Assembly: GCF_002843385.1 (NCBI RefSeq)
Contig: NZ_MVDE01000017.1
Coordinates: 1 to 64,000, forward strand
Source of the DNA: Labilibaculum manganireducens
GTDB taxonomy: Bacteria; Bacteroidota; Bacteroidia; Bacteroidales; Marinifilaceae
Direction: 5' to 3'
Length of the DNA: 64,000 nucleotides
This document shows, piece by piece, positions 1 to 64,000 of the stretch. The position numbers were made by a program, and so were the translations under genes. The number at the start of each line of letters is the position of its first letter. The stretch's first letter is position 1. The notes below the pieces were generated by a model. The model saw nothing but the letters and a program-made list of their open reading frames with translations. It had not been told where the DNA came from and made no database searches.

Positions 1-262
1 TATTTTCAGTCTTCGAGAATTGATTTGAATCAGGATATTTAGATACTTTAACGGGAGGAGGCTGCTTTGCAATTAAATTGTGGCAGGCAGACTACTTTTA
101 GATACGAAATTGGTTCATATTTTAGGCCTGTTTTTTTAATTGAGTAAGGATTATTGGCTTTTTTGAAAAAAAATAAAATAAATTTTAAGTGTAATATTTC
201 TGTAATTGAGATAGTTTGCCCTATTTAAACCTAAGCTTGATTCAATTTCCAATTAAAAGATT

Positions 263-297
263 TTTTTTAGAACTAAAATGCAATTATATTTGCACCG
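263..297 (+). promoter_or_regulatory. Candidate Bacteroidetes-type promoter of tRNA-Met
   Basis: TATATTTG at 285-292 matches the TAnnTTTG -7 element of Bacteroidetes housekeeping promoters, followed by GCACC. It lies about 20 nt before the tRNA, which fits a short leader. No clear -33 TTTG is visible; the upstream stretch is T-rich. Confidence 0.55.
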
Positions 298-312
298 CAA
301 TCCAGCAAAAAC

Positions 313-386
313 GGCGAGGTAGCTCAGCTGGTTAGAGCGCGTGATTCATAATCACGAGGTCGGCGGTTCAAGCCCGCCTCTCGCTA
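313..386 (+). tRNA. tRNA-Met (CAT), elongator type
   Basis: The cloverleaf is readable directly: a 7-bp acceptor stem (GGCGAGG with TCTCGCT, G-T wobbles at both ends), D arm GCTC..GAGC, anticodon stem GTGAT/ATCAC around the loop with anticodon CAT, and a T arm GGCGG-TTCAAGC-CCGCC. The discriminator is A386 and CCA is not encoded. The sequence resembles elongator Met tRNA more than initiator. A tRNA-Ile read by lysidine-modified CAT is the main alternative and is less likely. A hairpin terminator follows at once. Confidence 0.93.
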
Positions 387-388
387 CA

Positions 389-427
389 AAAAGGGAATAA
401 CTGAAAAGTTATTCCCTTTGTTTTTTT
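389..427 (+). terminator. Rho-independent terminator after tRNA-Met
   Basis: AAAGGGAATAACT pairs with AGTTATTCCCTTT across a GAA-type loop and is followed by a run of seven T, immediately after the tRNA. Confidence 0.85.
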
Positions 428-457
428 AATCTGACGATAATAAGCCGATGATTATTT

Positions 458-465
458 TATCTTTG
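458..465 (+). promoter_or_regulatory. Candidate -7 element for the DUF4494 gene
   Basis: TATCTTTG fits TAnnTTTG and lies 25 nt before the ATG at 490, downstream of the tRNA terminator, so the gene probably has its own promoter. Confidence 0.45.
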
Positions 466-489
466 TTAATCAAAAAAAAATAATAGAAT

Positions 490-1002
490 ATGATGACAAA
501 TAATTGGTTCGAGTGCAAAGTAAAATATGTGAAAATTGATGAAGCATCTGGTAAGGAAAGAAAGGTTTCTGAGCCATATTTAGTTGATGCTGTATCTTTT
601 ACAGAGGCTGAGGCAAGAATTCACAAGGAATTGGAACAAATGATCAGCGGAGATTTTAACGTTACAAACATCAGTAAATCGAATGTGACAGAATTGTATC
701 CAAATGAGAATGGTGATCGTTGGTTTAAGGCGAAGGTTTCCTTTGTAGATGTTGATGAAGCTTCCGGTAAAGAGAAAAAAGCGACTCAATATATGCTTAC
801 TCAGGCTAATAATGTAAAGCAGGCTTATGAGTTTTTGGAAGAGTGTTTAAGTACAATGATTGTTCCTTTTGAAATTCCTGCAATTTCAGAAAGTCCATTA
901 ATGGATGTATTCCCATATTTTAGCGATGAGCTTAATGAAGAGATTCCTGCACATTTAAAACCAATTGCAGAAATGGAAGTAAATAGTGACGAATTTGAAT
1001 AG
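490..1002 (+). CDS. DUF4494 domain protein
   Basis: A 170-residue soluble protein of a Bacteroidetes-restricted family (DUF4494) of unknown function. The sequence shows an internal duplication: W6-F-x-x-K-V with DEASGKERK at 17-25, repeated at W78-F-x-x-K-V with DEASGKEKK at 89-97. This suggests two copies of one small fold. There is no signal peptide or membrane segment, and the C-terminus is acidic. The start is the first of two adjacent ATG codons. The gene is probably monocistronic, between the tRNA terminator and the hairpin before trmO. Family recognition is from memory of the N-terminal WFxxKV signature. Confidence 0.85.
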   Translation: MMTNNWFECKVKYVKIDEASGKERKVSEPYLVDAVSFTEAEARIHKELEQMISGDFNVTNISKSNVTELYPNENGDRWFKAKVSFVDVDEASGKEKKATQYMLTQANNVKQAYEFLEECLSTMIVPFEIPAISESPLMDVFPYFSDELNEEIPAHLKPIAEMEVNSDEFE

Positions 1003-1057
1003 ATCAGAATTCTTCGGATAATGAGATTTAATCTGTAATAATTAAAACAGATTTAGC

Positions 1058-1103
1058 ATACAAAAGAGGTTGTTTCGTTTATCGGGGGCAATCTCTTTTG
1101 TAT
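1058..1103. promoter_or_regulatory. 15-bp stem-loop in the leader of trmO
   Basis: ATACAAAAGAGGTTG (1058-1072) pairs with CAATCTCTTTTGTAT (1089-1103); the only non-Watson-Crick pair is G-T. The loop is 16 nt. No T run follows on the plus strand, so this is not a standard terminator for the DUF4494 gene. It sits 45 nt before the preferred trmO start and may be a leader structure or an operator. Confidence 0.5.
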
Positions 1104-1147
1104 TGCTGAGAATTGTTAAATTTAGTGTTCGTTTTAAAATTGTAAGC

Positions 1148-1645
1148 ATGACCGAAATAAAATTTGAATCCATTGGAGTAGTTCAGACTTCCTATAAGAC
1201 TCTTGAAAATATGCCGATACAGCCAATGGGAGCGAAAGGGGTAAAGGCCAGTATTGTTTTAAATGATGAATTTGTTGATGGATTAAAAGATTTGGAAGAA
1301 TTTTCTCATATTACTTTGATCTATCATTTGCATAAAGTTCAGGATTACAAACTTCGGGTTATTCCATTTATGGATATTGAAGAGCATGGTATATTTGCTA
1401 CACGTTCACCTCGCAGACCAAATGCAATTGGTATTTCAACTGTGAAATTGATAAGTATAGATGGGAATATTCTTCATGTTGAGGATGCGGATGTTTTGGA
1501 TGGCACACCTTTGTTGGATATTAAACCATTTTTTGGACAGTTTGATAATCGCGAAAATATAAAATCAGGTTGGTTGGACCGGAAATGGGATGAAAAGCAC
1601 AAAACATTGAAATCTGATGAGCGTTTTAAAACATCAATGGACTAG
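1148..1645 (+). CDS. trmO: tRNA (adenine(37)-N6)-methyltransferase TrmO
   Basis: TrmO (TsaA/YaeB, VirR-like beta-barrel family) methylates N6 of t6A37 in threonine tRNAs using S-adenosylmethionine. The product has about 165 residues, the usual family length. It starts MTEIKFESIGVVQTS and carries the typical segments KGVKASIVL, LKDLEEFSHITLIYHLH, then ATRSPRRPNAIGIS and LDGTPLLDIKP. The frame stays open upstream to a TTG at 1070, but that extension would run through the 1058-1103 hairpin and adds a non-family N-terminus, so ATG 1148 is preferred. tsaD, an enzyme that makes the t6A substrate, is elsewhere in this window (49735). Confidence 0.9.
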   Translation: MTEIKFESIGVVQTSYKTLENMPIQPMGAKGVKASIVLNDEFVDGLKDLEEFSHITLIYHLHKVQDYKLRVIPFMDIEEHGIFATRSPRRPNAIGISTVKLISIDGNILHVEDADVLDGTPLLDIKPFFGQFDNRENIKSGWLDRKWDEKHKTLKSDERFKTSMD

Positions 1646-1667
1646 ATGGAGATTTTTAATCAGAAAT

Positions 1668-1708
1668 AAAAAAACTGCCAAACTTCCTTTTTACAGGAAG
1701 CCTGACAG
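1668..1708 (-). terminator. Terminator of the nif operon
   Basis: Read on the minus strand, CTGTCAGG-CTTCCT pairs imperfectly with AGGAAG-TTTGGCAG and is followed by seven T. It lies about 75 nt after the nifV stop codon and closes the leftward nif operon. Confidence 0.75.
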
Positions 1709-1783
1709 TAACCTAATTTACCACATATTACCACAGAATTGACTTTTGAATGTTTGTTTTGTGATTTGGTTTTTTTGTTGAAA

Positions 1784-2902
1784 TTAATTAGAGCAGTAAA
1801 ATAAGTTATTGTATAATTGTTTTAATTCTTTACAGTTTAGTCCTGATTTTTTTTTGGCTGAGAGCTTTTTCACAGCATCAATAAATACTTGGCTTTGCTT
1901 GTCGTTTAAATAAATTCCCATTTCTTTTAAGGTATCTTTCAGAACAGCTAAACCGGAATGTTTACCTATAATAAATTGACTTTTTTGCCCGATTAACTGT
2001 GGGTCAAAAGCATGATAACTCATTGGATCCCTGAGAAGACTGTTGCAATGAATTCCCGATTCATGACTGTAAACTTTTTCGCCTGAAATGGGTTTTGATT
2101 CTGAGTTTTTTCGTCCGGAAGCCTTTTCTACAAATTCGCAAAGCTGAATACAGCTTTTTAAATTAATTCCACTGGATTCGGAAAGTGAAAATGCCATAGC
2201 CGCAACAACTTCTTCCAAGGCAGCATTACCTGCCCGTTCCCCAAGGCCGTTCACGGTTACAGAAACAGCATTGGCTCCTGCACTTAAAGCGACAATGGTA
2301 TTGGCTGTAGCCATTCCCAAATCGTTGTGAGCATGAAATTCCAATTCTGTTCCGTCTAAACAATGTTGATATCTTTCAAACAGTTTTTGCACCGACATGG
2401 GGTTCATGATGCCTACCGTATCAGCCAGTCGAATTCGATTCACCTTTAGCATTTCAGCGGCAAAAACAAAATCATCAAGCAAATCGGTTTGGCAACGGGA
2501 AGCATCTTGTGCACCGACAGAAACAAATGCAAACATATTTTGGGCTTGTTTAACTATTGTTGATAAGGTGCCAAGCATCCAATTCCGGTCTTTTCCAATC
2601 GATGTCAGATGAATTGCTGAAACAGGGAAAGAGATATTGATTCTTGAAACACCCGTTCGGGCTGAGGCCTGCAGATCGTTGGTGCAGGCCCGCGCCCAAC
2701 AGGTGGCATTGAAACGAAATCTTTGATCGTTGATGATCCTAATGTCTTCTTCATCCGCCAAGGAGATGGCAGGAGTACCTATTTCCAATTCTTTTACACC
2801 AGTCTCGTCCAACAGAGCTGCAATTTTTAGCTTTTCTTCAAGAGAGAACACAACTCCAGGTGCTTGTTCTCCATCGCGAAGAGTGGTATCGATGATGTGC
2901 AT
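1784..2902 (-). CDS. nifV: Homocitrate synthase NifV
   Basis: A DRE-TIM metallolyase (372 aa) that condenses acetyl-CoA with 2-oxoglutarate to homocitrate, the organic ligand of FeMo-co. It begins MHIIDTTLRDGEQAPG, the active-site signature of the family, and has the metal-binding motif EFHAHNDLGMA and the downstream GLGERAGNAALEEV and SGIHCNSLL motifs. Isopropylmalate synthase or citramalate synthase are the alternatives on sequence alone. The short NifV length without the LeuA regulatory domain, and the position as last gene of the nif operon 32 nt after the ferredoxin gene, decide for NifV. An operon terminator follows. Confidence 0.93.
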   Translation of the reverse strand: MHIIDTTLRDGEQAPGVVFSLEEKLKIAALLDETGVKELEIGTPAISLADEEDIRIINDQRFRFNATCWARACTNDLQASARTGVSRINISFPVSAIHLTSIGKDRNWMLGTLSTIVKQAQNMFAFVSVGAQDASRCQTDLLDDFVFAAEMLKVNRIRLADTVGIMNPMSVQKLFERYQHCLDGTELEFHAHNDLGMATANTIVALSAGANAVSVTVNGLGERAGNAALEEVVAAMAFSLSESSGINLKSCIQLCEFVEKASGRKNSESKPISGEKVYSHESGIHCNSLLRDPMSYHAFDPQLIGQKSQFIIGKHSGLAVLKDTLKEMGIYLNDKQSQVFIDAVKKLSAKKKSGLNCKELKQLYNNLFYCSN

Positions 2903-2934
2903 GGTGTTTTTAATTAAAGAGTTATGTGTAGATT

Positions 2935-3240
2935 TTATTCGGCAATTAAATATTCGGCAACCGCCTCACCTTCTTCCAGGGCATCCAGAATTTCATCAAT
3001 TCGATCCGGCGTTACGCCTCCATACCATAGGTTGTTTGGATGAACTACCATTACCGGACCTTGCGAGCAAACATTTAGGCAGCCAGTGGTTGAAACTGTT
3101 GCGTCGATTCCTCTGTCTGCGCATTCTTCCATAAGATATTGAACCATGTCTACTGATCCGTTTTTATTGCAATATCCTTGCGCTTCTCCTGCAATTCGAA
3201 ATGAATTGCAAACTAAAATGTGAAATTCAGGTTTCTTCAT
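2935..3240 (-). CDS. [2Fe-2S] thioredoxin-like ferredoxin
   Basis: A 101-residue protein of the Clostridium pasteurianum-type thioredoxin-fold [2Fe-2S] ferredoxins. Four likely cluster ligands are visible: C11 and C24 (C-x12-C) and C54 and C58 (C-x3-C in TTGCLNVCSQGP). C40 is an extra cysteine. Start chosen at ATG 3240 (MKKPEFHILVC); the open frame extends upstream to 3339 but would overlap nifB and adds an unrelated leader. Its place between nifB and nifV suggests electron supply for NifB or cofactor maturation, or for nitrogenase itself; the partner cannot be read from the sequence. Confidence 0.88.
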   Translation of the reverse strand: MKKPEFHILVCNSFRIAGEAQGYCNKNGSVDMVQYLMEECADRGIDATVSTTGCLNVCSQGPVMVVHPNNLWYGGVTPDRIDEILDALEEGEAVAEYLIAE

Positions 3241-3296
3241 GATGATAAAGATTTTATGTGTTTTTAATTGATCATTTGAATTTTGGTTGTCGTTTT

Positions 3297-4556
3297 TCAG
3301 CTGCATCCGGTAGCAGAACCAGTACATTCTGTTCCACATTTTGTCATTTCGGTTTTGCAGAGCGAACGAAGTTCGGTGCCTTTGTAAACAGAATCCAGGC
3401 CTTGGTCGATTAGTCCGCTCATCTCGATGATTTTAATTCCGCTGCGACCTAGAATACCTGCTGGTTTTTTGCCGATTCCTCCAACTAAAATTGCTCGGCA
3501 GTCAGCCAAAGTTTCCGCTAGTTTTTCCCAACGGGAATCGCCTTGACCAGTGTCGGGAGTTGCTCTAACATTTACCAGTTTGTATCCTTTAGGTGTTTCC
3601 CTGAAAACGTGAATTCGATCTGCTTCACCCAAATGTTGATTCACCAAAATTCCTTCCATAGAGGTGACTGCAACACAAGGTCTTTCTTCTCCTTTTTCAA
3701 CTGTAAGAAGGGCTGTTTCAGAAAGTAACTTGGCCGCTTCTGCAGAATCTTTTCCGAGTAATCCAGCTGCGTCTGCCCTGCATCGTGCGCAATGTGACAT
3801 TGGCGGAAGAAATACTTCTACTTTTTTGTGTAATGATTTCATAAATTCAGGGGAAGGTTCCTCCATGTGTTCCATGGCGGTATCTTTTACCGGAAACAAT
3901 GGAATTGTGTTCATTAAATCCACTCCAAGTGTTGCAATTTTTTCTGCAATTTCTGCAATCTCATGATCGTTGATTCCCGGCATCACAATGGTATTTACCT
4001 TTACTGTAATGCCGGCTTCCTTTAGTTTGGCTATTGCTTCCAATTGTCTTTTAAGTAGATATTCTCCGGCTTGAGCTCCAAAATATCCTCTTTTGTCGTG
4101 TCGTACCCAACTGTAAACTTTTGCCAAAGTTTCGGGGCGCAAACTGTTCAATGTGATTGTAACATGAGATACGTCCAGCTCTTTTAATTCATCGATATAC
4201 GATGCTACATTTAAACCATTTGTAGATAGGCAAAGCAGCATATCCGGAAAGTTATCCCGAACCAAATGAAGTGTTTTCATGGTTTGGGTAGGATTGGCAA
4301 ATGGATCGCCTGGTCCTGCAATTCCCACCACTTTAAGCTCCGGCATTATTTTTACCAATTTAATAAGATAGCTTAATGCCTGATCGGGTGACAGAACGCT
4401 GCTGGTAACTCCGGGTCTGCTTTCGTTTACACAATCGAATTTTCGATTGCAGTAGTTGCATTTTACATTGCATGTTGGGGCTACAGGCAAATGTACCCGG
4501 GCATATTTATGATGTGCGTCTTTGTTAAAACAAGGATGAGTTGATAAATCTTTCAT
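3297..4556 (-). CDS. nifB: FeMo-co biosynthesis radical SAM protein NifB with NifX-like C-terminal domain
   Basis: NifB (419 aa) fuses two [4Fe-4S] units with a SAM-derived carbon to make NifB-co, the 8Fe core of FeMo-co. The radical SAM motif CxxxCxxC is C29-NVK-C33-NY-C36. The SAM-binding GIAGPGDPFAN follows, and CARCRADAAGLLG carries further cysteines of the accessory cluster site. From about residue 290 a NifX/NafY-like domain begins (VAVTSMEGILVNQHLG), making this the fused form. The last 20 residues carry four cysteines at 400, 407, 411 and 418 (C-x6-C-x3-C-x6-C), unusual to my knowledge. Located 53 nt after nifN and 56 nt before the ferredoxin gene. Confidence 0.95.
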   Translation of the reverse strand: MKDLSTHPCFNKDAHHKYARVHLPVAPTCNVKCNYCNRKFDCVNESRPGVTSSVLSPDQALSYLIKLVKIMPELKVVGIAGPGDPFANPTQTMKTLHLVRDNFPDMLLCLSTNGLNVASYIDELKELDVSHVTITLNSLRPETLAKVYSWVRHDKRGYFGAQAGEYLLKRQLEAIAKLKEAGITVKVNTIVMPGINDHEIAEIAEKIATLGVDLMNTIPLFPVKDTAMEHMEEPSPEFMKSLHKKVEVFLPPMSHCARCRADAAGLLGKDSAEAAKLLSETALLTVEKGEERPCVAVTSMEGILVNQHLGEADRIHVFRETPKGYKLVNVRATPDTGQGDSRWEKLAETLADCRAILVGGIGKKPAGILGRSGIKIIEMSGLIDQGLDSVYKGTELRSLCKTEMTKCGTECTGSATGCS

Positions 4557-4609
4557 GATGTGGCTTTTATGTGAGATTTCTTAACTTTATTAATTGTAAA
4601 TGCTCTCTT

Positions 4610-6007
4610 TTACATGTATTTATATCCGATAGGAGAATTATTTTGTTTGTATTCAATCATGGCATTTACCACCTTGTCGAATAATTCCTGAGTCCCCTGA
4701 TAACCAAGAAGAGTAATTCGCTGTCCTCCAATTCGATCGTGAATTGGGAAACCGACTCTTATCAGCGGGATGTTAAAATTGCCGGCAATGTAATTCCCCT
4801 TACTATTTCCGATTAGAAAATCGGGTTTAATTGTATTGCACGCCTCATTGATTTGTTCAAAATCAGAATCACTAATTACTTTGATGGTTTTTCCATGTTC
4901 CGGACAATGTTTGATGATTTCTTTTTGAAGTTTTCCGCTGTTTGCTCCCGAGGCTGCCAAGACAACTTCAACTCCTATTTCATCGAGAAATGAACACAAG
5001 CCCAGTACTAAATCTTCTTCGCCGTAAACCACAGCCTTTTTCCCAAAAATGTATTTGTGTCCATCGGCATAGGAATCCAGTAAACGGCCTCGCTGTATTT
5101 TATATTTTACAGGAATGTCTTTCCCGCTTATTTTACTTAGGATATCAAATAACGTATCGTTGCTATTCATGCCAATGGGTAAAATGCATTGGTGATTTTT
5201 CACGCTGTGTTCACTTTCCAGCCACGATGCTCCGCTAACTTCTGTTCCGCCGTTTTGCCCGCCTTGTTTTACTGCTGTGAAAACACCCAATTCAATAGAG
5301 GCGTATGCTTCGCCCATTTTCTCAAGCTCTGATATTGGAGTACCTCCCTTTGGAACACGATAATATTGATCCCAAACGGGGTTGTCCAAAGTATCCGAGT
5401 AATCGGGTAAAATTGTTGTTGTAAGATCAAAGTCGATTAAAATTTCTTTGAGATGACGAATGTCTGCAGGCGAAACAAAGCCGGGGAACAAATTGATCTT
5501 GTCTGCAGACGGCAATTTTTTTGCAAAGTTTTTGACAACTTCCAATACGGTTGCATGAAATCCGTCCATGTGTGTTCCCTGATAACTTGGAGTTGAAACG
5601 GTGAATAAACTCGGTAAATTGGAATTTGTGTTGTCGTTTCTTATGTGACTTAGTTGTGATGCAACGTCTTCCCCAATGGTTTCGCTCAGGCAGGTTGTAG
5701 CAACACCAATTGCTTTAGGCTGATATTGATTGGTAACATTGGTTAGTGCAATTTTTAAATTCGCCTCTCCTCCGAAAATAGTCGTCTCTTCACTAAAATT
5801 GGAAGAGGCAATATCTACTGGCTCTTTGTAATGACTAATCATGTAACGGCGAATGTAGGTGGCACACCCTTGAGAACCGTGAATTACAGGAACGCAACCT
5901 TCAATGCCCTTTATAGCAATACAGGCACCCAAGGGTGAGCACAGTTTACACGCATTTCGCGTTGATACAAATGGTCTGATATATGATAATGTTGGGATTT
6001 TTTCCAT
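4610..6007 (-). CDS. nifN: Nitrogenase cofactor scaffold NifN
   Basis: NifN (465 aa), the NifK-like subunit of the NifEN scaffold on which NifB-co matures to a FeMo-co precursor. It resembles NifK throughout: ACKLCSPLGAC near residue 19, then GCVPVIHGSQGCATYIRRYMISHYKEP, TTIFGGEANL, and TCLSETIGEDV. The C-terminal LIRVGFPIHDRIGGQ parallels NifK. The assignment to NifN rather than a second NifK rests on order: it directly follows nifE (5-nt gap, a translational-coupling arrangement) and precedes nifB. Confidence 0.92.
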   Translation of the reverse strand: MEKIPTLSYIRPFVSTRNACKLCSPLGACIAIKGIEGCVPVIHGSQGCATYIRRYMISHYKEPVDIASSNFSEETTIFGGEANLKIALTNVTNQYQPKAIGVATTCLSETIGEDVASQLSHIRNDNTNSNLPSLFTVSTPSYQGTHMDGFHATVLEVVKNFAKKLPSADKINLFPGFVSPADIRHLKEILIDFDLTTTILPDYSDTLDNPVWDQYYRVPKGGTPISELEKMGEAYASIELGVFTAVKQGGQNGGTEVSGASWLESEHSVKNHQCILPIGMNSNDTLFDILSKISGKDIPVKYKIQRGRLLDSYADGHKYIFGKKAVVYGEEDLVLGLCSFLDEIGVEVVLAASGANSGKLQKEIIKHCPEHGKTIKVISDSDFEQINEACNTIKPDFLIGNSKGNYIAGNFNIPLIRVGFPIHDRIGGQRITLLGYQGTQELFDKVVNAMIEYKQNNSPIGYKYM

Positions 6008-6012
6008 GTGTG

Positions 6013-7344
6013 TTAGCGTTTAAAGAATTTCCATACAGGACTCGTAACCGAGGCGTAAACCTCGTTTGCAAAGTTTAGCATGCCTTCGAAACCAGCTAAT
6101 GCTTCTTTTCTTTCGTGATTGTGATCGCAGAATCCGATTCCTAATTTGTAAGCAATCGGACGTTCTTTTACGCCACCAATAAAAAGGTCAACGCCTTTTT
6201 CTTTTACAAATTCGGAGAGTTCGTTTGGGTTCGAATCATCAACAATAATGGTTCCTTCATCGCACAATTTTTTAAGCAAATTGTAATCGTCTTTGTTTCC
6301 GGTTTGCGATCCTACCATTACGGTTTTCATCCCAATCAATCGAAGTGCTTTTACCAGACTGATTGCCTTAAAGGCACCACCAACATAAATCGCGGCCTTT
6401 TTGCCTTGTAATTTTTCTTTGAATGGTGCCAAAGCAGGTAGTAAAGTTTTAATTTCTTTTGAAACTAAATCTTTTGCTTTTTGAAGCATTTCATTATTCT
6501 TAAAAAAGCCGGCTACTTCGTAAAGGGCATCAGCCATATCTTCTATTCCAAAATAGGATACTTTAATGAATGGAATGCCGTATTTCTCTTCCATTTCTTT
6601 GGCCAGATGCATCATGGAGCCGGAGCATTGAACCACATTAATAGAGGCTTTGTGTGCCTGACGAATTTCATTTATTCTGCCATCGCCGGTAAGGCAGGTA
6701 ATGATGTTTACACCAATTTTTTCGTAATATTCCTTTAGCATCCACAGCTCTCCGGCCAAATTAAAATCACCTAAAATATTAATGCTGAAAGGAGGTGCCT
6801 GAAATTCATTATCTGTGCCAACAAGTTTGGCCAAAGCATCGCAGGCTGCTTTGTACCCATCTTTTTTTGTGCCTTTAAAACCTTCGGCCATAACCGGCAG
6901 TACATCAATTTTTTGTTCTGCAGATACTTTTCGGCATACTGCCTCAACGTCATCGCCGATAACACCTACAATACATGTGGAGTAGACAAATGCAGCCTTG
7001 GGTTTGTAGGCTTCAATTAATTCAGTAAGTGCAGTATAGAGTTTTGGTTCTCCGCCAAAAACCACATCGCGTTCGCGTAAATCGGTCGAAAAACTTAATC
7101 GGTGCAATTGAGGTCCGGAGGATAATGCGCCGCGGATATCCCAGGTGTAAGCGGCACAACCTATGGGGCCGTGAATAAGGTGCAGAGCATCGGCAATGGG
7201 ATAGAGTACAACCCGCGAGCCGCAAAAAACACAGGCGCGCTGGCTGACACTTCCGGCTAAGCTTTTCTTTTCACAATCTAAATCGTGGGCTGATGTCCCT
7301 ATTGTGTGTACCTGAGTGGATCGTTCTTTGATTATTCTCTCCAT
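6013..7344 (-). CDS. nifE: Nitrogenase cofactor scaffold NifE
   Basis: NifE, the NifD-like subunit of the NifEN scaffold. Start chosen at ATG 7344 (MERIIKERSTQVH, 443 aa); the frame continues to 7380, but the added 12 residues (MNLCLAQIQLTT) do not look like NifE. P-cluster-like cysteines are C38 and C63 (SQRACVFCGSR; IHGPIGCAAYTWDIRG), with the third in YSTCIVGVIGDD. FSTDLRERDVVFGGEPKL and the C-terminal GIGFCDHNHERKEALAGFEG region are NifE-like and lack the Cys/His pair that binds FeMo-co in NifD. It is preceded by a structured 137-nt gap after nifK and followed by nifN after 5 nt. Confidence 0.93.
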   Translation of the reverse strand: MERIIKERSTQVHTIGTSAHDLDCEKKSLAGSVSQRACVFCGSRVVLYPIADALHLIHGPIGCAAYTWDIRGALSSGPQLHRLSFSTDLRERDVVFGGEPKLYTALTELIEAYKPKAAFVYSTCIVGVIGDDVEAVCRKVSAEQKIDVLPVMAEGFKGTKKDGYKAACDALAKLVGTDNEFQAPPFSINILGDFNLAGELWMLKEYYEKIGVNIITCLTGDGRINEIRQAHKASINVVQCSGSMMHLAKEMEEKYGIPFIKVSYFGIEDMADALYEVAGFFKNNEMLQKAKDLVSKEIKTLLPALAPFKEKLQGKKAAIYVGGAFKAISLVKALRLIGMKTVMVGSQTGNKDDYNLLKKLCDEGTIIVDDSNPNELSEFVKEKGVDLFIGGVKERPIAYKLGIGFCDHNHERKEALAGFEGMLNFANEVYASVTSPVWKFFKR

Positions 7345-7390
7345 GGTTGTTAATTGTATTTGTGCAAGGCACAGGTTCATATTGAGAGTG

Positions 7391-7409
7391 AAGAAAGTAT
7401 GACTTTCTT
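7391..7409 (-). promoter_or_regulatory. Short perfect hairpin just before nifE
   Basis: AAGAAAGT (7391-7398) and ACTTTCTT (7402-7409) form a perfect 8-bp stem with a 3-nt loop. On the minus-strand transcript it lies 46 nt before the preferred nifE start, or 10 nt before the upstream alternative. It could cap a processed nifEN message or affect initiation. Confidence 0.5.
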
Positions 7410-7425
7410 TTGTTCCGGATGATAA

Positions 7426-7507
7426 AAATGAAGGAGGTGTGAGACACTTTATCCTAATTATGAGAAAAGGGTATGATTTTCAAATTAGCTAGTTACCTCC
7501 TTCATTT
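7426..7507 (-). promoter_or_regulatory. Large nested stem-loop in the nifK-nifE gap
   Basis: AAATGAAGGAGGT (7426-7438) and ACCTCCTTCATTT (7495-7507) are exact reverse complements (13 bp). Inside the 56-nt loop CTAATT (7454-7459) pairs with AATTAG (7483-7488), extended by TGAgAAAA with TTTTCA. On the minus strand the outer right arm is followed by a short T-rich stretch. Such a structure between the structural (HDK) and scaffold (EN) genes could protect an upstream mRNA end, be a processing site, or attenuate transcription; which one cannot be decided here. Confidence 0.7.
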
Positions 7508-7517
7508 CATCGCATCA

Positions 7518-8900
7518 CTACATTACCAGTTCGAATGATTCTTCAGGGCAGGCTGCATCCTGCTGATCCATAAGTTCAGAAAGAATTTTTTCAAGAATTC
7601 TCAATCCTCCCATATAGCCTAGTGTTGGAAAATAACTGTGTCCGATACGGTCAATAATTGGGAAGCCCATTCTTACAAATGGAATCTTTTCATCTCTTGA
7701 AATGTATTTTCCATAGGTGTTTCCAATTAACAGATCCACAGGATTTTCTTTGATCCATTGGTGCATTAAAAACATATCGGCATTGGCACCGTTTTTATAT
7801 TTGGCCTCTGGTACACTTTTGCTTAGAATCTTTTCCATTCTTTTTTCGAATGTTTTACCTGGAGTTCCTGAAACAATGTAAACTGGTTTCATATCCATGT
7901 CTACCAAAAACTCTGCTAATGGAATCAATTGATCGGGATCACCCCATAATGCAACACGTTTACCATACAGGTATTGGTGCATATCAGTAATAACATCAAC
8001 CAAACGTCCACGTTCATCGTTAATGGATTCAGGAACAGAAACAGATCCAAGTTTTGCCAGTGACTGAATAAAACGGTCAGTTGCCTGAATGCCAATTGGC
8101 AGATCCTGCATACTGAATTTTACTTTACACTGATTGTCGAGATTGATAGCTGCTTTTTCCGTTGCCCATTCACCCAAAGCAATAGTATGAAGGCTGTCAC
8201 CCATGCTTACCATTTCAGGAATTGTAGTTCCTCCTTTGGGATACATTTCAAATTTCCCGTTCATTGGCGAATCCAAGACATCTGAAGTGTCAGGAAGCAA
8301 AACATTTTTCACCTTCATTAGTTTTAAAATCCTTTTTAATTCTCTCATATCAGAAGGTTCTACCCAACCAGAGAGAATATTCAGCTGATTTTTAAGGTTA
8401 TCGCTTTTCTTAGCGAAATATTTTACAATACCTTCCAGCATATTGGCGTAACCAGTAACATGACTCCCCACATAACTTGGGGTTGGAGCCTGTATCACGT
8501 GCTTTCCTTCCGGAATTTTACCATCCGATGCAGCCTTACTTACAATCTGACCTAAGTCATCGCCAATTGTTTCTGATAAACATGTGGAATGTACAGCAAT
8601 AATATCCGGTTCATATATTGTAAAGATATTTGTGATTGCCTGCAGTAAGTTTGCTTGTCCGCCAAAAACAGATGAACCTTCGGTAAATGAACTGGTTGCA
8701 GCCATTACAGGTTCTTTGTAGTGTCGGGTTAAAGTACTTCTGTGATAGGAACAGCAGCCTTGTGAGCCATGACTGTGAGGCAAACATCCGTGTATTCCTA
8801 ATGCGGCATACATTGCGCCAACAGGCTGACAGGTCTTCGCCGGATTTACCGTTAAGGCCTTTCTCTCTACTATTTTACTTGTTGTATGATTTAATAACAT
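7518..8900 (-). CDS. nifK: Nitrogenase molybdenum-iron protein beta chain NifK
   Basis: The beta subunit of dinitrogenase (460 aa), which supplies half of the P-cluster ligands. Cysteines C24 (AKTCQPVGA), C49 (HGSQGC) and C107 (HSTCLSETIGDD) have exactly the spacing of Azotobacter beta C70, C95 and C153. The protein therefore lacks about 46 N-terminal residues of the Azotobacter form, as in other short-beta nitrogenases. The C-terminal FVRMGFPIIDRIGHSYFPTLGY is the family signature. It begins 14 nt after nifD and is followed by a structured gap before nifE. Confidence 0.97.
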   Translation of the reverse strand: MLLNHTTSKIVERKALTVNPAKTCQPVGAMYAALGIHGCLPHSHGSQGCCSYHRSTLTRHYKEPVMAATSSFTEGSSVFGGQANLLQAITNIFTIYEPDIIAVHSTCLSETIGDDLGQIVSKAASDGKIPEGKHVIQAPTPSYVGSHVTGYANMLEGIVKYFAKKSDNLKNQLNILSGWVEPSDMRELKRILKLMKVKNVLLPDTSDVLDSPMNGKFEMYPKGGTTIPEMVSMGDSLHTIALGEWATEKAAINLDNQCKVKFSMQDLPIGIQATDRFIQSLAKLGSVSVPESINDERGRLVDVITDMHQYLYGKRVALWGDPDQLIPLAEFLVDMDMKPVYIVSGTPGKTFEKRMEKILSKSVPEAKYKNGANADMFLMHQWIKENPVDLLIGNTYGKYISRDEKIPFVRMGFPIIDRIGHSYFPTLGYMGGLRILEKILSELMDQQDAACPEESFELVM

Positions 8901-8914
8901 CTATTTGTCCTCCT

Positions 8915-10546
8915 TTATTCGTTAATGGCAAAACTTCCAACAATTTCAGGGTCGGTTTTCCAAGGTGTAGTAACCATTTTCCAGATTCTTGTGCAAAGCA
9001 TACGCTCCATTTCCAGATAGAAATTGATTGCTCCTTCAAAACCTGCATAGGGTCCACCGTAATCGTAACTGTGTAGTTGTTTCAATGGAACTCCTGACTT
9101 TTGTACCACATATTTTTCCTTAATACCTGCACAAAAAATATCAGGTTTGTAGTACTCAATCAGCTTTTCGGTTTCCCAATGGTTGATGTCATCAATAACC
9201 AGTGAGTTCTTTTTCATTTCGGGCATCATGCCGTCATAGTTGCTGAATTCGTAACCATTTTTAAGAAGTTTTTCTTTTTTTACAGCTAAGTCTTCGCGGT
9301 ATAATTCAAGATCTTTCTCAACAGTCAGATCTTCAATGTTTCGGGTGTCGGCATCAATTTTGATGCTTGGAATAACATCTCTGCCTTCGTAATCGTCACG
9401 GTGAGCAAATTCATATCCTGCCGATACTGTGGTTACACCTATTTCAGTGAATAAATCCTGATAATGATGAGCTCTTGAACCTCCAACAAACATCATAGCC
9501 AATTTGCCTTCTGTTTTTGCTTTCACAGCTTCTCTTACCGTTTCCACTTTCTTCATCTCGCGCTCAATAATCTCTTCCACTTTTGCACTTAGCTCAGCAT
9601 CATCAAAATACTCAGCGACTTTACGAAGAGCTTTTGCACTGCCTTCTGCACCAATGAAACTAACTTTCACCCAGGGAATACCATATTTCTCTTCCATCAT
9701 CTCAGCAATGTAATTGATGGAGCGGTGACACATAATCAGGTTCAGATCGGCCATATGAGAGTATTCCATGCTTTCGATCGTAGAGTTTCCACTAAATGTG
9801 GACAGCAAAGTGATTCCTGCTTCATCAAACAATCTTTCCAATTCAAAGGCATCACCACCAATATTGTATTCGCCAAGCAAATTAATTTGGTATTTACCGA
9901 TGCGCTCTCTGTTGTTGTTTCCAATTACATTTTTGAATACTCCATTGTTTGCGATGTGATGACCAGCAGACTGAGACACGCCTCGGTATCCTTCGCAGCT
10001 AAAACCGAAAATATTAATTCCCAATTCTTCTTTCATTTCGCGGGATACAGAATGAACATCATCTCCGATCAAACCAACAGGACAGGTTGAGAAAATACCA
10101 ATCGCTTTGGGTTTAAAAATCTCGAATGCTTCTCGAACGGCATCTTTTAGCTTAGCTTCACCACCAAATACAATGTTAGAATCCTGTATGTCGGTAGAAA
10201 AACTGTAGGTAATAAAGTTATCTTCTCCTTCAGCAGGTCTGGTTTGGTTTCTTCTTGTAAGCCAGGCGTAAAAACTGCAGCCAATTGGCCCGTGAACCAA
10301 GTTGATAATATCTCTGGTTGGGCCTAATACTACCCCTTTACATCCTGCGTAAGTACATCCCCGTTGAGTAATAATTCCCGGAATGGTTCTTACGTTGGCT
10401 TGAATTTCTTTTCCTTCGGCAGGATCATTAACCACCAATGACTTTTGACGTTTCTTGGCAATTTTTGTCGGGTATTTTGCCATAATTTCATCCATCACTT
10501 TCGATGGATCCGGCAAACCCTGTGTTATATCTAATTTTTTTACCAT
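8915..10546 (-). CDS. nifD: Nitrogenase molybdenum-iron protein alpha chain NifD
   Basis: The alpha subunit of dinitrogenase, carrying FeMo-co. With the start at ATG 10546 (MVKKLDITQG, 543 aa), P-cluster ligands are C64, C90 and C155, the substrate-channel pair is Q192/H196 (RGVSQSAGHH), and FeMo-co ligands are C273 (LIMCHRSINY) and H492 (LHSYDYGGPYAGF). The cofactor His lies 50 residues later than in Azotobacter (H442), which shows a ~50-residue insertion around 385-445, as in Clostridium-type NifD. The presence of both FeMo-co ligands indicates an active catalytic subunit. The frame extends to 10579, but that would overlap nifI2. VnfD/AnfD are less likely: no delta-subunit gene (vnfG/anfG) lies between D and K. 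Confidence 0.97.
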   Translation of the reverse strand: MVKKLDITQGLPDPSKVMDEIMAKYPTKIAKKRQKSLVVNDPAEGKEIQANVRTIPGIITQRGCTYAGCKGVVLGPTRDIINLVHGPIGCSFYAWLTRRNQTRPAEGEDNFITYSFSTDIQDSNIVFGGEAKLKDAVREAFEIFKPKAIGIFSTCPVGLIGDDVHSVSREMKEELGINIFGFSCEGYRGVSQSAGHHIANNGVFKNVIGNNNRERIGKYQINLLGEYNIGGDAFELERLFDEAGITLLSTFSGNSTIESMEYSHMADLNLIMCHRSINYIAEMMEEKYGIPWVKVSFIGAEGSAKALRKVAEYFDDAELSAKVEEIIEREMKKVETVREAVKAKTEGKLAMMFVGGSRAHHYQDLFTEIGVTTVSAGYEFAHRDDYEGRDVIPSIKIDADTRNIEDLTVEKDLELYREDLAVKKEKLLKNGYEFSNYDGMMPEMKKNSLVIDDINHWETEKLIEYYKPDIFCAGIKEKYVVQKSGVPLKQLHSYDYGGPYAGFEGAINFYLEMERMLCTRIWKMVTTPWKTDPEIVGSFAINE

Positions 10547-10556
10547 AGCTTTTCGT

Positions 10557-10937
10557 TTAATTATCCAGAACTTGATCACCGCTTTCTGCAGTTCTTACAC
10601 GTATCGCTTCATTTACAGGCAAAACGAAAATTTTACCATCTCCTGGGCTTTTTGATTGATTGGCTTCGATTATTGTTTCGATACATTCTGATACCTTATG
10701 GTTCGGAACAACAACTTGAAGCAGGCGTTGAGGGCGAAGTCTGGGCTCTTTTCCTAAAAGCTCCAATGCTTCAGGCTGATCATTCTTCACGCCTTCTAAA
10801 ACTTTAGCATCCCAAAGGCCTTTGCCACGTCCGAATACACTACCAGTTGCAGTCATCGAAGAAAATCCGGCATCACGTAAAGCCCTTTTGGTTTTGTTCA
10901 TTTTGTTAATCTTGATAATGGACATTATACACTTCAT
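10557..10937 (-). CDS. nifI2: PII-like nitrogenase regulator NifI2
   Basis: A GlnB/PII-family protein (126 aa). In methanogens NifI1 and NifI2 form a complex that binds dinitrogenase and switches it off when ammonium is present; 2-oxoglutarate and ATP relieve this. Visible PII features are the start MKCIMSIIKINKMNKTKRAL, a T-loop region FGRGKGLWDAKVLEG.., and the C-terminal SPGDGKIFVLPVNEAIRVRT. It lies between nifI1 (18-nt gap) and nifD (10-nt gap), the canonical position of nifI2. The longer T-loop distinguishes it from NifI1. Confidence 0.93.
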   Translation of the reverse strand: MKCIMSIIKINKMNKTKRALRDAGFSSMTATGSVFGRGKGLWDAKVLEGVKNDQPEALELLGKEPRLRPQRLLQVVVPNHKVSECIETIIEANQSKSPGDGKIFVLPVNEAIRVRTAESGDQVLDN

Positions 10938-10955
10938 ACCTTCGAGTTTTTAGGT

Positions 10956-11282
10956 TTATAATTCTTTGGTGCCTCTGCTTATTGTATAGGCTTCATCAAC
11001 AGGAGATACGAATATTTTTCCATCACCGAAGGCTCCTTTTGGAGTGGATCGGGCAGCATCCAAAATGGTATTGATGGCGAAGTCTTTGTCTTCATCTTTT
11101 ATAACCATCATCAGCATTTCTTTAGGCAGTTCATCGTAAGTAACATCACCAATTTTGATTCCCCGTTGCTTACCGCGGCCAACCACAGGCATTTTTGTTA
11201 CAGCGATGTATCCAGCTTCAAACAGAGCTTTTAAGACCTTATTGGTTTTTTCAGGGCGGATTATTGCTTTTATCATTAACAT
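10956..11282 (-). CDS. nifI1: PII-like nitrogenase regulator NifI1
   Basis: A 108-residue GlnB/PII-family protein, partner of NifI2 in post-translational switch-off of nitrogenase. It begins MLMIKAIIRPEKTNKVLKAL, has the T-loop segment VVGRGKQRGIKIGDVTYDELPK and ends with the PII nucleotide-binding signature GAFGDGKIFVSPVDEAYTIS. It lies 58 nt after nifH. Presence of nifI1-nifI2 between nifH and nifD marks the nitrogenase lineage shared by methanogens, clostridia and green sulfur bacteria. Confidence 0.93.
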   Translation of the reverse strand: MLMIKAIIRPEKTNKVLKALFEAGYIAVTKMPVVGRGKQRGIKIGDVTYDELPKEMLMMVIKDEDKDFAINTILDAARSTPKGAFGDGKIFVSPVDEAYTISRGTKEL

Positions 11283-11340
11283 AGTCTGTATTGTTTTAAA
11301 TGTTTGGGATTATGTGTTTTATTAATTTGGGTAAGATTTG

Positions 11341-12285
<945 letters not shown>

Positions 12286-12330
12286 TTATTGTTTCTTTAT
12301 CCGTATTTGTTTTGCATTGCAGACACTTCG

Positions 12331-12354
12331 ATTTCCTACAAATTTGTAGGAAAT
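12331..12354. promoter_or_regulatory. 24-bp perfect palindrome, candidate operator or UAS
   Basis: The half-site ATTTCCTACAAA is followed directly by its exact reverse complement TTTGTAGGAAAT with no spacer. It lies 166 bp upstream of the nifH start and about 330 bp upstream of the activator start, a distance suited to an enhancer-type site. It does not match the NifA site TGT-N10-ACA or the VnfA site GTAC-N6-GTAC. Probably bound by a dimeric HTH protein, possibly the adjacent activator. Confidence 0.7.
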
Positions 12355-12627
12355 ATGGTTTTGGAGTACATATTTGAATTTAAGTGTGTAATCGTTGGTT
12401 CAGTAAGGGATTTCGATCTGTTTGATTATTTGATTCATACAGAAATGTATTTTAAACACGATGTTGAATTGAGGATTCAAACTGTAATAAAATGGTTTTG
12501 TAAGTGATGGGAATTGTTTAAATGGGGGTGTATTGGTTTTTAATGTATTTTTATTTGCATCAAACTGTATTTTTAATAGGGTATGATTTGTAATAAATAT
12601 AAATTATTAAATGAATTGTGTATTTTA

Positions 12628-12658
12628 TGGGGGTGTTGTTGCTTTTTTTATAATTTTG
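12628..12658 (+). promoter_or_regulatory. Overlapping candidate promoters of the nif activator
   Basis: TGG at 12628-12630 and TTGC at 12639-12642 have the exact spacing of a sigma-54 promoter (TGG-N8-TTGC), although the CAC of the -24 box is GGG here. TAATTTTG at 12651-12658 fits the Bacteroidetes TAnnTTTG -7 box. Either would place the transcript start after 12650, so the coding start must be downstream, favouring ATG 12686 (or 12662) over 12611. Confidence 0.4.
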
Positions 12659-12685
12659 CAGATGTACCCCCTTAAATATTCGCTT

Positions 12686-14242
12686 ATGAGTTTAAAATGC
12701 AAAAAAGCAGGCGACGAATGTTATGGTTTTAATGAAATGTCTCTTCTTTTCGATATAAGCCAAAGACTTTTGAACAGTAATGAATTAAAAAAGGATTTAT
12801 CTCCGATATTAGCTTGTTTGGTGAAACATTTGAATGCCGAAAGAAGTTTTATCACGATTTTTAATCGGCAAACAAACCGGATGATGATTGAGGCTGCCTA
12901 TGGATTAAGTGCATCGCAGCAAGCAAGGGGAAAGTACGATTTGGGTGAAGGAATTATAGGTAAGGTTGTTGAATTGGCCAGGCCTGTTGTTATTTCTGAA
13001 ATATCAAAATCGAAACTTTTTATCAACAAAATTAAAACGGAACTTACAAAAGACGGACACGAGTTAACTTTTATTTGTGTGCCGCTTTTGCTTGATAATG
13101 TTGTAACCGGAGCCTTAAGTGTTGTGAGAATTTACAATTCCAACATTTCTGTTAATGAGGATATTCAGCTATTGAGTATTGTTGGATCGATGATTGCAAA
13201 AACGGCCCGATACAAGCAAGCTAAGCTTGAAGAATTAGAAGCATTACGAGAACAAAACAGAGAATTGCAAAGTCAGCTCGATAGCCAAAAACCGCATAAT
13301 ATTATTGGTAACTCAGGCAAAATGTGTGATTTGTATGCATTGGTGAATCGGGTGGCCCAAACAAACAGCACGGTTTTGTTACGTGGCGAAAGTGGGATTG
13401 GAAAAGAACTATTTGCTGAGGAAATACATGCCAAAAGCAAACAAAAGGATCGTAAACTAATTAAAGTAAATTGTTCTGCATTGCCGGAAAGTTTAATTGA
13501 AAGTGAACTTTTTGGACATGAGAAAGGTGCATATACAGGAGCTGATCAAATGCGAAAGGGGAGATTTGAATTAGCCGATGGGGGAACAATATTTTTGGAT
13601 GAAATAGGTGATTTGCCTTTATCTACGCAAGTAAAATTGTTACGGGTTCTGCAGGAAAGAGAGTTTGAACGTGTGGGTGGTTCTAAAACCATTAAGGTTG
13701 ATGTGCGAATAGTGGCAGCAACAAACCGTAATTTGGAGGAGCTAATTGAGAATGGTGATTTTAGAGAAGATTTCTATTACAGAATTAATGTTTTTCCAAT
13801 ATTTATTCCTCCTTTACGACACAGAAGAGATGATATTCCAATTTTGGTTGATCATTTTATCGATAAATTTAATCGAAAGAATAATTTTCAAATTAAAAGA
13901 ATTACAACATCTGCAATAAATATGTTGATGGTTCATCGTTGGCCTGGAAATATTCGGGAACTGGAGAATGTAATTGAGCGATCGTGCATAATGACGAAAG
14001 ATAATGTTATTCATAGTTACGATTTACCTCCAACTCTTCAAACTGCCGATTCAACAAACAGTGTAATGGAAGGTGGAATGATGGTTGTGGTTGAGCAGCT
14101 TGAAAAACAATTGATTCGGGATGCACTCACGACTACGGCCGGGAATGTGACAAAAGCGGCTGAATTGCTTTGTATTACAGAGAGAATGCTGGGGACAAGA
14201 GTAAAAAAATATGAGATTGAAACCTGGCGTTTTAAAGTGTAA
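12686..14242 (+). CDS. nifA: Sigma-54-dependent activator, NifA-like (GAF-AAA+-HTH)
   Basis: A 518-residue enhancer-binding protein, the likely activator of the divergent nif operon. Order: two cysteines C5 and C12 just before the first domain, a GAF domain (about 18-190), a short coiled linker, the AAA+ domain with Walker A GESGIGKE, the sigma-54 contact loop as GAYTGA (the Y variant of GAFTGA), GGTIFLDEIGDLP and the R-finger region FREDFYYRINVFPI, and a Fis-type HTH (GNVTKAAELLCITERMLGTRVKK). The cysteine cluster of oxygen-sensitive proteobacterial NifA between AAA+ and HTH is absent. The N-terminal cysteine pair instead recalls VnfA/AnfA. Frame is open from 12611, but promoter elements overlap that stretch. 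Assignment to NifA is by architecture and position. Confidence 0.85.
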   Translation: MSLKCKKAGDECYGFNEMSLLFDISQRLLNSNELKKDLSPILACLVKHLNAERSFITIFNRQTNRMMIEAAYGLSASQQARGKYDLGEGIIGKVVELARPVVISEISKSKLFINKIKTELTKDGHELTFICVPLLLDNVVTGALSVVRIYNSNISVNEDIQLLSIVGSMIAKTARYKQAKLEELEALREQNRELQSQLDSQKPHNIIGNSGKMCDLYALVNRVAQTNSTVLLRGESGIGKELFAEEIHAKSKQKDRKLIKVNCSALPESLIESELFGHEKGAYTGADQMRKGRFELADGGTIFLDEIGDLPLSTQVKLLRVLQEREFERVGGSKTIKVDVRIVAATNRNLEELIENGDFREDFYYRINVFPIFIPPLRHRRDDIPILVDHFIDKFNRKNNFQIKRITTSAINMLMVHRWPGNIRELENVIERSCIMTKDNVIHSYDLPPTLQTADSTNSVMEGGMMVVVEQLEKQLIRDALTTTAGNVTKAAELLCITERMLGTRVKKYEIETWRFKV

Positions 14243-14290
14243 TTTTAAAATAGATTTCCAAACTGTAAATGCTTTTGCAAACCGAAAAAC

Positions 14291-14776
14291 ATGACAACAC
14301 TTCCTTTTTCCTTTGTAGAGCTGAATCTTGATGATTCGGATCATCAGGCTGCATTGTTCAATTTAATGAATGCGTATATGTTGGATCGGATGGGATGTGA
14401 AAAGCCATTGCACGTCGATTCTTTCAAAGAATTAGTACGTGGATTGCAAAAACAGGCTAATTATATTGGTGTGTTGGTGATAAATGAGAATAAATATATT
14501 GCTTTGGCGAATTGCTTTGTGAATTTTTCAACGTTTAAGATGTCTTCTCTCATAAACATTCATGACTTAATAGTTTTACCTGATTACAGGGGGAAAGGTG
14601 TAGGGCGATTCTTAATGCAATCTGTTAAAGCCATTGCCCGGAAGAAGGATTGCTGCAAAATAACCTTAGAGGTTCGAAACGACAATCAAACAGCTCAAAA
14701 TCTTTACCTTTCGGAAGGTTTCAAGGAGTGTAATCCTCCAATGTATTTTTGGGAAACAACAATTGATCGGGCTTAA
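14291..14776 (+). CDS. GNAT-family N-acetyltransferase
   Basis: A 161-residue acetyltransferase. The acetyl-CoA-binding motif A is visible as DLIVLPDYRGKGVGRFLMQ, and motif B as LEVRNDNQTAQNLYLSEGFKEC. The substrate is unknown. It begins 48 nt after the activator on the same strand and may be co-transcribed, but nothing in its sequence ties it to nitrogen fixation. Confidence 0.85.
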   Translation: MTTLPFSFVELNLDDSDHQAALFNLMNAYMLDRMGCEKPLHVDSFKELVRGLQKQANYIGVLVINENKYIALANCFVNFSTFKMSSLINIHDLIVLPDYRGKGVGRFLMQSVKAIARKKDCCKITLEVRNDNQTAQNLYLSEGFKECNPPMYFWETTIDRA

Positions 14777-15193
14777 AATTAGAAACTATTTAAAAATTTA
14801 TTCTTTAGCTTTTCATAAGCCAAAAAGATCAAGAACCACTATTCGCATCAAATTTGCCTTATTCTGAGTCTTTTTTCTTCGATAAAAATTTCTATAAATA
14901 AATTTAAACAGCTTCTAAAAATACTTTTGAAATTAAATTGGTATTAACAACTAATAATTACCTGCCTAATGTATTGCCCTCGCTTTTATAAAATTATAAT
15001 TGCGATTTTTTCATTTAACGAAGCCGTTAACGTATTATAATGACTTGCCTAAGCCTTTGGTGGAGGTATTAACAAATAATAACGACTTATTTTTGATGTT
15101 TCTCTGCAAAATGCTTATTGCTTCTGGCTTTCGAGGGTTTTACTTTCTAAAAATAAATTTGAACAGCTTCTTAGGCGAATTAATTATTTGAGG
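14777..15193. repeat. Non-coding region with decayed repeats, including a remnant of the MITE-like element
   Basis: No convincing gene. TTTTGAAATTAAATTGGTAT at 14925-14944 is identical to the right end of the 163-bp repeats at 16332 and 51917. Upstream, CATCAAAtttGCCTTAT (near 14849) recalls their left part, so 14840-14944 may be a decayed copy. AATAAATTTRAACAGCTTCT occurs at 14897-14916 and 15152-15171, and GGTATTAACAA-TAATAA occurs near 14940 and 15066. Confidence 0.5.
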
Positions 15194-16207
15194 TTATGAA
15201 TTAATTACCAAATCCTTCAAGGTGGCAATCCACTTCGGATGATCGTTTAGGCTCTCAACCAAGGCTAATTTTTCGCCACCGTTTTCCTCGAAAATTTCTC
15301 GGTATTCCATTCCAATTTCTACAGTTGTCTCTAAGCAATCAGCAACAAAAGCAGGACTGAAAACAAGTATCTTTTTAGTGCCATTTTTTGCTTTTTCTTC
15401 CACTACTTTATCAGAGAATGGTTCCAGCCAGTTTTTGTCCAATCGGGATTGAAAGGAAACGGTATATTTTTCTTTGGGAATAGATAATTTTTCAGCCAAT
15501 AAGCGACTGGTCTCGAAGCAGGTTGAACGGTAACAATAATAATCTGTTTCCGGAATAAATTTTTTGTGACAATCGCATTTAAAACAATTCCGGTTAGGAT
15601 GAACTTTGTTTATTTGACGAATTGGCAGTCCATGATAAGAGAATATGAAATGATCAAAATTGTTTAAATCATGCATTTTGGCATTTTCAGCAATAGTATC
15701 AAGGTATCCTTCATGGTCGAAGAATTGGTTTACAAATTTAACTTCAGGAATTACTTCCCAGGATTTGATAATTTCCATAGCCTTCTGGAAGGTAGAACCT
15801 GTTGATGAGGAAGCATATTGAGGATACATTGGAAGGATAATCAACTTCTGAGGCATATCCTTTTGTATTTTATCCAAAACGCTCTTCATCGAAGGTTGCT
15901 GATAGCGCATGGCCATCTCTACAGTAAAATTGGAATCCAGTTGCTTTTGAAGCAAGTCTTTTACTTTTTCTCCGTAAATCATCAATGGAGAACCTTCTTT
16001 GGTCCACAATTTTTTGTAGATTTTTGATGAACCTTTTGCCCGAAAAGGAACGATAATAAGGTTTACTAATATTTTCCGTAACAACCAGGGAATGTCAATT
16101 ACTCTCGGGTCGTTTAGGAATTCGAAAAGATAGGTGCGAACATCAGATACATCAGGACTTTTTGGTGTTCCTAAATTGAGTAGTAAAACAGTCGTTTTTT
16201 TTGACAT
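15194..16207 (-). CDS. hemH: Ferrochelatase HemH
   Basis: Ferrochelatase (337 aa) inserts Fe2+ into protoporphyrin IX (or coproporphyrin III), the last or second-last step of heme synthesis. It starts with VLLLNLGTPKSPDVSDVRTYL, has MYPQYASSSTGS, the catalytic histidine in FSYHGLPIRQI, and the acidic FSPAFVADCLETTVEIG near the C-terminus. Cysteines in NCFKCDCHKK and YYCYRSTC (about 215-240) are unusual-looking and might bind a metal. hemF lies upstream on the same strand, separated by a MITE-like repeat. Confidence 0.95.
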   Translation of the reverse strand: MSKKTTVLLLNLGTPKSPDVSDVRTYLFEFLNDPRVIDIPWLLRKILVNLIIVPFRAKGSSKIYKKLWTKEGSPLMIYGEKVKDLLQKQLDSNFTVEMAMRYQQPSMKSVLDKIQKDMPQKLIILPMYPQYASSSTGSTFQKAMEIIKSWEVIPEVKFVNQFFDHEGYLDTIAENAKMHDLNNFDHFIFSYHGLPIRQINKVHPNRNCFKCDCHKKFIPETDYYCYRSTCFETSRLLAEKLSIPKEKYTVSFQSRLDKNWLEPFSDKVVEEKAKNGTKKILVFSPAFVADCLETTVEIGMEYREIFEENGGEKLALVESLNDHPKWIATLKDLVINS

Positions 16208-16331
16208 AGTGTTCGTGTTGATTATTGAGATAAAAAAGGAGTGCTTAGCTGTTTTCCAGTTTAAAGTAATAAAAATTTTCTTCTACTTCTAAACAAATCA
16301 AACAGCGAATTGTTTTTTGATTTGGTAAGTA

Positions 16332-16494
16332 ATACCAAATTAACATCAAAACATGCCTTATAAAATGTTTCTTTTCAGCTATATCTTCGTTAAAAAAGAT
16401 GCATCGTAACATGGCTATGCTTTACTTTTTTGCCTCGATACAGCTAAAAATTCATTCATTTTAATTAAAGTCTATTTTGAAATTAAATTGGTAT
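16332..16494 (+). mobile_element. MITE-like element, copy A
   Basis: A 163-bp non-coding repeat, 161/163 identical to 51917-52079 and in the same orientation. The left end ATACCAAATTAACATCAAAA and the reverse complement of the right end, ATACCAATTTAATTTCAAAA, match at 17 of 20 positions (terminal inverted repeats). A second inverted repeat is nested inside (AGCTATATC against GATACAGCT). Both ends carry TA, compatible with TA target duplication of Tc1/mariner-IS630 type elements. It lies 14 bp after the hemF stop and 125 bp before hemH. Confidence 0.8.
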
Positions 16495-16508
16495 AAACAG
16501 GATTGTAA

Positions 16509-17402
16509 TTATTCCACCCAATTAATTCCTTTTTTTAGAAGAGAAAGTGTTAACTCTTCTTTGGAACCGCTTTCAATTGGGTACTGATAAGTCCATTTTA
16601 CTTCGGGTGGCATGCTGACCAGTATTGATTCAGTTCTTCCATTGGTATCCAGTCCAAATTTGGTTCCTTTATCAAGTACCAGGTTGAATTCTGCGTATCT
16701 CCCTCGTCGGTGCAATTGCCAGTCTTTTTCTTTCTCCGAATAGCTTTCCTCCTTATTCTTGCTCATTATTCGACAGTAAAGAGGTGCAAATAAATTGCCT
16801 ACATCCATTGTGAAATTAAAAATTTCCTCCTTGCTAAAACCATCTGTTCCATTTAAATGATCGAAGAATATTCCTCCAATACCGCGGGTTTCCTCCCGAA
16901 AGGGAAGAAAGAAATAATCATCAGCCCAAGTTTTGAATTTTGAATAATATTCCGGATGATGACGATCGCATACTTCTTTCAGTTCTTTGTGAAAATCTTT
17001 GGCTTGATCTACATTTATATAAATAGGAGTAAGATCGATTCCTCCACCGAACCAAAACGTACCATCCTCTAATTCGAAGTAACGAACATTCATATGAACG
17101 ATCGGTACGTGTGGATTTTCGGGATGCATTATTAGTGAGACTCCGGTTGCAAAGAAATTTGAATTGGAAAGATTTAATTTGTGTTTGATTTTTTCTGGTA
17201 ATTTGCCGTGAACTGCTGAGAATTGAACTCCACCTTTTTCTATAATGTTACCATTCACTATTACTCTACTTCTGCCGCCTCCACCTTCTTTGCGTTCCCA
17301 GGTATCTTCAATAAAATTTACTTTTCCATCGGTTGTTTCAATAGCTTTGCATATTCTGTCTTGTAGCAGGCGAAATTTTTCGGCGATTATTTCTTTATTC
17401 AT
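16509..17402 (-). CDS. hemF: Oxygen-dependent coproporphyrinogen III oxidase HemF
   Basis: HemF decarboxylates coproporphyrinogen III to protoporphyrinogen IX using O2. With start ATG 17402 the product is 297 aa, normal for the family; the frame reaches 17429. Signatures are WERKEGGGGRSRVIVNG, GVQFSAVHG, HMNVRYFELEDGTFWFGGGIDLTPIY, GIGGIFFDHLNG and RRGRYAEFNLVLDKGTKFGL. Use of the O2-dependent enzyme implies that the organism meets oxygen, notable beside a nitrogenase cluster. It follows a small membrane protein gene, probably in one transcript. Confidence 0.95.
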   Translation of the reverse strand: MNKEIIAEKFRLLQDRICKAIETTDGKVNFIEDTWERKEGGGGRSRVIVNGNIIEKGGVQFSAVHGKLPEKIKHKLNLSNSNFFATGVSLIMHPENPHVPIVHMNVRYFELEDGTFWFGGGIDLTPIYINVDQAKDFHKELKEVCDRHHPEYYSKFKTWADDYFFLPFREETRGIGGIFFDHLNGTDGFSKEEIFNFTMDVGNLFAPLYCRIMSKNKEESYSEKEKDWQLHRRGRYAEFNLVLDKGTKFGLDTNGRTESILVSMPPEVKWTYQYPIESGSKEELTLSLLKKGINWVE

Positions 17403-17439
17403 GTAAGTGTGATTGTGTTCTTGGTCCATATCGCTTTTT

Positions 17440-17751
17440 CTAGGATAGAGGTTGTTTTTTCTTTTTAGGGATAAAACGGCTCAGCATTTTCTTTTCAAAT
17501 TTCCAAAAGAATCGAAATTGACCCAATAAACTACCAACAATAATTAAAAACACTTGGTAGGTTGGAGTGATTATTAAAATGCTCATGAAAATTTTAATCA
17601 GCAGGTTTGTGTCAGAACCAATTGACAAGTAGGAAAAAACAGATTTTCGTACCATAACCGCGAGACTTCCGGTAACCGAAAAGGCAATAAAAATAAGTAT
17701 CAATTGGATGTTAGAGGTGATCTCCCAACGCTTTTTAAGTTTCTCAAACAT
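17440..17751 (-). CDS. Small membrane protein (DUF6787-like)
   Basis: A 103-residue protein with two predicted membrane segments (about 17-36, IQLILIFIAFSVTGSLAVMV, and about 50-76) and a basic C-terminal tail (PKKKKQPLS). Starts MFEKLKKRWEI. It resembles the small Bacteroidetes family DUF6787, of unknown function; this recognition is tentative. It lies 37 nt before the hemF start and is probably the first gene of that transcript. Confidence 0.6.
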   Translation of the reverse strand: MFEKLKKRWEITSNIQLILIFIAFSVTGSLAVMVRKSVFSYLSIGSDTNLLIKIFMSILIITPTYQVFLIIVGSLLGQFRFFWKFEKKMLSRFIPKKKKQPLS

Positions 17752-17783
17752 GAGGTTTTATTTAGAATTGTTTTGAATAAGAA

Positions 17784-17791
17784 CAAATATA
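17784..17791 (-). promoter_or_regulatory. Candidate -7 element of the hemF transcript
   Basis: On the minus strand this reads TATATTTG, matching TAnnTTTG, about 33 nt before the start codon of the small membrane protein. Confidence 0.45.
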
Positions 17792-17883
17792 ATATAAAAT
17801 ACCTTTATGTCTTAAATAGGATGCAAAAATTCTATTTGATTTTATTGATTGGTGTATCGAATATTTGATTGGAGAGCTGCAGG

Positions 17884-17915
17884 CATAAAAAAACCGCCTC
17901 AATTTGAGACGGTTT
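17884..17915 (-). terminator. Terminator of the POT transporter gene
   Basis: On the minus strand AAACCGTCTC pairs with GAGGCGGTTT (one mismatch) around AAATT and is followed by a T run. It lies 22 nt after the transporter stop codon. Confidence 0.8.
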
Positions 17916-17936
17916 CTAATATGTAATATTTTCGTG

Positions 17937-19580
17937 TTAGGAAACTTTTTCCAGTTTTTTCATGATAGAGAAAATAAAAGAAGCAGCAATAAAACACAGA
18001 ATAATGAAAATTGTCCATACTTGCCAGATCGCAACGCGTTCGTATAAATAGCTGCCAACGCCTAAGAACAAGTTTCCAACTGCAGTTGCTCCTAACCAAC
18101 ATCCTTGCATGATTCCCTGGTATTTTGGAGGAGAAACTTTTGATACAAAAGAAATTCCCATCGGACTCAAGAATAATTCAGCGATAGTTAAAGTAAAATA
18201 AGTACTAATTAACCAACCTGTACCAACACGAAGATGGTTTGGGTCTGCCTGCATAGCATTAAAAGGATCTAAACCTAAAGATCCAATTAACAGGATTAAG
18301 AAACCTACTGATGTAATAATCATACCAATACCAATTTTTCTTGGTGCTGAAGGTTCTATGCCTCTTTTGTTTAGCCAAGCAAATATTCCAACAATAATAG
18401 GAGTAAGTAATACAATCATAGTTGGATTAAAATGCTGGAATAACTCAGGAGAGAATGCATTTACCTCAGGGTTCTGAGTATAAAAATAATAGGTGGAAAA
18501 CACTGAAACAGCAAGAACTCCAGCTCCAATTAATTTGTTTTTTGCTGATGCTCCTTTGTTAAATATAGAGCTTAAAGCAAGTATTCCAATTACAATTGAA
18601 AGTAAAGACCAAATATTGAAAACTAAATAGGTTGCAGGTCCTACACTTGTAACTGTGTAGTCACGGGCAAAGAAACTCATGGTTAAACCATTTTGGTGAA
18701 AAGCCATCCAAAAGAAGATAACTACCCCAAATACAAGGAATAAAGCTGTAAGTCTTTGTTTTGTTTCTTCTTTAGACATTTCAACAACTTCGCCTTTTTC
18801 TTTATCGGCTTTTTGAACATCAGGAAGGAACTTCTTATAAATAGTATAGATTACAAGAGATAAAATCATTGTTAGTCCAGCTACACCAAATGCATAATTA
18901 AAACCGGAACCGTAAGCGGAAAGGTAATTTGTTGCAAAGTCTGATAAATCAGCAACATGAGCTCCGGACACTTTATCTGCAAGTGTTTGTAATTCAGATA
19001 TAACTCCAGTATCTGAAGGAGTGGCTTGAAATTTATGGATGATTGCAGGTAGGGCATCATCGCGTAAAAATCCTTTTGATTTTATAAACCAGTTAATGAT
19101 TCCGGCAGCGGCACTAGGTGCAAAAAGAGCACCAACATTGATACCCATATAGAATACGCTAAATGCTGAATCTCTCAAATGAGAATATTTGGGGTCATCG
19201 TAAAGTTGACCAACAACAGCTTGTAAATTTCCTTTGAATAAACCATTTCCGAATGCAATTACGAATAGAGCAAGAACAGTAAAAATAAGACCAAAGCCTG
19301 GAATAGCCATTAAAACATAGCCGGCCAGCATCGTAATAAGCCCGATGTAAATGATTCCTTTGTAGTTTTTAGTTCTATCAGCTAGAAAACCTCCAACAAG
19401 AGCTAAACCATAGATGGAGCCATAAAAAACACTGTAAATCATACCTGCTTTAGTTGCAGATAAACCATATTTTGCGGTAAGGTAATATACCAGAATTCCC
19501 ATCATGGTGTAGAAGCCAAAACGCTCCCCCAAGTTGGCGAAAAATGCAACGTATAGTCCTTTAGGATGTCCTTTAAACAT
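17937..19580 (-). CDS. POT-family proton-coupled oligopeptide transporter
   Basis: A 547-residue inner-membrane protein with about 12-14 hydrophobic segments, of the proton-dependent oligopeptide transporter family (MFS). The N-terminal FFANLGERFGFYTMMGILVYYL contains the ERFxxY proton-coupling motif, and GGFLADRTKNYKGI the MFS loop motif. It probably imports di- and tripeptides. The loop at about 170-215 is longer and more polar than usual. Single gene with its own terminator. Confidence 0.9.
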   Translation of the reverse strand: MFKGHPKGLYVAFFANLGERFGFYTMMGILVYYLTAKYGLSATKAGMIYSVFYGSIYGLALVGGFLADRTKNYKGIIYIGLITMLAGYVLMAIPGFGLIFTVLALFVIAFGNGLFKGNLQAVVGQLYDDPKYSHLRDSAFSVFYMGINVGALFAPSAAAGIINWFIKSKGFLRDDALPAIIHKFQATPSDTGVISELQTLADKVSGAHVADLSDFATNYLSAYGSGFNYAFGVAGLTMILSLVIYTIYKKFLPDVQKADKEKGEVVEMSKEETKQRLTALFLVFGVVIFFWMAFHQNGLTMSFFARDYTVTSVGPATYLVFNIWSLLSIVIGILALSSIFNKGASAKNKLIGAGVLAVSVFSTYYFYTQNPEVNAFSPELFQHFNPTMIVLLTPIIVGIFAWLNKRGIEPSAPRKIGIGMIITSVGFLILLIGSLGLDPFNAMQADPNHLRVGTGWLISTYFTLTIAELFLSPMGISFVSKVSPPKYQGIMQGCWLGATAVGNLFLGVGSYLYERVAIWQVWTIFIILCFIAASFIFSIMKKLEKVS

Positions 19581-19889
19581 AAATGTTAGTTTTTAATTAA
19601 AAGTAAAGTTTTAGTTTTAAGATTGACAAATATATAGAAAAAAACAGAAGACAGTGACGATTTGTTATCAGAATGAATCTATTTAAAACGTTTTCGTAAG
19701 CATATTCAATTATTGAAAGTTTAGTATCTTTGGTAAAGGCATTCAATACATGAGGAATTTAAACAAAAAAAGATATTGCGATAGCAAGCCTAAATTAGAT
19801 ACTGAACTATTTAGGTATTATCAGATTGTGATGTTTTGTTTATTAACTTTTGTATAACCTATCATTTAACGATTCAAAACCCAATAACA
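19581..19889. other. Intergenic region between divergent POT transporter and nnr
   Basis: AT-rich. The only recognisable element is TATCTTTG at 19725-19732 on the plus strand, a TAnnTTTG-type -7 box that could serve nnr with a leader of about 150 nt. No gene seen. Confidence 0.4.
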
Positions 19890-21401
19890 ATGAAAATATT
19901 TACTGCCAGACAGATTGCTGAGATTGATGCCTACACCATAGCGCATGAACCAATATCTTCCATCGATTTAATGGAACGAGCCGCGGGTCAAATTTTTAAA
20001 TGGATTACTTCACATTTTCCTGCTCCTCAAAGTTGCAGGATTTTTGCTGGTCCGGGAAATAATGGAGGTGATGGATTGGCCTTGGCACGCATGTTGGCCG
20101 ATAAAAATTATGCTGTTGAAGTATTTGTGCTTCGGATAAATGATAAGATATCGGCTGAAGCTGAGGTGAATCTGGAGCGAATAAGAAATTTGAATACATT
20201 GGATTTGTATGAAATGACTTCGATTGAATCGATGCCATGGCTTTTTAAGGATGATATAGTTGTTGATGCAATTTTTGGCTCGGGTTTATCAAGACCTCTG
20301 GAAGAATTGGCGTTGGATGTTGTGAAAGCAATAAATAACAGTGATGCAAAAGTTATTGCCATTGATATTCCATCGGGTTTGATGGGAGAGGATAATTCTA
20401 AAAATAATTTGAGAGGAATTGTCCGGGCAGATTATACATTAAGTTTTCAATTTCCCAAATTGGCATTTCTTTTTCCCGAAAATGCTGAATATGTTGGTGA
20501 ATGGGAAGTTTTGCCAATTGGGTTGCATCCTGAAATAATTCAAACAGAACCCACTGCTTACAAGTTATTAAGTAGAGAGTTTGTGAAGTCTTTATTGATG
20601 CCCAGGAAAAAATTTGATCATAAGGGAACCTACGGTCATGGCTTGCTTATAAGCGGCAGTTATGGGAAGATGGGTGCAGCAATACTGGCTTCCCGTGCAA
20701 GTTTGCGTTCGGGAATTGGTTTGTTAACTACCCATATTCCGCGTTTGGGATATCAAATTATGCAAACAGCAGTCCCCGAAGCTATGGTTAGTATCGATCG
20801 TTCGGATATTATTTTTACAGAATATCCCGATTTAAGCCAATTTAAGGCGGTTGCTATTGGTCCCGGAATAGATAAAAAGCAAAATTCTTTTAAGGCAATG
20901 ATTGATCTTTTAAAGGAAGTAAAAGTTCCGATGGTAATAGATGCCGATGCAATTAATATCATAGGAGAGCATCCTGAACTAAAAGAAGAATTGCCGCTTG
21001 GAAGTATTTTTACTCCACATGTTAAGGAGTTTGAACGTTTGGTTGGGAAAAGCGGTGATAGTTATACCCGCAATTGTATGCAGCGGGAGTTTGCAAAAAA
21101 ACATGGACTAAGTCTGATGTTAAAAGGAGCATATACAGCTATTTGCTGCCCGGAAGGAACTTGTTATTTTAATCCTACAGGTAATCCGGGAATGGCAACA
21201 GCAGGTAGTGGTGATGTGTTAACTGGAATAATATTATCTTTGTTATCGCAGGGCTATTCATCACATATCGCGGCAATAATTGGAGCGTATCTGCATGGTT
21301 TGGCGGGCGATTTAGCTTCTGTAGATGTTGGTGTAGAGGCTCTTACTGCCAGCGATATAATTGACTATTTACCAAAAGCATGGTTGCATTTAAAAAAATA
21401 G
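19890..21401 (+). CDS. nnr: Bifunctional NAD(P)H-hydrate repair enzyme (epimerase + ADP-dependent dehydratase)
   Basis: A fusion of the YjeF N-terminal epimerase and the ribokinase-like (S)-NAD(P)H-hydrate dehydratase. It repairs damaged NAD(P)HX. Start at ATG 19890 (MKIFTARQIAEID, 504 aa); the extra 18 residues upstream lack family character. Epimerase signatures are MERAAGQIFKWI and AGPGNNGGDGLALAR, with DAIFGSGLSRPLEE and IDIPSGLMGED. Dehydratase signatures are KFDHKGTYGHGLLISGSYGKMGAAILA, TPHVKEFERL and NPTGNPGMATAGSGDVLTGII. Confidence 0.95.
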   Translation: MKIFTARQIAEIDAYTIAHEPISSIDLMERAAGQIFKWITSHFPAPQSCRIFAGPGNNGGDGLALARMLADKNYAVEVFVLRINDKISAEAEVNLERIRNLNTLDLYEMTSIESMPWLFKDDIVVDAIFGSGLSRPLEELALDVVKAINNSDAKVIAIDIPSGLMGEDNSKNNLRGIVRADYTLSFQFPKLAFLFPENAEYVGEWEVLPIGLHPEIIQTEPTAYKLLSREFVKSLLMPRKKFDHKGTYGHGLLISGSYGKMGAAILASRASLRSGIGLLTTHIPRLGYQIMQTAVPEAMVSIDRSDIIFTEYPDLSQFKAVAIGPGIDKKQNSFKAMIDLLKEVKVPMVIDADAINIIGEHPELKEELPLGSIFTPHVKEFERLVGKSGDSYTRNCMQREFAKKHGLSLMLKGAYTAICCPEGTCYFNPTGNPGMATAGSGDVLTGIILSLLSQGYSSHIAAIIGAYLHGLAGDLASVDVGVEALTASDIIDYLPKAWLHLKK

Positions 21402-21477
21402 TAAGCTTTGTATATTAGTTAGGTAATAATTACCGTTAGTTTTAGTAGCCGATTTTAAATAAAAAATTCAGATTATA

Positions 21478-22620
21478 ATGAACCGAATGATTCTAAGAAC
21501 TTTATTGGTATTACTTGTTGTAATTTCTTGTCAGTGGTATGCTGGTGCTCAAAAGAGAAAAACGCTGGATACTCCTAATACAGTAGTGTATGCATTACCT
21601 CAAACCGTTTTAAAACTTAATGTGACTGCAGAAAAAACGATTTTGAAAAGAGGTCCTTTCGCCGAATATGCAAAGAAATATCTGAATATTTCGGATGTTG
21701 TTTCTGCCGATGGAGTGGAGTGGGAACTAAAATCAATTGATGTTTCCTCTTATGGTGAGGTAGATCCTGAAGAATATCATAAAATTACCACTTCCGTGGA
21801 TTATGAGCCTAGTTTAATTTCTTTGACTCCTACCGGATTAATCAGAGGTTTTAATTTGGAGAAGAAAATGATATTGAAAGAAGAAAAAGAATCGGTTTTC
21901 ATTACTGATGATAAGATTGATATAGAATACGGGAAATTTTCAATCGATCCAATAATAAAATATAAAGAGGATACCATTTTTAAAGTGGTGGAAACGGATA
22001 CTGCTTTTGTAAAAGTTCCGGTTCTGGAAAAGCAGGCTTTGGTAAAATCTTTGGAGGAGAAAGCGGAAGAAGCGGCCCATCAGATATTTAAGTTAAGAAA
22101 AAGAAGATTTAAAATATTAACTGCAAATTATGAGGTATTGCCTCCGGATGGAAAGGCTTATGAGATCATTATTAAAGAATTGGAAAAATTAGAAAATGAT
22201 TACTTATCTCTGTTTGTTGGCAAGAGAGTTGGATTTCAAGAGAATTTTCAGTTTTTATACACTCCTAAAAATGGAGAAAATGGCGGCGTAATTTTTCGAA
22301 TGTCTCCGCAAGCTGGCCCGGTTGGAGTGAATGATTTGGGAGGAAAACCAATTCGTGTTGATTTTAAAAATTTAGAGATAACAAGAGAGTTGGCAATTAT
22401 TCCAACAGTTGGAATTGTTCCTCAGAAGCAAATATTTTACAGAATTCCGGGAATGGCTGATGTATCTATTTCTAATGGGAAAGAAATATTATTTCAGAAT
22501 AGAATGCCGATTGCACAGTTTGGAAAAATTGCGAATATGCCTGCTGAAGTATTGCTGAATGAAAATTACAGTATCGAATTTTTTCCTGATTTAGGATCAA
22601 TCAAAAATGTAAGTAAATAA
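21478..22620 (+). CDS. DUF4831 family secreted protein
   Basis: A 380-residue protein with an N-terminal signal peptide (MILRTLLVLLVVISCQW.., cleavage probably after AGA near residue 24). It then has the DUF4831 signature TVVYALPQTVLKLNVTAEKT and GPFAEYAKKYLNISDV. Function is unknown; the family is confined to Bacteroidetes. A Lys/Glu-rich stretch at about 185-215 looks helical. It ends in a bidirectional terminator shared with purA. Confidence 0.85.
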   Translation: MNRMILRTLLVLLVVISCQWYAGAQKRKTLDTPNTVVYALPQTVLKLNVTAEKTILKRGPFAEYAKKYLNISDVVSADGVEWELKSIDVSSYGEVDPEEYHKITTSVDYEPSLISLTPTGLIRGFNLEKKMILKEEKESVFITDDKIDIEYGKFSIDPIIKYKEDTIFKVVETDTAFVKVPVLEKQALVKSLEEKAEEAAHQIFKLRKRRFKILTANYEVLPPDGKAYEIIIKELEKLENDYLSLFVGKRVGFQENFQFLYTPKNGENGGVIFRMSPQAGPVGVNDLGGKPIRVDFKNLEITRELAIIPTVGIVPQKQIFYRIPGMADVSISNGKEILFQNRMPIAQFGKIANMPAEVLLNENYSIEFFPDLGSIKNVSK

Positions 22621-22636
22621 TGTTTTTACAGAATTT

Positions 22637-22673
22637 AAAAAAAACCTGTTTGATTTTCAAACAGGTTTTTTTT
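22637..22673. terminator. Bidirectional terminator between DUF4831 gene and purA
   Basis: AACCTGTTTG (22643-22652) pairs exactly with CAAACAGGTT (22658-22667) around a 5-nt loop, with an A run before and a T run after. It serves both convergent genes. Confidence 0.9.
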
Positions 22674-22707
22674 GTGAGTCTTAACAGACTTTTATTATAT
22701 CGCCTGA

Positions 22708-23979
22708 TTAATCAAGCATTCTTTCAATAGTTTGAGCTCTGTTTGGACCAACAGAAACAATTTTAACAGGTACTCCGGTTTCTTCCTCAATAAAATCAAT
22801 ATAAGCATTGAATTCTTCAGGGAATTCATTTTCATGAGTAACGGTAGTCATATCAGTTTTCCAACCTTTAAACTCTGTGTAAACAGGTTTGATATCGTCA
22901 GTCATTTCATAAGGAACATGCTCAACTTCTTCACCATTTACAAGGTAAGATGTACAAATTTTAATCGTATCAAAATCGTCCATTACATCCGATTTCATCA
23001 TGGTTAATTCAGTAACGCCGTTAATCATGATCGAATATTTAAGAGCAACCAAATCCAACCAACCGCATCTTCTGGCACGACCGGTTGTCGATCCGAATTC
23101 ATTTCCTTTAGCTCTTAGTAAATCTCCATCAGCATCAAAAAGTTCAGTTGGGAATGGTCCCATACCAACTCTTGTGCAATAAGCTTTAAAAATACCAATA
23201 ACTCTGCCGATTCTATTCGGTGCAATACCTAAACCAGTACAAGCTCCTGCACAAACAGTGTTCGATGAAGTTACAAATGGATAAGATCCAAAGTCAACAT
23301 CCAGCATAGTTCCCTGTGCACCTTCAGCAAGAATTGATTTACCATCTTTAAGGGCATCATTAAGAAATTGTTCACTGTCGATTAACTGAAATTCAGCTAA
23401 AACTTTAATGCCTTCAAACCATTCGGTTTCGTATTCAGAAATGTCGTAATCAAACTCATAAAGTTTGTCAAGCATTAAACGGTGCTTGTCAACTAACGAG
23501 TCGTATTTTTCTTTGAAGTTTAATTTGATATCTCCTACACGCAAACCGTTTCTTCCGGTTTTGTCCATATAGGTTGGCCCAATTCCTTTAAGGGTTGATC
23601 CAATTTTTGATTTTCCTTTAGCCGCTTCAGATGCCGCATCAAGAATTCTGTGAGAAGGTAAAATTAAATGAGCCTTCTTCGAAATAAATAAGGTTTTGGA
23701 TAGATTGATTCCAAGTTTTTTTATTCCTTCAATTTCTTTCTTGAAAATGACCGGGTCGATAACAACACCATTTCCAATAACGTTAATCTTATCATCGCGG
23801 AAGATACCGGAAGGAATTGTATGCAGAACGTGCTTTATTTCATTAAATTCCAAAGTGTGTCCTGCGTTGGGGCCACCCTGAAAACGGGTGATAAAATTGT
23901 ACTTTGGGGTTAGTACATCCACAACTTTTCCTTTACCTTCATCTCCCCATTGGAGGCCTAAAAGTACATCAACTTTCAT
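22708..23979 (-). CDS. purA: Adenylosuccinate synthetase PurA
   Basis: GTP-dependent ligase (423 aa) that joins IMP and aspartate in AMP synthesis. It starts MKVDVLLGLQWGDEGKGKVVD, the GTP-binding signature, followed by FQGGPNAGHTLEF, the IMP-site GIGPTYMDKTGRNGLR and EGAQGTMLDVDFGSYPFVTSS. The C-terminal GPNRAQTIERM is complete. Likely single gene, with a structured leader and a bidirectional terminator. Confidence 0.97.
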   Translation of the reverse strand: MKVDVLLGLQWGDEGKGKVVDVLTPKYNFITRFQGGPNAGHTLEFNEIKHVLHTIPSGIFRDDKINVIGNGVVIDPVIFKKEIEGIKKLGINLSKTLFISKKAHLILPSHRILDAASEAAKGKSKIGSTLKGIGPTYMDKTGRNGLRVGDIKLNFKEKYDSLVDKHRLMLDKLYEFDYDISEYETEWFEGIKVLAEFQLIDSEQFLNDALKDGKSILAEGAQGTMLDVDFGSYPFVTSSNTVCAGACTGLGIAPNRIGRVIGIFKAYCTRVGMGPFPTELFDADGDLLRAKGNEFGSTTGRARRCGWLDLVALKYSIMINGVTELTMMKSDVMDDFDTIKICTSYLVNGEEVEHVPYEMTDDIKPVYTEFKGWKTDMTTVTHENEFPEEFNAYIDFIEEETGVPVKIVSVGPNRAQTIERMLD

Positions 23980-24062
23980 CTGTCTAATAATTTGATAGTA
24001 AATCTTAACAAGTAATTATCCAAACCAATTATGATTGGATTTATAAAATTGGTTCGGCTACG

Positions 24063-24108
24063 CTGTTAAATCTTGAAGAATGCTTGCAAGTTTTAACAGT
24101 CAAAGGTA
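24063..24108 (-). promoter_or_regulatory. purA promoter element and leader hairpin
   Basis: Minus-strand TACCTTTG (24108-24101) fits the TAnnTTTG -7 box. Immediately downstream CTGTTAAA-T-CTTG (24063-24075) pairs with CAAG-T-TTTAACAG (24087-24099), 12 pairs with one T-T mismatch. The structure would form at the very 5' end of the purA message, or act as an operator. Confidence 0.45.
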
Positions 24109-24169
24109 ATAAATATTTTTATTTAGGGCAGTTGAAAACAGGTCTTGTTGATAAGTCATTTTTGGGCAT

Positions 24170-24196
24170 AAAAAAACCTCTTATTTAAAGAGGTTT
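24170..24196 (-). terminator. Terminator of the Fur-family gene
   Basis: AAACCTCTT (24174-24182) pairs with AAGAGGTTT (24188-24196). The minus strand continues into seven T. It lies 27 nt after the stop codon of the Fur-family gene. Confidence 0.85.
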
Positions 24197-24222
24197 TTGA
24201 AAGATATTGATTGTTGATAAAC

Positions 24223-24681
24223 TTAGTTGTTTTCTAATTTTCGACATTCCTGGCAAATTCCGTAGATATATAAGGAATGATGAGAAACTTTGAAGTCCAT
24301 ATCATCAGAAACATTTTTACGAACATCTTCTAAACGGGTGTCGCAAAATTCAAGAACTTTTCCACAACGGGTACAAATCAAATGATCGTGTTTGTTGCTG
24401 TCATATGCTTTTTCGAACTGAGCGATATTTTTACCAAATTGGTGCTTAACTACCAATTTACAATCTAAAAGAAGATCTATAGTATTGTAAAGTGTTGCTC
24501 TACTGACACGATAGTTTTTATTTTTCATAAAGATATAAAGAGATTCAATATCGAAGTGACCTTCCCGGGAATATATCTCATCTAGTATTGCGTATCTTTC
24601 CGGAGTCTTTCGATGTCCCTTTTTCTGAAGATATTCTGTAAACATCTTCTTAACAATTTCTTTAGTGTCTTCGTTGCTCAT
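24223..24681 (-). CDS. Fur-family transcriptional regulator
   Basis: A 152-residue metal-dependent winged-helix regulator. The N-terminal DNA-binding domain reads [31 protein letters not shown] and [20 protein letters not shown]. The dimerisation domain has [16 protein letters not shown] and [10 protein letters not shown], two CxxC pairs that bind structural zinc in Fur/PerR proteins. Fur, PerR and Zur cannot be separated from sequence alone. Monocistronic. Confidence 0.9.
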
Positions 24682-24782
24682 ATCAAAAAATAACCTAGGT
24701 GTTATCTAATCTAATTTAAAATAATGGGTCTAAAATAGTGATTTTTTTTAGAACTGAAAGCTTATTTAGAATAAATTTTAAT

Positions 24783-27029
24783 TTAGCTGTATTCTTCAAT
24801 ATTTTCGATACGTTTCACATTATCAAGACCTTTGATCTTGATAAGTTTCATAATTAAATTGTTAAGATCTTCAGTATTGTGAACATAGAGATGGATTAAG
24901 CCCTCAAACACACCATCATGGCTTTCAAAGTGCAGCGATCGCATATTTACATCATGATCTTTTGAGATAACATTGGTAACTTCATTAACAATGCCAATTT
25001 TATCAATTCCTGTCAATTCAATAATGGCGAGAAAAGACATTAATCTATGACTGGTCCAATCTGCAGCAAGAATCCGATCGCCCTGACTTGACATTAATTT
25101 TAATGCGTTGGGGCATTTCCTTTTGTGTATGGTTACATTATTAGCCATATCCAGATAGCCAAGAACTTCGTCTCCAGGTATTGGTTTGCAGCAGGCTGCA
25201 ATTTTATAACTCTCATTAGCTGCCAATTCTGTAAGCATAAGAGTTTTCTTTTTATCAAGTTCAGGTTTTGCATTAGGAGTTTCAAGGATTTCTTCGTCCT
25301 CATTTTCCTCTGAATTGCCAAAAAACTGAAGTTTCCAGTACTTAATGAATTTACTTTTTGATTTTTTTCGAACAACACCATCAATTTCGTTGATGTTGAT
25401 GTTTCCGATACCAATTTTATAAAATAATTCTTCTTTATTCGAAAGTTTATAGTGCTCCAGCATTTTTCGAAATGCTTTCGCATTTAGGAGAAGACCGCTG
25501 TCAGATAATTGATCTTCTATCATTCTGGCACCTTTTAAAGTGTATTCTTTTCTTTCTTTTTTAAAGGCAGATTTAATTTTAGACTTTGCCCGGGCAGTAA
25601 TTACAAATTCAATCCATTCATATTTGGGTACCTGTTTTTCAGAAGTTAGAATTTCCACCTGATCACCACTTTTTAATTCATGGCTTAATGGCACCAACCG
25701 ATGATTTACTTTAGCTCCAATACAATGATTTCCAATATCTGTATGGATGTCGTAGGCAAAATCAAGAGTTGTGGCTTTTTTGGGTAAAGTGCGAATGTGA
25801 CCTTTAGGTGTGAAAACCTGAATTTCCTTTGAAAATAAATTCAATTTAAATTCGTCGAGGAAAGCCATAGCGTCAGCTTCCGGGTTATCTAAAATTTCAC
25901 GAACATCGTTTAGCCACTTATCTAATTCAGACTCTCCACCTCCACTGGTATTGTATTTAGAATGAACTGCAAAACCTTTTTCTGCAATGTCATCCATTTT
26001 CTCTGTTCTTATCTGAAATTCGACCCACCTTCCCTGAGGTCCCATGGCTGTTACGTGCAGCGCCTGGTAACCGTTGGCTTTCGGTGTACTAACCCAATCC
26101 CTGATACGTTCTGGTTTAGGTTTGTAAATATCAGTAATTAGGGAATAGATATTCCAACATTGGTTTTTCTCAGAAACACCTTCCTTGGGTGTAAAAACGA
26201 CCCGTACGGAAATGAGATCGTAAATTTCTTCAATACTGGTATTTTGAGTTTCAATTTTATTCCATATAGAGAAAATTGACCTTGGTCGGTTTTTAATGGA
26301 GCATTGAATATCTGCTTCTTTAAGTTTCTCCTTAATCGGAGCAATTATGCTCTGTATTATTTTTTGTTGTTTTTCTTCTTGTTCTATTATCTTTTTGGAA
26401 ATATTGTCAAAGTCATCCGGGTGTTCATATCTCAGACTTAAATCTTCCAGTTCAGATTTAATAGCATACAATCCCATTCGATGCGCTAAAGGAGCAAAAA
26501 GAAAAAGTGTTTCGCCGGCAATTTTCATTTGCTTGCGCAATGGCATAGAGTTCAGGGTGCGCATGTTGTGCAGTCTGTCTGCCATTTTTATCAGAATTAC
26601 CCTAAGATCATCGGATAGGGTTAACAGCATTTTTCTGAAATTCTCTGCCTGCATTGAAGTTTGCTGATCAAATACATCCGAAATTTTAGTCAGACCATCA
26701 ACAATTTGGGCAACTTTTTCACCAAAATGATTTTGGATATCTTCAAGGGTGTATTCAGTATCTTCAACTACATCATGAAGTAAGGAAGCTACAATAGATT
26801 TTGTTCCAAGCCCCATTTCTTTTGCTGCAATTTGAGCTACAGCAATTGGATGCAAAACATAAGGTTCTCCTGATTTGCGACGCACCTCTCTATGAGCTTC
26901 CCATGCAAAATGAAAAGCCTTGTCTATCATTTGTTTACTTTCCGGCTCACGACTCCTTTTGCAATGTTTCAAAAGTTCCTCGTAGGCATCAAGTATTAGT
27001 TGTTTGTCTTTTTCGGTTTCACTACTCAT
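24783..27029 (-). CDS. rsh: RelA/SpoT-type bifunctional (p)ppGpp synthetase/hydrolase
   Basis: A 748-residue Rsh enzyme that makes and degrades the stringent-response alarmone. Domain order is: HD hydrolase (GEPYVLHPIAVA..ASLLHDVVEDTEYTLEDI at about 55-100, with the HD pair intact), synthetase (NRPRSIFSIWNKIE..DLISVRVVF, GYQALHVTAMG), TGS (IQVFTPKGHIRTLPKKATTLDFAYDIH), a helical and Cys-rich region (IAACCKPIPGDEVLGY) and a C-terminal ACT domain. The intact HD motif argues for hydrolase activity as well. Confidence 0.95.
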   Translation of the reverse strand: MSSETEKDKQLILDAYEELLKHCKRSREPESKQMIDKAFHFAWEAHREVRRKSGEPYVLHPIAVAQIAAKEMGLGTKSIVASLLHDVVEDTEYTLEDIQNHFGEKVAQIVDGLTKISDVFDQQTSMQAENFRKMLLTLSDDLRVILIKMADRLHNMRTLNSMPLRKQMKIAGETLFLFAPLAHRMGLYAIKSELEDLSLRYEHPDDFDNISKKIIEQEEKQQKIIQSIIAPIKEKLKEADIQCSIKNRPRSIFSIWNKIETQNTSIEEIYDLISVRVVFTPKEGVSEKNQCWNIYSLITDIYKPKPERIRDWVSTPKANGYQALHVTAMGPQGRWVEFQIRTEKMDDIAEKGFAVHSKYNTSGGGESELDKWLNDVREILDNPEADAMAFLDEFKLNLFSKEIQVFTPKGHIRTLPKKATTLDFAYDIHTDIGNHCIGAKVNHRLVPLSHELKSGDQVEILTSEKQVPKYEWIEFVITARAKSKIKSAFKKERKEYTLKGARMIEDQLSDSGLLLNAKAFRKMLEHYKLSNKEELFYKIGIGNININEIDGVVRKKSKSKFIKYWKLQFFGNSEENEDEEILETPNAKPELDKKKTLMLTELAANESYKIAACCKPIPGDEVLGYLDMANNVTIHKRKCPNALKLMSSQGDRILAADWTSHRLMSFLAIIELTGIDKIGIVNEVTNVISKDHDVNMRSLHFESHDGVFEGLIHLYVHNTEDLNNLIMKLIKIKGLDNVKRIENIEEYS

Positions 27030-27211
27030 AAAAACCCCTTTGTTCTGTATATATTGTTGCTACGATTAAAAGTAGCAAAATCTTATAATTTTAAGATACT
27101 ATATGTAGGACTTGTTTACCTTTTTTTAACAGGTAATCATTAATATGCGAATTTTCACAACAAATTACCATCCATTAAACTGAAATATTATCCAGTTTGG
27201 TAAAAAAAGAA

Positions 27212-28528
27212 TTAATTTGGAAAAGTAACGGCTTCTTCGCATTCCTTCGGTCCGCAGACTATAAGGTAAATATCATCAAGCTGTAAATACTCATTCGCCA
27301 ATTCCATTATTTTTTTTGCAGTAACGGCTTTCAAATCCTTAATAAACTGGGCAAAATATGTATTGTCTAATCCAAAAGGTAAATTTCCTTTTAATCCATC
27401 CGACAAGGCAAAAGGACTGTCTAAATTTCGAAGCAATTCACCTGAAATATAATTTTTCACTAATGTCAACTCATCTTCGGGGATCAATTCTTCTCTTAAC
27501 CGCTTAATTTCGATGAATATTTCTTGAACTGCAGCCTTACAAACCTCAGCGCCAACCTCAGTAACAATGGTAAAATGGCCATCTTTTAGATGTGAGATCA
27601 GGATAGAGTTGATTCCGTAGGTATATCCCTTTTCTTCTCTAATGTTTTGCATCAACCGTGATCCAAAATAGCCTCCTAATATTAAATTTAAAAGTTGCAT
27701 TCCCGTATGATCTGGGTGAGTTTTCGTGAACAATTTGCGGCCAATTCGGATTGTCGATTGAACAGCATCATCTTTGCATACGAAGGCTGACTTTTCTTTT
27801 GAACTTATTATTTTATGGTCGAAATCAATTGACGCACTTTGATTTGTCCATTTATTTTCACCAAATAAATCTTCAACCTCAGATAGTACATTATCATCCA
27901 CCTTACCAGCTATTATAATATGGCAGTTGTTGGGCGTGTAATGTTCTTTGTAAAATTCTTTAACATCCTGCAGACTGCAATTGTCAAATTCACTACTATC
28001 ATAAATGTTTGCATAAGGATGATTTTTTCCATAAATCATCTCTGTGAATTTTTCTTTAGCTAAAACATTTGTTTTTTGATGATCAATTTGATATTGCTGT
28101 TTTTTATTAGTTAAAATTGTTTTGAATTCTTTCTCGGGAAAAATGGAATTCTTGATTAGATCCGAAATTAAAGCAAGAGTTTCGGAAAAATGTTTTTTTA
28201 GGCTGTACAGAGTAACACTTGCATCATGTTTGCTCGCCGAAAATCCAATGTGAGCCCCAAGGAAATCAAATTTATCTGCAATATCAGATGCTGACAAAGA
28301 GGAGGTTCCCTCGTTAAGCATTGTGTTGGTTAAAGTAGCAATTAGCGGTTTTTTCTGTTGCCAGATTCCAGCATTAAAAATAAATTCAATTTTCACAACA
28401 TCCTGACTGCCACCATTAATGATGTGAACGGGAATGTTGTTGCTCAGCGAATGTTTTAGTGAGGGCAGAATTTCAACGCTATCTACTGTTTTGAATTCGG
28501 GAGCTGTGTTTCTATATAAATTTTCCAT
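27212..28528 (-). CDS. M16-family peptidase-like protein, inactive subunit
   Basis: An insulinase-fold protein (start ATG 28528, MENLYRNTAPEF, 438 aa). The HxxEH zinc motif is absent: the corresponding stretch reads IFNAGIWQQKKPLIATLTNTMLNEG. The C-terminal R/Y region (REEKGYTYGINSIL) that shapes the substrate chamber is present. It begins 2 nt after the stop of the catalytic M16 gene, so the two are translationally coupled and probably form a heterodimer, as in PqqG-F or mitochondrial processing peptidase. The frame extends to 28564 but would overlap the upstream gene. Confidence 0.88.
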   Translation of the reverse strand: MENLYRNTAPEFKTVDSVEILPSLKHSLSNNIPVHIINGGSQDVVKIEFIFNAGIWQQKKPLIATLTNTMLNEGTSSLSASDIADKFDFLGAHIGFSASKHDASVTLYSLKKHFSETLALISDLIKNSIFPEKEFKTILTNKKQQYQIDHQKTNVLAKEKFTEMIYGKNHPYANIYDSSEFDNCSLQDVKEFYKEHYTPNNCHIIIAGKVDDNVLSEVEDLFGENKWTNQSASIDFDHKIISSKEKSAFVCKDDAVQSTIRIGRKLFTKTHPDHTGMQLLNLILGGYFGSRLMQNIREEKGYTYGINSILISHLKDGHFTIVTEVGAEVCKAAVQEIFIEIKRLREELIPEDELTLVKNYISGELLRNLDSPFALSDGLKGNLPFGLDNTYFAQFIKDLKAVTAKKIMELANEYLQLDDIYLIVCGPKECEEAVTFPN

Positions 28529-28530
28529 TC

Positions 28531-29769
28531 CTATTTTTTTGAGTAGTAATAAAGTGTAGAGCAATTTTCTTTTCTGAAAATTTTAGCGGAACTGTTTAAA
28601 ATGTCAGCAACACTTACTTTCTGATATTTTTCCACTTCTTTATTAATGTCGTCGGCATCACCTAGTAATTCATGAGTAGCCAAGTTCATAGCCTTGTTTA
28701 AATAGCTGATTTCTGAAAATACTAAGCTTGACTCCACCTTATTTTTTACTTTCTGAAGTTCGTACTCATCAACTTTTGTTGTGGCCATTTTATTCAGTTC
28801 TTCCCAAATGGCAGCTTCTGCTGTTTCCATGGCTACACCTTCAACCAGTTTTCCTGATATCAGAAACAATCCAGGTTCAAATTCACCTGTAATATAAGCG
28901 TCGATGGAAGAGAATAAATTCTTTTCTTTTACCAAAGATTGAAAAATACGTGACGATTGCCCGTTTGACAAAACATCCGAAACCAAATCAATGATATAGA
29001 AATCCTCGTCCATTCTTTTTCCCATATGAAAGGCCATATAGATTGCATCGAATGGTACGTTACTTTCGATTCGTTTGCTCCGAAATTCATTTTGAGTTGG
29101 TTCAACAGGAAGATTTCTTTCTTGAATTTCTCTTCGTTCAATTGGGCCAAACCATTTTTCCGATAGTTCTTTAACTTGTTGAGTATCCACATTTCCTGCA
29201 ACTACCATAATGGCATTATTGGGTGCATAATGGTGAAAAAAGAAATCTTTAACTTCTTCTAAGGTAGCTTTTTCAATGTGATCGATAGATTTTCCAATTG
29301 TAGGCCACTGGTATGGATGTTCTTTATAGGCCAAAGGGCGAAGGTGTAACCAAACATCGCCGTAAGGCTGATTGAAATATCGTTGTTTAAATTCTTCAAT
29401 GACTACACTTCGCTGCACTTCCAGACTTTTTTCGCTGAAAGCAAGACTCAGCATTCTGTCGGATTCCAACCAAAAAGCGGTTTCTAAATTTGCTTTTGGA
29501 ACAGTAAGGTAGTAGTTAGTGATGTCATTATTGGTCCATGCATTGTTGTCGCCTCCTACCATTTGCAGGGGTTCGTCATAATTTGGAATATTTATCGATC
29601 CTCCAAACATGAGGTGTTCAAAAAGGTGAGCAAATCCGGTTCTTTCAGGATTTTCATCTTTTGCTCCAATATTGTATAATATATTTACGGCAGCCATTGG
29701 AGTGGTTTCATCGCGATGCACAATTACCCGCAAGCCATTCTTAAGTGTAAATTTATCAAATTCAATCAT
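28531..29769 (-). CDS. M16-family zinc peptidase, catalytic subunit
   Basis: A 412-residue insulinase/pitrilysin-type metallopeptidase. The zinc motif HxxEH is HLFEH in FAHLFEHLMFGGS, and the distal Glu is within SLEVQRSVVIEEFKQRY. There is no signal peptide, so the pair may be cytoplasmic, though many Bacteroidetes homologues are periplasmic. Substrate unknown. First gene of the coupled pair. Confidence 0.93.
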   Translation of the reverse strand: MIEFDKFTLKNGLRVIVHRDETTPMAAVNILYNIGAKDENPERTGFAHLFEHLMFGGSINIPNYDEPLQMVGGDNNAWTNNDITNYYLTVPKANLETAFWLESDRMLSLAFSEKSLEVQRSVVIEEFKQRYFNQPYGDVWLHLRPLAYKEHPYQWPTIGKSIDHIEKATLEEVKDFFFHHYAPNNAIMVVAGNVDTQQVKELSEKWFGPIERREIQERNLPVEPTQNEFRSKRIESNVPFDAIYMAFHMGKRMDEDFYIIDLVSDVLSNGQSSRIFQSLVKEKNLFSSIDAYITGEFEPGLFLISGKLVEGVAMETAEAAIWEELNKMATTKVDEYELQKVKNKVESSLVFSEISYLNKAMNLATHELLGDADDINKEVEKYQKVSVADILNSSAKIFRKENCSTLYYYSKK

Positions 29770-29803
29770 AGTTTCTTCTGTGTAATTTAAGAATGGATAC
29801 GCC

Positions 29804-30757
29804 TTAAAATTTATATTTATTGGATTGTAATTGAGCCAGACTCTCTTGATATTCCTGTTCTATTTGGGATATAATTTCAGAAACGGTTTGGATTTTAGTG
29901 ATTAGTGCTGAAACCTGCCCAATCTCCAATTCTCCGTCATCCAAATTTCCTTCAAACATGCCACTTTTAGCGCGGCCTTTTCCTAAAATTTCCTTCATTT
30001 CTTCCGGAGATGCACCTCTGCACTCCGCTTCATTCACTTGATTGAAAAAATTATTTTTAACCAAACGAGTAGGGGCTAATTTTTTCAAAGCCAGTTTTGT
30101 TCCGCCTTCACCTAGTTCCAGTACCGATTTTTTAAAATTTTCGTGAGCCGATGATTCTTCAGAAATAGCAAAACGGGTTCCCATTTGAACGCCATCAGCT
30201 CCTAATATCATTGCAGATAACATGCTTTCTCCGGATCCAATTCCACCAGCCGCAATCAAAGGCAATTGAGTGGCTTTTCGAACCGAAGGAATTAATGTCA
30301 TTGTAGTTGTTTCCTCTCTTCCGTTATGTCCTCCAGCTTCAAAACCTTCAGCAACAACTGCATCAACACCAGCTTCTTCGCATTTTTTTGCAAAAAAAGC
30401 ACTTGATACAACATGCACCACCGTAATATCATGTTCTTTTAAAAAAGGAGTCCATTTTTTAGGGCTTCCTGCCGATGTAAATACAATTTTAACACCTTCT
30501 TTTACAATGATGTTCATGATCTTATCCATTTCAGGATAAAGTAATGGAACGTTAACACCAAATGGTTTGTTGGTTGCAGCTTTTGCTTTCTGAATGTGCT
30601 TCTGAAATGTATCAGGGTGCATCGATCCGGCACCAATTAAACCTAATCCTCCGGCATTACTAACAGCCGTTGCCAACTTCCAACCTGAGCACCAAACCAT
30701 TCCCCCTTGAATAATTGGGTATTTAATATTGAAAAGAGATGTTATTCGATTTGTCAT
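29804..30757 (-). CDS. Nitronate monooxygenase / FabK-like FMN oxidoreductase
   Basis: A 317-residue TIM-barrel flavoprotein. It starts ITSLFNIKYPIIQGGMVWCSG, then AGGLGLIGAG, FGVNVPLL, AEGFEAGGHNG and IAAGGIGSGESMLSAMILGADGVQMGTRF, the FMN phosphate-binding region shared by nitronate monooxygenases and enoyl-ACP reductase FabK. The two activities cannot be separated from sequence. The leader carries a terminator-like hairpin. Confidence 0.85.
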   Translation of the reverse strand: MTNRITSLFNIKYPIIQGGMVWCSGWKLATAVSNAGGLGLIGAGSMHPDTFQKHIQKAKAATNKPFGVNVPLLYPEMDKIMNIIVKEGVKIVFTSAGSPKKWTPFLKEHDITVVHVVSSAFFAKKCEEAGVDAVVAEGFEAGGHNGREETTTMTLIPSVRKATQLPLIAAGGIGSGESMLSAMILGADGVQMGTRFAISEESSAHENFKKSVLELGEGGTKLALKKLAPTRLVKNNFFNQVNEAECRGASPEEMKEILGKGRAKSGMFEGNLDDGELEIGQVSALITKIQTVSEIISQIEQEYQESLAQLQSNKYKF

Positions 30758-31130
30758 TTTCTTTAAAATCTAATGTTATTCAATCAAAAAAAGACACAAG
30801 AACAAAGATTGTATGCTTGTGTCTGTTAAGTATGAATCGGTGATGATGCAAATTTAGAAAAATTCTTGATAAGAATAAGACGTGGAAGTATGATTTTAAG
30901 CATACCTATTCAACTTGTTACTCTTTTGAACGTAGTAATATGATCTGACAGATGTTCTTTAGATCTATTATATATATCAGATTACATTGGATTATTTTTT
31001 CGATTAGGGAGTTGCTTCTTGTATCTTAAGGAAGATATTCTTTATTTTAAGCTTCGAATGAAGGAATTTGGTGAACGATTGGCAATTGGTTGCGTTGGAA
31101 TCGTGAGATTGGTTTTATTTAAATTTTAGG
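30758..31130. other. Divergent intergenic region upstream of flavoprotein and first ClC gene
   Basis: A 373-bp gene-free stretch. On the minus strand TAAATTTG (30856-30849) fits a TAnnTTTG -7 box for the flavoprotein gene and is followed by the hairpin at 30786-30823. Nothing recognisable is seen for the ClC gene on the plus strand. Confidence 0.45.
30786..30823 (-). terminator. Terminator-like hairpin in the leader of the flavoprotein gene
   Basis: GACACAAG (30793-30800) pairs exactly with CTTGTGTC (30816-30823); within the loop ACAA pairs with TTGT. The minus strand continues into seven T (30792-30786), then 28 nt later the start codon. No minus-strand gene lies upstream, so it is an attenuator candidate or the 3' end of a small leader RNA. 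Confidence 0.6.
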
Positions 31131-32906
31131 GTGAAAAAAAAATCATTATTAGGTCGTTTTTTAGTTTGGCGTTTAAAGCACATAAATAATCGTCAGTTTA
31201 TTTCAATGTTAGCCATTATTATTGGTGTAACATCAGGAATAGCAGCAGTAATTATTAAAAATTCTGTGCATTTTATAAGTTCTCTTCTTCACCGTAATGC
31301 CTCTCCGGAATATGAAAATATTCTGTACGTGATTTATCCCACTATTGGAATTTTAATGGCTGTTTTATTTATAAAATATGTAATCAGACGTCCGGTTCGG
31401 CACGGTATACCTAATGTACTGTATGGCATTTCAAAATCCAATGCTCAAATTAGCCGGCACAATATGTTCTCATCGGTTGTAACATCGGCTCTAACAGTTG
31501 GATTTGGTGGTTCTGTTGGTTTGGAAGGACCAACCGTGGCGACCGGAGCTGCTCTTGGTTCAAATATTGGCCGTTTATTTCACTTAAATTACAAGCATAT
31601 TACATTGCTTTTGGGGTGTGCCTGTGCGGGAGCAATGGCTGCCATATTTAAAGCGCCGATTGCCGCAATTGTTTTTGCTTTGGAAGTAATTATGCTTGAT
31701 CTTACCATGTGGTCTTTAGTCCCGCTTTTGTTAGCATCTGCATCAGCTATTATCACCTCTTATTTCTTTCTGGGAATGGATGTTTTGTATCCTTTTAAGG
31801 TGCAAAACGGGTTCATTATGTCGGATTTACCTTACTACATTGTTTTGGGGATTTTCACCGGTCTGATTGCCACTTATTTTACAAAGTGTTACATGTTTAT
31901 ACATGGTATTTTTGAGAAGATTGATTCGATTTATAAGAGATTAATTTTTGGAGGATTATCACTTGGAGTTATTATCTTCTTTTTTCCTTCTTTATTTGGT
32001 GAAGGTTACGATGCGATAAATTCCTCTCTGTCTGGAAATTACTCTTATCTGTATAACAATTCATTTTTCTATTCTTTTCAGGATAGCTTTTGGATGATTA
32101 TTGTTTTGTTGGTCATTGTGATATTTTTTAAAGTAATTGCTTCTTCAATTACTTTTGGAGCAGGTGGTATAGGTGGTATTTTCGCACCAACACTGTTCAT
32201 GGGCGTTAATGCTGGAGTTTTGTTTGCTAAACTTGTGCAGCATCTGGGACTACGGAATTTAGAGGTTAATAATTTTGCTCTTATTGGTATGGCAGGAATG
32301 ATCGCAGGAGTATTGCATGCACCGTTAACCGGATTATTTTTGATTGCCGATATATCAGGAGGATATCAATTGTTTGTTCCTCTGATGATTACAGCTACGG
32401 TTTCTTATGCTACCGTAAAAACCTTCGAAACACATTCTGTTTATACAATACAGTTAGCCAAACGCAAGGAGTTGATGACACATGATAAAGACCAGAATGT
32501 GCTGTCGTTGATGCGTGTTACCAGATTAATTGAGAAAGACTTTAGTACCGTAAATTCAGATGCCACATTAGGTGAATTGGTGAAAATTATTGCTAAAGCA
32601 CATCGAAACATATTTATTGTAATTGATGAAGCTAATAATTTTCAAGGCATTGTAAAACTGGATGATATCCGGGAGATCATGTTTCAGCCGGAGAAGTATG
32701 ATGACGTATTTGTTCGGGATTTGATGGTTGTTCCTGAGGTTGTTATTCAGCACGACGAGTCGATGGCTGATGTGGCCAGTAAGTATCAGTATTCCGATAA
32801 ATTTAACTTAGTTGTTCTTAATGAAGGTAAGTATTGTGGGTGCGTATCGAGGGCACAGATTTTTTCTACTTACCGTCGTATGTTAAAGCACTTTTCAGAA
32901 GACTAA
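31131..32906 (+). CDS. ClC-family chloride channel/transporter with CBS pair (paralogue 1 of 3)
   Basis: A 591-residue membrane protein, ClC core (about 30-440) plus two C-terminal CBS domains (about 460-590). It has the gating-glutamate motif GLEGP, and GGIGGIFAPTLFMG of the ion pathway. The GSGIP selectivity motif reads RHGIP. The residue after LE in FALEVIML is Val where the proton-coupling Glu of E. coli ClcA would lie, as in channel-type ClCs (alignment by eye). Start is GTG at 31131, as no earlier start is in frame. First of three tandem paralogues. Confidence 0.9.
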   Translation: MKKKSLLGRFLVWRLKHINNRQFISMLAIIIGVTSGIAAVIIKNSVHFISSLLHRNASPEYENILYVIYPTIGILMAVLFIKYVIRRPVRHGIPNVLYGISKSNAQISRHNMFSSVVTSALTVGFGGSVGLEGPTVATGAALGSNIGRLFHLNYKHITLLLGCACAGAMAAIFKAPIAAIVFALEVIMLDLTMWSLVPLLLASASAIITSYFFLGMDVLYPFKVQNGFIMSDLPYYIVLGIFTGLIATYFTKCYMFIHGIFEKIDSIYKRLIFGGLSLGVIIFFFPSLFGEGYDAINSSLSGNYSYLYNNSFFYSFQDSFWMIIVLLVIVIFFKVIASSITFGAGGIGGIFAPTLFMGVNAGVLFAKLVQHLGLRNLEVNNFALIGMAGMIAGVLHAPLTGLFLIADISGGYQLFVPLMITATVSYATVKTFETHSVYTIQLAKRKELMTHDKDQNVLSLMRVTRLIEKDFSTVNSDATLGELVKIIAKAHRNIFIVIDEANNFQGIVKLDDIREIMFQPEKYDDVFVRDLMVVPEVVIQHDESMADVASKYQYSDKFNLVVLNEGKYCGCVSRAQIFSTYRRMLKHFSED

Positions 32907-33245
32907 TAAAATCGAAAACTAAGTTCGTTTCTTATACTGTGATATAACAAACGTTTGCTTTATTTGTTCTGATTGTCAGTGGTTTAATTTGTATTGGGAA
33001 AAGTTTATAAAATTTCCTGTCAAAAGGTTTTCTCCTTACTAATTATCTGTTACTTTTGCACTCCGTTTGAAGAGCTGTTATATAAATGTATAGTCTAATA
33101 AGTTCAGATACTCAATGGGATACATAAGATTAATGAAGTCGCTGGATTTTTTTATGTAATTCTCTATAGGGTCGCCTGACTTCTTCAGCCATCCGACCAA
33201 TACGTATTAATAATGTCGTTAGACATAAACGTTGATTTTTTAGAA
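32907..33245 (+). promoter_or_regulatory. Upstream region of ClC paralogue 2
   Basis: TACTTTTG at 33051-33058, followed by CACTCC, fits the TAnnTTTG promoter element. This leaves a leader of about 180 nt before ATG 33246. The leader holds a modest hairpin, GGTCG (33170-33174) with CGACC (33194-33198), and inside it CTGA with TCAG. No gene seen. Confidence 0.45.
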
Positions 33246-35021
33246 ATGAAGAATAAAAGCTTGCTTTCCCGGTTTTTAATTTGGAGAGTGAAGAACATCA
33301 AGGAACGACAGTTCGTTCTACTTTTAAGTTTTTTAGTGGGTCTTGTAAGTGGTTTGGCTGCGCTTCTGTTAAAGAATGCAATTCATTTTACCCACCATTT
33401 TTTAACGCATCGATTGCATGTTGATTCAGCCAATCTACTGTATTTGGCTTATCCGGCAATTGGAATTTTATTGACTGTTTTGTTCGTGAAGTTCTTTGTT
33501 AAGGATAATATTGGTCATGGTGTGTCGCGGATCCTGTACGCAATTTCGAAGAAGAATTCTCAGATAAAATCTCATAACAACTACTCTTCAATTATCGCCA
33601 GTACTTTAACAATTGGTTTTGGAGGATCGGTTGGAGCTGAGGCACCGGTAGTACTTACAGGAGCATCCATTGGTTCGAATCTGGCTCGCTTATTCCACAT
33701 GAATTACAAAATTGTAACTTTAATGATAGGATGTGGCGCGGCAGGTGCAATTGGCGGTATTTTTAAAGCCCCTATGGCTGGAATGATTTTCACATTGGAA
33801 GTTCTCATGCTTGATTTAACCATGGCTTCTTTAATTCCTCTTTTAATTTCATCAATTACCGGAGCCAGTGTTACCTACTTTTTTATGGGAAAAGCTGTCT
33901 TGTTAAGCTACGATGTTACAACCCCTTTTGTGATTAATAATATTCCTTACTATATTATTTTAGGTGTTTTCGCAGGTTTGGTTTCTCTTTATTTTACCCG
34001 CTTTTCAATGTATCTGGAATCTATATTTGGGAAGATTACCAACTGTTATCGAAAAATGGTTGTTGGAGGTATTTTACTGGGGATAATGATTTTCTTATTT
34101 CCTCCGCTTTATGGAGAAGGTTATAATACCATTCAATCTTTGCTGAATGGCAATCATACTGATTTAGTAAATAATAGTATATTCTATTTTCTGAAAGACA
34201 ATTATTGGCTGTTGTTAGGATATGTTGTGCTGGTTATTGGTTTTAAGGTGATTGCCTCAACTGTTACTACAGGTAGTGGAGGGGTTGGAGGTATTTTTGC
34301 TCCTTCTTTATTTTTGGGAGCTGTTGCTGGATTTTTTGTGGCCCGGGTAATTAACGGATTTAATTTTATTAAGCTTTCCGAAAGCAATTTTACCCTTATC
34401 GGGATGGCAGGGATGATGGCAGGTGTTATGCACGCGCCTCTTACAGCAATATTTCTTATTGTTGAAATCACCGGTGGCTACGCATTGTTTGTACCAATCA
34501 TGATTACAGCAACCATAGCTTATCTTACAATCATGTATTTTGAGCCACATTCAATTTACACCAAACGATTGGCAAAACGCGGCGAGCTGATTACCCATAA
34601 TAAGGACAAAGCGGTTCTTACACTTATGAAAATGGGTAAGGTGATCGAGACGGATTTGAAACGAGTGAATCCGAACGCAACTTTAGGAGAATTAGTGAAG
34701 ATTATTTCGCATTCACAACGGAATATTTTCCCTGTAGTTGATGAGGATGAGAAATTGTTGGGAATAGTGTTGTTGGATGATATCAGAGACATCATGTTTA
34801 ATCCTGAGATGTACGATGATACATACGTGTGGAGTTTAATGATTATGCCGCCTGCAATTTTGGATGTTGATGCTCCTATGGATAAGGTGATGCGAAAATT
34901 TGAAGAAACAGGAGCCTGGAACCTTCCGGTTGTACAGAATGAAAAATATTTGGGGTTTGTCTCAAAAGCGAAAATATTCAATGTCTACAGAAGAGTTTTG
35001 GTGCATTTCTCGGATGAATAG
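33246..35021 (+). CDS. ClC-family chloride channel/transporter with CBS pair (paralogue 2 of 3)
   Basis: A 591-residue ClC-CBS protein, start ATG 33246 (MKNKSLLSRFLIWRVKN, aligned with the starts of the other two copies); the frame reaches ATG 33213. The gating-glutamate motif is GAEAP (Glu kept, Gly replaced), the GSGIP equivalent is GHGVS, and GGVGGIFAPSLFLGA is intact. The CBS pair ends LVHFSDE, as in paralogue 1 (LKHFSED). It is followed by a terminator, so it is transcribed separately from paralogue 3. Confidence 0.9.
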   Translation: MKNKSLLSRFLIWRVKNIKERQFVLLLSFLVGLVSGLAALLLKNAIHFTHHFLTHRLHVDSANLLYLAYPAIGILLTVLFVKFFVKDNIGHGVSRILYAISKKNSQIKSHNNYSSIIASTLTIGFGGSVGAEAPVVLTGASIGSNLARLFHMNYKIVTLMIGCGAAGAIGGIFKAPMAGMIFTLEVLMLDLTMASLIPLLISSITGASVTYFFMGKAVLLSYDVTTPFVINNIPYYIILGVFAGLVSLYFTRFSMYLESIFGKITNCYRKMVVGGILLGIMIFLFPPLYGEGYNTIQSLLNGNHTDLVNNSIFYFLKDNYWLLLGYVVLVIGFKVIASTVTTGSGGVGGIFAPSLFLGAVAGFFVARVINGFNFIKLSESNFTLIGMAGMMAGVMHAPLTAIFLIVEITGGYALFVPIMITATIAYLTIMYFEPHSIYTKRLAKRGELITHNKDKAVLTLMKMGKVIETDLKRVNPNATLGELVKIISHSQRNIFPVVDEDEKLLGIVLLDDIRDIMFNPEMYDDTYVWSLMIMPPAILDVDAPMDKVMRKFEETGAWNLPVVQNEKYLGFVSKAKIFNVYRRVLVHFSDE

Positions 35022-35050
35022 ATATTTACGATTGGTTATTAGATTTGTTA

Positions 35051-35090
35051 AGGTCCATTTTGCAATTGCGAAATGGACTTTTCTTTTTTT
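35051..35090 (+). terminator. Terminator after ClC paralogue 2
   Basis: AGGTCCATTTTGC (35051-35063) pairs with GCGAAATGGACTT (35068-35080), with G-T wobbles, around AATT. A T-rich tract runs to 35090. Confidence 0.85.
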
Positions 35091-35139
35091 GTAAATAACT
35101 GATATTAAGATTCAATTTATTAAATTAGGACTAAACCAA

Positions 35140-36924
35140 TTGAATTTCATGATCGGAAACACGCGATGGCGCCGGTTTCTAATATGGAGACTACGTCACA
35201 TCAACAATCGGAGTTTTATTTTAATTCTGAGCGTACTTATCGGTATTGCTTCCGGAATGACTGCACTTGTATTGAAAACAGCAGTCTATCGCGGGCGTGA
35301 GTTTTTGCTGGAAGGAATCAATTGGAGTTATCAGAATTATTTGTTTTTTCTGTACCCGATGATTGGGGTTGGCCTTACTTTGGTATTCAGAAAATACATT
35401 CTTCGCGATCTCGCAAAACACAATCTCACATCACTATTACATGCAATATCAAAAAGAAATAGTATTGTTAAATTGCACAAAACCTATTCATCCGTTATTG
35501 GAGCCATTATCACTGCAGGATTTGGAGGTAGTATCGGTCTTGAGTCTCCAATCATTTCTTCGGGAGCGGCTATCGGATCGAATATGGGGCGTAATTTTCA
35601 TTTAAACTACAAAGAAATTACTTTGATGTTGGCTTGTGGTGCATCGGGAGCAATTGCAGCTATTTTTAATACTCCTATTGCAGCCATTGTATTTGCTTTG
35701 GAGGTATTATTAATCGATTTGTCGCGGTTTTCCTTAATCCCCTTACTAATGGCCTCGGTTAGCGGGGCAATAACAACAAAGCTTTTTTTTGATGAGGATA
35801 TATTGATTGAGTTTGCTATCATTCATCCTTTTGTGATACGGGATATTCCCTTTTTTATTTTACTGGGCATTCTCTCAGGACTTATTTCTGTTTACTTCAC
35901 CAAAACATTTCTTTGGATTGAAAAACGATTTGAACAATTTAAGTTTCTGAGACACAGAATGCTGATTGGAGGACTTTCTTTAGGAATACTCATATTTTAT
36001 TTTCCCGCTTTATATGGAGAAGGCTATAACACAGTAAAAGCATTGGTGGGTGGGAATCTTGCAGAGGTTTTTCGTTCAAGTTTATTTGAGGATTATACTG
36101 ATGTTTGGTATATGGTAGTTATTTTTATCGGAGCTTTGGTTTTTTTTAAAGTGATTGCAGCCTCAATTACTTTAGGTGCAGGTGGAATAGGCGGGATTTT
36201 TGCTCCTTCGGTGTTTACAGGAGCGATGCTGGGCTTTTTGTTTGTATTTGTATACAATCATTTCGAGTTGGGGGAGCCACTTTCAGAGAGTAATTTCACA
36301 TTGGTTGGTATGGCCAGTGTTCTTGGTGGCGTTTTACATGCGCCATTAACGGGAATCTTTTTGATAGCAGAAATAACGAGTGGATATGAGCTCATTGTTC
36401 CACTGATGTTGTCAACTACTATTTCTTTTATTACTGTAAAAAGTTTGCAAAAAGAGTCGATTATTACTGCACAGTTGGCTAAAAGAGGAGAGTTGATTAC
36501 TCACAATAAGGATTTGGCTGTTTTACGTTTTATGCAACTGTCAAAAGTGATTGAAACGGATTTAATAAGCATTTCGGAAGATGGGAATTTAGGTGATCTG
36601 GTGAAAGTGATATCCAAATCGAAGAGGAATATATTTCCAGTGCTTACCGAAGAAGGTTATTTAATCGGGATCATTTTGCTCGATGAAGTTCGTGAAATCA
36701 TGTTTAATGATGAATTGTATTCTACACCCATTAGTAGTTTAATGATTATGCCTCCGGCATCAATATCTCTTACCGATTCAATGGAAAATGTGTTGGCCAA
36801 ATTTAAGGAAACAGGAGCCTGGAATTTACCAGTTTTGGATCAGGGAAAATACGTAGGATTTGTTTCAAAATCCAAATTATTTTCTGCTTATCGGCAACAT
36901 TTGTTAGATATAACTGCCGATTAA
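35140..36924 (+). CDS. ClC-family chloride channel/transporter with CBS pair (paralogue 3 of 3)
   Basis: A 594-residue ClC-CBS protein. The gating-glutamate motif is GLESP (Pro kept, Gly to Ser). The GSGIP position reads KHNLT, so the serine and glycines that line the central anion site are not recognisable. GGIGGIFAPSVFTGA is intact. It is the most divergent of the three in the selectivity region. The CBS pair spans about 455-590. The three copies probably arose by tandem duplication and may differ in ion selectivity or gating. Confidence 0.9.
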   Translation: MNFMIGNTRWRRFLIWRLRHINNRSFILILSVLIGIASGMTALVLKTAVYRGREFLLEGINWSYQNYLFFLYPMIGVGLTLVFRKYILRDLAKHNLTSLLHAISKRNSIVKLHKTYSSVIGAIITAGFGGSIGLESPIISSGAAIGSNMGRNFHLNYKEITLMLACGASGAIAAIFNTPIAAIVFALEVLLIDLSRFSLIPLLMASVSGAITTKLFFDEDILIEFAIIHPFVIRDIPFFILLGILSGLISVYFTKTFLWIEKRFEQFKFLRHRMLIGGLSLGILIFYFPALYGEGYNTVKALVGGNLAEVFRSSLFEDYTDVWYMVVIFIGALVFFKVIAASITLGAGGIGGIFAPSVFTGAMLGFLFVFVYNHFELGEPLSESNFTLVGMASVLGGVLHAPLTGIFLIAEITSGYELIVPLMLSTTISFITVKSLQKESIITAQLAKRGELITHNKDLAVLRFMQLSKVIETDLISISEDGNLGDLVKVISKSKRNIFPVLTEEGYLIGIILLDEVREIMFNDELYSTPISSLMIMPPASISLTDSMENVLAKFKETGAWNLPVLDQGKYVGFVSKSKLFSAYRQHLLDITAD

Positions 36925-36961
36925 GCATTTTCTTGTAAAGGAACTATTCTTGCTGCAAGGA

Positions 36962-37552
36962 TTACAAATCGATAGATTTACTTTTATCGTTCCGATGCTT
37001 CCAATATATAGAATCTCTTTGTTGAAAATATCTTTTTTGCTTTTTCATAAAATCATTGTGCAATGAGTCAAGATTTCGATCCATCTTTTCATTGTGTCCC
37101 TTGGAAAAATACATGTGCTCTTCCATTATTTTCTCCATTTTTTGAAGAATATCATTGTGACTGGAATCACGGGAGAAAAAATCATTATTGAAGGATTGAG
37201 GATCGAAAAAATCATCATTAAAGAAATCTTCGTTGAAAAATGGATGGTGAAACTGGTTGTTTCCCGAACTGTCCTGATTAAGAAAATGCTCCAATTGTTC
37301 CTGCATCTTTTTTCTCATCTCATGGATGTCCGAAAAATTATGAAAGGCAGAGTCGGGAGTAATCTGTTGGCAGCTATCCGATGACCAAGTGTAAACATAG
37401 GTGGAATCATATCGAATCAGGTTTCCATCTTTATCAAATTCCTTATTTACTTTAATGTCCTCGTTGGGTTTTGTTTTTTTATTATTGTTTTGAGGAAACC
37501 CGGAAAGGGAAAACAGTAAGATCAAAACAAAAAATACATATTTAGTTCTCAT
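36962..37552 (-). CDS. Secreted low-complexity protein rich in F, N, D
   Basis: A 196-residue protein not recognised as a known family. It has a signal peptide (KYVFFVLILLFSLSGFPQ, cleavage near residue 20), a short region KEFDKDGNLIRYDSTYVYTW, and an Asn/Asp/Phe-rich segment (about 100-130) built from repeats of the form FFNEDFFNDDFF. The C-terminus is charged and His-containing (KMEKIMEEHMYFSKGH). It looks extracytoplasmic. Convergent with ClC paralogue 3 (37-nt gap). Confidence 0.65.
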   Translation of the reverse strand: MRTKYVFFVLILLFSLSGFPQNNNKKTKPNEDIKVNKEFDKDGNLIRYDSTYVYTWSSDSCQQITPDSAFHNFSDIHEMRKKMQEQLEHFLNQDSSGNNQFHHPFFNEDFFNDDFFDPQSFNNDFFSRDSSHNDILQKMEKIMEEHMYFSKGHNEKMDRNLDSLHNDFMKKQKRYFQQRDSIYWKHRNDKSKSIDL

Positions 37553-37637
37553 TTTAAGTAAAGTTTAGTTTCCAATATCACTGTAAATTTACAAAAAGAG
37601 TGATTTTATTCCGAGTTAAATAATTTTAAAAAGTATT

Positions 37638-37664
37638 AAAAAAGCCACTCGAAATGAGTGGCTT
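37638..37664 (-). terminator. Terminator after the tandem membrane-protein pair
   Basis: AAGCCACTC (37642-37650) pairs exactly with GAGTGGCTT (37656-37664). The minus strand runs into six T. It lies 25 nt after the stop of the 37689 gene. Confidence 0.85.
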
Positions 37665-37688
37665 GCATCTAATATCTTGTTGGTTTTG

Positions 37689-38195
37689 CTAGTCCATGTG
37701 TTTTAATTGCAATGCATAAAGGATGACAAACAAAGTAACTACCGCTCCTCCGATTAAGGAATTTGTCATTGAAGCATCAAAATCGATTAAAACCAAAGGG
37801 ACTAACACCCAAAAGTAATTTACAATGGTGTATAAGAAGAAACCATTCTTTTTCAATTTAAACATCATGAAAACGCCAAGTAAACTTAATAATGCAAAAA
37901 GACAATTTACACCAGTTATCAGACCCAGATTCTGAGACATTTTCTCTAGTACTACGATTCCATTTTCAGTGCTTTTGTAGAAAAAACCAGAATCCATTCC
38001 TGCCTGTTCTAATTGATCCATTGCGGTCGTTAATTTTTCCATTTGAGCAGGATAAGTGCTTTCAAATGTTGCATACTGATATACAGAATACAATAATCCA
38101 AATCCACCACTACCAATAAGTGATAGGATACAAAGAACGGTTAAGAAAGTTGGTCTTTTTTTAGGGGCTTCAATAGTTGTTACATTTTCTTCCAT
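37689..38195 (-). CDS. Small four-helix membrane protein, paralogue a
   Basis: A 168-residue protein with about four hydrophobic segments (about 18-36, 88-108, 115-135, 140-160) and a loop of about 50 residues after the first. The motif KRPTFLTVLCILSLIGSGGFGLL is shared with the upstream gene (QRPGLLTALCILTFIGSGFGVL), as is the end (ILYALQLKHMD against ALYAINLNKMN). Family not recognised; function unknown. Forms an operon with its paralogue, 34-nt gap. Confidence 0.75.
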   Translation of the reverse strand: MEENVTTIEAPKKRPTFLTVLCILSLIGSGGFGLLYSVYQYATFESTYPAQMEKLTTAMDQLEQAGMDSGFFYKSTENGIVVLEKMSQNLGLITGVNCLFALLSLLGVFMMFKLKKNGFFLYTIVNYFWVLVPLVLIDFDASMTNSLIGGAVVTLFVILYALQLKHMD

Positions 38196-38229
38196 AATAG
38201 TTTGGTTTTTTAGGGATAATAAATATTAA

Positions 38230-38712
38230 TTAATTCATTTTATTAAGGTTGATAGCATAAAGGGCAATAAATAGGATGGTGAATATACTTCCAAATAAGA
38301 TTCCAATATTAACAAATAAGTTAAATCCAATAAACACAGGAGCTACAAAGAGAAGCAACACTTGAGCTGCAGAATAAATATAAAACCCTGTCTTTTTTAA
38401 TTGAAACATTAGAATGGCACCTGTTAAGCTTGCTGCATACAATATGAATTGAGTCAGCGAAATTTCAAAAATATGTTGAAGTGCTTTTTGTCCCATTTCA
38501 AGCGCTTGTTCTACAAATTTTCGGGCATACTCATCATGAACATTGTCCAGTGCGTTATCAAAGAACTCAGGATCCAGCAGATTTTGGAGAGGAGACATAA
38601 TCATCCCAAGGATATTTTTTAAAACACCAAATCCACTTCCAATAAAGGTAAGAATGCACAAGGCAGTTAATAGTCCTGGTCTTTGTTTAGGGTTAATGTC
38701 TACGATTTCCAT
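38230..38712 (-). CDS. Small four-helix membrane protein, paralogue b
   Basis: Start chosen at ATG 38712 (MEIVDINPKQRPG, 160 aa), which aligns with the paralogue; the frame reaches 38739. Same layout: RPGLLTALCILTFIGSG as first helix, a soluble loop, then three helices and a short tail. Upstream gene of the pair. No recognised family. Confidence 0.72.
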   Translation of the reverse strand: MEIVDINPKQRPGLLTALCILTFIGSGFGVLKNILGMIMSPLQNLLDPEFFDNALDNVHDEYARKFVEQALEMGQKALQHIFEISLTQFILYAASLTGAILMFQLKKTGFYIYSAAQVLLLFVAPVFIGFNLFVNIGILFGSIFTILFIALYAINLNKMN

Positions 38713-39147
38713 GATGGTTTGGATTTGGGTTAATTGCAATGTTAAATTTACAATAAATGCCTTAAGTTGCGAAATGAAAATTTAGAATTTAGATTTTATG
38801 CGCTTATTGAAAGGTGAGTTGCGATTTTTACAAGATGATTATTGGTTTTTACAGCTTCATGAAGTTTTGTAAGAATGTAGTGAGATCTGGGATTTTAATT
38901 GATCAATTTTCTATATGCTTTATAAATATTCATTTAAGGATGAATTATGCAGGAAATAATTTTTTTAATATGCTGATTTGTCTAATTTTGAACCTGCACT
39001 TTCAGGAATCTGTAATTTTAATTTTTTTGTGGTGCATCATCTTTTCAAGGGGGAGTAAATACTTTATCGATAAGGAATTATATTCCTTCTAAACACTAAC
39101 AAATCATTAATTCATTTCGATTTATTTCGGAAAAAAGACAAACAACA
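38713..39147. other. Gene-free region before glyA
   Basis: A 435-bp very AT-rich divergent spacer. A 92-codon open frame (38814-39092) is Phe/Ile/Leu-rich without family character and is taken as chance. No strong promoter element or repeat was found. Confidence 0.5.
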
Positions 39148-40428
39148 ATGGAAAGAGATATTCAAATTTTCGACCTAATTGATCAGGAATACCTACGTCA
39201 AAAGAATGGTATTGAACTAATTGCTTCTGAGAACTTCGTGAGTCAGCAAGTAATGGACGCAATGGGCTCATGCCTGACAAATAAATATGCTGAAGGATAT
39301 CCAGGAAAGAGATATTATGGTGGTTGTCAGATAGTAGATCAAACTGAACAATTGGCTATTGACAGAGCATGTGAATTGTTCGGAGCAGAATATGCTAATG
39401 TGCAGCCACACTCTGGAGCACAGGCAAATGCAGCAGTATTTTATGCATGTATGCAACCAGGAGATACATTCCTGGGATTGGATTTGTCACATGGAGGTCA
39501 CTTATCACACGGTTCTCCGGTAAATCTTTCCGGTACTTTGTATAATCCCGTTGCTTATCATGTAAAAGAGGAAACAGGTACAGTAGATTACGATGAGTTA
39601 GAGCAGTTGGCTTTGGAGCACAAACCAAAAATGATTGTTGCCGGAGCATCAGCTTACTCCCGCGATTGGGATTTTGTTCGTTTGCGTGAAATTGCAGATA
39701 AAGTAGGTTGTTTGCTTATGGCGGATATCGCTCACCCTGCAGGATTAATTGCAAAAGGATTACTAAGCAATCCAGTTCCTTACTGTCATATTGTGACTAC
39801 AACAACTCATAAAACTCTTCGCGGACCACGTGGAGGATTGATTTTGATGGGAAAAGATTTTGAGAATCCTTGGGGACAAACAACTCCAAAAGGGGAAGTG
39901 AAAATGATGTCTCAGGTATTAAATTTTGCTGTATTCCCAGGACAACAAGGCGGACCTCTTGAGCATGTTATTGCTGCTAAAGCGGTTGCTTTTGGGGAGG
40001 CTTTAACCGATTCATATAAAGAGTACGCTGTTCAAATGCAGAAAAATGCAAAGGTAATGGCAGCAGAATTTATGAAATTAGGATATAAAGTTATTTCCGG
40101 TGGAACAGATAACCACTCAATGTTGGTTGATCTTCGTTCTAAATTCCCTGAAATTTCGGGTAAAAAAGTGGAAAATGTATTGGTGCAGGCTGATATTACA
40201 ATTAATAAAAATATGGTTCCATTTGATACTCGTTCTCCATTTGCAACATCTGGTTTGCGTGTTGGAACTCCTGCAATTACAACCCGTGGTTTAAAAGAGG
40301 AGCACATGCCAATTATCGTTCAAATGATTGATGAGGTAATTAGTAACATCGAAAGTGAAGAGGTTATTGCTTCTGTTCGCGAGCGCGTAAACGAAATGAT
40401 GTGTGAGCGACCAATGTTTGCTTGGTAG
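39148..40428 (+). CDS. glyA: Serine hydroxymethyltransferase GlyA
   Basis: PLP enzyme (426 aa) that converts serine and tetrahydrofolate to glycine and 5,10-methylene-THF. Signatures include [54 protein letters not shown] and the PLP-lysine region [17 protein letters not shown]. Single gene with a strong terminator. Confidence 0.97.
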
Positions 40429-40450
40429 GCTTATTTCACAAATATAGTAG

Positions 40451-40481
40451 AAGAGGAGAATTTGATTCTCCTCTTTTTTTT
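40451..40481 (+). terminator. Terminator after glyA
   Basis: AAGAGGAGAAT pairs with ATTCTCCTCTT around a TTG loop and is followed by a T run. Confidence 0.9.
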
Positions 40482-40632
40482 GTTCAATATTCTGAGAAAT
40501 GCTTCGCAATTATTGGTTTTATATTTATGAATAATATGTATAATCCAATTAATTTCTAAAAGGTATTTTGTTTTTTAACATGTTTTGTTTCAATTTTTAT
40601 TTTTAGTTTAAACGCCTAAAAAAGATGAAATT

Positions 40633-41403
40633 ATGGAGTGGTATTATTATATTTTAATTGTAATTGTCGGCGTTTTTTGTGGGTTTCTAAATACGCTTGC
40701 GGGTAGTGGATCAATTATTAGCCTGGCTATGTTGATGTTTATGGGACTTCCCGCAAATGTCGCCAACGGCACTAATAGAATTGCCATTTTAATGCAGAAT
40801 ATTGTTGGGGTCAGCAGTTTTAAAAAGCAAAAAGTATTTTCTTTTAAAGAAGGGATTTGGCTGGCACTTCCAGCCATTGTCGGATCGGTAATTGGAGCAG
40901 GCCTGGCTGTTGAAATCAATGAGGATATGATGCAGAAAACCATTGGAGGTTTACTTATTTTCCTCTTTTTTATTGTGCTTTACAAACCGGATGCGTGGGT
41001 GAAAGGACAAGCTGGTTTAATTCGATCTAAGCCGAGTATCATACAAATTGTAATTTTCTTTTTTATAGGATTGTATGGTGGATTTATACAAGCCGGGGTT
41101 GGATTTTTTCTTCTTTCAGGATTGGTGTTGGGAGCAGGTTTTGATCTTGTTAAGGCAAATGCAATTAAGGTATTTATTGTTTTACTTTATACTCCATTTG
41201 CTTTGGGCGTTTTTGTTATGAACGGACAAGTTGACTACAAAATTGGTTTTATTCTTGCTGCAGGAAATATGATCGGCGCTTATATTGCGGCTAATTTTGC
41301 TGTTAGTTTAGGAGCTAAATTTGTCCGTTACATTCTTTTAGCGGTAATTATTTTCGCCTCTCTCAAGTTTCTTGGAGTTTATGAAATGCTTGGATTGATA
41401 TAA
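40633..41403 (+). CDS. TSUP (TauE/SafE) family membrane transporter
   Basis: A 256-residue protein with about eight membrane helices. It has the family's N-terminal GVFCGFLNTLAGSGSIISLAML and the repeated half FFFIGLYGGFIQAGVGFFLLSGLV. TSUP proteins export sulfite, sulfoacetate or related anions; the substrate is open. The stop codon lies one base from the stop of the convergent TonB-like gene. Confidence 0.88.
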   Translation: MEWYYYILIVIVGVFCGFLNTLAGSGSIISLAMLMFMGLPANVANGTNRIAILMQNIVGVSSFKKQKVFSFKEGIWLALPAIVGSVIGAGLAVEINEDMMQKTIGGLLIFLFFIVLYKPDAWVKGQAGLIRSKPSIIQIVIFFFIGLYGGFIQAGVGFFLLSGLVLGAGFDLVKANAIKVFIVLLYTPFALGVFVMNGQVDYKIGFILAAGNMIGAYIAANFAVSLGAKFVRYILLAVIIFASLKFLGVYEMLGLI

Positions 41404-41404
41404 A

Positions 41405-42352
41405 TCAATCCAATTGAAAATGATAAGTGATTGATCCCTGTTGAAATGCAGAAGCTTTTGGGTCAGAATTGAAAACGGCTTTCATTGCGGCCTTTCTGGC
41501 CACTTCGAACAGGGTAGAGTTACTGGTTGTAGAACCTGGCATTCCAGGTCTTGCATTAACGACTTTACCATTTCTGTCAACAGTTATTTCAACTACCACT
41601 TTTCCGCTTTCTTGCAGGTTGTATTGTGGCTTAGGGATGGACATTGAGTTTCGGCCTTTTAAATCGTACGAAACTCCTTTATTTCCTAATCCGGAACCAC
41701 TGTAATTATCGGAGTCTGGAGATCCGTTAGGATCACCTTGATTACCCGATGGAAATGTTTTGCCCTGCGATGAATTTGAGGAAGTTCCCTGACCAAAAAC
41801 GTTTTTTGCCTTGTTGTTGATGTTGGCAATTTTTTCCTGTCTTTCCGCTTCTTCTTTTTTAAGTTTCTCTATTTCAGCCAAACGTTGTTTTTCAGCCTCG
41901 GCTTCCTGTTGTTGTTTAATCTCTTCCAGCCGTTTCTTTTCGGTTTCGATTTTTTTCAGTCGATCTTGTTCTGCTTTTATTTTTTTATTTTTTTCAACTT
42001 CAGCCTTTTTTTTCGCAATTTCCTTTGCCGAAGGAACAGAAGGAGCTTCTTCGCTGTCTTGAGTAAGAATTTTTTCGTTGGCTGAACTTGTTGATTTTTC
42101 CGGTTTCGATTGAGAAACTTGTGGTTTTGTTGCAGGTTTCGAAACAGCAGTAATAGCTTGAGTTGACTGAGAAGGAGCCGGATCTTTTTTTCCCAGTCCC
42201 TGATTCGTATTCCCAAAATTCACCAAAATACCTTCTTCTTCTGGCAGAGGAAGTGGCGTATGAAAGCCTAGATAAAATAGTATAGCAAGCAATCCAATGT
42301 GGAAAATTATAGTTCCAACTAATCCAATTCGTTTCCCCTTAGAATTACTCAT
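41405..42352 (-). CDS. TonB-family energy transducer
   Basis: A 315-residue protein with an N-terminal membrane anchor (about 8-30), a periplasmic Lys/Glu/Gln-rich coiled coil (about 105-175), a Ser/Gly/Asn-rich linker and a C-terminal TonB-like domain (PKPQYNLQESGKVVVEITVDRNGKVVNARPG). The long coiled coil also recalls TolA. It is the last gene of the ExbB-ExbD-TonB operon and would transmit proton-motive force to the outer membrane. Confidence 0.88.
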   Translation of the reverse strand: MSNSKGKRIGLVGTIIFHIGLLAILFYLGFHTPLPLPEEEGILVNFGNTNQGLGKKDPAPSQSTQAITAVSKPATKPQVSQSKPEKSTSSANEKILTQDSEEAPSVPSAKEIAKKKAEVEKNKKIKAEQDRLKKIETEKKRLEEIKQQQEAEAEKQRLAEIEKLKKEEAERQEKIANINNKAKNVFGQGTSSNSSQGKTFPSGNQGDPNGSPDSDNYSGSGLGNKGVSYDLKGRNSMSIPKPQYNLQESGKVVVEITVDRNGKVVNARPGMPGSTTSNSTLFEVARKAAMKAVFNSDPKASAFQQGSITYHFQLD

Positions 42353-42361
42353 CTGATAAAA

Positions 42362-42754
42362 TTATTTAGCTCTTGTTGCCAATATTAACTTGTACTTGTT
42401 GTTTTTCGCGATATTCATTACCCGAACAACTTGTTCCATAGGTACAGATTTGTCAACGTGCAGAGATATGGTTGGATCTTCTTCTCTGCCCAAACGTTTT
42501 TGTAGACGATTTTCAAGCTGTGAAAATGGAATAGGAGTGGTTTCAATAAAAAAATTAAACTCCTTATCGATAGAAACTGTAGTTATTGGTTTTGCCGAAG
42601 TTTGATTCTTACTTTGCGGCAAGAGTAATTTTAGTGCGTTTGGTGCGATAAGGGTTGATGTTACCATAAAGAATATAAGCAGCAAGAACACAATATCTGT
42701 CATTGATGACATACTAAAATTAGGATTTACCTTGTTTCTGGTTTTTAATGCCAT
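42362..42754 (-). CDS. ExbD/TolR family biopolymer transport protein
   Basis: A 130-residue protein with one N-terminal membrane helix holding the conserved aspartate D20 (SSMTDIVFLLLIFFMVTST), followed by a periplasmic domain. It partners with the ExbB/TolQ protein upstream (7-nt gap) and the TonB-like protein downstream (9-nt gap). Confidence 0.93.
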   Translation of the reverse strand: MALKTRNKVNPNFSMSSMTDIVFLLLIFFMVTSTLIAPNALKLLLPQSKNQTSAKPITTVSIDKEFNFFIETTPIPFSQLENRLQKRLGREEDPTISLHVDKSVPMEQVVRVMNIAKNNKYKLILATRAK

Positions 42755-42761
42755 GAGCTAA

Positions 42762-43472
42762 TTACTTAATTGGTTCGTTCAATAAATCCATAAATTCGGT
42801 AGTGGTTGCCTCCATAGTGAAAATGACTTTTTCAACCTTTGCCACCAAAATATTATAAGCAAAATAAGCAATTATCCCTACAATAAGACCAGCAACCGTT
42901 GTTACCATTGCAGTATAAATACCGTGTGACAGAAGGGATACATCAATATTATTGCCAGCAGTGGACATATCGTAAAAAGCCTGAATCATACCCATTACTG
43001 TTCCAAGGAATCCAATCATAGGAGCTGCGCCGGCAACAGTAGCAAGAGTAGGCAGGTTTTTTTCAAGTTTAGAAACCTCAAGATTGCCGATGTTTTCAAT
43101 GGCAGCATTAACATCATTTAGTGGTCGTCCAATTCGCTTAATTCCTTTCGAAATCATTTTTGACACAGGAGTGTCATTCGACTCACAAAGAGCTAATGCC
43201 GAATCCATTTTTCCTTCATGAATGTAATCTCTGATTCTGTTCATGAAATTTGAATCTACTTTTGTTGCTTTTCGTATGGCATAGAATCTCTCAAAAAAAA
43301 TGTACATCGCAATACCCGAAAGTACTATGATTGGAACCATAATCCATCCTCCTTTAAAGGCCAGATCGATAAAATTAAGAGAAATTTCGGTGGCTTCCGT
43401 TCCTTGTCCTTCAAGTAAGGCTTCATTTTGTGCCGCAGTTTGAATCCCAGCTAAAATCAAAAGATAATTCAT
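42762..43472 (-). CDS. MotA/TolQ/ExbB proton channel family protein
   Basis: A 236-residue inner-membrane protein (start ATG 43472, MNYLLILAG; the frame reaches 43487). A first helix follows a short periplasmic N-terminus (WIMVPIIVLSGIAMYIFFERF), then a cytoplasmic loop and the conserved helices GAAPMIGFLGTVMGMIQAF and HGIYTAMVTTVAGLIVGIIAYFAYN that form the proton channel with ExbD. ExbB or TolQ cannot be separated by sequence here. Confidence 0.93.
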   Translation of the reverse strand: MNYLLILAGIQTAAQNEALLEGQGTEATEISLNFIDLAFKGGWIMVPIIVLSGIAMYIFFERFYAIRKATKVDSNFMNRIRDYIHEGKMDSALALCESNDTPVSKMISKGIKRIGRPLNDVNAAIENIGNLEVSKLEKNLPTLATVAGAAPMIGFLGTVMGMIQAFYDMSTAGNNIDVSLLSHGIYTAMVTTVAGLIVGIIAYFAYNILVAKVEKVIFTMEATTTEFMDLLNEPIK

Positions 43473-43503
43473 ATTTACTATTTTCAAGTTAAATCTAACA
43501 CAT

Positions 43504-43539
43504 AAAAAAACGAGATATAATACAGAATATTATATCTCG
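43504..43539 (-). terminator. Terminator of nhaD
   Basis: CGAGATATAATA (43511-43522) pairs exactly with TATTATATCTCG (43528-43539). The minus strand continues into seven T. It separates nhaD from the ExbB operon. Confidence 0.92.
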
Positions 43540-43593
43540 CTAAATTAATATTATTGTTTTTGATTCTCGATACAAAAACAGGAAATTCTAATT

Positions 43594-44982
43594 TTAATGC
43601 AATAAGACTGCTTCGAGGTAGTAAACCCCGGCACCAGCAAGGTATCCGGCTAAAGCCAGAAGTGAAATCTTTTTCAAATACCAGATAAAATCGATTTTTT
43701 CCATTCCCATAGCTGCAACACCGGCAGCAGATCCAATAATCAAGATACTTCCTCCTGTACCAGCACAATAAGCTAAAAATTCCCAGAATAAACCATCCTG
43801 AACAAAGTTGGATAGATATCCTACGGCTCCTGCACCTTCAATAGAATACATTCCCATTGCTCCTGCTACCAATGGCACATTATCCACAACAGATGAGAGT
43901 ATTCCAATAATTAGGTTGATGATGTAAATGTTATGAATGTTTTCATCCATATATCTGGCAAGAATATCTAAATGCCCTGCGGATTGTAAACTTGATACGG
44001 CTGACAATATACCTAAAAAGAAAAATACAGTAGGTACATCAACTTTTTTAAGAACCCCAATAACAGTTAGTTTTCTCTTATCTTCATGAGTCTTGTTTTT
44101 ATGCATAATTTCAGTAACCACCCACATTGTACCTAATCCAAATAACATTCCAAGGTAGGGAGGTAAATGGGTTATGGTTTTAAATACAGGAACAAATAGT
44201 AAGGCTGACACACCCAGACAGAGAATGAAAACTCTTTCCTTATGTGTAGTGTATTCTTTTTCATCCCCATTTACATCAGTAGGACGCTTAATGATTCCTT
44301 TCATTGAGAAGGAAACGATGATTAGTGGTACAATCATTGTGAACAAAGAGGGAAGAAATACTCCGGTGACGATTTTAAGAGTTGTTACCTGTCCTCCAAT
44401 CCAAAGCATAATTGTTGTAACATCACCGATGGGAGACCAAGCACCTCCTGCATTTGCGGCAAGTACAACCATTGATGCAAAAAACCAACGGTTTTCTTTG
44501 GCCGAAATTAATTTACGGATAAGGGCAACCATCACAATCGTTGTAGTTAAATTATCCAAAGCTGCAGACATGAAGAAGGTTAAAAAACTTAGTACCCAAA
44601 GTAGTTTAACTCTATTCGTGGTTTTTATTTTATCAGTAATGATTTTAAATCCTTGATGCTGATCTATGATTTCAACAATTGTCATTGCTCCTAAAAGGAA
44701 GAAGAGAATGGCTGATATTTCAGATAAATGATGAAGAACCTCATGATGCACAATAAAGTCAAGCATTCCTTCATGAGAATCAGCACTCGGGTTTATTGCA
44801 ACGTATTCATTCCAGGCTCTGCTAACGCCGGTTGAAAGAATATCTACTCCTCCAAATACGTAAAGAACCCAGGTTATAACTCCGATTAATAGAGCAGAAG
44901 CTGCTTTGTCAATTTTTAGGGGATGTTCCAGAGCGATAGCTGTATATCCGAGAACAAAAACCACAACCATTAGTGTAAACAT
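43594..44982 (-). CDS. nhaD: Na+/H+ antiporter NhaD
   Basis: A 462-residue inner-membrane protein of the ion-transporter (IT) superfamily with about 12 helices. Typical NhaD segments are FFMSAALDNLTTTIVMVALIRKLI and AANAGGAWSPIGDVTTIMLWIGGQV, and near the C-terminus SSVVDNVPLVAGAMGMY. It exports Na+ or Li+ in exchange for protons, in line with a marine or saline habitat. Confidence 0.93.
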   Translation of the reverse strand: MFTLMVVVFVLGYTAIALEHPLKIDKAASALLIGVITWVLYVFGGVDILSTGVSRAWNEYVAINPSADSHEGMLDFIVHHEVLHHLSEISAILFFLLGAMTIVEIIDQHQGFKIITDKIKTTNRVKLLWVLSFLTFFMSAALDNLTTTIVMVALIRKLISAKENRWFFASMVVLAANAGGAWSPIGDVTTIMLWIGGQVTTLKIVTGVFLPSLFTMIVPLIIVSFSMKGIIKRPTDVNGDEKEYTTHKERVFILCLGVSALLFVPVFKTITHLPPYLGMLFGLGTMWVVTEIMHKNKTHEDKRKLTVIGVLKKVDVPTVFFFLGILSAVSSLQSAGHLDILARYMDENIHNIYIINLIIGILSSVVDNVPLVAGAMGMYSIEGAGAVGYLSNFVQDGLFWEFLAYCAGTGGSILIIGSAAGVAAMGMEKIDFIWYLKKISLLALAGYLAGAGVYYLEAVLLH

Positions 44983-45033
44983 AGTAATAGATTATTTTTG
45001 AATGAATTAATTTTTACTAGATAAGATGCTAAT

Positions 45034-45050
45034 ATAGCAATATTTGCTAT
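45034..45050. promoter_or_regulatory. 17-bp palindrome upstream of nhaD
   Basis: ATAGCAA-TAT-TTGCTAT is a perfect inverted repeat 52-68 nt before the nhaD start. It may be an operator. Confidence 0.4.
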
Positions 45051-45145
45051 TTAATATCCGAGGTAATTAAAGAAAAAAACCTCTAACTAATTCTGCTGAA
45101 AAACATTGAACTGGCAATTTAAAAACACATTTCTGCTGATAAAGG

Positions 45146-48100
45146 CTAGTTTTCTTTTTTGCCTTTATTTGATTTGAGGAAATTGAGGTATTTTTTCACT
45201 AATCCGGAAAACGTGTTGAAGTCTTCTTTGTAAAAAATACCAATTCCTTGAGTATTTCTCGTTTCCTCGTACACCAGATATTCATTTGAACGGGTGAAAG
45301 CTTTGAGTTGTAACTTTCCTTTTTTGTCCAATCTGAAGTTTACATCAACATCACCAACAATATCATTATTGCTGGTCTGATTATTTCCTGTTCCAATATT
45401 TCCATTGATAGTTACCCTGTCGTCAAAAACCTGTGTAGACAGAGCCAGATCAATCTCATCACTGGTCAGATTGTCTCCGGGGCGGTAACTTACACCAATA
45501 TCAAAATCGTTACTGATTTTACTAAGCCAGTTTGATAGTTGATTGGAAAGCATTTCGCTTGCGGTAACTCCAACGGCATAGCTGGAATTTTTATTTTCAA
45601 AATCAGGATCAGTGGATCGCAGGTATTCGGGAGTGAAAAACCGGTTTAAAACAAGTAAGGATAAAATCTGCTTATTCATTTCATCTTCAGTTGAAAACAG
45701 GCCTTCCAGAATACTTTGTGTTTGCTGATCCAAAGTAGGGAAATTGATATCAAAGCGAATAAGCGGATTTTCAAGATTCTGGCTTAAGTTCATATTACAA
45801 TCAACAGGAATCTTCTTGGAATTGTCAATGTAAGGAGTATTCAAAAGCAGATCGTACAATGTTGTTTTAACACTATATACTGCATCAATATTAAGTGTTG
45901 CGTTGTAAGGGTCACCGTCCCATTTGATGTTTCCTCCGCTTGCTAAATCAAACTTTTTATTGATGACATTTTGTAAGGTAAAAAGGTAACTACCTGTTTG
46001 AATTGTATAATCTCCAAAAATTTTAAAATCGCCCTTGGTGTCAATTTGCAGTTTTAAATTTCCTCCTCCTTTGGCTTTTAAAACATCACCAATTTTCGAG
46101 TCAAATATAATTTGAACTTCAGTTTCCGGAGTAATTTCCAAATCGCAGTTTAATCGGATACCTGACAGATCAATTTTGTATTCTTCTTCCAAATTTGAAT
46201 CAGCATTCAGATTTGAATTAACAAAGGTGATAAAATTACTTTCTTCGATATCTCCGCTGTTGTTAAGAGGAACATATAATTTGGTGTTTTTATTTGTTTT
46301 CACTCTCACCTCAATATCCAAATCATTCACCGGACCAAACAGAGTTGTAATTCCGGTAACATAGGCTTGTCCGTAAAATAGTTCGTTATCAGTCGGTTTT
46401 GTATTCAGGACATTAAAATTAAGTGCATTTACAGCTAAGTCTAAATTGAAGTTGTTGAATTGCTCATGAGAAATCACTCCGTAAATAACAGCTGAGTTTT
46501 TATCTGAATCGATAAGTTTAAATTGATTAAACTGTAACTCTGACGGTGTTATTTTAATGCTGTCATTGCAGGAATAAGTTGTTTGCAGCTCGTTTATTGT
46601 GAAACTTGCATTTTCCAATTTAAGAAAGCCTGTCGATTTTGGTTTACTGGATGAACCTTCTATATGTACCCGGCCAGAGGCATTACCCTTTATGTTGGAA
46701 ATATTTTCCTGCAGGTAAGGATTTAATAACCCCAGACGTATTTTATCAATATTAATATCCATATTCAGGGAGTCTGACCCGGGGAAGTAACTGCCGTGTA
46801 AATCAATCTCTTTATGAGTGTTGTAGTCAGTAAATGAGGAAAATGAGAGCTTTTTGTCAAATTTATCCCAATCGCTGATCAAGTAGAAATTCCCTAAGGT
46901 ATCATTATTAAGAACAAGGTTCTCGAGCATGAGATTGGAGTTGGATAATCTGTCGCCATAAAAGTCGGAAACTTGCACGTAGCCACGAACAGTCCCATCA
47001 ATTCCAATGTTTTGTTCTCGGGTTAAATCATTTAAATTCTTTAAACTAATGTTCTGAATTTGAAAGTTTATACTGTCAGCAGGATTGGAGGAGATTTTTC
47101 CATCCAATCCAAAGTATTGATTCTCTCTGCTGATTCTGAAATTATCAATGGCGAAACTTGTGCTGTCAATAATCAGGTTGGATTGTTGAACAGACCAAAT
47201 ACTATCGGCCATAATTATGCTGCTGGGAAGTAAATTAATATTCCAGACAGGACGATCTGATTCTTTTGATTTTTCGACATTCCCTTTGGCGCTAACAAAA
47301 CCACTGTAGGTAACAGCATCCCAGTTATTCCAAAGCAGATCCAGGTTAACATTGTTATTACTGGCTGTAATTTTTTCTGACAGATTGTACAATTTAAATT
47401 GATCCGAAAAGTTAAATTTATTTGTACGTCCCTTTATAACAAGCTCTTTATTATCGGTAGAGAGATCTAATTTGAGTTCTTCAAACGATTTATCTTGTAT
47501 TGTAAGAATTGGTGAAGTAAAATGCATTTCGATTGACTGTTCTTTTGCATTTAAACTTCCTGCTAAGCTGGTATTTGGAGCTAATTTAATATCTGGATAA
47601 AAAAGTTTTGTAATGGGCTCTGTTTCTTTTAAATCTATTTTGAATTTGAAATTATTTGTACTGTCAGTATTTACAAATTCTTTTTCAGGAGCATAGGCTG
47701 GAAAATAGACATAGGCCATGTTTGCAACAGAAGAAATTAATTGATCAATTTCATAATTTCCTTCTATTTTGGCATCTGAAATATCAGAGTTCAGGATGAT
47801 TCTTTTAAACGTTGGAGAGGAAAATGAGTTAATTGTAAATTTGTTGAGAACAAATTCGCCCAAACTGTTTTTGTATTCTGTATTTGTAAGTTCAATAATA
47901 CCATTGGCGTTATCAAATTCGCTTCCTGAAAAATTCGCATCCAGAGATAAGCTAAGTTCTGATTTTGGATCTTTTGTATTTAAATGAAGGGGAAAAAGTT
48001 TAGCATTACGAAGATGGGAACTAAATTTCATGGTTGGAATTTCCTCTGAAAAGTCAATGTTACCAGTAAAATTAAACCCTATATTCGGATCTTCAATAGA

Positions 48101-49555
48101 AATTTGACCATCAAAGCTTGAATTCGTGAAAAATCCGTCTAAGGAAAGGTTTTTATATTCGTAATCGTAGAAATCCACTTTACTAATATTTCCTTTCATT
48201 TTACCTTGGGTTGTATTTGTTTCAGTAAAACCATTTACCGAAACGTTTAAGGAAACATTTCCAACTTTTTCCTGTTCAATTAAACCTCCGAGGTAGAAGT
48301 TTGATGCTTTAATATCTCCCGTAAAATTTAATCTGCTGCTTCCAGGGTTGGGTTTAAATAATATATCCGTTTCTATTTCTCCCAATTCAGTTTTAAAATC
48401 TCCATAGAAAACAAAGTCATTTAAAAAACCATTAAATTGACCATTGTAATGGATTAAGCCTAAATTATCGAAGTATTCAGGCAAACTAAAGAATTCTTTT
48501 TCATAACCTGGAATGTAAACTTTTTCAATATCAGAAATTGTAGTTGTGAGTTCTTCAAAATCTGCCTCTAAATAAGCATCTTTAAGGTAAGGAAGACCAT
48601 TCATATAAAATCGTCCTTTAAGAACCGTATTTGCACCATATACAATATCAATATCACGACCTCTTAAATCGTAAACAGTGCCGTAAATATGTCCGGAAAG
48701 AAATCCGGTCTCCCGAAATCCCAAGAGCAAACTATTAAAATAAGCTACGTCTAAAAAACTAACCCGAGAGGAGATTAATTGGAAATCCAGCTTCATTTTC
48801 TTAGTAAAATGCTGCCAATATTGTTTGCCCGGTTCGTAGTCGAAATATAAATGTTCTGCTTGAAGTTTACTGTTTGCTGATGTGATTTTTACATCTTTTA
48901 ATCCCCATTGATGAATTGTTATCCATGTTTTGGCTGTAAAGTCTTTCAATTCGAATCCTGATTTTTCAATACAGCTTAAATGCTGCAGTTGAAAATCTAC
49001 CGAATCGCCAATAATTTGAATTTTTCGGGCTTGAAGATTCAATTTTGAGACATAAATATTGTTATAATTCATGCCAAATTCTTGAGGTATACTATCAGGT
49101 GCGCTATATCCAAACTGAGAATTGATAAGATCAACGTTGGTAACGGTAATTTCCCATGATTTTTGAATTGTATCTGTCGTATTTCCTTTTTTACCACTCG
49201 ATAATGAGTCCAGAAAAACATCATAGTTAAATAATCTGTTCTCATCTTCGCGTAGGTTTACATAGGCTTTGTCTAAAGTCAGTTTGTTGATGAAAATCTT
49301 TTGTTTTCTGATGTTAAAAGAATCAATTTTAGCTGTCAGGCTACCCACATAAACCAAAGTGTCCTTCTGATAATCTTCAATATAAAGGCCTTTAAGTATT
49401 ATGCTTTTAAAGGGGGAGATGTTAACTCCTTCAATTCTGACAGGAGTATTTGTTTGTTGGGAAATATAATTGGCAATTTTTTTGCTTGCGTAGGTTTGTA
49501 CACGACTGTTCAAGAATATCAAATAGGTTAAAATGGGTATCATAATGATAACCAC
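45146..49555 (-). CDS. tamB: TamB/AsmA-like translocation and assembly module protein
   Basis: A 1469-residue envelope protein. It has an N-terminal membrane anchor (MVIIMIPILTYLIFLNSRVQ) followed by long beta-rich repeats typical of bridge-like lipid-transfer proteins, with an AsmA-like start (TNTPVRIEGVNISPFKSIILKGLYIED). The C-terminal TamB (DUF490) domain covers about 1150-1450 (TYLFTLQNVINKKFDLASGGNIKWDGDPYNATLNIDAVYSV is at its core, shown here by its 20-residue parts NKKFDLASGGNIKWDGDPYN). It probably spans the periplasm in phospholipid or outer-membrane protein assembly. Divergent from tsaD, a recurrent Bacteroidetes arrangement. Confidence 0.9.
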   Translation of the reverse strand: MVIIMIPILTYLIFLNSRVQTYASKKIANYISQQTNTPVRIEGVNISPFKSIILKGLYIEDYQKDTLVYVGSLTAKIDSFNIRKQKIFINKLTLDKAYVNLREDENRLFNYDVFLDSLSSGKKGNTTDTIQKSWEITVTNVDLINSQFGYSAPDSIPQEFGMNYNNIYVSKLNLQARKIQIIGDSVDFQLQHLSCIEKSGFELKDFTAKTWITIHQWGLKDVKITSANSKLQAEHLYFDYEPGKQYWQHFTKKMKLDFQLISSRVSFLDVAYFNSLLLGFRETGFLSGHIYGTVYDLRGRDIDIVYGANTVLKGRFYMNGLPYLKDAYLEADFEELTTTISDIEKVYIPGYEKEFFSLPEYFDNLGLIHYNGQFNGFLNDFVFYGDFKTELGEIETDILFKPNPGSSRLNFTGDIKASNFYLGGLIEQEKVGNVSLNVSVNGFTETNTTQGKMKGNISKVDFYDYEYKNLSLDGFFTNSSFDGQISIEDPNIGFNFTGNIDFSEEIPTMKFSSHLRNAKLFPLHLNTKDPKSELSLSLDANFSGSEFDNANGIIELTNTEYKNSLGEFVLNKFTINSFSSPTFKRIILNSDISDAKIEGNYEIDQLISSVANMAYVYFPAYAPEKEFVNTDSTNNFKFKIDLKETEPITKLFYPDIKLAPNTSLAGSLNAKEQSIEMHFTSPILTIQDKSFEELKLDLSTDNKELVIKGRTNKFNFSDQFKLYNLSEKITASNNNVNLDLLWNNWDAVTYSGFVSAKGNVEKSKESDRPVWNINLLPSSIIMADSIWSVQQSNLIIDSTSFAIDNFRISRENQYFGLDGKISSNPADSINFQIQNISLKNLNDLTREQNIGIDGTVRGYVQVSDFYGDRLSNSNLMLENLVLNNDTLGNFYLISDWDKFDKKLSFSSFTDYNTHKEIDLHGSYFPGSDSLNMDINIDKIRLGLLNPYLQENISNIKGNASGRVHIEGSSSKPKSTGFLKLENASFTINELQTTYSCNDSIKITPSELQFNQFKLIDSDKNSAVIYGVISHEQFNNFNLDLAVNALNFNVLNTKPTDNELFYGQAYVTGITTLFGPVNDLDIEVRVKTNKNTKLYVPLNNSGDIEESNFITFVNSNLNADSNLEEEYKIDLSGIRLNCDLEITPETEVQIIFDSKIGDVLKAKGGGNLKLQIDTKGDFKIFGDYTIQTGSYLFTLQNVINKKFDLASGGNIKWDGDPYNATLNIDAVYSVKTTLYDLLLNTPYIDNSKKIPVDCNMNLSQNLENPLIRFDINFPTLDQQTQSILEGLFSTEDEMNKQILSLLVLNRFFTPEYLRSTDPDFENKNSSYAVGVTASEMLSNQLSNWLSKISNDFDIGVSYRPGDNLTSDEIDLALSTQVFDDRVTINGNIGTGNNQTSNNDIVGDVDVNFRLDKKGKLQLKAFTRSNEYLVYEETRNTQGIGIFYKEDFNTFSGLVKKYLNFLKSNKGKKEN

Positions 49556-49615
49556 AAGCGTCCAAATTGATATTTTGAGAAATTTTTTGATAATTTTGCT
49601 TTTTTATGAGATGCA

Positions 49616-49623
49616 CAAAATTA
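49616..49623 (-). promoter_or_regulatory. Candidate -7 element of tamB
   Basis: Minus-strand TAATTTTG matches TAnnTTTG and lies about 60 nt before the tamB start. A plus-strand TAATTTTG at 49590-49597 could likewise serve tsaD. Confidence 0.35.
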
Positions 49624-49734
49624 GCTAAAAAGAAGAAGATTTTTACACCTTAATATAGTGTTTCAAGAGATTTTTGATTTTTTTAACCATTTAAGTGTGT
49701 AAAGCCATTTTTATTCTGATTTAAATAAAATTTA

Positions 49735-50757
49735 ATGAGTATAACTATATTAGGAATTGAGTCGTCATGCGATGATACTTCTGCTTCAATATTAAAGGAT
49801 GGAGTAATTTATTCAAATGTCACAGCCAATCAGGATGTACACATGGATTATGGCGGAGTGGTTCCGGAGTTAGCTTCCAGGGCACATCAGCAGAATATAA
49901 TTCCGGTGGTTCATCAAGCCATGCAAAAAGCAGGAGTTACTGCCGATGAGATTGATGCAGTTGCTTTTACAAGAGGACCGGGTTTGCTGGGGTCATTAAT
50001 GGTTGGAACTTCCTTTGCCAAAGGTTTTGCTCTTTCTAAAAATATTCCTTTAATCGAGGTGAATCATCTTCAGGCACATATTCTTGCACATTTTATTGAT
50101 GATTTAAAGAACAAATACGAACATCCTGACTTTCCTTTTTTGGCTTTGCTTGTGTCCGGCGGTAATTCTCAAATTATTGTGGTCAAAGATCATTTAGAAA
50201 TGGAAGTAATTGGGGAGACCATTGATGATGCAGCAGGTGAGGCTTTTGATAAATGTGCCAAAGTGATGGGATTGCCTTATCCGGGAGGTCCAATAATTGA
50301 TCGTAATGCAAAATCAGGCAATCCCCTTGCGTTTGAATTTAGCCGGCCAAAAATTCAAGGCTTAAACTATAGTTTCAGTGGCCTTAAAACATCATTTTTG
50401 TATTTTGTTCGTGATCGGATAAAGGAAAATCCGAATTTTATAGAGGAAAATATGAATGATTTGTGTGCATCGCTGCAATACACAATTGTTGATGTTTTAA
50501 TGAACAAAATTAAAAAAGCAGCAAAAGAAACCGGGATTAAGCAAGTAGCAATTGCCGGAGGAGTTTCAGCCAATTCCGGATTGCAAAAGGCATTGACAGA
50601 GGTAGCTGTAAAGTTCAAGTGGAAAGTTTTTATTCCTCAGCTTGGTTATTCTCTCGATAATGCTGCTATGATTGCAATTACCGGATATTTTAAATTTCTT
50701 AAAAAGGAATTTGTGGATCAGGACACAGCTCCCTTTGCAAGGATGACTATTAAATAA
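49735..50757 (+). CDS. tsaD: tRNA N6-adenosine threonylcarbamoyltransferase TsaD
   Basis: TsaD (340 aa), the catalytic subunit that transfers threonylcarbamoyl to A37 of ANN-decoding tRNAs. Signatures are GIESSCDDTSASIL, the metal-binding HxxxH in NHLQAHILAHF, VSGGNSQI, GEAFDKCAKVMGLPYPGGP and AIAGGVSANSGL. The product t6A is the substrate of TrmO encoded at 1148. Confidence 0.97.
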   Translation: MSITILGIESSCDDTSASILKDGVIYSNVTANQDVHMDYGGVVPELASRAHQQNIIPVVHQAMQKAGVTADEIDAVAFTRGPGLLGSLMVGTSFAKGFALSKNIPLIEVNHLQAHILAHFIDDLKNKYEHPDFPFLALLVSGGNSQIIVVKDHLEMEVIGETIDDAAGEAFDKCAKVMGLPYPGGPIIDRNAKSGNPLAFEFSRPKIQGLNYSFSGLKTSFLYFVRDRIKENPNFIEENMNDLCASLQYTIVDVLMNKIKKAAKETGIKQVAIAGGVSANSGLQKALTEVAVKFKWKVFIPQLGYSLDNAAMIAITGYFKFLKKEFVDQDTAPFARMTIK

Positions 50758-50764
50758 CAAATGG

Positions 50765-50796
50765 AAAACGGAAGGAATTAAAGTCTTCCGTTTTTT
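50765..50796 (+). terminator. Terminator after tsaD
   Basis: AAAACGGAAG pairs exactly with CTTCCGTTTT, with extra T to 50796. Its T tract abuts the stop codon of the convergent membrane-protein gene. Confidence 0.8.
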
Positions 50797-51235
50797 ATAC
50801 ATTCAAATAGTTTTTTAGTACCGTAATTGCATTATCACTAAAATAGCAGAGATTGATTGGTATTTTTTCTTTGCTTTTTAGTACAATAATTAGTTTGTGA
50901 TCTGTAATTGTAAAATCTTTAATATCCTTTAAGTAAATTTTTAGTTCTTTATTTCCCCATCCGGTTTTATAAGTTAATTTTCTGGCGTTAATAGTCAAAT
51001 ATTCTTTTGGGTAAAGAAATTTACAACCTAAAAGTAAACCTATAAAATAAAGCGAAGCAATTACCAAAACAAGTACAAGGTATTCGCTAAAAGGAAAGAA
51101 ATCAAGATAGTTGATAAATACAAAAAATAATGCGACGCAAATCAAAAAGGAAATACCTAAGGCAAGTTGTATTCCTCTCGATTCGTTATTGTTAATTTTA
51201 TGGTTCCGTATATCAAATTCAAATTGGAGCATCAA
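50795..51235 (-). CDS. Membrane protein with two helices and PH-like tail
   Basis: A 146-residue protein with two hydrophobic segments (about 24-44 and 52-72) and a C-terminal beta-rich part (EYLTINARKLTYKTGWGNKELKIYLKDIKDFTI) that resembles small bacterial PH-like (DUF304-type) membrane proteins. This is a weak resemblance; function unknown. Starts with two adjacent ATG codons. Confidence 0.6.
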   Translation of the reverse strand: MMLQFEFDIRNHKINNNESRGIQLALGISFLICVALFFVFINYLDFFPFSEYLVLVLVIASLYFIGLLLGCKFLYPKEYLTINARKLTYKTGWGNKELKIYLKDIKDFTITDHKLIIVLKSKEKIPINLCYFSDNAITVLKNYLNV

Positions 51236-51319
51236 TACGCAGCTTTAGATTCTATTTTAAAGTTACTAAATTGTTCGATGATATAAGTAAAAAAAAATAC
51301 GACTGATTCGCTAGAAATA

Positions 51320-51862
51320 TTATTCATCAACTAAAATCTGACTAAAAAGATTATTCTGTTGTAACAGATCGGAGTATGATTCTGATATTAAATGTTTTGC
51401 ATTGATTTCGAGGATTTTAATGTATTGATTGCATTGTTCCCGCAACTTATCAATTGATATACTGCCATCATTATTTTTGGCTATGATTTCAACAAAATCA
51501 CCTAAACCTTTAACTGTGTCGATATGGTATGTCACATTATCTATAGCATAAATTTCTCTTGTTTTTTCGACTACAGACCTTGTACCTAAAGTCTGTGTAA
51601 GAATTTCTTTTAAAGTAGAATCAGGATTTGTTGAATAAAGGTGAACCTGACTTTCATTAGATCCTTTTTTGTCTTCCCTAATATAATGGATTAGCATATT
51701 TTCGATAGATCCTTCCTTGAACTTTAGTATGCCTGATTTGGAATGGAAGTAAGTGTCTGTTTGGTGATCAGTTCCGTTGCATCCGGCGCCAATTGACAAA
51801 AGTATTTTTCTAATTTTCTCCTTGTTTTCACAATAAGCTTTAATCTCTATATTAGTTGGCAT
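51320..51862 (-). CDS. CYTH domain (class IV adenylate cyclase-like) protein
   Basis: A 180-residue CYTH/triphosphate tunnel protein. It begins MPTNIEIKAYC, the NxEIKA form of the ExExK motif, followed by DQTDTYF-like HQTDTYFHSKSG, LKFKEGS, RTREIY-like KTREIYAI and HIDTVKGLGDFVEI. Members are adenylate cyclases, thiamine-triphosphatases or inorganic polyphosphatases; activity is open. Copy B of the MITE-like repeat lies 54 bp upstream of the start. Confidence 0.85.
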   Translation of the reverse strand: MPTNIEIKAYCENKEKIRKILLSIGAGCNGTDHQTDTYFHSKSGILKFKEGSIENMLIHYIREDKKGSNESQVHLYSTNPDSTLKEILTQTLGTRSVVEKTREIYAIDNVTYHIDTVKGLGDFVEIIAKNNDGSISIDKLREQCNQYIKILEINAKHLISESYSDLLQQNNLFSQILVDE

Positions 51863-51916
51863 TTTCTTCGAATTAGTTATTGTGGAAAGTTCGGGAAAAA
51901 TAATGGTTTATATCTT

Positions 51917-52079
51917 ATACCAAATTAACATCAAAACATGCCTTATAAAATGTTTCTTTTCAGCTATATCTTCGTTAAAAAAGATGCATCGTAACATGGC
52001 TGTGCTTTACTTTTTTGCCTCGATACAGCTAAAAATTAATTCATTTTAATTAAAGTCTATTTTGAAATTAAATTGGTAT
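51917..52079 (+). mobile_element. MITE-like element, copy B
   Basis: A 163-bp repeat differing from copy A (16332-16494) at only two positions, with the same terminal and internal inverted repeats and orientation. No coding capacity. It sits between the CYTH gene and cheB-like gene, in both cases a minus-strand intergenic gap. Confidence 0.8.
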
Positions 52080-52150
52080 TCCTCCAATATAATCTGAAAT
52101 GTTTTGGAGCTTATTTATGAATAAATCTGGCTATAGGTTCAATTATCAGC

Positions 52151-52717
52151 TTAATATAGTTCACTTAATTCGATTATTTTTTTTGAAATCTGGTCTAAGG
52201 GTAAGATGTAGTCTGGTTTCATTATTTCAATGGCCGAAGCAGGCATTATTGTCGCAATAGCTGTTTCTGGATCTTCAACGATAGTAATACCAGCATATTT
52301 TTGAATTTCTTTTATTCCAAGGGCACCATCCTTATTTAATCCGGTTAAGAGAATACCAATCAATTGATTTTTAAAGTGCCAGGCTGCCGATTCAAACAAA
52401 ACATCAATTGATGGTCTCGAATGATGTATTTTAGGATCAGCAGATAAAGCAATGGTAGAATCGTTTTCTATTAGTATATGATAGTTTGGGGGGGCAAAAT
52501 AAACCGTTCCGGGTTTTATTTCTTCCTTTTCTTCGGCCTCTTTTATTTTTACTTTACTCTGTTTTTTTAGGTGTCGAATGAAGGAATCGTTTTTATTATC
52601 ACCAATATGAAGTACAACAAAAACAGCCAAAGGGAAATCTTTTGACAGATGAGGAATAATGGCTTTTAAAGCATCTAAACCACCATAAGACGTACCGATA
52701 ACAACAGCTCTAAACAT
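52151..52717 (-). CDS. CheB-type methylesterase domain protein
   Basis: A 188-residue stand-alone CheB catalytic domain without receiver. The catalytic triad is visible: Ser in GTSYGGLDAL, His in FVVLHIGDN and Asp in LTGLNKDGALG. It would remove methyl groups from, or deamidate, a target glutamate. Its start overlaps the stop of the CheR gene by one base. There are no MCP, CheA or CheW genes nearby. Confidence 0.9.
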   Translation of the reverse strand: MFRAVVIGTSYGGLDALKAIIPHLSKDFPLAVFVVLHIGDNKNDSFIRHLKKQSKVKIKEAEEKEEIKPGTVYFAPPNYHILIENDSTIALSADPKIHHSRPSIDVLFESAAWHFKNQLIGILLTGLNKDGALGIKEIQKYAGITIVEDPETAIATIMPASAIEIMKPDYILPLDQISKKIIELSELY

Positions 52718-53559
52718 TAATTAATTCTCTTTTTATATATTTTTTGTGAGGAATCGATATTGGCGAAATTGCTTTCTAATTGCGTAAATCGGAGACTTTC
52801 TTTTGTGCCTAAACATAAAAATCCGCTTGATGATAAACTTTGGTAGAATAAGTTGATCACCTTGTTTTGTAGATCTTTATTAAAGTAAATTAATACATTT
52901 CGACAAAGTATTAAATTAACTTCAGCAAAAACAGTATCGGTTACTAAATTGTGATCGGCAAAAACAATTTTCTTTGATAGGGATTGATCCAATTTAAGGG
53001 AACCATATTTAAGTGTGTAATAGTCAGAAAGCCTGCCCTTTCCCCCAGATTCAATATAGTTACGATTGAATTTTTCAAGATCCTGGGTTGGATAAATTCC
53101 TAATTTAGCAATATCCAAAACTCGTCGATTAAAATCTGTTGCATAAATCTGACATCTGTCCAAAAGATTTTCCTCTTTCAAAAGAATTGCAAGCGAGTAT
53201 ACTTCTTCTCCTGTAGCACATCCGGCGTGCCATATTTTAATAAACGGATAGGTTCTTAAATTTGGTACAACCTGTTCACGAAAAGACGAGTAGAATTCTG
53301 GATCGCGGAACATTTCAGTAACGTTAATGGATAGATCTTCAAGCAAGCTGATAAAAAAACTTTTGTCTCTCAGAACTTTATCTTGCATAAGGGAAATTGA
53401 ATTAAATTTGCCAATTGCCATCCGATGCATTAAACGTCTTTTGATATGTGCTTTTGAATAATCTCTAAAATCGTATCCATATTTCTGAAATATAGCTTCC
53501 AAAAACAATGGAATTTCAATATCGATATTTTCAAGATCTTCAAATTGGTTTGGGTCCAT
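52717..53559 (-). CDS. CheR-type methyltransferase
   Basis: A 280-residue SAM-dependent protein-glutamate methyltransferase. The N-terminal helical domain ends near LLEDLSINVTEMFRDPEFY; the SAM site is IWHAGCATGEEVYSLAIL, and later FAEVNLILCRNVLIYFNKD. It overlaps the CheB gene and begins 8 nt after the hybrid kinase gene, so the three form one operon. Confidence 0.92.
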   Translation of the reverse strand: MDPNQFEDLENIDIEIPLFLEAIFQKYGYDFRDYSKAHIKRRLMHRMAIGKFNSISLMQDKVLRDKSFFISLLEDLSINVTEMFRDPEFYSSFREQVVPNLRTYPFIKIWHAGCATGEEVYSLAILLKEENLLDRCQIYATDFNRRVLDIAKLGIYPTQDLEKFNRNYIESGGKGRLSDYYTLKYGSLKLDQSLSKKIVFADHNLVTDTVFAEVNLILCRNVLIYFNKDLQNKVINLFYQSLSSSGFLCLGTKESLRFTQLESNFANIDSSQKIYKKRIN

Positions 53560-53567
53560 ATTATTCT

Positions 53568-55163
53568 CTATAGTGCTATACTTTTTGATGCTTCATTTAA
53601 TATTTTTCGAAGTCCATCTTCTTTGAATGGTTTACTTAGGAAATCATTCATGCCAGCTTCGAGACATCTTTGTTTGTCTTCGATAAAAGAATTGGCCGTA
53701 AGCGCAACAATATATGTTGGTTCTTTAATTGTCTCAGCATTTTCGAAGCTTCTTATTTTTTCGGTGGCGCTAATTCCATCAAGTACAGGCATTTGCATAT
53801 CCATGAGGATGACTTGATAACGATCTTTTTTATACATTTCGAGGGCTTCAACACCATTTTTTGCAATATCACAAGTTAATCCCATCATTCGAAGAGTTAG
53901 CATAACAACTTTTTGATTGATTGGATTGTCCTCTGCTACCAATATAGATAAATTGGAAGGAGGCTTAATGTATTGATCCGTAGTCATATTTTTTTGTTTT
54001 TCTTTGTGTCCAAATCTCAATTCAAACATGAATTCGGAACCAATTCCAAGTTCGCTTTCGACTATAATTTTTCCTCCCATTAATTGGGTGAGGTTCTTTG
54101 AAATGGCAAGGCCTAAACCTGTACCTCCATATTCTCGGGTAATTGATTTGTCTGATTGAGTAAATTCTCTAAAGAGCTTTTTTTGTGCATCCTTCGATAT
54201 TCCAATCCCTGTATCTTTAACAGAGAAGAATAAAGATACTTGTTCTTTCGTCTTTTCAATGCATTTTATTGATAATGTAACAGAACCATTTTGCGTGAAT
54301 TTTAGCGCATTGTTTGCCAAATTCATTAGTATTTGATTTAAACGAAACGAATCTCCAATTAAATTTTCAGGAATTATCTCATCTACTTCTATTTTAAAAT
54401 CCACCTCCCTTTCAATGGCTTTGTAATTTAAAAGATGGAAAATTGTGTCGGTTACTTTTCGGATATCAAAATCAATATTTTCAATTTCAATTTGTCCTGC
54501 TTCAATTTTCGAATAATCTAAAATGTCATTAATGATTTGAATTAAATTTTCGCCTGATCTTGCCATAACATCGAGCATGTCTTTTTGTTCTGAATCTAGG
54601 TTTGACTGTTGTAAAATTTTGGAAAGTCCCAAAATCCCATTCATCGGAGAGCGAATCTCATGCGACATATTGGCCAAAAACAATGATTTTGATTTGGTTG
54701 CTTCCTCGGCTTTATTCTTTTCAATAATTAATTCTTCGTTCTTTTTTTCTAAATAAACCAAAAGGAGATCTAATTCCTTGCGTTGACGATATAAATCAAG
54801 AAAAACACTTACTTTCCCTTTTAAAACTTCAGGAATAATAGGTTTCGGAATAAAATCGACAGCTCCGGTTTCTATTCCTTTAATGATGTGCAAATCGCTT
54901 TGATGAATTGCAGAAACAAAGATCACCGGTAAATACTTGGTTTTCTTTCGTTGTCTCATTAATTCGAGGGTTTCATAGCCATCCATTTCTGGCATTTGCA
55001 CATCAAGAACAGCCATTGCAAATTCATCTTTCAGAGTATATTTTAGGGCATCTTCACCAGATGATGCACGAACAAATTCAACATCAAAATCGCTAAGAAT
55101 TCTTTCAAGGCTTATCAAATTTTCTTCCTTGTCATCAACGATTAATATTTTGTCTTTTTTCAT
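53568..55163 (-). CDS. Hybrid histidine kinase (REC-HisKA-HATPase-REC)
   Basis: A 531-residue soluble kinase. The N-terminal receiver has D54 (MAVLDVQMPEMDG), a coiled coil follows, then HisKA with H168 (FLANMSHEIRSPMNGILGLS), HATPase with NLANNALKF, DTGIGIS and GGTGLGLAIS, and a C-terminal receiver (about 405-525, VILMDMQMPVLDG). The N-terminal REC makes it a response-regulator-driven kinase, suited to act downstream of the larger kinase encoded just upstream. Confidence 0.93.
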   Translation of the reverse strand: MKKDKILIVDDKEENLISLERILSDFDVEFVRASSGEDALKYTLKDEFAMAVLDVQMPEMDGYETLELMRQRKKTKYLPVIFVSAIHQSDLHIIKGIETGAVDFIPKPIIPEVLKGKVSVFLDLYRQRKELDLLLVYLEKKNEELIIEKNKAEEATKSKSLFLANMSHEIRSPMNGILGLSKILQQSNLDSEQKDMLDVMARSGENLIQIINDILDYSKIEAGQIEIENIDFDIRKVTDTIFHLLNYKAIEREVDFKIEVDEIIPENLIGDSFRLNQILMNLANNALKFTQNGSVTLSIKCIEKTKEQVSLFFSVKDTGIGISKDAQKKLFREFTQSDKSITREYGGTGLGLAISKNLTQLMGGKIIVESELGIGSEFMFELRFGHKEKQKNMTTDQYIKPPSNLSILVAEDNPINQKVVMLTLRMMGLTCDIAKNGVEALEMYKKDRYQVILMDMQMPVLDGISATEKIRSFENAETIKEPTYIVALTANSFIEDKQRCLEAGMNDFLSKPFKEDGLRKILNEASKSIAL

Positions 55164-55245
55164 TTTCCTGTTATTGTTTGTTGTCCAATTGTATTTTGTT
55201 TGGTACTGATTTTCTGCTTTAATTGAATCTATTTTAAGCGTAGAG

Positions 55246-58200
55246 TTAGTTGTAAAGCCAAATCTTTAACATTGAAAACAATTTATTTTCATCAATTGGT
55301 TTTGATAAATAATCATTTGCTCCCGATGAAATGGCTTTTTCATAATCTTCTTTCATTGCCTTGGCAGTCAGACAAATAATTGGAATGTTTTTAATTCCCG
55401 GAGTTTTGCGAATGATAGTCATGGCTTCATAACCATCCATTTCCGGCATCATAATATCCATAAGTACTAAATCTACGTTTTTGTTTTCTTTTAAAACATC
55501 AACTGCAATTTTACCATTCTCGGCTTCAAAAACCTCAATTTCCTTGTCTTCAAGTATTTTGCCCAGCGCAAAAATATTTCTGATTTCATCATCAACAACC
55601 AGTACTTTTTTTCCTTTAAAAATAGAATCATCTATTTCGGTAACCTTAATTTTAGGATTATCGGGAATTGTTGTTGCAACATGATGAAGAAAGAGCGTGA
55701 CTTCGTCCATTAATCGTTCATCGGATTTTAATCCTTTTAAAATAATTGAATTGGTGTATATGCTTAGTTGCCGGTGTTCTTCCCGTGATAATTCTTTACC
55801 TGTATAAATAATTGTGTTTGGTATTATTATATTGGCTTCGGACAGCTTGGCCAGCAGTTCATTCCCTGTGAAATCAGGCAGACCTAAATCTAATATTACG
55901 CAATCGTAACTATTTTCTTTAATTAGCTTAAAGGCTTCAATTCCTGTAGAAACTTCTTCTATTTCAGCATTTGTTGATTTTAAAAGTGTCCTAATAATTT
56001 TTCGGGTAAACGAATGATCTTCAACGATTAAGATTTTTTTAGATTCTGAAAATAGTTCTTTTTGAATTTTTTTAATGGCACTCGAGAAATCTGTAGCTTT
56101 AACAGTTGGCAGTACATTTTTTTCCCTTTCTCTGATTCCCTCAACAGGATTTACAATATGAATAGGCAAGTTGGATGCATATGGGTGTGACCGTAAGATA
56201 TCTAACTCTGCTTCTCCATTTTGCATTATAAGTTCAACTCCTATTATTATTGCAGAAGGTTGATGTGCTTCAATAAGTATAATTGCATCTTCAACATTCG
56301 ATGCTACCAAAGCATGAAAATTACTTTCTTGAATTTGATAGTATAACAAAGTAGCTTCTTTTTGATCAGGATGAATTACAATTACAGCAGAACCTGTATG
56401 TGGAATGTCTCTATCATCATCAATGAAAAAAGGCAATACAACCGGCTTTTCTTCAAACGTCAACTCCTTGTTTTGTGATGTAAAATTTTGGGTTTTCGCT
56501 GGTTTACTTGCTTGTTTTACAGGTATAATTAGTGTAAAAGATGATCCTTTTCCAGATTCACTTTCTAAGTGGATTTCACCACCAAGCATTCTTGCTAGTT
56601 CTTTAGAAATTGATAAGCCTAATCCGGTTCCTCCATATCTTCTTGAAGTGCTTCCGTCCGCTTGCTGAAAGGCTTCAAAAATAGCTTCTTTCTTTTCATC
56701 TGGTATTCCAACACCTGTGTCAGTAACCATAAATGCACATGCTTCAACTTCTTTTAAATCATTACGTCGCAGAATATTTTTGTCTGTAACCTTTTTCATA
56801 GATACAGAAATGGAACCTTTCGAGGTAAACTTAAAGGCATTAGAAAGAAGATTTTTTAAAATTTGCGACAAACGCAACTGATCTGTCTCGATAGTTTTCG
56901 GGAAGTTCTTATCAATATCGATCATGAAATCGATTTTTTTCTTCACCGCCTGATGCTTAAAGTTCATCAAAATTTCTTGAGCGATACTGTCGGAACCGAG
57001 GTTTTCAAAATGGACAGTCATTTTTCCAGCTTCAATTTTCGAAAGATCTAGAATCTCATTAATTAGCTGAAGCAAATCTTTACCGCTTCTATTAATTATT
57101 TCGATAGACTCGATATCTTCTTCATCTAAATTGCCTTTTTTGTTTTTAGAGAGAAGACTTGATAAAATTAGTAAGCTATTTAAAGGAGTACGCAACTCAT
57201 GAGACATATTTGCGAGGAAATCTGTTTTATATTGACTCGTCTGCTCCAATTCGCGTGCTTTTGTTTCTAATTTTTCATGTGTTTGGGATAAGCTAATGTT
57301 CTTGCTTTGAATTTCATCTTTTTGAATCTCCAATTGGTTGGTTCGTTCCTCCAATTCCTCGTTGGCAACTCTCAACTCTTCCTGCTGAACCTGAAGCTTT
57401 TTTTCGTTATCAATAAGTATTTTAGTTTGTTCAGCTAATTCTTCGTTGGCCACCCGAAGTTCTTCTTGCTGAACCTGTAATTCGCTGGCTTGTTTCTGAG
57501 TGGTATCCAATAAATTTTCCAATCGTGCGCGAGCTAATGTTGAGGCAATTTTCACAGTAATACTTTCACGAACAGCTTTAATGAATTCAATTTCCGATTC
57601 GCTAATCTTTTTAATCGATGCTAATTCCATTACACCCCAAAGAGTGTTGTTGAAAATTAATGGAACAATAACAATATTGGTAGGTTTTATTTCCCCCGTT
57701 CCAGAGAAAATTGTAAAATAATCTTCAGGAACATCTTTAATGTGTTTTAGTTTTTTTGTCCGAGCCACCTGACCAATTAATCCATGTCCTATTTGAATGT
57801 TTCTGTATTGGTTTTTATTTGGTATGCCAATGGAGGCTGTAAGTGATAAATTCTTATTTTCTTCCTGATAAACGTAAATTGCACCAAGCTCAGTACTTAA
57901 AAATTCAGTCATAAATATAAGAGAGTTGTCCGAAACTTCATTTAAATTTTGATCCCCTTGAAGAATTCCATTCAATTGATTCACACCAGATTTAAACCAA
58001 GATGTTTCATCATTTATGCTTTTTGCATCCTTAAGGGTTTTCACCATCTGATTTAAAGAGGTTGATAATTCATCTTCTTTGGATTTAGGCGTAAGACTTA
58101 TGCTTAAATCTCCATGCGCAACTTTTTGTGTGTAGTTAACAACATTCTGAAAATCTTGTTGAATAATTTCGAAAGAATTAGCTAAAGCACCAATTTCATC

Positions 58201-58989
58201 TTTTGAATTAATATTTAAAGGAGTGCGAAAGTTACCTTTGGCAATAAGCTTAAAATTGTTCACCATTTGTTGAACAGGAACAGAAATTGATTTGGAAATA
58301 TATCTTGACAACAGCAGAATTGTAATTGCCAGGAGTAAAGCAATTCCGAGCATCACCCAAATTAATGCAGAATTGGTTTTTTCCGCTAAATTACTAAGAA
58401 CAGAACTAATTTCTGCATAGTGTTGTTTAATCTCGCTTAGCTGTATTTTTGTTGTATCAAGGCTTATATTTTCTCTTTTTGTAAGTAATTCTTTTTTTAT
58501 TTTTTCAATAAGATCAAGAGTTTTTTTTGCATGAATTCTCGTGTCTTTAATATTGCTGTTGTTTAGTGCTTTAAGTATTTTTAAGCGATTCACTAAAAGT
58601 TTGGCATTATTAATCTCATTATTATAGATTTCAGGAAAATTCTTGAACAGATAGTTTGCTATTTCATCATCGCTTTTGAATGTGAAGTCATTGTTGATTT
58701 GTATAAAGTCTTCAGCTAAATGGTTTGCCCGGGTTAAATATTCGGCAGATTTTTCAAGATGTTCAACGTCTTTCGATATTTTGAAATTATAAAGTTCCTC
58801 AGTGGCGTTTTGAAGTAGAGTTTGATGAACACGTACACCATTAATTATTAAATCAAGAGTTTTGTTTGTGTTGAAAAAATAGTTTGAAGTCAAACTTAAG
58901 AAAAGGATACTTAAAAGTGCTAGAAGAGTCAGCAAAAGCAACTTGGATTTAATCTTCCAGTCTTTAAATCGTGTAAATCTTGTGAGCAT
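55246..58989 (-). CDS. Large membrane hybrid histidine kinase (HAMP-GAF-HK-REC3)
   Basis: A 1247-residue sensor. TM1 about 16-35, periplasmic helical region about 40-205, TM2 about 208-229, HAMP about 230-285, GAF about 340-490, and a coiled coil with a near-exact repeat of LQVQQEELRVANEEL (504 and 532). HisKA has H597 (FLANMSHELRTPLNS), HATPase about 700-822, then three receivers: the first (about 866-950) lacks the phospho-acceptor Asp, the second has D1034, the third D1178. The architecture resembles the sensors that pair with CheB/CheR modules. First gene of the island, 82 nt before the smaller kinase gene. Confidence 0.92.
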   Translation of the reverse strand: MLTRFTRFKDWKIKSKLLLLTLLALLSILFLSLTSNYFFNTNKTLDLIINGVRVHQTLLQNATEELYNFKISKDVEHLEKSAEYLTRANHLAEDFIQINNDFTFKSDDEIANYLFKNFPEIYNNEINNAKLLVNRLKILKALNNSNIKDTRIHAKKTLDLIEKIKKELLTKRENISLDTTKIQLSEIKQHYAEISSVLSNLAEKTNSALIWVMLGIALLLAITILLLSRYISKSISVPVQQMVNNFKLIAKGNFRTPLNINSKDEIGALANSFEIIQQDFQNVVNYTQKVAHGDLSISLTPKSKEDELSTSLNQMVKTLKDAKSINDETSWFKSGVNQLNGILQGDQNLNEVSDNSLIFMTEFLSTELGAIYVYQEENKNLSLTASIGIPNKNQYRNIQIGHGLIGQVARTKKLKHIKDVPEDYFTIFSGTGEIKPTNIVIVPLIFNNTLWGVMELASIKKISESEIEFIKAVRESITVKIASTLARARLENLLDTTQKQASELQVQQEELRVANEELAEQTKILIDNEKKLQVQQEELRVANEELEERTNQLEIQKDEIQSKNISLSQTHEKLETKARELEQTSQYKTDFLANMSHELRTPLNSLLILSSLLSKNKKGNLDEEDIESIEIINRSGKDLLQLINEILDLSKIEAGKMTVHFENLGSDSIAQEILMNFKHQAVKKKIDFMIDIDKNFPKTIETDQLRLSQILKNLLSNAFKFTSKGSISVSMKKVTDKNILRRNDLKEVEACAFMVTDTGVGIPDEKKEAIFEAFQQADGSTSRRYGGTGLGLSISKELARMLGGEIHLESESGKGSSFTLIIPVKQASKPAKTQNFTSQNKELTFEEKPVVLPFFIDDDRDIPHTGSAVIVIHPDQKEATLLYYQIQESNFHALVASNVEDAIILIEAHQPSAIIIGVELIMQNGEAELDILRSHPYASNLPIHIVNPVEGIREREKNVLPTVKATDFSSAIKKIQKELFSESKKILIVEDHSFTRKIIRTLLKSTNAEIEEVSTGIEAFKLIKENSYDCVILDLGLPDFTGNELLAKLSEANIIIPNTIIYTGKELSREEHRQLSIYTNSIILKGLKSDERLMDEVTLFLHHVATTIPDNPKIKVTEIDDSIFKGKKVLVVDDEIRNIFALGKILEDKEIEVFEAENGKIAVDVLKENKNVDLVLMDIMMPEMDGYEAMTIIRKTPGIKNIPIICLTAKAMKEDYEKAISSGANDYLSKPIDENKLFSMLKIWLYN

Positions 58990-59299
58990 AGTGTTTGAAC
59001 CGTATTAAATACTTTATGAACAATTTTGTTTGTGTGTTCTTGTTATCCGTAGTAGTACGGTATTGCGTGCGAATGGTTACTAAAGTAGTGCGAATGTTAC
59101 TTTTTATTACTTTAATTTCTAAAGTAGTGATTTTTTCAATTACCGGCATCAAAACCAATGGATATTTAATTTCATTTTTTTCATGTATTATGGAAAGAAA
59201 TATTGTTAATGAATTGTTATTTTATTAGGATTTATTCCTTGGTAATCATAAGTTTGTGTGAATCAAAACAAACAATTAATAATCCTAAAAAGTAATACA
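58990..59299. promoter_or_regulatory. Divergent region with direct repeats
   Basis: Between the large kinase and the lipoprotein gene. GTGCGAATG-(G)-TTACT occurs at 59067-59081 and 59088-59101, and CTAAAGTAGTG at 59080-59090 and 59119-59129, interleaved. TAAGTTTG at 59249-59256 fits a TAnnTTTG -7 box for the lipoprotein gene, about 44 nt before its start. No gene seen. Confidence 0.45.
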
Positions 59300-59836
59300 A
59301 TGAAATACGTAAGCATCATTGCAATTTTTCTTTTTTGTATGTCTTGTAATTCAAAACAAAAAGAGGCAAAGGAAGGTAATATTGAAAAAAATCAGTCAGC
59401 ACAAATCAAAACAGCTGTTGTAACCATTGATCAGTTAATGGTAAATGCTGAAGAATTGGTTGGTAAAGAAGTTCATTTTACAGGATTGGTAAATCATGTT
59501 TGCGCACATTCGGGCAAACGATGTATTTTAAAGAATTTGGAAGGTAACTTATCTATTCGTGTTGAAGCAAGTGGGAATTTGGAGGGATTTGATAAAGAAA
59601 TGGCCGGACAGGATATTACGGTGTCTGGAATTTTGAGAGAGAAACGACTTGAAGAAGCGGCGATAGATGAATGGGAGACAGAAGTGAAAGCTAAGGATGC
59701 TTCGGAAGACGGCGGAAAACATTGTAGTTCGGAAATGGCAAATATTAAGGAAATGCGCGACTGGATGAAAGAGAACAACAAAAATTATTATGCAATTTAT
59801 TATGTAGACGGAAATAGTTATGAAGTTGTGGAATAA
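59300..59836 (+). CDS. Lipoprotein with OB-fold-like domain
   Basis: A 178-residue lipoprotein (start ATG 59300; the frame reaches 59258). The signal ends in the lipobox FLFCMSC with the lipidated Cys about residue 16. The mature part has ELVGKEVHFTGLVNHVCAHSGKRC and GQDITVSGILREKRLEE, typical of an OB-fold (tRNA_anti-like) domain, with the motif VCAHSGKRC that could bind a metal or form a disulfide. Function unknown. Overlaps the next gene by 17 nt, so they are co-expressed. Confidence 0.75.
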   Translation: MKYVSIIAIFLFCMSCNSKQKEAKEGNIEKNQSAQIKTAVVTIDQLMVNAEELVGKEVHFTGLVNHVCAHSGKRCILKNLEGNLSIRVEASGNLEGFDKEMAGQDITVSGILREKRLEEAAIDEWETEVKAKDASEDGGKHCSSEMANIKEMRDWMKENNKNYYAIYYVDGNSYEVVE

Positions 59837-60365
59837 TGTAAAGATTAGAAAATGGCTCCGTTATATACATCGTGATCTGGGATATTTTTTTGTTGGAATC
59901 ACGATTATTTATTCCGTGTCGGGTATTATTTTAAATCATAAAAAGAATGGGGAAGATCCGGCTTACCGTACTGAGTCTAAAACAATGCAGTTGGCTTCAA
60001 ATTTAACACCAGATCAGTTAAAGGTTTATTGGGACAAAAACATTACGAATTATCCTTTAAACCGAATAATTCCTGATGACAGTAAATACAATGTTTATTT
60101 AAAAGGAGGATTGGGAAATTACGATCCGGTAAACGGACGCTTGTCATTTGAGGTGTATGAGAAAAAAGAATGGGTCTATTTCATTAATAAACTTCATTAC
60201 AATAGTAGAAAAGGGTGGACACTAATGGCAGATATTTTTGCCGTTGTACTGATTGTGTTCGCTTTATCCGGGATGTTTATGGTTCCGGGTAAAAAAGGGA
60301 TTACAGGAAGAGGGAAATGGTTGATTGTTATTGGAATAATCATACCATTTTTGTTTTTTCTGTAA
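59820..60365 (+). CDS. PepSY-associated membrane protein
   Basis: A 181-residue protein of the PepSY-associated TM type: RKWLRYIHRDLGYFFVGITIIYSVSGIILNH near the start (helix about 22-40, shared with ferric reductase-like PepSY proteins), a periplasmic segment, LHYNSRKGWTLMADIFAVVLIVFALSGMFM (second helix) and a C-terminal helix. Its start lies inside the lipoprotein gene, giving translational coupling. A role in metal or redox handling at the inner membrane is inference. Confidence 0.75.
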   Translation: MKLWNNVKIRKWLRYIHRDLGYFFVGITIIYSVSGIILNHKKNGEDPAYRTESKTMQLASNLTPDQLKVYWDKNITNYPLNRIIPDDSKYNVYLKGGLGNYDPVNGRLSFEVYEKKEWVYFINKLHYNSRKGWTLMADIFAVVLIVFALSGMFMVPGKKGITGRGKWLIVIGIIIPFLFFL

Positions 60366-60387
60366 AAAATATAATTAAGCAAAGAAG

Positions 60388-60433
60388 AGTTCATTGAGAA
60401 GGTTAAAAATACTTTTGAAATGAACTTTTTTTT
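60388..60433 (+). terminator. Terminator after the PepSY-like gene
   Basis: AGTTCATT (60388-60395) pairs exactly with AATGAACT (60419-60426) across a 23-nt loop and runs into eight T. Confidence 0.6.
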
Positions 60434-60554
60434 GTAGTCGTTTTTATAAGCAAGTTGTGGAACGATAATTGACTAATCAATAAAGTTCTTTAAATACTCA
60501 TTTTGTTAATCAATTTATTCCTGTAAATTGCTAGCTCTAAATCTGATTTATGCC

Positions 60555-61598
60555 ATGAATAGAATACTTGTTACACTACTACTGATCATTTTCCATATTA
60601 GCTCGATGAGTCAAAATAAGGAGCTGAAAAAATTGTTCTCGAAAGGAAAATACGATCAGGTAATTGAGAAAGCTCATTCTATGTTGCAGGGAAATGCAGT
60701 AGATCCGGATTTAAATTCGATTCTAGGTCGGGCCTATACAGATTCCAAGCAGTTTACAATTGCAATCCCGTATTTGGAAAAAACGATTGCATCGGCAACA
60801 GTTTCGAGTGATGTAAAAGAAATCAGTAAGGCGTATTTGGCAAAATGCTATTTTATAAATGGTGAAGAACAAAGAGCTGTAAAACTATTAAAAGAATGTC
60901 AGAATGACAGAAAATCAAAAGAGGCTGCTAATTATGCGGATAAATATTTGAATTTGTTTCAAACCGGGATTTATTATAAAGCATGGGAAGTGGTGGAATC
61001 AGAGAATATTCGATTTCATTTTCAGGATAAAAATAAATTGGAGAATGTGGGTGCATTCATGGCAAGAAACGATCTTAACTATAAAAGAATTACAGAAACC
61101 CTCGGCGCTGAACCAATTAAAAAAGTAGATTTTTTTGTATGGAGCGATAGAAATGAGGCATTTAGAAAGTTTAATCGTCCTCTTGGGTTCTCAAATTCGG
61201 ATCTTCGTATAGTGAACGTACTATATAATACTCCTAATGACTACGAACTTTGCCATATGCTTTGTCAGATGGCAGTGCAGACAAAGTTCAGGACAATGTT
61301 GATCAAGGAAGGTTTGGGAATGTATTTCGACCAAATGGATCAGAATTTATTAAGAATTGCGCGCCTTAGAGTTCCAAAGGATAAATTTTCATTACTGCAG
61401 TTGTGGGAAGAGCCCACTAAATATGAAAGAGATTTAAGTTATCCTGTTGGAGCGGCTTTTATTGAATTTTTAATCAATAAAGGAGGAAAGCAAAAATTGA
61501 AAGAGTTCTTAAAAATACAAACCATAAAACATGCCGGGGAAGTTTATCCTGAGTTTCATAAATGGGTGAAAACTTTTGAAGCTATGTTAATGAGGTGA
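60555..61598 (+). CDS. TPR-like secreted protein with degenerate peptidase motif
   Basis: A 347-residue protein (start ATG 60555; the frame reaches 60528). Signal peptide about 1-20 (ILVTLLLIIFHISSMSQ), TPR-like helical repeats about 20-140 (SILGRAYTDSKQFTIAIPYLEK), then a region like the gluzincin peptidase-MA fold. There YELCH stands where HExxH would be, and IKEGLGMYFD matches the ExxxxY segment with the third ligand. The first His is Tyr, so zinc catalysis is unlikely. Own terminator follows. Confidence 0.65.
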   Translation: MNRILVTLLLIIFHISSMSQNKELKKLFSKGKYDQVIEKAHSMLQGNAVDPDLNSILGRAYTDSKQFTIAIPYLEKTIASATVSSDVKEISKAYLAKCYFINGEEQRAVKLLKECQNDRKSKEAANYADKYLNLFQTGIYYKAWEVVESENIRFHFQDKNKLENVGAFMARNDLNYKRITETLGAEPIKKVDFFVWSDRNEAFRKFNRPLGFSNSDLRIVNVLYNTPNDYELCHMLCQMAVQTKFRTMLIKEGLGMYFDQMDQNLLRIARLRVPKDKFSLLQLWEEPTKYERDLSYPVGAAFIEFLINKGGKQKLKEFLKIQTIKHAGEVYPEFHKWVKTFEAMLMR

Positions 61599-61602
61599 AA
61601 TT

Positions 61603-61629
61603 TACCTCTCTTGGCAGGGAGGTATTTTT
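61603..61629 (+). terminator. Terminator after the TPR-like gene
   Basis: TACCTCTC pairs with GGGAGGTA (one G-T) around TTGGCA and is followed by five T. Confidence 0.7.
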
Positions 61630-61663
61630 CATAAGAAAGTTTACTTCAGAATAGCAGCAAATG

Positions 61664-62170
61664 CTATTCAATTCCTTCTGTAATTTCATTGAAATTAGGT
61701 GTTTTTTTAATCCATTTATAAAACTCCCTCTCTTTACTGTTTGTAATAGAAACTATTTTGTCTTTAGGTATTTTTAATCTCACCGAAATTTTACCATTCG
61801 AAGAGGTAATTTTTTTGATATTGTTTTTGTTGACAATACATTGTCTATTGATTCTAAAGAAGCTATCGTTAAGTAATTCCTCGTAATGATTAAGAGAATG
61901 TGTTAATACAAAATTGTTTCCTGAAAAATTGATCAACGTAACTATTTTGCATTCAATATACATATAAGCAATAGTACTGCTGTTTATAGTTAAAGTTTCA
62001 CCTCGTTTTTGAATTTGTATTTGTTCTTCAGTATTGATACTTGTTCTGTTTAAAATTTGCAATGTGTTCGACGAGGTATAATGAAAGGGAGTCCCTTCTA
62101 TCGTGATTTTATATTCTTGTTGATCTTCTACAGCTTGTTGGTATTTCTTGCAATTCTCTTTACAATTCAT
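61664..62170 (-). CDS. LytTR DNA-binding domain regulator
   Basis: A 168-residue protein. The C-terminal LytTR domain (about 70-160) shows IAYMYIECKIVTLINFSGNNFVL, the SLNHYEELLNDSFFRINRQCIVN segment and KISVRLKI. No receiver domain precedes it; the N-terminal 65 residues are charged and begin with a Cys-containing MNCKENCKKY. A stand-alone DNA-binding regulator of unknown targets. Confidence 0.85.
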   Translation of the reverse strand: MNCKENCKKYQQAVEDQQEYKITIEGTPFHYTSSNTLQILNRTSINTEEQIQIQKRGETLTINSSTIAYMYIECKIVTLINFSGNNFVLTHSLNHYEELLNDSFFRINRQCIVNKNNIKKITSSNGKISVRLKIPKDKIVSITNSKEREFYKWIKKTPNFNEITEGIE

Positions 62171-62689
62171 GTTTGTTGTATATGTGTTTTAATTATTACC
62201 ATAAAGGAGGGAACTGGATAATCAGCTTAAATCATGAAAATTATTAACATATAAATAAAATGCTGAGTTGCTAATGTTTTGCTTGGAATTTTCGGTCTAT
62301 TATCAGAGATTAATTGAATTTTAATAATTATGTGGTATGTGGATAATGACTAGCAAATATATAGAATTGAGATGATGAATATCAATGGAGGATTTGAATT
62401 TGTTGATGAATGGCCATTTATTGTATGCTAATCTTGCTTTGTCAGGAAATATTTTCTATCGATGAGGTAGAGTGATTGATAAACAAAGATTCGATTTCAA
62501 TCATAATTTTATTTGTCATTTTATCATGTCGATGAATATTGTGAGTAAAAGGTTGTGGGTATTTATTTTCTTTAAGAGGGGATTAGTATAATAAGTGATT
62601 TTCAAGTTTGGAAGTTTAAGCGTAAGAAGGCATTTTTACTATGGCATTGGGAAGAGGATTATTACCAATCGTAAAATCTTGATATAATC
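62171..62689. other. Gene-free divergent region
   Basis: A 519-bp AT-rich spacer between the LytTR regulator and the histidine kinase. I see no open frame of note, no strong hairpin and no clear promoter element. Confidence 0.5.
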
Positions 62690-63772
62690 ATGAGAGAAAA
62701 TAAAAAGAAAGCTTTGCTATTTTGTGTTGATAATAAAGAGCGGGAGATGCTATCCATAATATTGGATGCTTTTTCTGTTGAAGTATTTGAGGAAACAAGT
62801 ATGAATCGGGCAATAAATGTAGTTAATGAACACGGTATTGATTACATTATTGGAAATGAAGAGGAAGAGAAATTTATTAGTGCAAAAAGCACTTTTACAA
62901 GACAAGCGAATATTTCTTTTCAATTTATTTGTTTTCATAAAAGTGTATTTTACTTTTATTTGAAAATTTTTAGGAATGAGGAGGATTTCTTTGATCTAAA
63001 AATCGATATAAATGATTTTTTTGGAAATCAAAAGTCACGTGAAATATCGAATAACAATCTTCTCTCTATTCTAAGTCATGAAATATTCACACCTCTTAAT
63101 TCGGTACTAGGATTTTCTACATTGCTTCAGGAATATAGTTATACAGAAAAAGATGTGAAAAAGTATTCAGGGTATATTTATAAATCTGGCCAGGAGATAC
63201 ATAATAAATATCGATTACTCATAGATTTTATTGCATTAAAAGAAGGAGGGAGAGATTGTCAATTTTCTTATTTTTCCATTGTCTCTCTTTTTAGTGATCT
63301 TTTGGAGAAATATAAATTAAAAAAGGAATCTATTCTGATTGAAGTTGAATATAATTATGATCTAAGTCAGGTTGAAGTTTTTACAGATAAAACCAAAGTA
63401 GAAAAGATACTTGAAAACCTTTTAGATAATGCAATAAAATTCACTGAAGAGGGAACAGTTGTTTTTGGTTTTGCAATTAATAAGAATAAGTCATTGGTTC
63501 TTTTTGTGAAAGATACTGGTATTGGAATTTCAAAAGAACATCTGAATTCTGTTTTTGATGCTTTTTGGCAAGTGGATAACTCTGATTCAAGAAAATATGG
63601 TGGTTTGGGGATTGGATTGTATTTGGTGAAGGAATTTCTAGATCAGTTGAATGGAAAAATAGTATTGAATTCGGAGGAAAGTAAAGGCACTTGTATTCAG
63701 ATAGAAATACCTCTTCCCGAATCAATTCAGTCTGAAAAGATTCAATTGGAAGAGGCATGTTCTTTTAAATAA
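62690..63772 (+). CDS. Histidine kinase with degenerate receiver-like N-terminus
   Basis: A 360-residue soluble kinase. Residues 1-110 look like a receiver fold without an evident phospho-acceptor Asp (KALLFCVDNKEREMLSIIL..). HisKA has H130 (LSILSHEIFTPLNSVLGFS). HATPase motifs are NLLDNAIKFTEEG, VKDTGIGIS and YGGLGIGLYLVKEFL. The N box and G boxes are intact, so it should be active. No cognate regulator is adjacent. Confidence 0.88.
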   Translation: MRENKKKALLFCVDNKEREMLSIILDAFSVEVFEETSMNRAINVVNEHGIDYIIGNEEEEKFISAKSTFTRQANISFQFICFHKSVFYFYLKIFRNEEDFFDLKIDINDFFGNQKSREISNNNLLSILSHEIFTPLNSVLGFSTLLQEYSYTEKDVKKYSGYIYKSGQEIHNKYRLLIDFIALKEGGRDCQFSYFSIVSLFSDLLEKYKLKKESILIEVEYNYDLSQVEVFTDKTKVEKILENLLDNAIKFTEEGTVVFGFAINKNKSLVLFVKDTGIGISKEHLNSVFDAFWQVDNSDSRKYGGLGIGLYLVKEFLDQLNGKIVLNSEESKGTCIQIEIPLPESIQSEKIQLEEACSFK

Positions 63773-63806
63773 TAACTGCTAAAACACTAAAATGTTAACC
63801 GTGCTG

Positions 63807-64000
63807 TTATTCGTATTTTAAACTTTTAATAGGGTTTTGGGTGGCTGACTTCCAGCTTTGATATCCTACTGTAATAATTGCTATCATTAACAACAGTATG
63901 AACACTGCAAGAAATAGCCAGAACGGAAAATCAATTCTGAATGGGTAGTTGACAAACCATTGTTCCATTGCAAAATAGGTGATTGGCCATGAAATTAACG
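63807..64000 (-). CDS. FtsX/MacB-type ABC transporter permease, C-terminal fragment
   Basis: The last 64 codons of a gene that continues beyond the right edge. The reading is ISWPITYFAMEQWFVNYPFR, then a hydrophobic helix (WLFLAVFILLLMIAIITVG) and the ending YQSWKSATQNPIKSLKYE-stop, which is the typical C-terminus of FtsX-like permeases. It is absent from most open-frame lists because the start lies outside. Confidence 0.8.
   Translation of the reverse strand, partial: LISWPITYFAMEQWFVNYPFRIDFPFWLFLAVFILLLMIAIITVGYQSWKSATQNPIKSLKYE

Follow-up and report, generated by a model that had tools for sequence, protein, structure and literature searches.

Little is known about how nif genes are activated outside the well-studied groups, and the locus analyzed here, in which an operator, its probable activator and a promoter come together in one stretch of 500 bp, raises the question of what a perfectly symmetrical sequence between nifH and a divergent activator gene is for. 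In the 64,000-nucleotide stretch of Labilibaculum manganireducens DNA that was analyzed (hereinafter, the window), a 24-bp perfect palindrome, ATTTCCTACAAATTTGTAGGAAAT, occupies positions 12331-12354, exactly as described in an earlier note made from the letters alone; being symmetrical, it is assigned to neither strand. No other perfect palindrome in the window reaches 18 bp. Dinucleotide shuffles give an expectation of 0.01 palindromes of at least 24 bp per 64 kb; calculated from base composition, the expected number is 0.0095 in the window, 5.8e-5 in the 388-bp gap at 12223-12610 and 0.79 in a 5.3-Mb genome. The earlier judgment that such a sequence is very unlikely by chance thus holds for the window and for the gap but not for the genome as a whole; the palindrome is strong evidence because of its place, given that such sequences are expected nearly once per genome anyway. 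In the genome of the same strain (5.32 Mb in 97 contigs), the search for unrelated occurrences that the earlier note had suggested found no second copy at up to 3 mismatches. The inner part of the palindrome, CTACA-N4-TGTAG, occurs at 3 places in this genome and the reversed-pattern control at 5; with no enrichment of this pattern, a genome-wide regulon is unsupported. The shorter dyad TAC-N6-GTA is by itself common in AT-rich DNA (15 occurrences in the window vs 6.6 expected).

The center of the dyad is located 177 bp upstream of the start codon of nifH (11341-12165, minus strand; start at 12165; 452.9 bits with the NCBIfam nifH model, cut-off 394.35), the first gene of an operon that is presumed to be driven from the nifH promoter and to span positions 1784-12165 of the minus strand, where all genes have the same orientation and the largest gap is approximately 137 bp. 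The operon encompasses nifH, two PII-like genes, nifD, nifK, nifE, a nifN-like gene, nifB, a small ferredoxin-like ORF (named from its position only) and a nifV-like gene, with the scores of the nifN-like and nifV-like proteins falling below their curated cut-offs. The NCBIfam models for nifH, nifD and nifK are above their cut-offs and those for ANFD and VNFD are far below theirs. Because the operon types as Mo-nif, the palindrome, although predicted to work like an AnfA site (see below), does not mark an anf promoter. The nifH of the window is 99% identical to its counterparts in Labilibaculum sp. K2S and in a Marinifilaceae MAG.

Comparison with relatives shows which part of the palindrome is kept. 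Among 393 genomes of the order, 30 contained a nifH match; after G055, a fragment, was dropped, 28 new loci and the window were scored (29 order loci), whereas the other members of the genus (L032-L037) were counted apart, and a nifH fragment (L031) and two 48% paralogues (L038 and L039) were left out of all counts of nifH upstream regions. The conserved core TAC-N6-GTA, at 12337-12348 in the window (TACAAATTTGTA; neither strand), occurs in the 400 bp preceding nifH in 26 of the 29 order loci, compared with 2.05 in shuffled sequences (sd 1.43, max 7, n=300), and is the most widespread of the 1344 three-base dyads with spacers of 0-20 in these regions; the runners-up, found in at most 25 regions, are AAA/TTT dyads that are equally frequent in shuffles, and the inverse dyad GTA-N6-TAC is found in 2 regions. 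At 90% identity, all 29 order loci are distinct, as are 27 of the 28 Chlorobia-type loci and all 55 loci from other phyla discussed below. The consensus of 33 order sites reads TTCCTAC(A/C)-WWWW-TGTA(G/A), in which conservation is higher in the left arm than in the right one. The NifA-type dyad TGT-N10-ACA occurs in 3 of the 29 regions and is absent from the palindrome itself, and the VnfA-type GTAC-N6-GTAC occurs in none of the 29, so that neither consensus is enriched in the order.

The test in close relatives proposed in the earlier note gave the same result: all 6 congeners with nifH, three of them nearly identical, keep the core, at -173 to -177 from nifH (L033 and L034 do not differ in their upstream sequence). 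The outer arms are more variable. Symmetry over the full 24 bp is perfect in the window alone among the scored loci and extends over 22 bp in L032-L034; over 18 bp, 8 of 9 pairs are retained in L035 and L037 and fewer in L036. The arms of the Labilibaculum-type loci co-vary, from CCTAC..GTAGG (L035) through CTTAC..GTAGG, a one-arm intermediate (L036), to CTTAC..GTAAG (L037), and such joint change between species is what is expected of a dimer's site.

The three order loci without the core lie in genomes G151, G326 and G387, two of which share one genus. The stretches that were read contain no canonical nifD; D/K genes are present in two of them, though only distantly related (24-28% identity), and none passed the threshold in the third. 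By their sequences, these loci resemble the uncharacterized nif-like genes of Prevotella bryantii that Inoue et al. describe (PMC4356463), rather than plain Mo-nif operons that lack the enhancer. Their NifH proteins (L222 in G151, L223 in G387 and L224 in G326) are 72-75% identical to that of the window, and neither the core within 400 bp nor the activator was found. The D/K-like proteins belong to L222 and L224, with none detected at 1e-10 for L223, and the gene order in L222 is a B-like ORF, recognized by eye, followed by D, K and H. In the two paralogous loci (L038 in G397 and L039 in G420), the NifH-like stretch (48%) is embedded in long open frames (773 and 793 aa) that might encode fusion proteins.

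The core is typically accompanied by a second copy. Using a leave-one-out weight matrix and taking the second-best site 14-110 bp from the best one, we found a partner at a distance of 29-31 bp in 21 of 26 order loci (shuffled-flank control: mean 0.78, max 3, n=100); in the Chlorobia-type loci, this distance is exactly 28 bp in 25 of 28 cases. The partners are often weak (4 of the 21 score negative), and the strong copy of the tandem is distal or proximal depending on the locus; in L018 and L020, the partner at 30-31 bp is a CTAC..GTAG dyad with a spacer of 7 bases instead of 6. The window is one of five order loci outside the 29-31-bp spacing, because a site 101 bp upstream of the palindrome (TAC-N6-GTA, 12438-12449, strand not assigned; TACATTTCTGTA on the minus strand) scores higher than the copy in the 30-bp slot. 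That copy is a weak distal TTC-N6-GTA (TTCAAATATGTA, 12367-12378, minus strand), in which the GTA half is exact. The slot is degenerate throughout the genus, and its GTA half and position are kept in all 7 Labilibaculum-type loci; the second-best copy lies 101 bp further up in the window and in five of the six congeners, and L037 has CAC-N6-GTA at 102 bp instead. The two-site layout of the window consists of the strong palindrome, a second core that is exact (-101) and a slot at -30 that is degenerate, with a sigma-54-like element downstream.

This -24/-12 element of the nif operon, TGGTACGCTTTATGAA, is located at 12206-12221 on the minus strand, 121 bp downstream of the palindrome center as measured from the -24 half, and has the same sequence in 5 of the 6 congeners (TGGTACACTTTATGTC in L037). 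The sigma-54 promoter consensus is TGGCAC-N5-TTGC; scored against this consensus with weights that we set ourselves, the element reaches 19.2 compared with a pooled shuffle 99th percentile of 18.8, its -24 half being good and its -12 half degenerate (TGA, not TGC). An element within 110 bp of nifH exceeds the 95th percentile of shuffles in all 25 loci scored; L023, which has the core and in which no convincing element was seen, was omitted, and a wider scan of L028 ranks another match (at -182) higher. The distance between core and element is 118-170 bp, bunching near 120, 130, 150 and 160 bp, with exceptions at 83 bp (one locus) and at 221 and 222 bp (two far sites). The genome of the window strain also encodes rpoN.

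On the other side of the palindrome, divergent from nifH in the window and throughout the genus, lies a gene (12686-14242, plus strand) for a protein that combines a GAF domain, a sigma-54 AAA+ domain and a Fis-type HTH (HTH_8) in Pfam searches. The ORF is open from 12611, and the start at 12686 is our choice of the likely one. With the NCBIfam nifA model (TIGR01817), the protein scores 507.3 bits and so stays under the cut-off of 528.85; the alignment stops at residue 472 of 543, leaving the HTH unmatched. The gene might be expressed from a weak candidate for a Bacteroidota-type -7 box at 12651-12658 (plus strand, TAATTTTG), the exact pattern of which is kept in 6 of 7 genus loci. TAC-N6-GTA is found upstream of 6 of 17 scorable activator genes (23 tried; 0.92 expected), which does no more than hint at autoregulation through this dyad. 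Directly downstream of the activator gene is a gene for a GNAT acetyltransferase (14291-14776).

At E <= 1e-110, the activator is present in 32 of the 40 genomes searched, among them every one of the 26 order genomes that have the core and of the 7 nifH-containing genus members (the window belongs to both sets; the congener without nifH, G421, is outside this count). It is absent from the three genomes of the core-less loci and from five others that lack a full nifH of this type (G055, G420, G397, G106 and G353). For the co-occurrence of core and activator, 26 of 26 vs 0 of 3, Fisher's test gives 2.7e-4, but the weight of the three negatives is limited because these loci lack a canonical nifD and two come from one genus.

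Across the 30 order and genus activators (of 32) that were extracted, the HTH mostly reads GN-x-x-KAA..LGITER-x-x-G-x-R-x-KKY, compared with GWVQAKAARxLGxTxRQ in three annotated NifA proteins; where the latter have TPRQ or TTRQ, the window protein has ITERMLGTR, that is, no NifA-type recognition region. Three cysteines are conserved in the same 30 proteins, namely C5 (25/30), C12 (27/30) and C131 in the GAF domain (30/30), with counts of 1, 0 and 14 of 14 in the Chlorobia-type proteins and 2, 0 and 0 of 3 in NifA. Most of the order and genus activators thus contain an N-terminal C-X6-C pair in addition to C131, possibly an Fe-S or redox sensor. A further cysteine column in the linker region, 429, is also filled (14/30 order and genus, 12/14 Chlorobia-type and 3/3 NifA proteins), so the cysteine pattern alone does not place the activator with AnfA/VnfA. 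In a plasmid HTH search for proteobacterial AnfA/VnfA (30 of 48 records listed), the two hits that were inspected, H43 and H53, proved to be response-regulator-type bEBPs with no nif genes on the stretch.

The core extends well beyond the order. In a sample of the phylum, 83 of 395 genomes contained nifH; scoring was confined to the 29 new loci with the highest scores, which do not amount to a random draw. Families f134 and f136 are labelled Chlorobia here. The core is located upstream of nifH in 25 of 28 Chlorobia-type loci (25 of 29 before L085, with 83 bp of upstream sequence, was dropped), and the activator is matched at E <= 1e-80 in all 15 Chlorobia-type genomes searched. Among named Bacteroidota and Chlorobiota loci, 22 of 23 have the core (shuffles, 2.0), or 16 of 17 once 6 that duplicate order or genus loci are removed, and the NifA-type dyad is at the chance level (3 of 23; shuffles, 2.9); the one exception, L160, comes from a genome of approximately 1.9 Mb with no activator match at E <= 1e-95. 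One Chlorobia-type cluster, L219 (G448, positions ~5700-15430), has the layout H, D-like, 119 aa, K-like, which suggests an alternative nitrogenase; it encodes a paralogous activator of its own, in which the HTH differs (TRRALSLR), and TAC-N6-GTA occurs twice ahead of the nifH-like gene, starting at distances of 180 and 408 bp.

The earlier suggestion that the site might be specific to Bacteroidota has to be given up: in 55 named loci from other phyla (L180 and L189, with less than 350 bp of upstream sequence, dropped), the core is found before nifH in 30 (shuffles, 2.0), compared with 4 for the inverse dyad (2.0) and 13 for the NifA-type dyad (4.0). Outside Bacteroidota, where NifA-type sites are enriched as well, the link between core and activator is looser. 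When 50 mostly non-Bacteroidota genomes were typed for the HTH by a crude rule, the core was present in 20 of 26 genomes with the non-NifA type only, 8 of 15 with both types, none of 3 with the NifA type only and 3 of 6 with neither, a distribution that agrees with, and does not prove, recognition by the non-NifA-type HTH.

Several other functions of the palindrome have to be weighed against that of an activator site. The site could serve another sigma-54 activator of the genome, such as an NtrC-like protein, and other bEBP-like genes exist: a first look gave 27 candidates in this genome, the adjacent one included. The presence and absence of the adjacent activator's orthologue across the order nevertheless follow those of the site, the gene is divergent from nifH in the window and the genus, and a sequence that is unique in the genome is unlike the site of a global regulator, all of which makes this assignment unlikely. 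That the site is an operator for a repressor, as the earlier note also considered, for instance for a nitrogen- or metal-responsive dimer, would fit both the perfect symmetry, typical of dimeric repressors, and the position between divergent genes; yet the center of the palindrome is 121 bp upstream of the -24 element, beyond the reach of simple occlusion there, and the second copy at a fixed distance of 28-31 bp in relatives, together with the match to the AnfA consensus, points to an activator site. We regard the repressor, for which no support emerged from these comparisons, as highly improbable.

The symmetry itself could be meaningless, considering that a palindrome of this length is expected about 0.8 times in a genome of this size and that among the scored loci its full extent is confined to the window, with 22 bp in L032-L034. 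The expectation for the intergenic gap is several orders of magnitude lower (5.8e-5) and the conservation of the core across the phylum already refutes chance for the core, so that chance as an explanation of the palindrome is barely credible; for the outer symmetry alone, chance could be part of the explanation. Finally, the window sequence would fold as RNA at -11.9 kcal/mol (z -4.2), as would suit an attenuator or terminator, but the palindrome lies upstream of both predicted promoters and has no T-run, and relatives keep mainly TAC and GTA while the spacer and flanks often do not pair. This lack of pairing leads us to reject the hairpin in spite of its z score, and we give the idea practically no credence.

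We therefore return to the activator site and consider it very probable that the palindrome is an AnfA-like upstream activating site (UAS), namely the proximal, strong half of a sigma-54 enhancer that is bound by the adjacent activator and drives the Mo-nif operon. The proposal that it is an enhancer between nifH and its activator, made in the earlier note, is backed by conservation, geometry and activator co-occurrence, all judged at the sequence level. Under this model, a dimer or higher oligomer of the activator would bind TAC-N6-GTA via the C-terminal Fis-type HTH, with additional contacts provided by the weaker copies, which lie 30 and 101 bp upstream of the palindrome. The AAA+ domain would then reach the sigma-54 RNA polymerase at 12206-12221 by looping and open the promoter, and the nifH-nifV operon would be transcribed, presumably as a single unit. 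The GAF domain might sense a signal, perhaps oxygen or redox as the conserved cysteines hint.

The closest parallel is provided by AnfA of Rhodobacter capsulatus. According to PMC7294313, AnfA recognizes two 17-bp repeats with the consensus TAC-N6-GTA, as reporter assays and the binding of its purified DNA-binding domain demonstrated. Single mutations in TAC or GTA lower expression by 60-80%, full expression requires both sites, and GTA is the stricter half. The resemblance to these anfH sites includes the identical core dyad, its occurrence in copies upstream of a sigma-54 nitrogenase promoter, and the retention of the GTA half in the weaker sites in both systems (PMC7294313). The R. capsulatus sites are bound by a GAF-AAA+-HTH activator, and a protein of the same architecture is encoded beside the palindrome. 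The target is different: in R. capsulatus, AnfA controls the Mo-free nitrogenase and Mo-nif is controlled by NifA (PMC7294313), whereas here the site precedes a Mo-nitrogenase operon. In addition, the flanks reach TTTCC/GGAAA here, and a strong copy is frequently paired with a weak one.

Similarity to VnfA is partial. The VnfA site of Azotobacter vinelandii is given as GTAC-N6-GTAC in PMC7294313, and ChIP-seq of VnfA1 yielded GT(T/A)C-N6-GTAC, found twice in most promoters (PMC9542535). These sites share the inner TAC-N6-GTA, and the two sites in most VnfA promoters have a similar spacing (PMC7294313, PMC9542535), but the outer bases are G..C in VnfA sites and C..G in the palindrome. The proteobacterial NifA site, TGT-N10-ACA (PMC7294313), has the same role and place and does not share its sequence. 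Hence the earlier statement that the palindrome is neither a classical NifA site nor a classical VnfA site holds for NifA (3/29 and 3/23, as above) and for the outer bases of VnfA, and fails for the core, which matches the AnfA consensus and also forms the inner part of the VnfA site.

For Bacteroidota, no nif operator appeared among the titles and abstract openings of the matches listed, which mostly do not cover subscription journals. Inoue et al. mention nifA near some clusters and give no site in the part of the paper seen (PMC4356463); nitrogen fixation has been reported in Labilibaculum in a paper that does not show the data and that, in its available sections, deals on regulation with regulatory genes only (PMC9765461). 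A survey of sigma-54 reports, in its accessible part, enrichment of nitrogen-fixation genes in Chlorobiia, Spirochaetia, Desulfobacteria and others, and none in the classes left unnamed (PMC12316311); the degenerate -12 half of the Bacteroidota promoters may explain how a matrix could miss them. The nearest precedent for the idea is DVUA0143 of Desulfovibrio vulgaris, which has an AnfA/VnfA-like N-terminal domain and was predicted, together with a motif, to control the nitrogenase operon, a prediction that covers five Desulfovibrionales genomes only (PMC4641369).

Judging from these comparisons, the predicted enhancer is real and conserved, ordinary in kind and new in place: the AnfA consensus was known, and its apparent use at Mo-nif operons across Bacteroidota and in parts of other phyla is new. 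More tentatively, and with the balance somewhat against it, TAC-N6-GTA with a tandem slot at 28-31 bp could be a general, perhaps ancestral, enhancer of group III Mo-nitrogenases in Bacteroidota, Chlorobiota and parts of Spirochaetota, Desulfobacterota, Verrucomicrobiota and Planctomycetota, with a single family of non-NifA-type activators recognizing it. The NifA site would then be the special solution, and the proteobacterial AnfA and VnfA a branch of this older family that moved to the alternative nitrogenases. The probable enhancer described here connects the control of Mo-nitrogenase in anaerobes with the AnfA/VnfA system, and binding, swapping and ancestry become directly testable.
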